From positions 1 to 35,097 of the forward strand of contig JAABVD010000009.1 in assembly GCA_014529615.1 (NCBI GenBank): a stretch of 35,097 nt of DNA, read 5' to 3'. The stretch is from Opitutia bacterium (GTDB lineage Bacteria; Verrucomicrobiota; Verrucomicrobiia; Opitutales; UBA2995). Both the position numbers and the translations under genes were made by a program. A model generated the notes under the pieces. The model was not told the origin of the DNA. It worked only from the letters and a program-made list of their open reading frames with translations, and did no database searches. Within the stretch, counting starts at the first letter, position 1, and the number at the start of each line of letters is the position of its first letter. This document shows positions 1 to 35,097 of the stretch, in pieces.

Positions 1-122
1 AAATAAGTGGCGTTCGGGTCATCCGCCTTCGCCGTGGCAGGGAAGAGGGAAAGTTCGTCAAGATTGCAAGGCATGATCCTGACAGGGCTTCTGTCGCATT
101 CGCTTGGCAGGGAAAATGCGGG
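1..122. other. Non-coding flank at the window edge
   Basis: I see no gene here. The stretch contains two near-copies of a short motif (TTCGC, then TGGCAGGGAA, around positions 28-44 and 98-115). Its right end reads ATGCGGGTTAG and runs into the stop codon of the anti-sigma gene. That end resembles the tip of the element family described elsewhere in this window, but the similarity covers only about 11 bases and the other end would lie outside the window. Confidence 0.4.
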
Positions 123-875
123 TTAGAAGGACACGAATTTGCCCAATTCCTCGGGATCGTGGGTGACCAGCAAGTAGTGTCGGTCCTCCTCCGTCCAATA
201 TGCGGTTGTGGCGTAGGCGGTTTGCTCCAGAACGGGTTTTTCCCTGTGGGGAAGTTCGGGAAAATCCCCGGTATCGACCACGAAAATGTGAGACTCGCTG
301 TTTTTCCCAAAACAGATGACTCCCACCGGTTTACCCTGATATTCAAGGGTCATGCAACCCTTGGCCGGCATTTGGTCCATTCGGTCGGGAAGGTTGATTG
401 GCGCGGGTATGTTCCGTTCCCCGAGATAGGATACCAATTCGGTCCAGTCGCTCGATTTAGCGGCGAACCTGGATGGGCCCTTCAGGGCCTGGTTGGCGAA
501 TTCCTGCAGGACCGGGATGGTTACCGGACCGGGCTCGACCCAGATTCGGCCGGGAATGAGGACCAAGCCAAGGACCAGAGCCATGGAAGCCACTGCTCCC
601 CATACGGAGAACTGTTTCCACCAGGGAAATTCCACCACCTTGTTTTCTCTGACAATGACCTGGGAGAAGATGGTGTCGGCCAGGCCATGGGGCGGTTCTA
701 TTCGGGCCAGCTTGGCGGAAAAGGCTTCATCAAAGGCCTGTTCCATCCGAAACCATTTCTGTAGCCCGGCATCTTTACGCAGCAGGTCGAACGCTTCTTC
801 GAGGTCGGGGTGGGCGGAGGCGCCCTCTCCTTGCCGGAAGGCTTGCAGAATAAATTTTGCCTGATCCTTGGTCAT
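123..875 (-). CDS. Probable anti-sigma factor, single-pass membrane protein
   Basis: A 250-residue protein encoded 24 bases downstream of an ECF sigma factor gene on the same strand, which is the usual place for the cognate anti-sigma factor. The first ~85 residues are polar and helical, as expected for a cytoplasmic sigma-binding region. One hydrophobic segment at about residues 90-108 should cross the inner membrane, leaving about 140 residues outside. I see no HxxxCxxC zinc motif, so it is not a classical ZAS-type anti-sigma factor. The function rests mainly on gene order and topology. It could instead be an unrelated membrane protein of the same operon. Confidence 0.7.
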   Translation of the reverse strand: MTKDQAKFILQAFRQGEGASAHPDLEEAFDLLRKDAGLQKWFRMEQAFDEAFSAKLARIEPPHGLADTIFSQVIVRENKVVEFPWWKQFSVWGAVASMALVLGLVLIPGRIWVEPGPVTIPVLQEFANQALKGPSRFAAKSSDWTELVSYLGERNIPAPINLPDRMDQMPAKGCMTLEYQGKPVGVICFGKNSESHIFVVDTGDFPELPHREKPVLEQTAYATTAYWTEEDRHYLLVTHDPEELGKFVSF

Positions 876-899
876 CTTGGGTTGAGGGTTGGTCAGGTC

Positions 900-1430
900 T
901 CAGGAAAGGGGGACGGTGGTTTTAGTGAGAATTTTTTTCAATTGGGCTTTACCCCTGGACAATCGCGACATGACGGTGCCGATGGGAATGTCGAGTGTCT
1001 TGGCGATTTCTTTGTAAGACAGGTCTTTCAGGTAAAACAAGGCCAGGGGAGCACGGAAGGTCTCGTCGATTTGGCCGAGAGCTTCCACCGCGCTTTTCGC
1101 ATCGAGCCGGTTTACAATCCCAGGTTCGATGGGGGGCAGTTCGTGTTGGATAACCTCGGCGCTGATATGGGGGAAACGGGATGATCTCCGGCGCGTTCCC
1201 AGAAATTCCCTGTAGAGAATGGTAAACAGCCAGGATTTCACCTTGGTCTTGTCCTTGAGAGTGGACCCCTTTTTTGCCCATATGAGGAAGACCTGCTGGG
1301 TGAGGTCGGATGCCTCCTCGACATTGTGGGCCAAGGAATAAGCGAATCGATAAAGGGGCTGGTAGTAGTTGTTCACCAGTTCTTGGAAGTCCAACTCCAG
1401 GTTACTCGGGATGTCAGTTGGAGAATTCAC
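900..1430 (-). CDS. RNA polymerase sigma factor, ECF (sigma-70 family)
   Basis: A 176-residue protein with the two-domain layout of extracytoplasmic-function sigma factors. Region 2 lies at about residues 14-80, including the ASDLTQQVFLIWAKK segment and the KSWLFTILYREFL helix. Region 4 lies at about 115-165, with a helix-turn-helix reading LSYKEIAKTLDIPIGTVMSRL. There is no region 1.1 or region 3, as usual for this class. It directs core polymerase to a small regulon, normally released by a membrane signal through an anti-sigma factor. The gene starts 8 bases after the MauE-like gene ends and is followed by the likely anti-sigma gene, so the system probably responds to something connected with the upstream redox or thiol-type proteins. 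The regulon is unknown. Confidence 0.93.
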   Translation of the reverse strand: MNSPTDIPSNLELDFQELVNNYYQPLYRFAYSLAHNVEEASDLTQQVFLIWAKKGSTLKDKTKVKSWLFTILYREFLGTRRRSSRFPHISAEVIQHELPPIEPGIVNRLDAKSAVEALGQIDETFRAPLALFYLKDLSYKEIAKTLDIPIGTVMSRLSRGKAQLKKILTKTTVPLS

Positions 1431-1438
1431 CTTAAAAC

Positions 1439-1918
1439 TTATTCCTTATTTATTCTTTGTCCCCGGGCCGGGAGGAGGGGAAATGGCAGGCCCAAATGCC
1501 TCCACCAGAGAAATCCGGCCAACCCCAGCAGGGACAAGTCGCGGGCCACGTAATAGACATACCTTCCGGTGCTCTCGGCCGAGGCTTGGGAAAAACAACC
1601 GCAAATGATATTCAGGCCTCGCGCCCAAGCCTGAATAAGGGCGATGAGGAAGACGACGAGCAAGGCTGCGACCAGGAACAGGCTTCCCGGGTAGGCCTTC
1701 CGCAACAGGATTCCCAGCCCCGCCAGAACTTCCACCCAGGGAAGATATAGCGCCAGCCAATAGCTCCAGTGGTAGGGAATAATCTGGTAGGTTTCGGTAG
1801 CGGCAAGTAGAGAACCCGGATCCAGGATCTTCAGAATCCCCGCCACCAGAAAGACCCCTCCCAGCGCCATTCGGGCCAGGAACTCAATCCAATTCAACGT
1901 TCCCGGTAATCCAGCCAC
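1439..1918 (-). CDS. MauE/DoxX-family membrane protein
   Basis: A 159-residue integral membrane protein with about four transmembrane helices. The first helix carries the LARMALGGVFLVAGILK pattern typical of the DoxX/MauE group, and a CGCF motif follows the third helix, as in MauE-type proteins. MauE relatives are implicated in periplasmic disulfide or maturation chemistry, but the exact activity of this branch is not established. The start overlaps the end of the upstream rhodanese gene by 25 bases, implying translational coupling. Partnership with a rhodanese and a DUF1573 protein suggests sulfur or thiol handling at the inner membrane (inference). Confidence 0.8.
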   Translation of the reverse strand: MAGLPGTLNWIEFLARMALGGVFLVAGILKILDPGSLLAATETYQIIPYHWSYWLALYLPWVEVLAGLGILLRKAYPGSLFLVAALLVVFLIALIQAWARGLNIICGCFSQASAESTGRYVYYVARDLSLLGLAGFLWWRHLGLPFPLLPARGQRINKE

Positions 1919-2328
1919 GTTTGCCAGCCTCCCTTCAGTACGTAAACGGAATCGATCCCGAGCGACTCTCTCAAACGAACGGCCACACTTTTACTGGCCG
2001 AGCAATTGCGGTTGTCGCAATAGACCACCAAGGTCGTGTCTCCCGACCATTGCAAAATGAAGGCTTCGAAGAGCCGGTCCCAATCATCTTCGTTCAATAA
2101 GATGGCGTCGCCTATGTGGTCCGCAGCATAAGCTTCTTCAGTTCTGGCATCGATCCAGGTGACCTCGGCCAGGGCCAGGGCATTTTCCAACAGGATTTCT
2201 CCCTCCTCCAGTTCCATGGGGTCTCTTGGGGGCAACTGTGGATGGAGCAACCATGTGGCTCCCATGCCGACCAGACTCAGGGCCAGAATTCCAATCCCCT
2301 GTAAACCGGCTTGCCGAAGAAGTTTCAA
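1894..2328 (-). CDS. Membrane-anchored rhodanese-like protein
   Basis: A 144-residue protein with an N-terminal hydrophobic helix (about residues 8-28) followed by a single rhodanese domain facing the periplasm. The expected landmarks are present: IDARTEEAYAADHIGDAI near the start of the domain, and the active-site loop YCDNRNCSAS, in which the first Cys is the presumed catalytic residue. The C-terminal LKGGWQTWLD motif is also typical. Rhodaneses transfer sulfane sulfur, but many single-domain members have unknown substrates. It lies 11 bases downstream of the DUF1573 gene and overlaps the next gene, so it is almost certainly part of one operon. Confidence 0.87.
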   Translation of the reverse strand: MKLLRQAGLQGIGILALSLVGMGATWLLHPQLPPRDPMELEEGEILLENALALAEVTWIDARTEEAYAADHIGDAILLNEDDWDRLFEAFILQWSGDTTLVVYCDNRNCSASKSVAVRLRESLGIDSVYVLKGGWQTWLDYRER

Positions 2329-2339
2329 TGGACCGAAAG

Positions 2340-3248
2340 CTACCGAACGATAGCGTAGATTTTCTTGGTGGATTTCATCGGATTGGGAATGCTGGTCTTC
2401 ACCAGGAAGGTGCCTCGCATTATCCCTTCGATCTCCGAAACATCCGGAGGCCGGATGGTAAGGGAAAACTTTTTTCCTTTTTCCAAAACTTCAAGCTCGT
2501 GATCGAAGCGTTCATTGCTGGAGACGATTTCGAGTACATCCACCTCATACTCCAGATGGGATTCAATAATGGCGGTCCTGGCCTGAACCGGTTGTTCACT
2601 TGCCATGTTCCAAATAATCACCCCCGGGGTTGCCACCAGCGTTTTGGGAATCGTCACTTCCAGAGTCAAAACAATGTCGGGGTTGTCCGCCTGGGTGGTT
2701 TTGACCAGGATGGATTTCACCTGTTTCCCCTCCCGTGAACCATAATCGAAAGTGGCGGAGATCTCACCCGACTCCCCGGGCTCGAATACCCGTTGGTTGG
2801 GCACGGCGGTGGTGCATCCGCAACCGGAGCTGACTTCGAGGATTTCAACCGCTTCCCCCCCCTTGTTGGTAAAGGGAAACTCCACCTTGTATTCCGTTTC
2901 CTCCACCGTGGCCCGATGGCTGATCTTGTTCACCTCAAAGGATAGGGCGGCGCTCACCCCGATGGGAAGCGGGAGGCAGCCGAGGACAAGGGCTAGCCCG
3001 CATATCTTAAAAAATTCGTCGCGAGCGAACGGAGATCGAATGCTGGTGTGGGTTTCGCGCAGATGAGCGGGTGAAGCTGGGTCAGTCCGGCCGTAGCCCT
3101 TGGGCGAAGCCGGGTCGACACCCTGCAAAGTCGCGAATCCGACGAAGTCCGCACCAGTGCCGGCCTTGTCACGCCGTAATACATGAAGGCGGAGATTCCG
3201 GAGCGCAGTAGAAAATTTGTGAGATATGCGGGCTAGGATGGTCTTCAT
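2340..3248 (-). CDS. DUF1573 secreted protein with an 80-codon element insertion in its signal peptide
   Basis: As read, 302 residues. The C-terminal ~200 residues are a DUF1573 domain (Ig-like fold), marked by EFPFTNKGGEAVEILEV and SGCGCTT. The N-terminus is abnormal. The ATG at 3248 encodes MKTI, then the frame runs through a transposon-like element (2993-3236) for 80 codons before resuming with ALVLGCLPLPIGVSA. Removing the element and one CTAG target copy joins MKTI to LALVLGCLPLPIGVSA, a textbook Sec signal peptide with a VSA-A cleavage site and a 222-residue protein. The insertion keeps the frame open and I see no in-frame ATG downstream. The present product therefore has its hydrophobic core displaced to about residue 85, and export may be impaired. 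It follows acs by 25 bases. Confidence 0.85.
   Translation of the reverse strand: MKTILARISHKFSTALRNLRLHVLRRDKAGTGADFVGFATLQGVDPASPKGYGRTDPASPAHLRETHTSIRSPFARDEFFKICGLALVLGCLPLPIGVSAALSFEVNKISHRATVEETEYKVEFPFTNKGGEAVEILEVSSGCGCTTAVPNQRVFEPGESGEISATFDYGSREGKQVKSILVKTTQADNPDIVLTLEVTIPKTLVATPGVIIWNMASEQPVQARTAIIESHLEYEVDVLEIVSSNERFDHELEVLEKGKKFSLTIRPPDVSEIEGIMRGTFLVKTSIPNPMKSTKKIYAIVR
2993..3236 (+). mobile_element. MITE-like element, copy A (inside the DUF1573 gene)
   Basis: A 236-bp element (2997-3232) flanked by CTAG at 2993-2996 and 3233-3236. Both ends, read inward, begin CCCGCATATCT. The right end continues CACAAA, while the left end has drifted to TAAAAA. Compared with the other copies, both tips carry the same G-to-A change (ATATCT for ATGTCT). 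The interior matches copy C along most of its length, including GTAGCCCTTGGGCGAAGCC, but carries an extra segment of about 30 bp near 3145-3190. It has no transposase gene. Element plus one target copy is 240 bp, a multiple of three, so the host frame is preserved. Confidence 0.88.
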
Positions 3249-3273
3249 GATGCTTGTCGATTTTCAGTCCGGA

Positions 3274-5223
3274 TCAAAGAATTTGTCGAACCTTTTCCAC
3301 CACACCGGGATCTGCCAGGGTGGTCACGTTGCCCAGGGCGCGTCCCTCGGCAATGTCGCGCAGGAGGCGCCGCATGATTTTGCCGCTGCGGGTCTTGGGC
3401 AAATCGGCTGAAAAGATAATTTTTTCGGGCAGGGCGAATTTTCCTATTTTTTTGGCCACCAGATCGTTCAACTCCATTTTCAAGGCATCGTTCGGCTCAA
3501 TTCCCTCTTTGAGGGTGACGAAGGAAACCAGGCACTGCCCTTTGATTTCGTGTTTTACCCCGATCACGGCCGATTCCGCGGTGGCCGGATGCTCCACGTA
3601 AATGCTTTCCAACTCGGCCGTTCCTATCCTGTGGCCCGATACATTCACTACATCGTCTACGCGTCCCAGTACCCAGAAATAACCGTCCTGGTCCACCTTG
3701 GCCCCGTCTCCCGGAAAGTAATAATCACCGCCCCATTTGCACCAGTAGGTATCGAGGTATCTTTGCGCATCCCCATGAATGCCCCGGGTTATGGACGGCC
3801 AGGGCTTGCGTATGGTAAGCAGTCCTGCTTCGGCCGGCTCTGCCGCTTCCGTTACCACGGCCGCATCGACCCCGAAAAAGGGCAGGGTGGCGCTTCCCGG
3901 CTTGGTGGAGGTGACTCCGGGCAACGGGGTCAGCATGATGCCTCCGGTTTCGGTCTGCCACCAGGTGTCCACGATGGGACATTTCCCGGACCCGATGGTA
4001 TTGTGGTACCACATCCAGGCTTCCGGGTTAATGGGTTCCCCCACCGTTCCCAGCAGACGCAGGGAACTGAGGTCGTGGGCCGTTGGCCACTGGTCTCCCC
4101 ATTTCATGAAGGCCCGTATGGCGGTGGGAGCGGTATAGAAGATGGTGGCGCCGTATTTTTCCACAATCTGCCAGAACCTCCCGTTGTCCGGGAAATTGGG
4201 GGCGCCTTCGTACATGACACAAGTAGCGGCGTTGGCCAGGGGTCCGTAAACCAAATAGCTGTGCCCGGTAATCCACCCGATGTCCGCCGTGCAGAAGTAG
4301 ACATCCTCGGGCTTGAGATCAAAGACGTATTTGGCGGTCAAATAGGTGTAGACCATATAGCCGCCCTGAGTATGGATGATGCCTTTCGGCTTGCCCGTTG
4401 TGCCACTGGTGTAGAGCAGGAACAACCTGTCCTCGCTGTCGAGTTCCTCGGGCGGGCAGTTCATGGACTGATGCTCTACCACGGCGTGGTACCAATGATC
4501 GCGTCCCTCCCGCATGGTCGCGGGCATGGGCTGTTGCGCCGGTCGTTTGACCACCACCACGTTTTCCACGCAATCGACTCCCTCGATGGCTTGGTCGACT
4601 ATGTCCTTCAATCGAAGGATCTTTCCCCGGCGCCAACTGCCGTCCCCCGTAATAACCATCCGGGCCTGGGAATCCAGGATGCGGTCGCGAATGGAATCGG
4701 CCGAAAACCCGGCAAATATTACGGAGTGCACGGCGCCGATTCGGGCGCAGGCCAGGAGGCTGATGGGCAGTTCGGGGATCATGGGCAGGTAAATGGCGAT
4801 GCAATCCCCTTTCCTGATGCCCAGTTCCTTGAGCGCGTTGGCAAATTTGCTCACCTCACGGTGGAGGTCCCAATAGGTGAGCACGCGGCTGTCCCCTGGT
4901 TCACCTTCCCAAATCAAAGCCGCCTTGCTGCGGTTGGGGCCCTTCAAGTGGCGGTCCAGGCAGTTGTAGGAAAGATTGGTTGTGGCGCCGGTGAACCATT
5001 TGAAGAAGGGTTTTTCGGAGTCGTCCAACACCTTGTCCCAGGGCTTGTACCAATGCAGTTCCCGTGCCGCCGCCGCCCAGAATCCTTCCGGGTCGTCCAT
5101 GCTTTTGCGGTACATCTCCCGGTAGGCCCGCATACCGGAAATATGGGCCTTATCCCGAAATTCCCGGCTCGGAGGAAAGGTGCGGTTTTCGTGCAATACT
5201 ACCTTCATTTTCTGCGTATCCAT
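3274..5223 (-). CDS. acs: Acetyl-CoA synthetase
   Basis: A 649-residue AMP-forming acetate-CoA ligase, the usual length of the family. It activates acetate with ATP to acetyl-adenylate, then transfers the acetyl group to CoA. Visible motifs are the phosphate-binding loop [11 protein letters not shown] near residue 270, WWQTETGG in the adenylate-binding region, the hinge [13 protein letters not shown], and the A10 motif [11 protein letters not shown] near residue 610, which carries the catalytic lysine. That lysine is the residue normally acetylated by protein acetyltransferases to switch the enzyme off. It is the first gene of a minus-strand run leading into the DUF1573-rhodanese-MauE-sigma cluster. 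The start is the ATG at 5223. Confidence 0.97.
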
Positions 5224-5343
5224 TTTCCTGCAGCCGATGTTAATCCCTGGAAAGGCTCAGACAGGGCATAAGATGGGTTAATACCCGAATCCTGGTCAAT
5301 ATGAGAATTGAGGGGATCCTCCCCCGCGGAGGGCCCGGGGGAA

Positions 5344-5419
<76 letters not shown>

Positions 5420-5533
5420 CCCGTTTTGAAGGATCAAAGTGTGCCATTATTCTGATTTGTAAAGCCAATTGCCCATGGAGAACCATCTCTGGAAGTATAT
5501 CCGGCGGGTGGCTCGGGCGTCCATCCCGTTTCA

Positions 5534-5992
5534 TTGGTTTTTCCCATTGATTCTCCGGTCGGCTTGCCCAAGGTTTCAGCCCTTATGAGTAAGGCGCTGG
5601 AAGAGGGTTGCGAGGTGATGCTCGACTTTGAAAAACTGGCAAAAGTGGCGTCCACCGCTGCCGCCGTGCTGCCAGCCGTAGCTCAGGATGTCGATTCAGG
5701 GGAGGTGCTATTTATCGGTTACGTCAACGAATTGGCTCTGCAAACAGCAATGCGAGAGCGGCTGGCCACCTTCTGGAGCACTTCACGCGACGAATTGTGG
5801 ATCAAGGGTAAGACTTCAGGGGATTATCTGGAGTTGGTGGATGTGCGGGTAAACTGCGAGCAGAATTCTCTCCTCTACCGCGTGCGCTCGAAAGGAGCGG
5901 GGGCCTGCCATACCAAAGGGCCGGATGGAAAGGCGCGATCGGGTTGTTATTACCGTAACCTTCGGGCTGACGGAACCCTGGAATTCTCCTGA
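5534..5992 (+). CDS. hisI: Phosphoribosyl-AMP cyclohydrolase
   Basis: Catalyses the third step of histidine biosynthesis, opening the purine ring of phosphoribosyl-AMP. The HisI core is clear: GEVLFIGYVNELALQ, then FWSTSRDELWIKGKTSG, and the metal-binding cysteines in VNCEQN, GACHT and SGCYYR. The PRA-PH (HisE) domain is absent, so this is the monofunctional form. The longest frame starts at 5534 (152 residues), but ATGs at 5585 and 5618 are plausible. The one at 5618 opens with MLDFEKLAKVA, close to where other HisI proteins begin, and has GAGG upstream. The first ~28 residues are therefore doubtful. No other his gene is visible nearby. Confidence 0.93.
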   Translation: MVFPIDSPVGLPKVSALMSKALEEGCEVMLDFEKLAKVASTAAAVLPAVAQDVDSGEVLFIGYVNELALQTAMRERLATFWSTSRDELWIKGKTSGDYLELVDVRVNCEQNSLLYRVRSKGAGACHTKGPDGKARSGCYYRNLRADGTLEFS

Positions 5993-6021
5993 ACCAATCC
6001 CATGCCCCTTTTGGCCCAGTG

Positions 6022-6037
6022 TGTCACAGGTGTGACA
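6022..6037. promoter_or_regulatory. Perfect dyad upstream of groES
   Basis: TGTCACA-GG-TGTGACA is a perfect 7-bp inverted repeat about 180 bases upstream of groES and 30 bases after hisI. It has the size and symmetry of an operator for a dimeric regulator. It is not the CIRCE element normally bound by HrcA. It could also belong to the end of hisI. Its regulator is unknown. Confidence 0.35.
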
Positions 6038-6217
6038 GTTTGAGCCATTTATCAGCCTTCCATCGAGGTGGCTGGCCTGTAATATATTTGGCAACCTGTT
6101 GTAATGTAAATGGTTATGTGGTTTTTTCCACAGTGGCACCGGCATTGCTTCACTTGCTATCGCAAAAGTTTCAAATTTACTTCAACAAAAATCAATTCAA
6201 CCAAAATCAGTACGGAA

Positions 6218-6508
6218 ATGAGTCAGATCAAACCTCTTGGAAACCGTGTTCTCCTCAAGAGAATTGAGGAGGATGAACAAGTAAAAGGCGGGATCATTAT
6301 CCCCGACACCGCCAAGGAAAAACCACAGGAAGCCGAAGTGGTAGCGCTAGGCACCGGGAAAAAGGGTGAAGACGGAAGCGACCACGCATTTTCCGTAGCA
6401 GCCGGCGACCGGGTTCTCACCAGCAAATATGGCGGAACTGAAGTCAAGCTCGATGATATCGATTACATCCTCGTGGAGGAGGATGACATCCTCGCCATCG
6501 TCTCTTAA
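6218..6508 (+). CDS. groS: Co-chaperonin GroES
   Basis: A 96-residue GroES. The ATG at 6218 opens [14 protein letters not shown], the canonical N-terminus; the frame stays open upstream but that part has no similarity to GroES. The mobile loop ([18 protein letters not shown]) and the roof and C-terminal segment ([20 protein letters not shown]) are intact. It caps GroEL as a heptamer to close the folding chamber. It lies 29 bases upstream of groL and the two are surely co-transcribed. Confidence 0.97.
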
Positions 6509-6519
6509 CCAATCCATAA

Positions 6520-8175
<1,656 letters not shown>

Positions 8176-8198
8176 CCCGGTCATTCCCATATTCTTTG

Positions 8199-8232
8199 AA
8201 AAGGCCCTTTCGTTTGGAAGGGCCTTTTTCAT
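8199..8232 (+). terminator. Rho-independent terminator of groES-groL
   Basis: AAAAGGCCCTT (8199-8209) pairs with AAGGGCCTTTT (8218-8228) across an 8-base loop, followed by a T-rich run. It lies just after the groL stop. Confidence 0.9.
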
Positions 8233-8427
8233 ATCCCCTGGGCAACGAGTCGATCCTGAAAAAGTCATTCCACACTTCATCCTGATCCTGATCGGAAAAG
8301 GCCAAATCCCGATTTATGAATGATCCGATCAGGATCACGATCACGATCATGATCACGATAGATCTCAACATCTCAGCATCGTATCTGCGCTCATCCAGGT
8401 ATTCTGCGGTTCATATCCCCTGGGCAA
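8228..8427. repeat. Repeat-rich spacer bounded by an 18-bp direct repeat
   Basis: TTCATATCCCCTGGGCAA occurs exactly at 8228-8245 and 8410-8427. Between them lie an inverted repeat (TGATCCTGATCGG at 8283-8295 against CCGATCAGGATCA at 8325-8337) and a hexamer array of about 4.5 units of GATCAC with one variant (8334-8361). No convincing gene is present. The long direct repeats suggest an inserted or duplicated intergenic unit between groL and the SDR gene. Confidence 0.7.
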
Positions 8428-8434
8428 TCCATTA

Positions 8435-9115
8435 CTATTGCGGGACGGACAAGGATTGGCCGTTGTGCCGGGGGGTGAGCGATAACAGGTAGGGAACGGC
8501 CCGTTTAGCCCACGCCTCGGCATCGGGATAGTGGGATGCCTGGGAACCAAAGCAAATGCGCAGCATATCCGTATCGATAATGCCCGGATTCAAGGGAACA
8601 CAGGCCATTCCGGTGGGCAGTTCCTGAGCCATGGACTTGCTCAGCCCTTCCATGGCCCACTTGGAAGCGCAGTAGGGCGCCACGTGGGGAGAAGTGCCGC
8701 GCCCCCAGCCCGAGCTGAGGTTGACAATTATTCCCGACTGACGTTGCACCATGGCCGGAACGAAGGCCCTGATACAGTGAAAGACCCCTTGGATATTGGT
8801 GTCGAAAAGCTTTTTTACCGCCTCCACCTTCAATTCCCAAAGCGGGAGAGAGGGATTGATGACGGCCGCGTTGTTAATCAAGAGATCGGGAGGGCCGAAC
8901 TGGCTTATGACGTCCTCTGCCCAATTTCCCACCTCGCGAAAGTCGCTCACGTCCACCCGGTCGAATATGTGCTCGGGGAATTGTCGAGCCAGGTTTATGA
9001 GATCCCGCTTTGAGCGACCGCAGCCGAACACCTGATTGCCGCGTTTTACAAAACCTTCCGCCAGGGCCCGGCCGAGCCCCCGTGTCACCCCTGTCACCAC
9101 GATTTTCTTACTCAT
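8435..9115 (-). CDS. Short-chain dehydrogenase/reductase
   Basis: A 226-residue classical SDR. It has the nucleotide-binding motif TGVTRGLG (residues 8-15), NNAA (81-84), the catalytic Ser near 134 and YCASK (Tyr148, Lys152). It will oxidise or reduce a hydroxyl/keto group with NAD(P)H, but the substrate cannot be read from the sequence. It is transcribed divergently from the PhnP-like gene, with about 110 bases between them. It has no operon partner, and the repeat-rich spacer lies just downstream of its stop. Confidence 0.9.
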   Translation of the reverse strand: MSKKIVVTGVTRGLGRALAEGFVKRGNQVFGCGRSKRDLINLARQFPEHIFDRVDVSDFREVGNWAEDVISQFGPPDLLINNAAVINPSLPLWELKVEAVKKLFDTNIQGVFHCIRAFVPAMVQRQSGIIVNLSSGWGRGTSPHVAPYCASKWAMEGLSKSMAQELPTGMACVPLNPGIIDTDMLRICFGSQASHYPDAEAWAKRAVPYLLSLTPRHNGQSLSVPQ

Positions 9116-9227
9116 GGAGCTGAGTTTAGAGATAGCTGCGCGGCATGGATAGTTTAAACCGGTTTGAAGTGGAATTTAGTCAGTTGGGCCTTGTGCAGAA
9201 TGCGGTTTTCCCATGGCATTCAGGGCA

Positions 9228-10013
9228 ATGGAAATCTGTTTTTTGGGTACGGGAACTTCCCAAGGTGTTCCCATGATCGGCTGTGAATGTGAAACTTGCC
9301 GAAGTGCAAATCCCAAAAACAAACGGGGCCGCACTTCCATTCACGTCAAGGCGGGTGGTTATGGTCTGCAGGTGGACGCGGCGCCTGAATTTCGCCTGCA
9401 ATGCATTGAAAATGATATCGATCGCATCGACTGGGTCGTCCTTACCCATGGACATGCCGACCACATTGCCGGGATGGACGACCTGCGGAGATTTGTCGAT
9501 TTTCGCCAGGGAGAAGGGCTGCCCGTTTACGGTTCCCGGCCCACTTTGGAACGATTGAGGCAAATGTACCCCTACGCGGTGCGGGACCGTCCCGAATTTC
9601 CCGGTTATCCAGCCTTTGTGCCCCATGCGGTGCGGGCTCCACAAACCTTGGAGTTTCCCTGGGGGACCCTCCACACCACAAATTTACCCCATGGACGGTT
9701 CGAGGTCCTGGGACTTGTTTTTACGGAAAGGGAAAGCGGTAAAAAATTTACCTACTACACGGATTGCAAAACGGTCAAGGCATCGCAACGCGCTTTGGCC
9801 GCGGGGTCCGATGTCGTCGTGCTGGATGGGTTGCGCGACCGACCTCACCCCACCCACATGACCATTGGCGAGGCCGTTGATGTGGCTGCCTCGATAGGCG
9901 CTGCCCAGACCTATCTCATTCACATGGCCCATCTCGTGGAACACGACCGGGTCGACAGAGGACTCCCCTCCGGGGTCAATCTCGCCTATGACGGGCTGCG
10001 CCTGGTCCTTTGA
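9228..10013 (+). CDS. PhnP-like metallo-beta-lactamase-fold hydrolase
   Basis: A 261-residue MBL-fold protein, counted from the ATG at 9228, which has CAGGG just upstream; the ATG at 9213 has no visible ribosome site. It opens LGTGTSQGVPMIGCECETC, resembling the PhnP branch, where the cysteines form a structural zinc site. The metal motif THGHADH lies at residues 73-79, with NLPHGRF, YYTDCKT and LIHMAHLVEH supplying further ligands. PhnP is a cyclic phosphodiesterase, but many close relatives act on other phosphoesters, so the substrate is open. No phn genes are nearby. Confidence 0.85.
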   Translation: MEICFLGTGTSQGVPMIGCECETCRSANPKNKRGRTSIHVKAGGYGLQVDAAPEFRLQCIENDIDRIDWVVLTHGHADHIAGMDDLRRFVDFRQGEGLPVYGSRPTLERLRQMYPYAVRDRPEFPGYPAFVPHAVRAPQTLEFPWGTLHTTNLPHGRFEVLGLVFTERESGKKFTYYTDCKTVKASQRALAAGSDVVVLDGLRDRPHPTHMTIGEAVDVAASIGAAQTYLIHMAHLVEHDRVDRGLPSGVNLAYDGLRLVL

Positions 10014-10019
10014 GGGAGT

Positions 10020-11819
10020 TTAATTAAACGGCCAGATCATCGGTATGAGGAAAATGCTGCCACTGAAATAGGTCAGGTTCAGAGGCAGGCCGAATTTCAG
10101 GAAATCGCTGAAGCGGTAACCGCCGACCCCGTAGACAAACGTGTTGGTCTGGTAACCGATGGGAGTAGAGAAACTGGCTGAAGAAGCGATGGCGGTGACG
10201 ATGAGGAAGGGTCGGGGATCGACCCCTATGGTGGCGGCAATGCTGATGGACACCGGGGCCAGGAGAGCGGCGGTGGCGTTGTTGGACAATACCTCGGTCA
10301 TGAACGAACACATCAAATACATGACCGCCAACATGACGTAGGGCTGCCACTCCGGGGAAACCAGGTGGCTTACTGCTGCCACGGCATTGTCGGCCAGGAG
10401 GGTCGAAGCTCCGGTTTCCTGCATGGCCAATCCCAGAGCCAGCATTCCGTAGATCAGAAAAATTATGTTCCAACCCACGGCAGAAAATGCTTCCTCGGAA
10501 TTGATGCAACGGGTGACCAGAAGCACCGCCACCCCCATGATAGCCGATGCCACAATGGGGAAGTTGGTGAAGGTGGTTGTCCCCACGATTCCCAGGATAA
10601 CGGCGACCACAATGGGTATTTTATCGCGGCGACTTTTGGAGGCCACATGGGGTTGGTCCAATAAGATTATATCTTCGGATTTTCGCAAGTCTCCAATGGC
10701 CTGATCGGTCCCCATCATCAGCAGGGTATCCCCGAATTCGAGCGGCAGGGTGGCCAATTTATCCCGAACGTTTCTACCCCGGCGGTGCATGGCCAAAATG
10801 ATCATTCGGTATCTTTGGCGGAAATCGATTTACGCCACGGTTTTTGCGGCGATGGATGAACTGGGGCCGATGAAACCTTCCACGATTGAACCCTCCGAGG
10901 CGGCGATTTGTTCGAGACCCTCCCCGATTTCGCCGAGAAAATTCACCCCTTCAATGGAGCGGGCTTCCGCAATACCGTGGGGCTTGCAAGCCAACACGAG
11001 CCGGTCACCCGCCTCGAGGACGATCTCGTTCAGCTTATCGACCATAGTCCTGCCCCCGCGAAGGATTTCCAGGATGCGCACCCCGGGAGTTCTCAGGATT
11101 CCGGAATCCAACACCCCCTTCCCCACCAGGGGCGAGTGCGGATGGATTAAAGCTTCGGTGAAAAATTCCCTGCGCTCTTCCGGCGAGAGGATTTGGGTGA
11201 GGGTCTCCCGAACGGGCAGCCGTCTCCAGGAAAAAACCAGCAGGTAAAGGGATCCCAGGACCAACAAGGGCAGGCCCACCATCCCCAACTCGAACATGCC
11301 CAGTGGGGGTTGTTCATAGGTTTCGGCGATTCCGCTGATGATAATGTTGGTGCTGGTGCCGATCAAGGTGCAGGTTCCACCGAAAATAGAGGCGTAGGAA
11401 AGCGGAATCAGAAGTTTGGAGGCTGGAATATCCATCTTGCGTGCCAAGCTGAGAAGCACGGGCATGAAGATGACCACTACCGGGGTGTTATTGACGAAGG
11501 CGGAAAGAAAGGCCACGAACAGAATGATAATCAGCAGCAATGGGATATATCCCGCTTTGGCCAGACGGTCGAAATAGCCGCTAATCATATCGATCGCTCC
11601 GCATTTTTCCAGGCCGGCGCTGACAATAAACATGGCGCCCACCGTAACCGGCGCGGGATTGGATAATACGGAGAGGGCTCCTTCCACTTGTAGCAGGCCC
11701 AGAACCGGAAGCAGGGCAAATACGGAAATGGCGGTGACCTCAACCGGTACCTTTTCCCAAATGAAACTGGCCAGAGCCAGTCCCAATATTCCGAACACCA
11801 TTGCTATCTCCAGGGTCAT
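10020..11819 (-). pseudogene. SLC13/DASS-type transporter with TrkA-C domains, split by one in-frame stop
   Basis: Two frames (10830-11819 and 10020-10805) form one transporter of about 600 codons. They are in the same phase and separated only by a TAA at 10830-10832: KTVA, stop, then IDFRQRYRMIILAMHRRG. The N-terminal half carries FVNNTPVVVIFMP and IGTSTN; the C-terminal half carries SNNATAALLAP and TPIGYQTN. These are the paired repeats expected of DASS carriers for sulfate or dicarboxylates. Two RCK/TrkA-C-like segments lie between them, and the stop falls within the second. A GAA or CAA to TAA change would explain it. The rest is undamaged, so it is a young pseudogene, a read-through case or a sequencing error. 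The gene converges on the PhnP-like gene 6 bases away. Confidence 0.83.
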
Positions 11820-11844
11820 GGGGGGCTAGATTGCAGAGTGTTGG

Positions 11845-12777
11845 CTAAAAAATCCAGCGATCAATTGCCAGAATTACAAAGAGCAGGGGCAAATGAACAA
11901 TGGAGGCGGTAAAGAGATTTCGCGCCGGTTTGTTCTTGTCCCTGGCCCGAAAGAATTGCCAGGCCCTCCATCCCATTAATGCCGACACCAGGGTGGATCC
12001 GATGGCGTATATCCAACCGGTTAAGGCGAGAAAAATGGGTAGGACCGTAATGACGATGAGCAACAGGGTGTAGAGGAGGGCGCTCCAACTGATTTTTTTC
12101 GCCCCCCCTTTTTCCAGGGCCAAAACGCGGAATCCACCCTTGCGGTAATCCTCCCGGTAGATCCAGGAGATTGCCATGAAGTGAGGCATTTGCCAGGTGA
12201 ACAACACCCCGAATATAATCCACCCCAGGGCCGAAACCGAGCCCTCTGCCGCCATCCAACCCATTAAGGGTGGAATGGCTCCCGGCAACGCCCCGATTTC
12301 CGTGGCCAAAGGGGTAACTTTTTTTAGCGGAGTGTACAGGGTAATGTAGATGAGCATGGTGGCCAGGGCCAATAGGCCGACGACGGGGTGTGTCCCCAAA
12401 CAAAGCACAGCCACACCCCCGGTGGAAAAAATCAGGCCCATCCACAATGCCGTAGGCATACCGATCGCGCCCCGGGGCAGGGGCCGGTTCCGGGTGCGCA
12501 TCATCTGGTTGTCTTCGTCCCGTTCCCACCACTGATTCAGGATGGCGGAACCGGCCGCAGTTAAAGTTGTGCCCGCCACCAGACTCAGAAAAACGGCAAT
12601 GTCCTGGGGGGTGCGGGCCGCAAAATATCCCAGCAGGGCAGTGATGATCGACATCGTGCTCAGCTTGGGCTTGGTCAGTTCGACATATTCCATCCAGCGC
12701 GACTTTGCCGCCCCCGATTCGGATACCAGGGGTGACGATGGTTTGATGTGCACGGAATTGGTTTCTGCCTGGCTCAT
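11845..12777 (-). CDS. ctaB: Protoheme IX farnesyltransferase (heme O synthase)
   Basis: A 310-residue UbiA-family prenyltransferase that adds the farnesyl tail to heme B, giving heme O for cytochrome oxidase. The first Asp-rich motif is NQWWERDEDNQMMRTRNRP, matching the N-x-x-x-D-x-x-D pattern, and YTPLKKVTP is the typical conserved loop after it. Several hydrophobic helices follow. The N-terminus has about 30 polar residues before the first helix. Its ATG overlaps the ctaA stop by 4 bases (ATGA), so the two are translationally coupled. Confidence 0.95.
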   Translation of the reverse strand: MSQAETNSVHIKPSSPLVSESGAAKSRWMEYVELTKPKLSTMSIITALLGYFAARTPQDIAVFLSLVAGTTLTAAGSAILNQWWERDEDNQMMRTRNRPLPRGAIGMPTALWMGLIFSTGGVAVLCLGTHPVVGLLALATMLIYITLYTPLKKVTPLATEIGALPGAIPPLMGWMAAEGSVSALGWIIFGVLFTWQMPHFMAISWIYREDYRKGGFRVLALEKGGAKKISWSALLYTLLLIVITVLPIFLALTGWIYAIGSTLVSALMGWRAWQFFRARDKNKPARNLFTASIVHLPLLFVILAIDRWIF

Positions 12778-13778
12778 GCGGATGGTTTATCCAAGGAAGC
12801 TTCCCCCATGCCCAGCCCGGCGGGAGCACGAGAGGCCGCTTCGGCTCGAACAGGTTGCGAAGGTTGAAACTGAAAGAATGTTATGATCCATGAGGTAGCC
12901 AGAAAAAATGCCCCGATCAGGACGTGGGCCGTAGTGATGACGGGATTTCGGATGGTCCATATGATGTAGGCTCCAAGGACAACCTGACAGGCCAGAAGAG
13001 CCAGACCAACCCCTCCCAGAAGGCGGATTCGCCCGTCCATTTTCCTGTGCAGGATCAGCGGGATGGCCCAAACCAGATAAACGGCAAATATGATCAGCGC
13101 CATCAATCGGTGAGCAAAGTGAAGGACGACCCCGAAATTCCAATTCTGGGGAAAAATACCGCCCTCCGGGGTGAGGGGAAAGGTGGGAATGGCCAAACCG
13201 GCCCCGATGTGGCGCATGACGGCTCCGATAATGAGCTGAACGAAAATCAGCCCGCAAACGATGAGACCCCCGGTTTTGAGCCTATGGTTTGCCCGGGCCG
13301 GGAACCCGTGCCCATCCCTGAACCACCAGGAGGATTGAGCGGCTGCAATGGAAGCGATCAGGCAAACAAAGGTTTGGGCCAGGCAGCCGTGGATTATGGC
13401 GAATTGCAGGCTGTTAAACAAGATGCGCATACCGCCCACCAAACCCTGCAGTATAACCAGGGCCAGAGCCGCGAGGGCCAGATGACGCACCCATGCCCTA
13501 TCTTCTCTGAGCCAGATCCACACCGTTAGAACCATGATCAGGAGTCCTATGAGGGCGCCGAGCAGTCGGTGACTGTGCTCGGCCAGCATGGCCCGGTCTT
13601 GCAGCCAACCTTCGGGGTTGAGGGAACCATCGGACAGCGGCCAATCCGGAAACACCATCCCGGCCCCGATCGAGGTGGTAAACCCACCGGCAAAGAGCAG
13701 AAAGGTCATGACAAAAAGCACCACCAGGCTGAACCATGCCAGCTTGGGCTTGTAGTGGGCTGTTCTCCTCCTTTTCAA
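12774..13778 (-). CDS. ctaA: Heme A synthase (COX15/CtaA family)
   Basis: A 334-residue, roughly eight-helix membrane enzyme that oxidises the C8 methyl of heme O to the formyl group of heme A. Conserved heme-ligand regions are visible: EHSHRLLG, IIHGCLAQT, HFAHRLMA and TAHVLIG, about one per pair of helices. The N-terminal ~15 residues are basic and cytoplasmic. It is the first gene of the ctaA-ctaB pair and supports an aa3-type oxidase elsewhere in the genome. Its upstream region carries a large palindrome shared with the divergent aroK. Confidence 0.95.
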   Translation of the reverse strand: MKRRRTAHYKPKLAWFSLVVLFVMTFLLFAGGFTTSIGAGMVFPDWPLSDGSLNPEGWLQDRAMLAEHSHRLLGALIGLLIMVLTVWIWLREDRAWVRHLALAALALVILQGLVGGMRILFNSLQFAIIHGCLAQTFVCLIASIAAAQSSWWFRDGHGFPARANHRLKTGGLIVCGLIFVQLIIGAVMRHIGAGLAIPTFPLTPEGGIFPQNWNFGVVLHFAHRLMALIIFAVYLVWAIPLILHRKMDGRIRLLGGVGLALLACQVVLGAYIIWTIRNPVITTAHVLIGAFFLATSWIITFFQFQPSQPVRAEAASRAPAGLGMGEASLDKPSA

Positions 13779-13828
13779 AGCGGGTCCGGGACAGGAAAAT
13801 TTTGGCTAAACAGATAGGCGTTGCCCAA

Positions 13829-13884
13829 ATGGGGTCAAATGTTGATTTTTTTGCTTAAGCAGAAAAATCAACATTTGACCCCAT
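13829..13884. repeat. 56-bp near-perfect palindrome (REP/RAYT-type)
   Basis: The arms begin ATGGGGTCAAATGTTGATTT and meet at TGCTTAAGCA; 27 of 28 positions pair. It lies in the 122-base gap between divergent ctaA and aroK and ends 16 bases before the aroK ATG, so it is probably in the aroK leader. The GGGGTCA...TGACCCC pattern resembles REP palindromes mobilised by REP-associated tyrosine transposases (family knowledge). No transposase gene is in the window. It is distinct in sequence from the YTAR-flanked element family. Confidence 0.85.
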
Positions 13885-13900
13885 CCCGGCAAATTTTCTT

Positions 13901-14446
13901 ATGACTTCCCCGGCACGGCCCAATATTTACCTGGTCGGTTTCATGGGAACCGGAAAATCCATTCTGGGGCGGCTCTTGGCCAGGGAACTGGATTATTCCT
14001 TTGTCGACAGCGATGAACAGATCGAGGAGAGCACCGGTTTGACCATCCCGCAGATATTCCAATCCAGGGGGGAAAAAGCCTTTCGGGACCTGGAGCGCCG
14101 TTTTGTGGAATCAGGTCATCCCGGAGGGCGGTGTGTGGTCTCATGTGGGGGCGGGATGATTCTGCAGCCGGGAATTCTGGAGTCATTGCAGGAAAAGGGG
14201 TTGGTAATTTCCTTATTTGCCTCGCCCGAAACGATTTATGAGCGAACCCGCGGCAACGAGAACCGGCCCTTGCTCGATGTGGAGGATCCCCTGGCCCGTA
14301 TTCGCGAACTCCTGGAGGAACGGTTGCCGGTTTACCGAAAGGCGGGCATTGGTGTGCTGACCGACGGGCGAAACCCAATGGAAATCGTCCATCACATCAA
14401 GCGGATATACCGGGGCGCGAGGCCGGGCCTCAGCCCGCATGATTAG
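13901..14446 (+). CDS. aroK: Shikimate kinase
   Basis: A 181-residue kinase that phosphorylates the 3-hydroxyl of shikimate with ATP in the chorismate pathway. The P-loop GFMGTGKS sits at residues 13-20, DSDEQIEE follows near residue 36 for shikimate and Mg binding, CGGGM supplies the substrate-binding glycines, and ENRPLL precedes the lid arginine region. Length is typical. The start has no clear Shine-Dalgarno, and the palindrome at 13829-13884 lies just upstream. Confidence 0.95.
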   Translation: MTSPARPNIYLVGFMGTGKSILGRLLARELDYSFVDSDEQIEESTGLTIPQIFQSRGEKAFRDLERRFVESGHPGGRCVVSCGGGMILQPGILESLQEKGLVISLFASPETIYERTRGNENRPLLDVEDPLARIRELLEERLPVYRKAGIGVLTDGRNPMEIVHHIKRIYRGARPGLSPHD

Positions 14447-14468
14447 CCCGGGGATCCCCTGGTCCGGA

Positions 14469-14906
14469 TCACCTTGCATGGCTGGGGTCTGGTCCGGGGA
14501 TGCCATTGCGGAGGGCCGCCTTCATGGTGTTTAGAAACCTTTGGGGAGGTCGGATAGGTTTGGCTGATTTGTCGATAAAAGCGTGTGCGGATGATCCGGT
14601 GGCCAAAAGCGTCTCCCCGCGTCGCACCTCGTATTCGATGTAAAACCGAACTCCGGGCTGTTCCTTGACCATGCAGGCGACAGTGAGGCGGTCATCAAAA
14701 AAGGCGGGGCGGCGATAGCTCACTTTCACCTCGAGGACCGGTATGAAATAGCCCGATGCCTCAAGATCGCGATAAGCCATTCCGATCTGGTCGAGCATTT
14801 CGATACGCGCCTTTTCAAACCAGGTCACGTAATTGGCGTGGTGGGCAAATCCCATGGCATCGGTTTCGCTATAACGTACCCGAATCCTGCTTTCGGTGTG
14901 GATCAT
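14469..14906 (-). CDS. Acyl-CoA/acyl-ACP thioesterase, YbgC/FadM type (4HBT hot-dog)
   Basis: A 145-residue hot-dog-fold thioesterase. The catalytic segment YSETDAMGFAHHANYVTWFE (Asp16 and the following His residues) is typical of the YbgC/FadM/4-hydroxybenzoyl-CoA thioesterase group. It hydrolyses an acyl thioester; the acyl group is not predictable. It lies 28 bases downstream of a glycosyltransferase on the same strand, divergent from the ACP-dehydratase/ketosynthase/reductase operon. It therefore probably releases or edits acyl chains made by that locus (inference from context). Confidence 0.9.
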   Translation of the reverse strand: MIHTESRIRVRYSETDAMGFAHHANYVTWFEKARIEMLDQIGMAYRDLEASGYFIPVLEVKVSYRRPAFFDDRLTVACMVKEQPGVRFYIEYEVRRGETLLATGSSAHAFIDKSAKPIRPPQRFLNTMKAALRNGIPGPDPSHAR

Positions 14907-14934
14907 GTTCCCGTCCGGTAAAATTTTTGGGAGA

Positions 14935-16125
14935 TCATGATTCCATGACCGCGTCTCGCAGGCCGAACAATCGATCGACCGAAGCGCCCCAACTCTTCTG
15001 GTTGACCCATTTCCGGCCAGTTTCTCCCAATTGCCGCCGCAACCGCCGATCGGAAATAAGGGCGGAAAAGGCGTCGGCCAGGGCCTTCCGGTTGCCGGGT
15101 TCTACCAACAGGCCCGTCCGCTTGTCTAGGACCGCCTCGGCCACGCCTCCGACCCGATGCGCCACTATGGGCAACCCGTGAGCGGACGCCTCCAGATAGA
15201 CCAATCCAAAACCTTCTACGCTCTTTTTGTAGTTTATGCTGGTCATGGCGAAGATGTCGGCCCGTTCATAAGCCCACCGGAGCCCATCGTCGTCCAGTTG
15301 GCCCCACATCTTGACCGGAAAATCGCACTTCTCGGCCAGCCGTCGCACCTCTCGCTCATAGGGATCGTGGCGGCTCTCCCCAACGATCCAGCACTCCACC
15401 GTCGCTCTCTCATCCCGGGGAAGGAGGTTCAGCGCCTGCAATATATTATTCTGGCCTTTGCGCGGGTGGAGGCGGCCGACGGTAAGGATGACCACCTTCC
15501 GATGGTCGACCCCTTTGGAGTGGTCGATTCCGACAAATCCTGCAGGCAGGGCGTTGGGGGTGAGCACCGTCTTGTGCTCGGCATCCGGAAACCGGGAAAC
15601 GAGCAAGCGGCGGGTAAAGGTGGATACAACGCCGATGCGTTCCGCCTTCTCAATCAACTTTTTCAGGAGCAGGCGATGGTGCAGTTTTCCGTGGTATTTC
15701 AATATCTCCGAACCGTGAAAGGTGAGGTAGAGTTTTCCGGGTAGGAAGGCTTTAAAGAATTGCAGGTAGAGCATGGCGGAAATCGGACCGGGTTCGGGCA
15801 GGTAAACGGTGGATTGGCGCAGATGCTTTCGCTTGGACATGATTTCCTTGGAGAGGGTAAAGAGGCAGGAAAGATTCTGACTGCCTTTCATGCCCAGCCT
15901 CCGGACCGTAAATGGCCACGGTTTCTCGGAATTATTCCCTCCGCCACCGGGAGCCCAGACTTCAACTTGAAACCCCGACTCGCTACTGGCCAGGGCCATT
16001 TCCTCGGCAAAAGTGGCAATCCCTCCCTTCCGGGGATGAAATTCGTGGGTCAATATCAGAAGGGGAAGCTTGCCATTCTCGTCATTTTGAGGGTAACGCG
16101 GATGCATACTTTCCCAATTTAGCAT
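14935..16125 (-). CDS. Glycosyltransferase family 4
   Basis: A 396-residue GT-B glycosyltransferase. The N-terminal half begins LPLLILTHEFHPRKGGIATFAEEMA, the glycine-rich acceptor-domain loop. The C-terminal half carries ILTVGRLHPRKGQ and the nucleotide-sugar motif EGFGLVYLEASAHGLPIVA, whose EGFGLVYLE part has the paired glutamates of GT4 (EX7E). The start could be the ATG at 16125 or 16107; the second has GGGAAAG just upstream. Only about 40 bases separate it from the divergent ACP-dehydratase gene, so both operons share one control region. Confidence 0.92.
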   Translation of the reverse strand: MLNWESMHPRYPQNDENGKLPLLILTHEFHPRKGGIATFAEEMALASSESGFQVEVWAPGGGGNNSEKPWPFTVRRLGMKGSQNLSCLFTLSKEIMSKRKHLRQSTVYLPEPGPISAMLYLQFFKAFLPGKLYLTFHGSEILKYHGKLHHRLLLKKLIEKAERIGVVSTFTRRLLVSRFPDAEHKTVLTPNALPAGFVGIDHSKGVDHRKVVILTVGRLHPRKGQNNILQALNLLPRDERATVECWIVGESRHDPYEREVRRLAEKCDFPVKMWGQLDDDGLRWAYERADIFAMTSINYKKSVEGFGLVYLEASAHGLPIVAHRVGGVAEAVLDKRTGLLVEPGNRKALADAFSALISDRRLRRQLGETGRKWVNQKSWGASVDRLFGLRDAVMES

Positions 16126-16165
16126 TTACATTTTCCATGAAGCGAAAATAGTTGGCTGTTTACAA

Positions 16166-17038
16166 ATGAATTCTGGGACAGAAATAGACACTGTTGCGGT
16201 TAACCCGCTTACCCTGGAGGAGCGGGCTGATCTTGAAGAAAGTCTGAAGCGATGTAGTGAAGAAACTCGAAACGCCGTGTTTGAATTTCGGGAAACGGGT
16301 CGGGTTGGCCTTCTCCCCGGTATCGTCATCGGGTTGATCGAACGATTTTTGGAACCTGAGGTCCGTCCTCAATTGCGAAGCTCGGACGACTCGATTCGTC
16401 TGGTCGACGATTTGAGGATAGATTCTCTCACCATGATGGAGATCGTCGTCCTGGTGGAAGAGGCCCTGGACATATCGATCGATAACCAGGAGTTGCGCGA
16501 CCTGCGGACTTTGGACGATGTCAGTTGTTTTATCGATGCCAAGACGAAGGGGCTTCCCCTTCCCCAACGGGGGCGGCTATTCGGGATTGAAGCCATCGGC
16601 GCTGCCGTGCCGCACCGTCCCCCATTCCTCTTTTTGAATGAAGCGAGGGTGGAGAAGGACACCGCCATCGGCACTTACACCATTACCGGGGAGGAAGATT
16701 TCCTAGGCGGCCACTTTCCCGGTAATCCGATTATGCCGGCCAGCATCATGCTGGAGGCCCTGGGTCAGTTGGCCGTATTTCATTTGGTGACAACTCAGAA
16801 GAATGGAACGGGCTCGGTAGTCGATTCCAGCAAGGTTTTATTTACCTCGGTCGAGGCGGTCCGTTGCCAACGGATTTGCCTTCCGGGTGAGACCTTGACC
16901 CTCCGTATCAAACTCAAGCATATGCGCCATCCATTGGCCATGTTCGAGGGCAAGATAACGGTCAATGGAGAGAGTGCGGCCTGGGCCGAAGAAATCAGTT
17001 TGACGTTCGATTGGGTGGGTGTCCCGGGCGCTCACTGA
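16166..17038 (+). CDS. Acyl carrier protein fused to a FabZ-like dehydratase
   Basis: A 290-residue two-domain protein. Residues ~50-130 form an acyl carrier domain with DSL at 86-88 (Ser87 as the phosphopantetheine site) within DDLRIDSLTMMEIVVLVEEAL. Residues ~140-285 form a FabZ/FabA-type hot-dog dehydratase with PHRPPF (149-154), GGHFPGNPIMPASIMLEALGQ region (catalytic His183 and Glu197). It should carry the growing chain and remove water from the 3-hydroxyacyl intermediate. FabZ is about 140-150 residues alone, so the extra length is the ACP plus a polar N-terminus of about 50 residues. It leads the plus-strand operon. Confidence 0.92.
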   Translation: MNSGTEIDTVAVNPLTLEERADLEESLKRCSEETRNAVFEFRETGRVGLLPGIVIGLIERFLEPEVRPQLRSSDDSIRLVDDLRIDSLTMMEIVVLVEEALDISIDNQELRDLRTLDDVSCFIDAKTKGLPLPQRGRLFGIEAIGAAVPHRPPFLFLNEARVEKDTAIGTYTITGEEDFLGGHFPGNPIMPASIMLEALGQLAVFHLVTTQKNGTGSVVDSSKVLFTSVEAVRCQRICLPGETLTLRIKLKHMRHPLAMFEGKITVNGESAAWAEEISLTFDWVGVPGAH

Positions 17039-17062
17039 TTTTGGAAAGGTCAAACAATATGA

Positions 17063-17104
17063 TTGCTTGTCCCTTTGCCCCAAAAGGACAATAAAGCAAG
17101 TTTT
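17063..17104 (+). promoter_or_regulatory. Terminator-like hairpin between the ACP-dehydratase and ketosynthase genes
   Basis: TTGCTT-GTCC-CTTT (17063-17076) pairs with AAAAGGAC and AAGCAA (17082-17099) around a short GCCCC-type loop, with a bulge of AATA, followed by GTTTT. It lies in a 74-base gap, the largest within the operon, and could attenuate or process the transcript so that downstream genes are expressed less. It may also be incidental. Confidence 0.35.
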
Positions 17105-17112
17105 GCCCCTAC

Positions 17113-18372
17113 ATGGCGCGCGTATTTATAACAGGCTTGGGTTATATTTGCAGCATCGGGAATGATCAGGAAACTGTGGTGCATAACCTCCGTAACCTGA
17201 AACATGGCATGGCCTTGTTTCCCCCGGTGAACGTTCCGGATTCTCCGGTCAGGGTGGTCGCCCCGGTCAGGGAATTCGAGGTGGATTCCCTGGACCAGGA
17301 GGATTGGACCTATCCCGCCCGCTACAAAATCCGTCGGCAAACCATTCGCAGTTTTTCCCCTCATGTCCTCTACGCCTATTGCTCGTTATTACAGGCCATT
17401 GAGAATGCCGAGCTCAAGGAGGTGGATATCTCCAATAAGGAAACGGGCATTTATACGGCTTCAGGCGGGTCCATTCGCTTTATCTACCACCACCTGCGGC
17501 GAATGGAAAAGCGGGGTGTCATGCGTTGCAATCCCCTAAACATCATTTCCTCCATCGCCGGGACCCTTTCCTTCAATCTCGTCTCTCATTTCAAGATCCA
17601 AGGGGCCTCCACGGGGTTTGCCTCAGCTTGCGCCTCTTCGGGGCATGCCATGGGTTTTGCCTACGACGAGATTCAACGGGGTCGGCAGAAGCGGATGTTC
17701 GTGGTGGGGGCTGAGGATTGTAACTTTGAAAGCGTGGTGCCGTTTTGCGGCATGCGGGCTTTGAGCCTTTCCCTGGTCCCGGACCGGGCCTCGCGGCCCT
17801 TTGACCAAACCAGGGACGGATTTGTTTCCTCGGGCGGAGCAGTTACCGTGGTGCTGGAATCGGAGGAAGAGGTGGAGCGCCGCGGTGTTCCCGTCTATGG
17901 TGAAATGGTGGGTTGGGGACAAGCTTCGGACGGCCACAACGTAGCCATATCGCATCCGGAGGGCCGCGGACTGGAATCGGCCATGTTGCGGGCCTTGGGG
18001 GATGCCGGCATCCAACCCGCTCAGGTTGAGTATATCAACGCTCATGCTCCTTCCACTCCCATCGGCGATCGTTCCGAGGTCCAGGCCATTCGCCGTGTCT
18101 TCAACCCGGGGGAAACCAGGCCCATGATCAGCAGCACCAAGGCCTTGACGGGTCATGGGCTTTCCCTTTCCAGTGTGTTGGAAGCGGCCCTTTGCCTGAG
18201 CGCTCAAAGACAAGGATTCGTGCCTGGGTCCGCCCATATCCAGCAGCTCATGTCGGAAGCAGAGGGTTTGAATATCATTCGCCAAACCGTGAACGCTACA
18301 CCCACCTATATCTTGAGTAACAGTAGTGGTTTTGGAGGCGCCAATACCTCACTTGTTTTCAGGCATGTCTGA
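17113..18372 (+). CDS. Beta-ketoacyl-ACP synthase (KAS I/II family)
   Basis: A 419-residue thiolase-fold condensing enzyme. The catalytic Cys173 lies in ASACASSGHA, His311 in NAHAPSTPIGD and His348 in STKALTGHG, giving the Cys-His-His triad of decarboxylating ketosynthases. The usual NAHGTSTPxGD is altered to NAHAPSTP, and the glycine-rich GHxLGAAG is replaced by GHGLSLSS, so it is divergent from housekeeping FabF. It extends an acyl chain by two carbons from a malonyl unit on ACP. It sits after the ACP-dehydratase gene and overlaps the next gene by 8 bases. Confidence 0.92.
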   Translation: MARVFITGLGYICSIGNDQETVVHNLRNLKHGMALFPPVNVPDSPVRVVAPVREFEVDSLDQEDWTYPARYKIRRQTIRSFSPHVLYAYCSLLQAIENAELKEVDISNKETGIYTASGGSIRFIYHHLRRMEKRGVMRCNPLNIISSIAGTLSFNLVSHFKIQGASTGFASACASSGHAMGFAYDEIQRGRQKRMFVVGAEDCNFESVVPFCGMRALSLSLVPDRASRPFDQTRDGFVSSGGAVTVVLESEEEVERRGVPVYGEMVGWGQASDGHNVAISHPEGRGLESAMLRALGDAGIQPAQVEYINAHAPSTPIGDRSEVQAIRRVFNPGETRPMISSTKALTGHGLSLSSVLEAALCLSAQRQGFVPGSAHIQQLMSEAEGLNIIRQTVNATPTYILSNSSGFGGANTSLVFRHV

Positions 18373-19177
18373 ATTGAGCTCTCGCTACGCCCGGGCGTTG
18401 GTGACGGGGGCTCGTTCCGGGTTGGGGAAGGCCTTCGCCCTCAGGTTGATGGCGGAGGGGATCGAGGTGTGGGGATCTTCCAGAATGCCGGATGCTTTTG
18501 AGAACCTCCCGGGAATTAATCCCGTCCTGGTCGATTTGAACCGGGAGAAGGAGTTATCCAAGTGGTACCAAGACCTGGATAGACGGGCCGGTGGTTTCGA
18601 CCTCCTGGTCAACAATGCCGGATTTGGGGCCTTTGGGAAGTTTGGTGATTTCCGGGATGAGGATATCCAAAGCCAGTTGCGTGTTCTCCTGACCTCCCCC
18701 ATGCAGTTGGCCCTGGGAGCGATAAAGTGCATGAGGGCCCGGAAGCGGGGTTGCATCGTCAACATATCTTCGATGGCGGGAAGTTTGTGGATTCCATTTT
18801 TCAGCAGTTACAACGCGGGCAAAGCCGGATTATCCGCTTTTAGCCAGAGCCTGATGCTGGAGGCCCCCGCGACCCCCCCCTGGATCATCGATTTTTGCCC
18901 GGGAGATTTAGCGACTCCCTTCAATCGATCCACCGTGCGGCGGGGTGAGCCATCGGGAAGGTTGCAAAGGGTCTGGCGTCGGATTGAACAAAATACCGAA
19001 GCTGCCCTTCCTCCGCAACGGGCAGCAGAAGATCTGATGGGCGGGTTGAAGCGGTTTCGGCATTGCACCTTGCACAGTGGATCCTTCTTGCAAAGGATAA
19101 TGGCCCGATTGGGGGCGCGACTTGTCCCGACTGGATGCAAGCGCACGGCTCTCCGTCGCTACTTCGATCTCCATTGA
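18365..19177 (+). CDS. Short-chain dehydrogenase, probable 3-ketoacyl reductase
   Basis: A 270-residue SDR with TGARSGLG (14-21), NNAG (83-86), Ser near 135 and the YNAGK pair (Tyr149, Lys153). The start is the ATG at 18365, overlapping the ketosynthase stop by 8 bases. Placed directly after an ACP-dehydratase and a ketosynthase, it is the best candidate for the ketoreductase of that cycle. The C-terminal ~70 residues (after FCPGDLATPFN) are basic and longer than in FabG, so a different reduction cannot be excluded. Confidence 0.87.
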   Translation: MSELSSRYARALVTGARSGLGKAFALRLMAEGIEVWGSSRMPDAFENLPGINPVLVDLNREKELSKWYQDLDRRAGGFDLLVNNAGFGAFGKFGDFRDEDIQSQLRVLLTSPMQLALGAIKCMRARKRGCIVNISSMAGSLWIPFFSSYNAGKAGLSAFSQSLMLEAPATPPWIIDFCPGDLATPFNRSTVRRGEPSGRLQRVWRRIEQNTEAALPPQRAAEDLMGGLKRFRHCTLHSGSFLQRIMARLGARLVPTGCKRTALRRYFDLH

Positions 19178-19200
19178 AGGACAATCGTCAATTGAGGATT

Positions 19201-20352
19201 ATGGTATTGACCTCCGCCACGGGTGGGGGGCATGACGCCCGCGCCTCGGCCTTTGCCGCCTGGTGTCGCAAGCTCTACCGGGACGGGGTGGTCCTGAGAA
19301 TCGTTCGGCCCTTGGAAAGCTCCACCCGGATTACCCGTTTTGGCGTGGGACTCTACAATGTTATTCAGAAGTGGGCTCCCCTGTTACACCATCCCTATTG
19401 GTGGTTCGTGGAAGGGCTCGGTTATCTGCAGCGGAACAGGGTGAAATTGGGCAAACAATATTACGAATCACTCCTCAGGGAGTTTGCCCCGCACCTGATT
19501 TTGAGCGTGCATGATTTTCTCAATCGGGGTTATTTTCAAACCGCCAAATCCATTCTGGGCCACCGGGTGAGGTGCTCGACTTACTGTGGCGAATTTTCCG
19601 GTGGATTCGGCTACAGTAGAAATTGGGTGGAGCCAACCGTCGATTTATTCTTTTCCCGAACTTCCATGGCCCAGGACTATGCCGTGCAGATGGGAATCTC
19701 TCCTCAAAAGTGTCGCGTCCGGGGTCATCTCATGCACCCCAAGGTCTACGACCAGATTCTGGACGATGGGGCACGCCGGAATCTTCTGGTCGACCATCTC
19801 GGGCTATCCCCGGGCAAATTTACCCTCTTGCTGGCCGCAAGTGGGATGGGCGCCAACAACCACTTGAGGATTTTGCAAATCCTCAAGCGATACGCCAGTC
19901 GTGTGCAGGCAATTGCGGTATGTGGAAGAGATGGAAATACCGAGGAAAAAATTCTGCAATGGAAGGAGCGAAACCCCGGTTTTCGGGTCCATGTGGAAGG
20001 ATATTCCCAGCGCATGCATCACCTGATTCAGGTCAGCGATGCAGTGGTCGGTCGTGGAGCCACCACTTGTGCGGAGGCTTTGTTTTTTAAGGTTCCCGTC
20101 ATCTTCAACGGCATCGGCGGCCTGATGCCCCAGGAGCGGTTGACCTGCAACTATTTTTGCCGGGCCGGGGCCGCGGTTAGGATGTCCAGCCTCAAGGACC
20201 TCGATGGTCATCTGGGATTGTGGCTCACCCATGAATCTGCCTACGCCCGCCTGCGGGAACGTTGCCGGGAAATTGCCGTGGTGGAAGATCCGACCCTCCT
20301 GATCCGGGAGTTGCATGGCCTGGCCATAGAAGCGATAGAGGAAGGGCCATGA
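19201..20352 (+). CDS. MGDG-synthase-like glycosyltransferase (GT28/COG0707 type)
   Basis: About 383 residues from the ATG at 19201. The N-terminus has VLTSATGGGHDARASAFAAW, the glycine-rich acceptor motif of the MGDG-synthase/MurG-like group, and the C-terminus has GRGATTCAEALFFKVPVIF and PQERLTCNYF for the sugar nucleotide. Such enzymes put a hexose on a lipid such as diacylglycerol. An upstream TTG at 19192 with GAAGGA ten bases before it is a possible alternative start; the frame is open further upstream into the preceding SDR gene. It is the only GT here of clearly lipid-linked type. Confidence 0.85.
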   Translation: MVLTSATGGGHDARASAFAAWCRKLYRDGVVLRIVRPLESSTRITRFGVGLYNVIQKWAPLLHHPYWWFVEGLGYLQRNRVKLGKQYYESLLREFAPHLILSVHDFLNRGYFQTAKSILGHRVRCSTYCGEFSGGFGYSRNWVEPTVDLFFSRTSMAQDYAVQMGISPQKCRVRGHLMHPKVYDQILDDGARRNLLVDHLGLSPGKFTLLLAASGMGANNHLRILQILKRYASRVQAIAVCGRDGNTEEKILQWKERNPGFRVHVEGYSQRMHHLIQVSDAVVGRGATTCAEALFFKVPVIFNGIGGLMPQERLTCNYFCRAGAAVRMSSLKDLDGHLGLWLTHESAYARLRERCREIAVVEDPTLLIRELHGLAIEAIEEGP

Positions 20353-21593
20353 AGTTGAGGGTTCTCTACATTTGCGCCACCTTTCCCAAACAAAGTGAAC
20401 AGTTCATCATGCGGGAGGTCGATGCCCTGTCCGAGCAGCCGGTCGACCTGGAGATCGTCACCTTGTGGGGAGGGGACTCCTTTTATAAGGGGTTGCCCGT
20501 AAGGCGGTTCTCAAAATTGAAGTTGTTCAGGTTGTGCTGGGTTTTGCCCCTGGCCTTTTTCCTGAAGCCCCGCGTAATGTCGGGGAACCTGAAATGGTTC
20601 CTGGCCCGGCGACCGCCTTCCCTTCTCAATTTTTTGGAAAACCTGCTCGGGTACGGGTTCGCTCTCGCCCAATGGTTCGAAGTGGAGAAAAACAAACCGG
20701 ATCTGATCCACGGGACCTGGGCCACTTCACCCGCCTCGGCCGCCTTACTTTTGAGCATATTGACGGGGATTCCCTTCTCCATGGGAGCGCACGCCTACGA
20801 TGTTTTTGAAAATGGGGGAGACTGGCACCTGGCTGAAAAACTCCGCCGGACCTCCCTGCTGCATACTACCAGCCAGAACACCTGCCAAGCCTTGTTGGGG
20901 AGAGGCTCTGATCCAAAAAAGACCCGTGTGATACTATCGGGGTTGATGGGGTTTCCTTCCCTCAATTCATTGCGGTCCCCCCGAAATCCGATTCGGGTGC
21001 TTTATGTGGGTCGTCTGGTGGAGAAAAAGGGTTTGTTTTACCAGATTGACGTGCTCCAATCCCTGAAAGGGTCCGGGGTATCCTTCCGGGCCCGCATAGT
21101 GGGCAGCGGGGAGTTGGATGGGAGATTGAAGGGTTACCGCGACCGGTCCGGCCTTCAGGATGAACTGGAGTTTTTGGGAGAACAGACCTTTGCCGCCGTG
21201 CAAGAGCAATTTGATTGGGCCGACCTGTTCCTTTACACGGGAACAGTTAGCGCGAGAGGGGACCGTGACGGGTTGCCCAATGTAATAGGGGAGGCCATGG
21301 CCCATGGGGCGGTAGTCTTGACCACCGCGGTGGGCGCTACCACCGAAGCCGTTGAACACGGGGTCACGGGCTTGGTATTGCCGCCCGACGACACCCAGGC
21401 CTGGGTCGACCAGATGCTCCGATTACAACGGGACGATGCCCTCATGGAAACCCTCCGAGGAAACGCCCGCGCCTGGGTGGAAGAGCATTTTGATGCACGA
21501 AGAAACTCCCGGGAACTTTACCTGGCGCTTCTGAAGGTAGCTGAAAAGAATGAGAGCCCCAATCCTGAAGCATGCCACTCTATTTCGATGTAA
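20349..21593 (+). CDS. Glycosyltransferase family 4
   Basis: A 414-residue GT-B enzyme starting at the ATG at 20349, which overlaps the previous stop as ATGA. The C-terminal domain carries RVLYVGRLVEKKGLFYQ and DGLPNVIGEAMAHGAVVL, the donor-binding motif with its conserved glutamate, then GATTEAVEHGVTGLVLPPDD. It resembles enzymes of the capsule/exopolysaccharide type. Acceptor and sugar are unknown. Confidence 0.92.
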   Translation: MKLRVLYICATFPKQSEQFIMREVDALSEQPVDLEIVTLWGGDSFYKGLPVRRFSKLKLFRLCWVLPLAFFLKPRVMSGNLKWFLARRPPSLLNFLENLLGYGFALAQWFEVEKNKPDLIHGTWATSPASAALLLSILTGIPFSMGAHAYDVFENGGDWHLAEKLRRTSLLHTTSQNTCQALLGRGSDPKKTRVILSGLMGFPSLNSLRSPRNPIRVLYVGRLVEKKGLFYQIDVLQSLKGSGVSFRARIVGSGELDGRLKGYRDRSGLQDELEFLGEQTFAAVQEQFDWADLFLYTGTVSARGDRDGLPNVIGEAMAHGAVVLTTAVGATTEAVEHGVTGLVLPPDDTQAWVDQMLRLQRDDALMETLRGNARAWVEEHFDARRNSRELYLALLKVAEKNESPNPEACHSISM

Positions 21594-22636
21594 CCCTTGC
21601 CGGGCGCCACAGGCATTTATCGGGTCTGCAACGGGTTTCCGACCAGTTGAGAAGGGCCCTTCGGAAAAAGATTGGGGATGAGTTGGTCCCGGTGCGGTGG
21701 AGGGCACGGGGGCGAGGGTTTTGCCGCGGGGACACCCGTGCCCCGGTCACACTCACCCGCGAGGATCACTTCATCAGCCCCGAAGTCTTTTCTCCGGGAG
21801 AAAGGCCGGGGTTTTTCCATGGGTTGGAGGAAAGCGGCTGTTGCAGCGCGATCATATATCACGATGCCATTCCCCTGAAGTGGCCGGAAATAACGTGGCC
21901 CGAAAGTGTGGCCAGGCATCCATCCTATATGAAGGCGCTGGCGCGCTTTCATCACATTTTCGCGGTTTCCCAGAGCAGCGCCGGGGAATTGGAGATTTAT
22001 TTGGATTGGCTGGATATAGCAGCCTCTCCACCCATTTCAGTTTTGCCCTTGGGGGCTGATTTTGCCGATCTCTCTGCCAGGAACTGGAGGCATTCCCCGG
22101 GCAACCCCCCCCTCATCCTTTCCGTCGGCATTCTCGAACCCCGCAAAAACCAGAGCCAGGTACTGGCCCTGGCCAAGCGCCTCTGGGATGGAGGATTGGA
22201 ATTTGAACTCCATTTCTGTGGCCGGGTAAATCCCCATTTTGGCAAACCGGTGGCTGCGGAAATAAAGCGGGCCCAAAGGCTGGGCTATTCCGTTTTCCAC
22301 CACTCCCGCCAAAGTGATGAATTGCTTTTGAATTGTTATGCCAAAGCCCATTTCAGCGTTCTCAATTCCAAAGCCGAGGGATTTGGCCTGCCTTTGCTGG
22401 AATCCCTCTGGCTGGGAGTTCCCTGCCTTTGTTCCGACCTGCCCTCCCATGCGGCCATGGCGCGGAGGGGTGGATGCCGGATCGTATCAAGCGAGGAAGA
22501 GATGGAAGAATCCTGGATGACCTGGCTTTGCCAGGAAACCGAATTGGAAGCCGCAACCCGGGAAGCCAGGGAGAGGACGGTGCCCCTCTGGGCAGACACC
22601 GCGGAATCCGTTCTCAGGTGGATGCGAGAAAAATGA
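21572..22636 (+). CDS. Glycosyltransferase family 4
   Basis: A 354-residue GT4 enzyme overlapping the previous gene by 22 bases. Motifs: LSVGILEPRKNQ, then NSKAEGFGLPLLESLWLGVPCL, the EX7E donor site. The N-terminal region is short (about 170 residues) and starts with TLAGRHRHLSGLQRVSDQL, an acceptor-domain loop. Tight overlap on both sides implies one transcript with the other transferases. Confidence 0.92.
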   Translation: MPLYFDVTLAGRHRHLSGLQRVSDQLRRALRKKIGDELVPVRWRARGRGFCRGDTRAPVTLTREDHFISPEVFSPGERPGFFHGLEESGCCSAIIYHDAIPLKWPEITWPESVARHPSYMKALARFHHIFAVSQSSAGELEIYLDWLDIAASPPISVLPLGADFADLSARNWRHSPGNPPLILSVGILEPRKNQSQVLALAKRLWDGGLEFELHFCGRVNPHFGKPVAAEIKRAQRLGYSVFHHSRQSDELLLNCYAKAHFSVLNSKAEGFGLPLLESLWLGVPCLCSDLPSHAAMARRGGCRIVSSEEEMEESWMTWLCQETELEAATREARERTVPLWADTAESVLRWMREK

Positions 22637-23850
22637 GTGCTTTGCCTTGCCTGGTTTTTTCCAATTCCTTTCCCCCGGATCATGCGGGAGGGTACGAGCT
22701 TGGCGCCGGAAACCTGGTGGACGCCTTGCGGCGATTCTGCGGGTGGAAAATTCGGGTGTTTTCCTCCGTGCGCAAGCAAACACCGCCGGGTATTTTGAGT
22801 CCGCCGCTCACCGGTTTTTTCCCTGGCCGGCTGGGGCCGGCCTATCGGCGGCGCCTCGTCAAAAGGGAACTGGTTGCCCGACACGAAGGGATTTGCGCGG
22901 CCATCGACCGGGAAGCGGAACGGGCGGAGGTAATCCTCGTATTCAACCCGAGGCGGTTGATATACCCCCAATGGGTCCGCCTGCTCGATTCCCCCACCCC
23001 GGTGGTATTTTTTGTCTCGGATTTCTGGCCTCAGGATCCCCTTGGGGCTGACCTGTTTTATGCGGGTTTGGCCAAGAGAAGGCATTCCCTGCGCCCCCGG
23101 GACCCGGCATTGGACGTGATTTATAATCCTTTCCTGCAAGAGGAAGCCATCTTTTCCCGAGCCAAAGGTGTGATTTTCTGCAGCCGGTTTCTTCAACAAA
23201 CGCACCGCGAGACCTTCGACGGATTGGAACATCAGACGGTGATTCATTGGGGGACAAATCCGGAGCGTTTCCCGAAATCGGCCAAAGATGGTGAACACTT
23301 GAAAGTGTTTGGTTTTTGTGGCCGCGCCGTTCCGGAAAAGGGCCTGGATAGGGCTTTGCAGGCATTTTCCGAGCTGTTGCGGCGTGATGCGCGCTTGAAA
23401 CTGTTGGTTGCATCGGATCTGACCACTTCCCACGGCCGCCTCCTTCGGCGCCAAATTTCCCGAAACCGCAGGCTTGAACACTCGGTTGAACTTTTGGGAC
23501 AGGTGCCCCATGAGGAGATGCACGAGAAATTCTTTCGTCGCATAGGTTGGCTCATGTTTCCCAGTGTCTGGGAGGAGCCTTTCGCCTCGACCGTGGTGGA
23601 AGCCATGGCTTCGGGGGTGGTGGTCATCGGCTCCTTCACCGGCGGAACCCCCGAGATTTTGCATGAGGCTTGCGGTTATCCCTATGATCCAAGCGACTCC
23701 GCCGCTCTGTTGGAGGCTTGCCGAAAAGCATTAAACAGAGCCGACCACCATGGGATTTTGGCGGACCGGGCCCATCAACGGATTTTGGGGCAGTTTAATT
23801 TGCCGGTCATGGCCGAAAAATTGGACAAATTTGTCCGCGGCCTCCTTTAA
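22633..23850 (+). CDS. Glycosyltransferase family 4
   Basis: A 405-residue GT4 enzyme from the ATG at 22633, which overlaps the previous stop as ATGA; the frame is open upstream but there it only shadows the preceding gene. It has the N-terminal SFPPDHAGGYELGAGNLVDAL, then FCGRAVPEKGLDRALQAF and EEPFASTVVEAMASGVVVIGS, the donor site. The last four codons are unaffected by the element that begins in its stop codon. It closes the plus-strand operon. Confidence 0.92.
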   Translation: MSALPCLVFSNSFPPDHAGGYELGAGNLVDALRRFCGWKIRVFSSVRKQTPPGILSPPLTGFFPGRLGPAYRRRLVKRELVARHEGICAAIDREAERAEVILVFNPRRLIYPQWVRLLDSPTPVVFFVSDFWPQDPLGADLFYAGLAKRRHSLRPRDPALDVIYNPFLQEEAIFSRAKGVIFCSRFLQQTHRETFDGLEHQTVIHWGTNPERFPKSAKDGEHLKVFGFCGRAVPEKGLDRALQAFSELLRRDARLKLLVASDLTTSHGRLLRRQISRNRRLEHSVELLGQVPHEEMHEKFFRRIGWLMFPSVWEEPFASTVVEAMASGVVVIGSFTGGTPEILHEACGYPYDPSDSAALLEACRKALNRADHHGILADRAHQRILGQFNLPVMAEKLDKFVRGLL

Positions 23851-23988
23851 CCCGCATGTCTCACAAATTTTCTACTGCGCTCCGGAATACCGGCGCTGAC
23901 GCGGACTTCGTTGGATTTGCGGCTTTGCACCGCGCCAGCACTCGGTCTCCATTCGCTCGCTACGAATTTTGTGAGACATGCGGGTTAA
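23847..23988 (-). mobile_element. MITE-like element, copy B (142 bp with targets)
   Basis: A 134-bp element (23851-23984) between TTAA at 23847-23850 and 23985-23988. Its ends are perfect 17-bp inverted repeats, CCCGCATGTCTCACAAA. It is inverted relative to copies A, C and D. It lacks the central third of the full element (the part containing GATGAGCGG and GCCCTTGGGCGAAGCC), a simple internal deletion. The left TTAA supplies the stop codon of the preceding glycosyltransferase. It contains the start of a short open frame reading MSHKFSTALRN, which I do not regard as a gene. Confidence 0.9.
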
Positions 23989-24008
23989 GGGAAAATCGAA
24001 CCTCCCGA

Positions 24009-24818
24009 TCAGGGCTGTGTTTCGATGGTTTCGATGACCTCAATCTCTCCGATCTTCACTTCCCCGGTGTCGACGCCGGCGCGCTCCTTCTCCAGCCCAT
24101 CCAAATCTTTCCCAAAGTAACCCCCTGCCGCATTTACGAGATCCTCATGGGCAATTTCGAAATTTGTTCCCGGGGACCGGGTGCTGAATCTCGTGGTCCA
24201 AAGCAACCTGACCTCCCCGGTACCTTGCAGTAGCTGGTAGTCAAAGGCATTCACCACGATAAAATACCGGGAATCGCTGAGCGATTCTCTCAGTTCTGCC
24301 TCCTCCCAAGGGGCCGGGCGCCGCTTTCCGTAGAGCACTTTGTCAAAACCGGTGAGGGCCGCGTTGAGCCTCCGGGTATTGAAGTTCCAGCTATTCATGG
24401 TATTGACCAGGTCGACATCCAAATTCCCCTCCGCGTCCTGCAAACCACCCGGGAAAAAAGACTCCAAGTCATCTTCCCAGTCCGTAGCGCCCCAGTGAAT
24501 AACCAGCAGGAAGTCGCCCTTCTGCTGTTCGATGTGCGGAAACATGTTCCGTCTTTTCAGTTGGTTGCCGATAGTGAGGATGATGTCTTCAAATTCCACG
24601 TTTGTCAGGCTGTCATCGCGGACATTTCCCCCGAAGAAGACCCCCTCGGCCACTTGGAAGAACCAGATCTTATCGGGGTCCTGACTCATTTGGGTGAACT
24701 CGGGCGAGGCGGTGGCGCTGATAACAATGCGCGATTTGGCCATCAGGACCGGACCGGAAAATCCGAAAAACAAGAGTATCCCCAGAAGAATTCGGGGTAC
24801 TACTGGCTTCATCGGCAT
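24009..24818 (-). CDS. Secreted protein of unknown function
   Basis: A 269-residue protein I do not recognise. Residues ~9-27 (ILLGILLFFGFSGPVLMAK) form a hydrophobic signal peptide with cleavage likely near residue 27. The mature part contains no cysteine and no obvious enzyme motif; it is mixed acidic/polar with several aromatic strands (DFLLVIHWGATDW, SRYFIVVNAFDYQLL), which suggests a beta-rich periplasmic or outer-membrane-associated protein. The gene follows nifJ by 16 bases on the same strand and is probably co-transcribed with it. The start could be either of two ATGs six bases apart. Confidence 0.75.
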   Translation of the reverse strand: MPMKPVVPRILLGILLFFGFSGPVLMAKSRIVISATASPEFTQMSQDPDKIWFFQVAEGVFFGGNVRDDSLTNVEFEDIILTIGNQLKRRNMFPHIEQQKGDFLLVIHWGATDWEDDLESFFPGGLQDAEGNLDVDLVNTMNSWNFNTRRLNAALTGFDKVLYGKRRPAPWEEAELRESLSDSRYFIVVNAFDYQLLQGTGEVRLLWTTRFSTRSPGTNFEIAHEDLVNAAGGYFGKDLDGLEKERAGVDTGEVKIGEIEVIETIETQP

Positions 24819-24834
24819 GAAGGGTTGGGCTCGT

Positions 24835-27800
24835 TCAACCCCTTACCCTGCTCGGAACCCTCTTCACTTCATCCGTGAGAAGTGCGGCCCCCTTTTCCCA
24901 TACCTCGTCGCGGGTTATTTCTCCGCTCCGGATCTTGGCCAGAATTTGTTTCTGGGTGCCGTAGTCGATATTCTTCTGCCCGGCGCGCGATTGCATCATG
25001 CGCCAAGCCTTGCGGCGTTCCACCACGAAGAGCACCATCTGCCGGGAAAGGCTCATGTAGACCAGATTTTTTCTGGCGTCTTCCACCAGGATGTAGACCC
25101 CGAAGTCCGGCACGTAGGCGCGGGCGTCGCTCCTCAGATAGCGTTTATTGACCACATCCTTTTGCTCCACGCACCAGATCAGGTTATCCAGGAAGATGAG
25201 GTCCTTGCTCTGTTCTTCCGTTATGCGTTTGAGGTGGCGCCGGAAGCGGCCCTCGGTGGCGGCCCAATGGGCCGTGGTGAAATTGTATCGCTGCTTGTTG
25301 GACTTGTACCGGGCTATCATCCAATCCCGGTTGGGATTTCGGTTGCCTTTGATACTGAAGGATTCCTCGTAGGTTTCTCCCAGATCGGGATTGAAGACAA
25401 ACTCGGGAAGGCCGCGGCTATCCCGAATCCATACGGCCTGGCGGGTAGCCATGTCGTCACCCACTCCATGTTCCGGCTGACAGGTGGTGAAGCAGAGATG
25501 AAAAGAAGTTCCCCTGTATTCCAGGCCTTCCAGGATGGAACTGTACAATTTGGGAACGTCCGCCATGGAAACCTGTGAAACGTAGGGTGAACCGTGGCCA
25601 CTGACAAAGGATTCCGCCACGTTCTTCATTTCGACCAGTTTTCCCTGGGAGGCTGCCCCCAGTTGGTTCATGTCGAACCCGCCCGTCATGGGGGAGGAGT
25701 CGGAATTTTGACCACCCGTGTTGGAATAGACCTGGGTGTCCAGCATGAGCATTTTCACATTGGGGCGGTTTTGCAGGATGACCTTGGATACGTTCTGGTA
25801 GCCTATGTCCCCCATGGCCCCGTCGCCTCCCACACACCAGACTTTGGGCATTTCCCTGATTTCCCGATCGGTCATCAGAGTGTCGCTGAAGTGAGTGTAG
25901 TCAAAGTGGTCCACCTCGGTGAGCCGGTCGTCCTCCAACAAATGATCGGTGAGACGTTCGGGAATAACCGAGGTTCGAGCGTTATCCAGAATAAAGCTTT
26001 CCCCCATGAGCCAGGAAATGGTGGCTCCGTCCTGGAACAGAGAATTCATCCAGGGGTAGGGATGTGGATTATTGGGAGGGGTGGAACCGTAGACGGTATT
26101 GCAACCGGTGTGCGCCCCCATTGCCATGACGGACATGCCGTTGTCCAGACCTCCGTCAAGAGTCTGGATGTGCTTGTGGTTGAAGGCGTCCTGGCGCATT
26201 ACCGCCACTATGGCGTCGACCGTCTCCTTATCCGAAATTTCCCCATGCCGGGCGAGCCGCGCATCGGTATCTTCATCGCTGTCACCACCCAGCCCCATCA
26301 AAACATGGGCCGTGGTCCGCTTGAAAAATTGATAGGCTTCTTCGTCTTCAGCCTTCAGGGCGGCAAGCCGCTCTTCCCCTTCCTTTTCAAGTCGGCACGC
26401 CTTGTTCATCAGGCGGTCCGATTTGGAGTGGTAGAGGGGTCGCATGTAAGCTTCCGTGACGGAGGCCAAGGCGTGGAGCACCGATTTTTCTCCACAACCG
26501 GCGCAGGCGCCATCTCCGGATGCCAGGGCCTTGTAGGCGCCGGTCATCATCATCAAATTCCGCAGGGTGGCGGGACGGGACTCCTTGGGGGCGTCCACGT
26601 TGTAAAAACCCAGGTATTTTTCGTTGGTTTCGGGCAGGATATCGAGGAAAGCCGAGGCCGTCAGGACACGGGCATTGTTGACTTCGGTGTCCGGTTGCAT
26701 GCGCAAGGCATCGTGATCTCCACATTCGGTGACGCATTCACCGCAACCCTTGCAGAGGTCGGATACAAAAATGGAAAAGATCCCCCCTTCACCGGGAGAC
26801 TTGCGTTCCCTGGTGCCGAAGATGGCGTTGACTTTGTTGTAGGCCAGGGGGAGTTGCTCTACTATGGCCTGGAATTCCCCCTTCGATGGCTCGGAAATGT
26901 CGGCAATTCGGTTCACCTCCCGGGTCAGGATGGAAGGCAGGGGTGTCTTCTCCTTGGCTTTGATGGAGTTCCGCATGATTTCCCGGGCCGCCGCGTCAAT
27001 GCCTGGAATGGCTTCGATCATTTTGGCGCGGTCTTCCTCGTTGGAAACATAATTGTTGAATGCGGTTTCCAGGATGGTTCCCAGTTCCTGGGTGGTGGTC
27101 GGAAGTGCGGTATCGGGGCAGGCCGTTATACAGGCCATGCATTGGGTGCAATTCTCGGCTATGAAGACCGGTGTTTCCCGGCGCGCTCCGTACTTGGATG
27201 CGGTAGCGCCCGTTGCGGCCGCCATCACCCCGACTGAGGCCAAGGGGGAGGCCGGTTGGTTATAGCCCAGGCCCGAACGGTATTCCGCGTCGAAGGTTTC
27301 CGTTTTGTACATCGGAATACGCTCCTCCTGTCGGGCCGGTTTCGGGGTGGAGCATCCGAGCGGACCACAATCCCCGGAGGAATCGACGTTGGGGATGAGG
27401 ACCTCCCCGCGCATCTGGGAACGGTCGGGAGCCCCCAAATCGCCGTAGGTCACCTCCATCAGGCGCTCCCCTCCCTGGGTCATCACCTGCATGTTGGATT
27501 CTACCACGGCTTGCCCGAAACGACCGAACTTCTTCACATATTGGGCCCGCACGATTTGGCGGTAATGTTCTTCCGTAATGTCAAAATCGGCCAGCAGAGA
27601 GGAAAGTTTAAAGAAGGCTCCGAGGAAGGAATTGCCCTGCATGCGGAGCTGCAGTTCCGGCCGGGATGTAGCTCGTTTGGCAATATCGAAGCCGGGCAAT
27701 ATGAAGACGCGGATCTTTTTTTCGATTATGGTCTGGCGGGCCCGTGGAGGGATACGCTCCCAGGCGGTGGCCGGATCTTCATCCGATTCCCAGACGAATA

Positions 27801-29523
27801 TCCCGCCCTCCACCATTCCTTCCAGAGGATCGATGTGGGTAAAAGCTTTGGGGTCGCAGCAAAGGACGACATTGACATGGCGCAGGTCGCAGTTGACCCG
27901 GGCTCGGTCGGGGCTGGCCACGAGGAAAAATTCCGTCGGCGCGCCCTTCTTTTCCGAACCGTATTTGGGATTGGCCGAAATGTGGATGGTTTCCTCCGGG
28001 AGACCGTCTTCGTTTACGGTACCTTTCTTCTTCGACACCACATCGCCGATTTCACTGATAATTTCCGACAGGTTTTTGCCGGTGGTTATCATGCCCCAAC
28101 CCCCGATGGAGTGGAGGCGCACCGCAATGGATCCTTCCGGCAGCAGGGAGGGGGTTTCTTTGGAAACGACCCGGTAGGGATGGTCGATGCCCAAGGTGAA
28201 AAACGACTCGCCGTCGTCCCTGTGTTTTCCATCCTGGCGGGTGATTCTGCCAGTGGCATATTGCCAAGCCCCTAAAATGTCCTCCGGGCGGAAATCCCGC
28301 GAACCCAATCCATATATTCCGGAGAAAACGCGCGGCATTTTCTCCAAAATGATGTCTCCGAGGTGTTGATGGGCAAATTCGTCCTGGTTTTCCAGCGCTT
28401 TGGCCAGGGCTGTGCGGACGTCCCGGGCCAATGGGTTATCCCCGGCCATGGGCTCGTCGGTTCTCTCCAGGATTATGACGTTCTTTTTCCCGGCCAGGGC
28501 CTTGACCACGGCCGCCTCGGGGAAGGGCCGAATGACGTTGACGTGGATGACGCCCATTTCTTCCCCGTATTCCTCCTTCACGTAGTCGATGGCCGCCTCG
28601 ATATTCTCGGCGGAAGAGCCCAATGTGACGAATACGGTGTCCGCTTCGGCGGTGTTGTATTCGCTGACAAATCCGTAATAGCGTCCGGTCAAACGGGCGA
28701 ATTCGTCGTAAGCCTCCTGCAGGAAATCGAGGATGGGTTCAACGAAGTTGTTGCGGCGGGCCGCCACCCCGTTCATGTAGTGTTCCTGGTTTTGCACCGG
28801 CCCGATGAGGGCGGGATTCTGAAGGTCGATTACCTTGGGCACACGGCGACGCGTAGGACCGAAAAGTATCTTCTGCGACTCGGTCGGGCACTCGATAATA
28901 TCGTCGGGGGCTCCGAGGAACTCCCTCAGCAGTTCCGATTCGTGCTTGAAGAAAGATCTTTCCAGGTGGGTGGTGAGGAATCCGTCCTGGATATTGATCC
29001 CGGGTGTGAGTGAGTTCTCCGTGACCTTTCTTAAAATGAGAGCCTGGTCTGCCGCCTGCTGGGCATCCTTGGCGAACAACATGGTCCACCCCGTATCGAG
29101 GGCGGCATAGATGTCGTCGTGACCGCAGTGAACATTGAGGGCGTGTTTGGTCAAGGCCCGGGCTCCCACTTCCAGTATCATGGTGGAAAGTTTTCCCGGG
29201 GCGTGGTAAAATTGCTCGATGCCGTAAACAATGCCTTGGCCGGAAGTGAAATTGACCGTTCTTTTGCCGGTTATGGAGTAGGCAATCGCTCCCCCCTGGG
29301 CGGCGTGTTCCCCTTCGCATTCGATGGCAATCTTGGGCCGGCCGAAAACGTTCAGCATCCCCTCGGCGTAGGATTGCTGGTACATTTCTCCCTGTTCGGT
29401 GCTAGGGGTGATGGGATAGAAAATTCCCCCATCGGTAATACGGGCTTCCGTGAAGTAACTCACCAACTGGTTTCCGTTGGTGGTAACTCTGATTCCGGGA
29501 TATTTCGGTTTCGAAGCGATCAT
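24835..29523 (-). CDS. nifJ: Pyruvate:ferredoxin (flavodoxin) oxidoreductase, extended single-chain form
   Basis: A 1562-residue enzyme converting pyruvate and CoA to acetyl-CoA and CO2, with electrons passed to ferredoxin or flavodoxin. Domains in order: pyruvate-binding (start to ~230), domain II (to ~420), the gamma/EKR region, a two-cluster ferredoxin domain with CTQCMACITACP near residue 792 and CKGCGECVTECG near 924, and the TPP domain with ACAGCGEKS near 1006, GGDGAMGDIGYQN near 1231 and DTQVYSNTGGQNSDSS. Single-chain enzymes of this family are usually about 1170-1200 residues, so this is some 370 longer. The extra is spread over spacers, including ~120 residues between the two cluster motifs, and a C-terminal ~220-residue region. 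The substrate could be another 2-oxoacid. Confidence 0.93.
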   Translation of the reverse strand: MIASKPKYPGIRVTTNGNQLVSYFTEARITDGGIFYPITPSTEQGEMYQQSYAEGMLNVFGRPKIAIECEGEHAAQGGAIAYSITGKRTVNFTSGQGIVYGIEQFYHAPGKLSTMILEVGARALTKHALNVHCGHDDIYAALDTGWTMLFAKDAQQAADQALILRKVTENSLTPGINIQDGFLTTHLERSFFKHESELLREFLGAPDDIIECPTESQKILFGPTRRRVPKVIDLQNPALIGPVQNQEHYMNGVAARRNNFVEPILDFLQEAYDEFARLTGRYYGFVSEYNTAEADTVFVTLGSSAENIEAAIDYVKEEYGEEMGVIHVNVIRPFPEAAVVKALAGKKNVIILERTDEPMAGDNPLARDVRTALAKALENQDEFAHQHLGDIILEKMPRVFSGIYGLGSRDFRPEDILGAWQYATGRITRQDGKHRDDGESFFTLGIDHPYRVVSKETPSLLPEGSIAVRLHSIGGWGMITTGKNLSEIISEIGDVVSKKKGTVNEDGLPEETIHISANPKYGSEKKGAPTEFFLVASPDRARVNCDLRHVNVVLCCDPKAFTHIDPLEGMVEGGIFVWESDEDPATAWERIPPRARQTIIEKKIRVFILPGFDIAKRATSRPELQLRMQGNSFLGAFFKLSSLLADFDITEEHYRQIVRAQYVKKFGRFGQAVVESNMQVMTQGGERLMEVTYGDLGAPDRSQMRGEVLIPNVDSSGDCGPLGCSTPKPARQEERIPMYKTETFDAEYRSGLGYNQPASPLASVGVMAAATGATASKYGARRETPVFIAENCTQCMACITACPDTALPTTTQELGTILETAFNNYVSNEEDRAKMIEAIPGIDAAAREIMRNSIKAKEKTPLPSILTREVNRIADISEPSKGEFQAIVEQLPLAYNKVNAIFGTRERKSPGEGGIFSIFVSDLCKGCGECVTECGDHDALRMQPDTEVNNARVLTASAFLDILPETNEKYLGFYNVDAPKESRPATLRNLMMMTGAYKALASGDGACAGCGEKSVLHALASVTEAYMRPLYHSKSDRLMNKACRLEKEGEERLAALKAEDEEAYQFFKRTTAHVLMGLGGDSDEDTDARLARHGEISDKETVDAIVAVMRQDAFNHKHIQTLDGGLDNGMSVMAMGAHTGCNTVYGSTPPNNPHPYPWMNSLFQDGATISWLMGESFILDNARTSVIPERLTDHLLEDDRLTEVDHFDYTHFSDTLMTDREIREMPKVWCVGGDGAMGDIGYQNVSKVILQNRPNVKMLMLDTQVYSNTGGQNSDSSPMTGGFDMNQLGAASQGKLVEMKNVAESFVSGHGSPYVSQVSMADVPKLYSSILEGLEYRGTSFHLCFTTCQPEHGVGDDMATRQAVWIRDSRGLPEFVFNPDLGETYEESFSIKGNRNPNRDWMIARYKSNKQRYNFTTAHWAATEGRFRRHLKRITEEQSKDLIFLDNLIWCVEQKDVVNKRYLRSDARAYVPDFGVYILVEDARKNLVYMSLSRQMVLFVVERRKAWRMMQSRAGQKNIDYGTQKQILAKIRSGEITRDEVWEKGAALLTDEVKRVPSRVRG

Positions 29524-29795
29524 TATCTAATGTTCAGGGCGCCTTTTATTGTGCGGGGTTTGCCTTTAAGGTGCGGCTCTGGGAAGGGCTGGGAGACTAA
29601 GATAAGTAAACTAAGTAAACAAAGTTCCTCAATATTGCGGCAAAGTCCAGCAAAATTGCCATTTCTCGCCGCCTGTAAGGTTAAATTCAGGTTAAAAAAA
29701 GCATTTTATGTTTCAATTGTGTCTCTCGTGTCCAATGGAAATGAAGCCTGACATTTGATGTGTGCCGGGCTGTCGGGGTCAAGCCAGGAATGGCC
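29524..29795. other. AT-richer intergenic region upstream of nifJ
   Basis: 272 bases without a gene, between the divergent-tail ArsR-methyltransferase stop and the nifJ start. It is richer in A+T than its surroundings and includes a short repeat AAGTAAACTAAGTAAAC near 29605 and AGGTTAA twice near 29678-29694. The nifJ promoter must lie here, but I cannot fix a -35/-10 pair with confidence. Confidence 0.45.
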
Positions 29796-30743
29796 TTACC
29801 TGATTCCGGAGGCCAGCAAGGTTTCAAAAAACGGTTCGGTTGTTTCCTGGGCCACGACCGACACCTCGACCTGTTCAAACCCGGCGTCTTTCAACCAACT
29901 GTAAATCTGGTTTTGGGAAAATCCCAGCCACCGATCGGCGTACATCTCCCTGGCTTTTTCGAACTGGTGTTCCAGGAGGTCGAGGACGATGATCCGCCCC
30001 CCCGGTTTCACAATACGGAAGGCTTCCTTCAGGGCGGTAAGGGGATGGTTGGCGTGGTGCAAGGCTTGGCTGAAGAGGGCCAAATCGACCTCCTCGTCGG
30101 GCAGGGGCACTTTTTCGATATCCCCGAGTTTGTAGAACAGGTTGGTAAACCCGTTTTTTTCGGCCAGGGCCGCCCCCACTTCCACCATGCGCCGCGAGTT
30201 GTCGATGCAATATACTTTTTCAGCCCGCCGGGCCAGGAGTTGGGAGAGGAATCCTTCCCCCGCTCCCAGATCGGCGATGGTTATGGGAGGGGCAATTTTC
30301 AAGAGAAAGTGCCCGATGGCCTCCCAGGAACGTCCGGGGCATTTGTATTTGTCGATGTTTCCCGCCACCGCGTTAAAAAATGCTTCCGATAATTTTCGGC
30401 GTTCATCCAGGACCCGACCGAGGTTCTGTAAATCGGTCTTGGCCTGATCCTGCTGGGCGAAGGATTCACAAACCACTTGTAGCAGTTTTCGCCTCTCCCG
30501 GGGCATGGAACGGTTCAGAACGTAAAAACTTTTCTTGCCGTCCTTCCGGTCGATGACCAATTCGCCTTGTCGGAGCAGTCCCAGGTGAGAGGAAATGCGC
30601 GACTGCCCCATGCCGAGAATATCCTGCAACTCGGCCACGGACAGTTCTTCTTTTTCAAGTAAACCAAGCAGTCGGAGGCGGGTCGGGTCGGCTAATAACT
30701 TTAAGGTATCGGCTGTGTCCACTTGGTGGAGCGGGGTGAACAA
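29796..30743 (-). CDS. ArsR-family regulator fused to a SAM-dependent methyltransferase
   Basis: A 315-residue two-domain protein. Residues ~8-85 form an ArsR winged helix (LADPTRLRLLGLLEKEELSVAELQDILGMGQSRISSHLGLL), with no metal-binding cysteine pair in the recognition helix. Residues ~140-315 form a class I methyltransferase, with motif I IADLGAGEGFLSQLLA and GGRIIVLDLLEHQ. Such fusions occur in several bacteria, sometimes near methionine/SAM-cycle genes, and may sense SAM or SAH (inference). The start appears to be TTG at 30743; the first ATG lies at residue 45, within the helix-turn-helix. The next gene upstream is greA, with element copy C in between. Confidence 0.87.
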   Translation of the reverse strand: MFTPLHQVDTADTLKLLADPTRLRLLGLLEKEELSVAELQDILGMGQSRISSHLGLLRQGELVIDRKDGKKSFYVLNRSMPRERRKLLQVVCESFAQQDQAKTDLQNLGRVLDERRKLSEAFFNAVAGNIDKYKCPGRSWEAIGHFLLKIAPPITIADLGAGEGFLSQLLARRAEKVYCIDNSRRMVEVGAALAEKNGFTNLFYKLGDIEKVPLPDEEVDLALFSQALHHANHPLTALKEAFRIVKPGGRIIVLDLLEHQFEKAREMYADRWLGFSQNQIYSWLKDAGFEQVEVSVVAQETTEPFFETLLASGIR

Positions 30744-30782
30744 ATTACCTGGCCCCCATTTCTCGCCAGTGAGATTTGGGGG

Positions 30783-31023
30783 TTAGCCCGCGTGTCTCAC
30801 AAAATGCGTAGCGAACGAACGAAGATCGAGTGCTGGTGTGGGCTTCGCGCTGATGAGCGGATGAAGCTGTGCCTGTCCGGTCGTAGCCCTTGGGCGAAGC
30901 CGGATCGACACCTGCAAAGTCGGCCTGCAACTGTGCGAAGCACGGGCAGGCGAATCCAACGAAGTCCGCGCCAGTGCCGGAATTCCGGAGCGCAGTAGAA
31001 TATTTGTGAGACATGCGGGTTAG
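30783..31023 (+). mobile_element. MITE-like element, copy C (233 bp between TTAG repeats)
   Basis: Element 30787-31019 flanked by TTAG at 30783-30786 and 31020-31023. This target copy is not a palindrome, so it shows that the 4 bases are a direct target duplication and not part of the inverted repeat. Terminal repeats read CCCGCGTGTCTCACAAA and CCCGCATGTCTCACAAA, one mismatch. The interior follows copy A closely, with about 25 extra bases near 30923-30949. The right TTAG contains the stop codon of greA (TAA on the minus strand). No transposase gene is present. Confidence 0.93.
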
Positions 31024-32867
31024 AGGTCAATGTAGCGGGAAATGGATTTGAGGTTCCATTTTTCAGAATGTCCCTCCACTTCAACTTCCACCTCCGAGTC
31101 GGCTGATCGACCGATGAGTTGCTGGGCCAGGGGCGTCTTATAAGAGAGGATATTAGCCTGGGGATCGCTGTCCCATGCACCCAGGATATGGTAAGTGGAC
31201 GATTTCCCTGTGCGCCCTTCCACCACCACCACGGTGCATCCTATGCCCACCACGTCGGTGGGAGCTTGGGTGAAATCGGTCACTCTGGCCGTGGACAGTT
31301 CGCGCTCCAATAGGGTCTTGCGAGCCAATAGGGTGAATTGGTCCTGCCGCGCCATCTTGAATTCGGCGTTTTCGGTCAGGTCGCCGTGTTCCCGGGCCGC
31401 GGCAATGGCCAGCTTGTTTTCCGGGATCTTTTCCTTGACCAGAACATCGTACTCCTTCTTGCGGACATCGTAGCTATTTTGGGATACATATACGATGCTG
31501 TCCTCAGGGGGTTTCACCGAGCTGTCGACCAGGCTTTGCACGTTGGGGAAAAGTTTAATGATGCGGGCCAAAATCGATTTTTTGGTCAACTCCTCGAATC
31601 CCTGATTAATGAGGAGGGAGTTGGCCAGGTCCCTTGCCGTTTCGGGATCGGCTTCGGCCAGGAGGTCACCGATCAGTTCCCGGTCCTCCGATAAACGGTC
31701 AGCCAATGGCACCCGGCGGGTTCCGGAGGATTGCAGGGACTCGTAATCAATGGAAAAAAGAATGGCCACAAAGAGCCGTGGGTTGATCAGGTCGGCCAAA
31801 AGCTTGGAAAATTTGCGCGAGTTCCGGTTTTTTATGATCCATATCAGGACCGGGGCCTTGAGCTTCTGTTCAACCAACCAGCGTTCGAGCATTTCCTTTA
31901 TTTCCTGCAAGGATGCTTTTTCATACAGGAAATTGATGCTCTCATTGGTGAATTTTCCTTTGCTGCTTTTGAACAGATCCAGAACGGTCCCCGTCCAGGA
32001 ATCGGGTTGGTTCGATTCAATCAATTCCAGGAGCTTGGTCTGATAGGGGCCGGGCAATTCATTGGCCAAGGCATCCAGGGCGGGAGCTTCCTCCACCAAT
32101 TTTTCCGGCAGGGGTTCGATGTTGGTTTCCCGGCCCAGGAGGGTCAGAACCTCATCTCTGACCCAGGCGGCGTGGAGTTTTTCCAGCAGGTTCAACTGGT
32201 GAGTTTCCTCCAGGAACCGCGAAAAGTCCTCAATGAGTTCCGAAAGGTGCACCTTGACCGCCGAGTTTGTTCGAGCCGAGGCAACCAATTCCTCGACCAG
32301 TTTTAATTTTCGCGATGCGGAGTTGGTTTTAAAGTAGGCATCGAAAACTTCGTCCTCCCGGTTGACCGGTTCGTCGCGAATGAAATAGGGGTCGGTCCGA
32401 CGAACGGGCATGCCGATACGCGAGTCCTTGGCCACCTGTTTTTTCGCGGCCGTCCACCACCTTTTGGCCTTGGGCATACCCAAAAGGAGTTTTAGGATTT
32501 TGTTGATTTCCTGGTCGGACCCCTTCTGGTCGGGCAGATGGGCCAGGATTTCAAAGACGATATCCGTCCGTTTTTTGGCAATCATGTGCTTGACCGTATC
32601 CGGCTCCATCCTTTGGCGGGCCAGGATGTGATTATCCGGCAATACTTGCAAGGTATTGACACAAAATGCGGGATCCATGGGGTGTCCCTCTTTTTCCTCG
32701 AAGTTTATAATGAGCCGATTATCTTCAGCCCTATAAGCCTCGATTTGGCCAAAACCCCAACTGCGATGAATGCAGAAGCGGCCAGGCTGCATGGCAAGCA
32801 ATTTTTCCTTTGCATGCTTTAGCCCCGGGCTTTGTTGGATCAGCGCTTGAACCGCCTCTTCGTTCAT
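31020..32867 (-). CDS. greA: Transcription elongation factor GreA, long form
   Basis: About 615 residues from the ATG at 32867 (MNEEAVQALIQQ); a longer frame from 32930 adds 21 residues with no clear support. The C-terminal ~155 residues are a complete GreA: the coiled-coil tip segment AREHGDLTENAEF with the acidic pair that enters the polymerase secondary channel, then the C-terminal FKBP-like domain (GCTVVVVEGRTGKSSTYHI to SRYIDL). GreA stimulates transcript cleavage by paused polymerase. The N-terminal ~440 residues are helical, with a WGFGQIEAYRAEDNRLIINF tudor-like beginning. Long GreA proteins are known in Chlamydia, a relative in the PVC group. The element next to its stop codon does not damage it. 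Confidence 0.9.
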   Translation of the reverse strand: MNEEAVQALIQQSPGLKHAKEKLLAMQPGRFCIHRSWGFGQIEAYRAEDNRLIINFEEKEGHPMDPAFCVNTLQVLPDNHILARQRMEPDTVKHMIAKKRTDIVFEILAHLPDQKGSDQEINKILKLLLGMPKAKRWWTAAKKQVAKDSRIGMPVRRTDPYFIRDEPVNREDEVFDAYFKTNSASRKLKLVEELVASARTNSAVKVHLSELIEDFSRFLEETHQLNLLEKLHAAWVRDEVLTLLGRETNIEPLPEKLVEEAPALDALANELPGPYQTKLLELIESNQPDSWTGTVLDLFKSSKGKFTNESINFLYEKASLQEIKEMLERWLVEQKLKAPVLIWIIKNRNSRKFSKLLADLINPRLFVAILFSIDYESLQSSGTRRVPLADRLSEDRELIGDLLAEADPETARDLANSLLINQGFEELTKKSILARIIKLFPNVQSLVDSSVKPPEDSIVYVSQNSYDVRKKEYDVLVKEKIPENKLAIAAAREHGDLTENAEFKMARQDQFTLLARKTLLERELSTARVTDFTQAPTDVVGIGCTVVVVEGRTGKSSTYHILGAWDSDPQANILSYKTPLAQQLIGRSADSEVEVEVEGHSEKWNLKSISRYIDL

Positions 32868-32930
32868 AAATGAATGGATTTTAGGAGTATACCAGGATTT
32901 GAAAGCTATTGTGCGACACCCTTCCATCAA

Positions 32931-34232
32931 ATGTCAAAGTTAGATCATCATTCATCTTCCCGGTCTTGGCAGGTATCCGTTCAGGTCATTGAGCGCTTTC
33001 TCAAATCTTCCCCCAAACTCGATGAACTCCTCTCCGGGGGCGCACGGCATTTGCCCGAGGGGCAGGTGGCCCGGGTCCATTTCCTGTCCTATGGAGTGGT
33101 TCGCCATCTCGGGCGCTTGAAAGCGCTCATCGCCGAGGTGGCCCGACGTCCCCCCAAACGCATGTGTCAGGCCCTCCTGCTCGTAACCATCTGGGAATGG
33201 TTGCAGTCGGACGACATCTTAAAACCCAAGGTTGTGCACCATGCCGTAGAGCGTGCCAAAGCCCTTCTGGGCGAGCCGGAATCAGCCTTTGTCAACGCGG
33301 TATTGCGACAGTTGCCCAAAGCTGTGGCAAGGGAGCCGGATTCCCGGAAGTCCCTGCCGGCCCTGGCCCGGATTAACAGTCACCCGGAATGGCTCTTGCG
33401 CCGCTATGGACAGCGCTACGGGCAAAGGGCCACTGCCAAGTGGAGCCAATGGAATCAGCGCATACCCAAGATTTACTGTCACATTTTGGGGGATCCCACG
33501 GGGCTGCCGGAGGAATTAATTCCGACCGACTGGCCCGGTTTCTATCGGGTTTCGGGAAATTTGCGCAATGCCGCAGGAAATCTTCTCCGGGATGGAAGGG
33601 CTTATATTCAGGATCCCTCCACCCGGTTGGGACCATCCCTCATCTCTGGTGAGCGGGTCAGGAGCATCCTCGACCTGTGTGCGGCGCCGGGCGGAAAAAG
33701 CATTCACTTGTTGAAATGCCTGGAGGCTTCGGGTGGCCTGCTCGTTTCAGTGGACCTGCCCGGACCTCGCTTCGATCGAATGAAAATGAATCTGGCCCGC
33801 TACGGCGTGGAGGGCGTCCGAAAGCGGCAGATTCCGGCCGATGTCTTGCAATTGAAGGGGAAAGACCTCCCCCTGGAACAGTTTGATTGCGTTTATCTGG
33901 ATGTGCCCTGCTCCAATTCCGGAGTTTTTCAACGTCGGCCCGATGCCAAATACCGGATGGGGCAAGATTCCCTGACCCGACTCATCGCCCTACAGGAAAA
34001 GCTGATTGGGGCCGCGGCCCGATTTGTCGGTCCGGAAGGGCGGTTGATTTACAGCACCTGCAGTATCGATTTCGAGGAGAATGCTGGAGTGGTCTCCCGT
34101 TTCCTGGATCGGCATGGGGATCGATTCCGGGAAGTCGGCCGGATTATTTCCCTCCCCTGGGAAAGTGGGCACGATGGTTGCGGCGCCTTTGCCCTGCAGC
34201 GTCTTAACCCGCATGTATCACAAAATGCGTAG
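32931..34232 (+). CDS. rsmB: 16S rRNA (cytosine-5) methyltransferase RsmB
   Basis: About 433 residues from the ATG at 32931 (MSKLDHHSS); the frame is open from 32874 but that part adds nothing recognisable. The N-terminal ~150 residues resemble NusB. The C-terminal catalytic domain has the SAM loop CAAPGGKSIHLLK and the two cysteines of RNA m5C methyltransferases in DVPCSNSGVF and YSTCSIDFEENAG. It methylates C967 of 16S rRNA in E. coli. The last eight residues or so are encoded by element copy D, which supplies the stop; without the element the frame would end about four codons after QRL as KSGP. Confidence 0.93.
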   Translation: MSKLDHHSSSRSWQVSVQVIERFLKSSPKLDELLSGGARHLPEGQVARVHFLSYGVVRHLGRLKALIAEVARRPPKRMCQALLLVTIWEWLQSDDILKPKVVHHAVERAKALLGEPESAFVNAVLRQLPKAVAREPDSRKSLPALARINSHPEWLLRRYGQRYGQRATAKWSQWNQRIPKIYCHILGDPTGLPEELIPTDWPGFYRVSGNLRNAAGNLLRDGRAYIQDPSTRLGPSLISGERVRSILDLCAAPGGKSIHLLKCLEASGGLLVSVDLPGPRFDRMKMNLARYGVEGVRKRQIPADVLQLKGKDLPLEQFDCVYLDVPCSNSGVFQRRPDAKYRMGQDSLTRLIALQEKLIGAAARFVGPEGRLIYSTCSIDFEENAGVVSRFLDRHGDRFREVGRIISLPWESGHDGCGAFALQRLNPHVSQNA

Positions 34233-34265
34233 CGCAGTAGAAAATTTGTGAGACATGCGGGTTAA
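34204..34265 (+). mobile_element. MITE-like element, copy D (minimal, 54 bp)
   Basis: Element 34208-34261 between TTAA at 34204-34207 and 34262-34265. The arms are CCCGCATGTATCACAAA and CCCGCATGTCTCACAAA (one mismatch). Left arm up to GCGTAGCG is joined directly to the right arm at CGCAGTAG; AGCG is shared by both flanks of the missing interior, so the deletion joined at a 4-base microhomology. It lies between the converging rsmB and MFS genes and can form a strong hairpin that may act as a two-way terminator. The right TTAA carries the MFS stop codon. Confidence 0.92.
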
Positions 34266-35097
34266 ATCGGGCCCTTGATCCTTTCCACTCCCACAGGTGG
34301 CAGGAAGAAGCACCGGTAGAAGGGCACAACAATAACAATGCCCGCCAACAGATAGGCCGCTTTTGCCCCGAAGTACCAATACACCGCTGCTGCGAGCAAG
34401 GGTCCGACGGCCCGGGCGAAGGATCCGGACGAGCGGAACAGGCCGAGGTGGACCCCCTGTTTTTCCTCTGTTGAATACAAAGACACCAGACTTGTCAGGC
34501 TGGGATTAACCAGTCCCCCGGCCAAGGCCATCATGGTCAGGGAGGCGTAAAAGAGCGGGATGGTATCGGAATGGCTCAGCAACAGAAAAGCCAAGACCCC
34601 ACACCCCAGACCGTAAAGAGCCATGCGCTTCTCCCCGAATTTCGCCGACAATCGACCCACCAGCGTACCCTGAATCAGGACCAGAAAAAATCCGACGTAG
34701 AGGAAGATAAATCCGTTTTGGGCCGGGGTGTAGTTGAACCGCTCCACCGCCAGAAAGGTCAAGGTAAATTCCATGCCGCTGAAGGCCGCAATGAAGATCA
34801 GGAACAAACCGTTTACCTGGCGTATCCCGGGATGTTCGACCCGGAGCAGCGCCACCAGGGATCCCCATGCTCCCGTGGGAGGGGGCTTGTGCCGGTTTTT
34901 CTCGGTCAGGGATTCCTTGAAACGTACTTGAAACCAAAAAAAATTGGCCAGAGAGAGGATGAGGGCCACCAGGGCGGGCGCGGAAAAGGGATTAATGCCT
35001 ATGCGGGCCAAGCCGGGTGCCAGATCCAGGATATTTACCTTGGAAAGCACAGCTCCCAAGACCGGCCCGACGATAAAACCCAGGCCAAAAACCGCCC
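34262..35097 (-). CDS. MFS transporter, 5' end outside the window
   Basis: C-terminal ~279 residues of a major facilitator transporter; the frame is still open at the window edge. The window edge reads GLGFIVGPVLGAVLS, the motif C of the drug-H+ antiporter type in the fourth or fifth helix, and a second half with FNYTPAQNGFIFLYVGFFLVLIQGTLVGRL, the equivalent of motif A, follows. It is a drug/tetracycline-efflux-like exporter by pattern; the substrate is unknown. The TTG at 35057-35059 is not the true start. Confidence 0.88.
   Translation of the reverse strand, partial: AVFGLGFIVGPVLGAVLSKVNILDLAPGLARIGINPFSAPALVALILSLANFFWFQVRFKESLTEKNRHKPPPTGAWGSLVALLRVEHPGIRQVNGLFLIFIAAFSGMEFTLTFLAVERFNYTPAQNGFIFLYVGFFLVLIQGTLVGRLSAKFGEKRMALYGLGCGVLAFLLLSHSDTIPLFYASLTMMALAGGLVNPSLTSLVSLYSTEEKQGVHLGLFRSSGSFARAVGPLLAAAVYWYFGAKAAYLLAGIVIVVPFYRCFFLPPVGVERIKGPI

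Follow-up and report, generated by a model that had tools for sequence, protein, structure and literature searches.

Which task could call for an acyl carrier protein (ACP) and a dehydratase in a single polypeptide chain? The question is raised by a gene of an Opitutia bacterium (order Opitutales), found in a 35,097-nucleotide stretch of assembly GCA_014529615.1 (contig JAABVD010000009.1) that was analyzed as a whole and is here called the window; the source genome comprises 3.4 Mb in 387 contigs. Bacterial sphingolipids are appearing in many uncultured phyla, and the supply of their chains outside the Proteobacteria and Bacteroidota is largely open. We conclude that the fusion is real, conserved, and little described, and that it is probably a specialized ACP and fatty-acid-synthesis module serving a serine palmitoyltransferase (SPT)-like pathway.

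A carrier and a dehydratase in one chain

The open reading frame (16166..17038, + strand, as are all features within it) begins with ATG and encodes a protein of 290 residues, P0001, that was characterized with Pfam, NCBIfam, alignment, and AlphaFold. A helical N-terminal extension (residues 17–46; 16214..16303), evident in the homologue alignment and the AlphaFold model, places about 30 conserved residues ahead of the ACP proper, and stand-alone homologues have them too. The acyl carrier domain (residues 47–127; 16304..16546) is followed by a linker (residues 128–136; 16547..16573), which the AlphaFold model places after ACP helix IV and ahead of the first strand of the hotdog, and by a FabZ-type hotdog dehydratase domain (residues 137–282; 16574..17011). 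The sequence-only reading had proposed an ACP and a complete FabZ site in one chain, and Pfam, NCBIfam, a PDB sequence search, and AlphaFold all bear this out. Pfam recovers a PP-binding domain at residues 76–120 (E = 3.9e-5; 24.2 bits, above the gathering cut-off of 20.8), within the stretch of residues 50–130 where such a fold had been expected, and a FabA-like domain at 162–272 (E = 1.1e-18). NCBIfam matches an acyl carrier protein at 79–126 (E = 6.5e-11, below the equivalog cut-off) and FabZ at 141–275 (E = 5.6e-24). As the FabZ equivalog cut-offs are missed (84.6 vs 113 and 82.1 vs 155.15 bits), the dehydratase domain is best described as FabZ-like and not as the housekeeping equivalog.

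In the PDB sequence search, residues 67–127 match ACPs and residues 132–270 match FabZ structures, the dehydratase half being closer to FabZ than to FabA (2.5e-14 vs 2.5e-5). The AlphaFold model (mean pLDDT 79.7, from an alignment of 24 sequences) has ACP helices at 47–59, 87–101, 107–111, and 116–127, two further N-terminal helices, and a central hotdog helix at 192–210, and a Foldseek search with it returned FabZ structures (best E = 8.5e-14, TM 0.88 by target). With FabZ (PDB 1z6b and 6n3p), P0001 shares the hotdog fold, the His/Glu pair, and about 30% identity, but it differs in its fused ACP and in carrying PAS, where PG is usual, ahead of the helix that bears the catalytic Glu. The predicted phosphopantetheine site, Ser87 of a DSL motif (codon 16424..16426), and the catalytic residues His183 in GHFPG (16712..16714) and Glu197 in LEALGQ (16754..16756) are all intact; D86, S87, L88, H183, and E197 are invariant in an alignment of 18 fused homologues from relatives. 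A wrong-strand or chance reading frame was ruled out, as the family is kept at 46–95% identity with invariant catalytic residues. Also ruled out was a trans-acting polyketide synthase (PKS) module, the window having neither an acyltransferase nor further PKS domains.

The operon and the history of the fusion

Downstream of the fusion on the + strand are genes for a FabB/FabF-like β-ketoacyl-ACP synthase (KS; 17113..18372) with C173, H311, and H348 intact (Pfam, NCBIfam, alignment, and PDB search); a short-chain dehydrogenase/reductase (SDR; 18365..19177), a candidate ketoreductase or 3-ketosphinganine reductase whose start overlaps the KS stop; a GT28-like glycosyltransferase (19201..20352); and three GT4 glycosyltransferases, GT4b (20349..21593, joined to GT28 by an ATGA overlap), GT4c (21572..22636, from Pfam and neighborhood comparison), and GT4d (22633..23850). 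From KS through GT4d the genes follow one another closely, each start either overlapping the preceding stop or lying a short distance beyond it. On the opposite (−) strand are a divergent GT4 glycosyltransferase, GT4a (14935..16125; Pfam), found in the same position in the majority of Opitutaceae loci, and, conserved alongside it, a YbgC/4HBT thioesterase-like protein (14469..14906; Pfam and NCBIfam). Among solved structures the window KS is nearest to FabB (E = 8.5e-73). A lipid acceptor is suggested for GT28 by its nearest NCBIfam model, diglucosyl diacylglycerol synthase (E = 2.5e-20). Beyond the glycosyltransferases, the window also holds a 1562-aa frame (24835–29523, − strand) that reads as a pyruvate:ferredoxin/flavodoxin oxidoreductase and is found nearby in G001 and G003 as well.

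The order ACP-dehydratase, KS, SDR, GT28, GT4b, GT4c, with the divergent GT4a and YbgC, repeats across Opitutaceae MAGs; among the best 80 relatives listed, 78 loci are long enough to show whether KS follows, as it does in 76. In several other families only ACP-dehydratase and GT4b, the steadiest glycosyltransferase neighbor, are still adjacent and KS is elsewhere in the genome; that KS had been lost in such cases was ruled out by its recovery in G028, G009, G010, G024, and G017, and a search of the genome contigs of G008 found no KS of this type. Stand-alone family ACPs in three genomes of the Opitutaceae family (f13) directly adjoin large genes resembling TonB-dependent receptors (L044:9975-13904, L131:8275-12129, and L132:4923-8729; the domain search covered L044).

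A scan of genome contigs identified 277 places encoding relatives of P0001, of which the best 80 all match across both domains and all belong to the Verrucomicrobiota; a same-genus relative (L046) is 95% identical across the fusion. The sequence-only reading had called such a fusion uncommon outside PUFA synthases and modular PKSs, which does not hold within the Opitutales, where it is standard: the fusion is common to most of the order and to three genomes of the class outside it (G042, G111, and G287). The literature covered yielded no account of an ACP-FabZ fusion from the Verrucomicrobiota, most subscription journals lying outside that coverage.

Split forms occur in G017, G022, G029, genus g21 (G026, G258, and G193), and G322. 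In G193 (L151:7247-8077) both halves lie in one frame that is interrupted at the linker by a single stop, with a new start codon almost directly after it, while in G322 (L130:8500-9500) ACP and dehydratase are in different frames, with a frameshift near the linker that may be an assembly error. Since the class outgroups are fused, we infer an ancient fusion, kept as one orthologous family by the Opitutales and a few sister orders and split repeatedly since; transfer or parallel fusion would also be compatible with the sequences. On the tree, fused and split states must have interchanged four times or more, the in-frame stop of G193 included, so the family can do without the tether. The earlier suggestion that it would channel the 3-hydroxyacyl group directly to dehydration is plausible, and the natural fused and split forms are material for testing what the tether does.

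Association with an SPT-like enzyme

The partner enzyme, an α-oxoamine synthase and hence termed AOS here, is an aminotransferase-fold protein encoded beside the operon in six of the first loci examined (cluster c8). Its best NCBIfam model is SPT, both in G020 (371 bits, with 328 for the next best model and 326 for BioF) and in the window genome (G000:C347:1657-2859; 381 bits, with 354 for the next model and 350 for BioF). The AOS proteins score 336–381 bits, short of the curated SPT cut-off of 640 and of all other curated SPT cut-offs. Among solved structures the closest is the Sphingobacterium SPT (E = 5e-85), ahead of the best BioF/Kbl-type enzyme (3e-68) and a cysteate enzyme (2e-59). The Schiff-base lysine K249, the stacking H143, the carboxylate-binding R372, and N57 are invariant in seven sequences, a set shared with other AOS enzymes; the roles of these residues, and the rule that Lys281 is diagnostic of SulA, are taken from published work (PMC9304779). 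At the position of that lysine, 30 residues after K249 in an alignment to the SPT 8guh, all seven sequences have alanine (A279), which argues that AOS is SPT-like rather than SulA-like. We call it SPT-like and no more, as BioF or Kbl activity would also be compatible with its sequence. In the family of the window genome (L138, which is G000:C347, with L139 and L140), AOS adjoins genes that read like type II secretion or pilus assembly.

The occurrence of AOS was compared with that of ACP-dehydratase in 388 Verrucomicrobiota genomes, 49 with ACP-dehydratase (44 fused, 5 split) and 339 without it, AOS being called at E ≤ 1e-130 (weakest accepted match 3e-167). AOS is present in 44 of the 49 and in 1 of the 339 (Fisher 4e-51, with genomes treated as independent), and within the order in 41/46 vs 1/17 (p = 8e-10, by the same test and with the same treatment of genomes as independent). 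The three genomes from the class outside the order, G042, G111, and G287, carry ACP-dehydratase, KS, and AOS together and two genomes of genus g36 lack both ACP-dehydratase and AOS, in agreement with the association. The same distribution holds for the dedicated KS subfamily, apart from a small number of additional genomes. The genes are often linked as well, and in many Opitutaceae AOS closes the cluster. Of the 80 listed loci, 58 extend 7 kb or more beyond the fusion, and 30 of these have AOS immediately after GT4c, on the opposite strand; of the 43 genomes with both AOS and the fusion, 23 have them no more than 15 kb apart. The window genome has its AOS on another contig, outside the operon. 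The recurrent KS, SDR, and glycosyltransferase operon and the strong association with AOS form a context absent from the sequence-only reading.

The link between ACP-dehydratase and AOS is strong without being exclusive: ACP, dehydratase, and KS are retained in four lineages that lack AOS (G022, G029, genus g21, and G027), and the module can therefore serve something else; G187 has AOS, KS, SDR, and a family ACP without the fused dehydratase. A trend for split genes to go with loss of AOS is suggested by g21, G022, and G029, but is unsupported (four independent pairs, two concordant and none opposed, p = 0.5), and has exceptions in G017 and G322, which are split with AOS, and G027, which is fused without it.

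Also in the window genome are an AcpP (C144:36766-37002) and, beside it, a FabF (C144:37079). Because these lie elsewhere in the genome, the ACP-dehydratase operon is an accessory module, and a housekeeping role in fatty-acid synthesis was ruled out. A separate FabZ is present in most other fusion-bearing relatives; in the window genome (G000) and G001 none was found apart from a match to an LpxC-FabZ-like long reading frame. In G000 this other FabZ-like domain (C38:10521-10835, L002) lies inside a 450-codon frame, an LpxC-FabZ-like candidate.

A proposed role and its alternatives

As the fusion is almost always found in genomes with a sphingolipid-starting enzyme, it probably readies fatty chains destined for a sugar-bearing membrane lipid of an unusual kind. 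We lean, with a little more confidence than doubt, toward a role in which the dedicated ACP and a private elongation module supply an acyl thioester to the SPT-like AOS for a glycosylated sphingoid-type lipid. In the reactions, order of steps, and product that we infer, the ACP domain, once phosphopantetheinylated, would bear the growing chain, the adjacent KS would lengthen it by two carbons, the β-keto group would be reduced by an SDR (possibly the one in the operon), and the tethered FabZ domain would dehydrate the chain. The finished acyl-ACP would then pass to AOS, which would use it to start a long-chain base of sphingoid type, to be decorated by the glycosyltransferases of the operon. 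A published survey put the number of Verrucomicrobiota genomes with SPT-like proteins at 22 (PMC11334938), and no mention of sphingolipids was found in the description of Lacunisphaera. If the proposal is true, a fused ACP-dehydratase with its own KS, accompanying an SPT-like enzyme in most of an order, would represent a new way of supplying chains and would provide a genetic marker and enzymes that can be tested.

A more specific version of this role, which would follow from the chemistry but which we consider quite unlikely, would have the fused dehydratase make a trans-2-enoyl-ACP that AOS condenses with an amino acid, giving a 4,5-unsaturated base by an oxygen-independent route. The C2=C3 double bond of the acyl group would become C4=C5 of the long-chain base, and the dedicated carrier and tethered dehydratase would shield the enoyl group from the housekeeping enoyl reductase. 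In eukaryotes, the 4,5 double bond of sphingosine is introduced by an oxygen-dependent desaturase.

Other products can be imagined for the same enzymes. An operon with KS, ketoreductase, dehydratase, and ACP but no enoyl reductase could make a polyene chain that is then glycosylated, much as in aryl polyenes, and relatives do carry paralogous pairs of a divergent family ACP and a family KS (L154, L157, L158, L159, and L160). Those in G202, G027, and G010 (ACP 32–34% and KS 46–49% identical to those of the window) lie in polyene-like clusters: the G202 cluster (L154) has AMP-ligase and LolA-like genes and the G010 cluster (L160) a FabA-like protein, a second ACP, a KS-like protein, an acyltransferase, and a halogenase-like protein. 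A polyene is nonetheless unlikely as the product of the window cluster, given that neither it nor its orthologues include an AMP-ligase, chain-length factor, exporter, or LolA-like gene, that its KS and the polyene paralogue fall into different score ranges (E about 1e-200 vs 1e-150 to 1e-177), and that the association is with AOS. Similarly doubtful, and on the whole improbable, is a role in lipopolysaccharide as a specialized acyl module comparable to the rhizobial acpXL-fabZXL-fabFXL cluster. Such a module would explain the AOS-less genomes, and it would fit the gene order of ACP, FabZ, KS, and dehydrogenase seen in the acpXL cluster (PMC11901934), the heptosyltransferase-like GT9 neighbors in G028, G020, and G011, and the Kdo-transferase-like gene after KS in G022; but the operon has no LpxXL-type acyltransferase and ends in glycosyltransferases, and the GT28/GT4 content and the AOS association would be left unexplained.

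Two further possibilities would tie the fusion to ordinary lipids. A dehydratase, perhaps also an isomerase, paired with KS in the manner of FabA/FabB could provide unsaturated chains for phospholipids, as the nearness of the KS to FabB and the adjacency of the dehydratase might suggest. We hold this to be very unlikely: the dehydratase is nearer to FabZ than to FabA, FabA/FabB require no ACP of their own, and the linkage to glycosyltransferases and AOS would be unexplained. Least credible, and highly improbable, is an ordinary fatty-acid-synthesis dehydratase fused by chance to a carrier, with no special product. The fusion could do housekeeping dehydration in G000 and G001, whose only other FabZ is the LpxC-FabZ-like match, but most other fusion-bearing relatives also have a separate FabZ, complete relatives lack the fusion gene, and the dedicated KS and AOS co-occur with it.

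The favored role, acyl supply to AOS for a glycosylated sphingoid-type lipid, can be set beside several known systems. With aryl polyene clusters the operon shares the KS/ACP/dehydratase logic, and its relatives hold a paralogous ACP-KS pair in such clusters, but it lacks their AMP-ligase, chain-length factor, exporter, and LolA-like genes. The acpXL-fabZXL-fabF2XL-fabF1XL-adh cluster of the Rhizobiaceae, responsible for lipid A's very long chain (PMC11901934), has the same order of dedicated ACP, FabZ, KS, and dehydrogenase; there, however, ACP and FabZ are separate genes, KS genes number two, a lipid A acyltransferase stands at the end, and neither AOS nor a glycosyltransferase operon is present. 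The use of acyl-ACP as a donor has a precedent in SulA of Alistipes, a cysteate acyl-ACP transferase (PMC9304779); AOS aligns with bacterial SPT (PDB 8guh and 28eh) and keeps the Asn, His, Lys, and Arg, but has Ala where SulA has Lys281. In Rhodobacteria, SPT uses a specialized ACP, AcpR, which is a stand-alone protein loaded by the acyl-ACP synthetase AasR (PMC9386255); no AasR was recognized in the window operon or the repeated neighborhoods. Both AcpR and the carrier described here are dedicated ACPs, apart from the housekeeping ACP and associated with an SPT-type enzyme, but the latter shares its chain with a dehydratase and is encoded in the company of a KS and a reductase.

Follow-up and report, generated by a model that had tools for sequence, protein, structure and literature searches.

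A MITE family with IS1380-type ends and YTAR target duplications in the genome of an Opitutales bacterium

Chunjie of Geobacter and QMITE1/2 of Coxiella are short, non-coding elements with terminal inverted repeats (TIRs) and direct repeats, which occur in size variants and in tens to more than 100 copies (PMC10969869). The family described here resembles them in all of these respects; its ends and its target, however, are of the IS1380 type. The text of that review of bacterial MITEs contains 0 occurrences of IS1380 (PMC10969869), and our search, confined to open-access literature, returned no description of an IS1380-derived MITE. With the IS1380 family itself (PF13701, NF033539) the MITE shares the 17-bp ends, CCCG[CG]AT[AT]T[TC]TCAC, and the 4-bp YTAR duplication, but it carries no transposase gene, measures only 38 to 266 bp, and has an interior that is not recognizably IS-derived. 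The 4-bp TTAA-type duplications of eukaryotic TTAA/piggyBac-type MITEs offer a further likeness; here, however, CTAG and TTAG each occur about as often as TTAA, and the host is a bacterium.

Copies in the window and across the genome

The window is a stretch of 35,097 nt from an Opitutia bacterium (Opitutales; UBA2995), positions 1 to 35,097 of the forward strand of contig JAABVD010000009.1 (assembly GCA_014529615.1). We designate its own genome, 3.41 Mb on 387 contigs, G000 and a sister species of the same genus G001; L-numbers denote loci on individual sequence stretches. At ≤3 changes, the 17-bp end CCCGCATGTCTCACAAA has 8 matches in the window, which form four inverted pairs, against a chance expectation of 0.04 from dinucleotide shuffles. 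The four copies with 17-bp TIRs that a sequence-only reading had claimed are thus present as described, and the flanks that it gave for copies A to D (CTAG, TTAA, TTAG, and TTAA) were all confirmed in the sequence (Table 1).

Table 1. Copies of the MITE and adjoining features in the window
Feature	Position	Strand	Description
Copy A	2993..3236	+	CTAG, 236-bp element 2997-3232, CTAG
Copy B	23847..23988	-	TTAA, element 23851-23984 assembled at 134 bp, TTAA
30-bp palindrome	30753..30782	.	CCCCCATTTCTC-GCCA-GTGAGATTTGGGGG (CCCCCATTTCTC...GAGATTTGGGGG), directly before copy C
Copy C (flagged)	30783..31023	+	TTAG 30783-30786, 233-bp element 30787-31019, TTAG 31020-31023
Copy C TIRs	30787-30803 and 31003-31019		17 bp each
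Copy D	34204..34265	+	TTAA, element 34208-34261 assembled at 54 bp, TTAA

The wider genome holds 290 ends at ≤2 mismatches, whereas a reversed-pattern control yields 0, and the element is present at ~150 sites. When 372 genomes of the order were searched for YTAR followed by the exact end, we found 147 occurrences in G000, 13 in G001, and none in any other genome (control, 0). Across 387 genomes of the phylum, a sample whose listing does not show G001, the interior of the MITE turned up in G000 only.

We took a census of inverted pairs with partners <400 bp apart in the window and in 60 further match-bearing stretches of G000, ~0.74 Mb altogether. Identical 4-bp flanks border 44 of the 58 pairs: CTAG 15, TTAA 12, TTAG 10, CTAA 2, TTAT 2, and CTAT, ATAA, and TCAA 1 each. 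Because 17 of these 44 flanks are not self-complementary, they are true direct repeats that lie outside the inverted repeat, as the sequence-only reading had argued for copy C. That reading had also proposed a YTAR target and had named copies without direct repeats, or with flanks departing from YTAR, as grounds for abandoning its claim. Checked on these 0.74 Mb, the claim survived: the fit to YTAR is strict in 39 of the 44 matched flanks.

The core of the MITE spans 173 bp. Its subterminal sequences are asymmetric (AATTCGTAGCGAGCG at one end, CGGAGCGCAGTAGAA at the other), and internal palindromic modules, which are optional, extend it up to 266 bp. Such modules were seen in L031_13430, L044_7655, and further long copies; the module CGTAGCC...GGGCGAAGC also occurs outside the elements, at 4 places in the fetched contigs. 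The family has every hallmark of a MITE, being short (38 to 266 bp), bounded by TIRs, flanked by a target duplication, numerous (58 pairs, ~290 ends), and devoid of a transposase. No copy encodes a PF13701/NF033539 transposase, for which the elements are too short, and the family is hence a derivative or satellite rather than an IS1380 element proper. These data support the earlier view of a non-autonomous, MITE-like family that requires a transposase in trans. It is an abundant but ordinary type of genomic parasite.

Size variation of a comparable kind has been reported for QMITE1 and Chunjie (PMC10969869). Slightly more than half of the G000 pairs (32 of 58) measure 38 to 138 bp, and 26 of these fall between 114 and 138 bp, with junctions whose position slides within the core. 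Across the 114- to 138-bp elements of L031 to L090, a stretch of 35 to 48 bp is missing at the sliding position while the total stays at ~129 bp. We considered a size-constrained deletion series and have set it aside for now, given that only 2 of 19 copies in G001 are shorter than 139 bp, that contigs of G000 often end 73 to 117 bp inside an element, and that N gaps lie within some elements. Joins made by the assembler are the likelier cause of the short length classes, and the assembled lengths of copies B and D, which may be assembly products, are not to be relied on. Repeats of this sort cause breaks, and probably false joins, in metagenome assemblies, which calls for caution.

Empty sites in the sister species

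The region around copy C aligns to contig C11 of G001 at 92% on both sides, and the two matches meet with a 4-bp overlap. The sister species reads TTAC-CTAG-CGGTC, and G000 reads TTAC-CTGG-(30-bp palindrome)-TTAG-(233-bp element)-TTAG-AGGTC. Since the G001 site is uninterrupted, copy C and the adjoining palindrome are both insertions relative to G001, and the insertion at this site is recent. The palindrome is probably what remains of an older, related insertion into this target, and copy C probably then inserted into the flank that the palindrome had derived from CTAG. A second copy, L056, has a clean empty site in G001 with a single TTAA. One 173-bp insertion is common to both species (151/173 identity), which indicates that the family predates their split and kept moving afterward; it is far more numerous in G000 than in G001.

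The uninterrupted sites, together with the target duplications, bear on a reading in which there is no DDE transposon at all and the copies are REP-like palindromes, either dispersed by a tyrosine transposase of the RAYT/IS200 type or maintained as hairpins. Folded copies of the MITE do form strong hairpins, and in G001 two MITE-like ends ~870 bp apart (L141 8410-9282) enclose a frame that by eye resembles the C terminus of a RAYT-type transposase. The single-strand transposases of this type, however, are not known to leave a target duplication, and the matched 4-bp flanks of the census, with 17 non-palindromic cases among them, together with the intact sites of the sister species make this reading extremely improbable.

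Source of the transposase

We consider it very probable that the family is mobilized in trans by a DDE transposase of the IS1380 family. An intact IS1380 element, L155 1306-2892, occurs in G010, a genome of the same order; its transposase matches NF033539 at E=3e-118. The ends of the element are CCCGCATTTCTCATGAA, flanked by TTAG, and CCCGGATTTCTCACAAA, other copies being flanked by CTAA and CTAG; they are identical to the MITE end at 14/17 and 15/17 positions. A 1573-bp IS1380 element of G009, likewise from this order, has a CTAG duplication and similar ends, CCCGGATTTTGCATAAA and CCCGGATTTTGCATGAA. From other genomes we took 80 IS1380 loci and could fix the ends of 36, leaving out two further automatic duplication calls, GCGC and GCCA, that we judged spurious. 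The duplications of the 36 are CTAG in 20, CTAA in 7, TTAG in 6, CTAC in 2, and TTAA in 1, so that 34 of 36 follow YTAR. On a profile built from 60 IS1380 ends, the MITE end scores 20.5 bits, the median of the profiled ends being 22.0, and 0 of 2 million random 17-mers score as high. The MITE also has the IS1380-type terminal form CCCG[CG]AT..TCAC. IS1247, an IS1380 element, is listed with a 5-bp repeat in a study of Paracoccus (PMC3281130), and duplication length therefore varies within the family.

YTAR duplication is known from IS5-group elements, and CTAG/TA targets from IS630-type ones; the sequence-only reading had accordingly pointed to a transposase of one of these families. That suggestion did not hold. 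Neither G000 nor G001 has a match to the IS5-type PF13586 or the IS630-type PF13358, and it is with IS1380 that the MITE shares its ends and its YTAR target. Membership in IS630 fails on the duplication as well, which is 4 bp in the MITE as opposed to a TA dinucleotide. What can be said for this alternative, beyond the shared YTAR, is that PF01609 has one gene in G000 and one clear gene in G001. The PF01609 element of G000 (L184 122-2134, contig C113; TTAA flanks, 604-aa frame) was rejected as a partner, for its ends, TCCGAACTTCGACA, bear no resemblance to those of the MITE. With the MITE end fitting IS1380 ends, movement of the family by an IS5-group (YTAR) or IS630-type transposase is very unlikely.

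The best-supported source of the enzyme is IS1380, on the strength of the shared ends and YTAR target, the profile score, and the absence of the IS5 and IS630 types. No intact IS1380 transposase was found in the G000 assembly. Its one PF13701 match is a broken fragment, a decayed relic that starts CCCGATAAACTCACAAA; 20 of 22 bases of this start agree with the left terminus of an IS1380 element in G038, a genome of the same order, where the element has CTAG on both sides. The longer G000 element with the same ends and an enclosed transposase that the sequence-only reading proposed to seek was not found, and among the 372 genomes of the order we found no autonomous element with the exact MITE end. 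Some other family of transposase could have arrived at an IS1380-like end and target by convergence, a reading that draws on the want of an active IS1380 partner in G000. Agreement across 17 positions plus the target, and the presence of the IS1380 relic, speak against convergence and leave it with a very small probability.

Two loci of G001 also concern IS1380. The IS1380 gene at L111 was rejected as a partner, its end, CCTGTATTATTCACAAA, reaching only 11.1 bits on the profile. At L135 (16858-17052), the relic of an IS1380 transposase N terminus runs straight into the end CCCCGATAGCTCACAAA, with the flank TTAG when read outward-in (CTAA on the + strand); it is possibly an internally deleted IS1380 element. 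For the MITE, the comparison gave no sign of descent from IS1380 by internal deletion: its interior is not recognizably IS1380-derived and has no similarity to the IS1380 transposase gene.

From the shared ends we infer actual mobilization by an IS1380 enzyme along the following lines. The transposase, presumptively of this family, would recognize the 17-bp TIR CCCGCATNTCTCACAAA; the element would be excised or copied, and it would insert into a YTAR tetranucleotide and duplicate it. Given that G000 retains only the broken relic, the active partner would either have been lost from the genome or sit in unassembled repeats.

Stop codons as insertion sites

At 20 of the 44 duplicated sites (45%), the YTAR supplies the stop codon of an open frame ≥100 codons long, compared with 438 of all 2604 YTAR sites in the stretches analyzed (17%; Fisher p = 1.1e-5); open frames were called mechanically, and the control sites were treated under the same rule. 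Insertions inside long frames are depleted (9/44, against 1148/2604 YTAR sites). In the window, the duplications of copies B (23847-23850), C (31020-31023), and D (34204-34207/34262-34265) coincide with stop codons of adjoining frames; a glycosyltransferase ends at copy B and a GreA/GreB-domain protein at copy C. Insertions survive preferentially at stop codons. The simplest and probable reading is that they are tolerated there: TAA or TAG is part of YTAR, and its duplication rebuilds the stop. What we measured is the enrichment; that stop codons are a safe niche in which selection retains the inserted hairpin for use as a terminator or 3' end seems unlikely.

The ends, the target, and the empty sites of a sister genome thus assign an abundant repeat from an uncultured genus of bacteria to the IS1380 family. 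A stop codon within the target offers a simple reason why such an element can become so numerous in a genome densely packed with genes.
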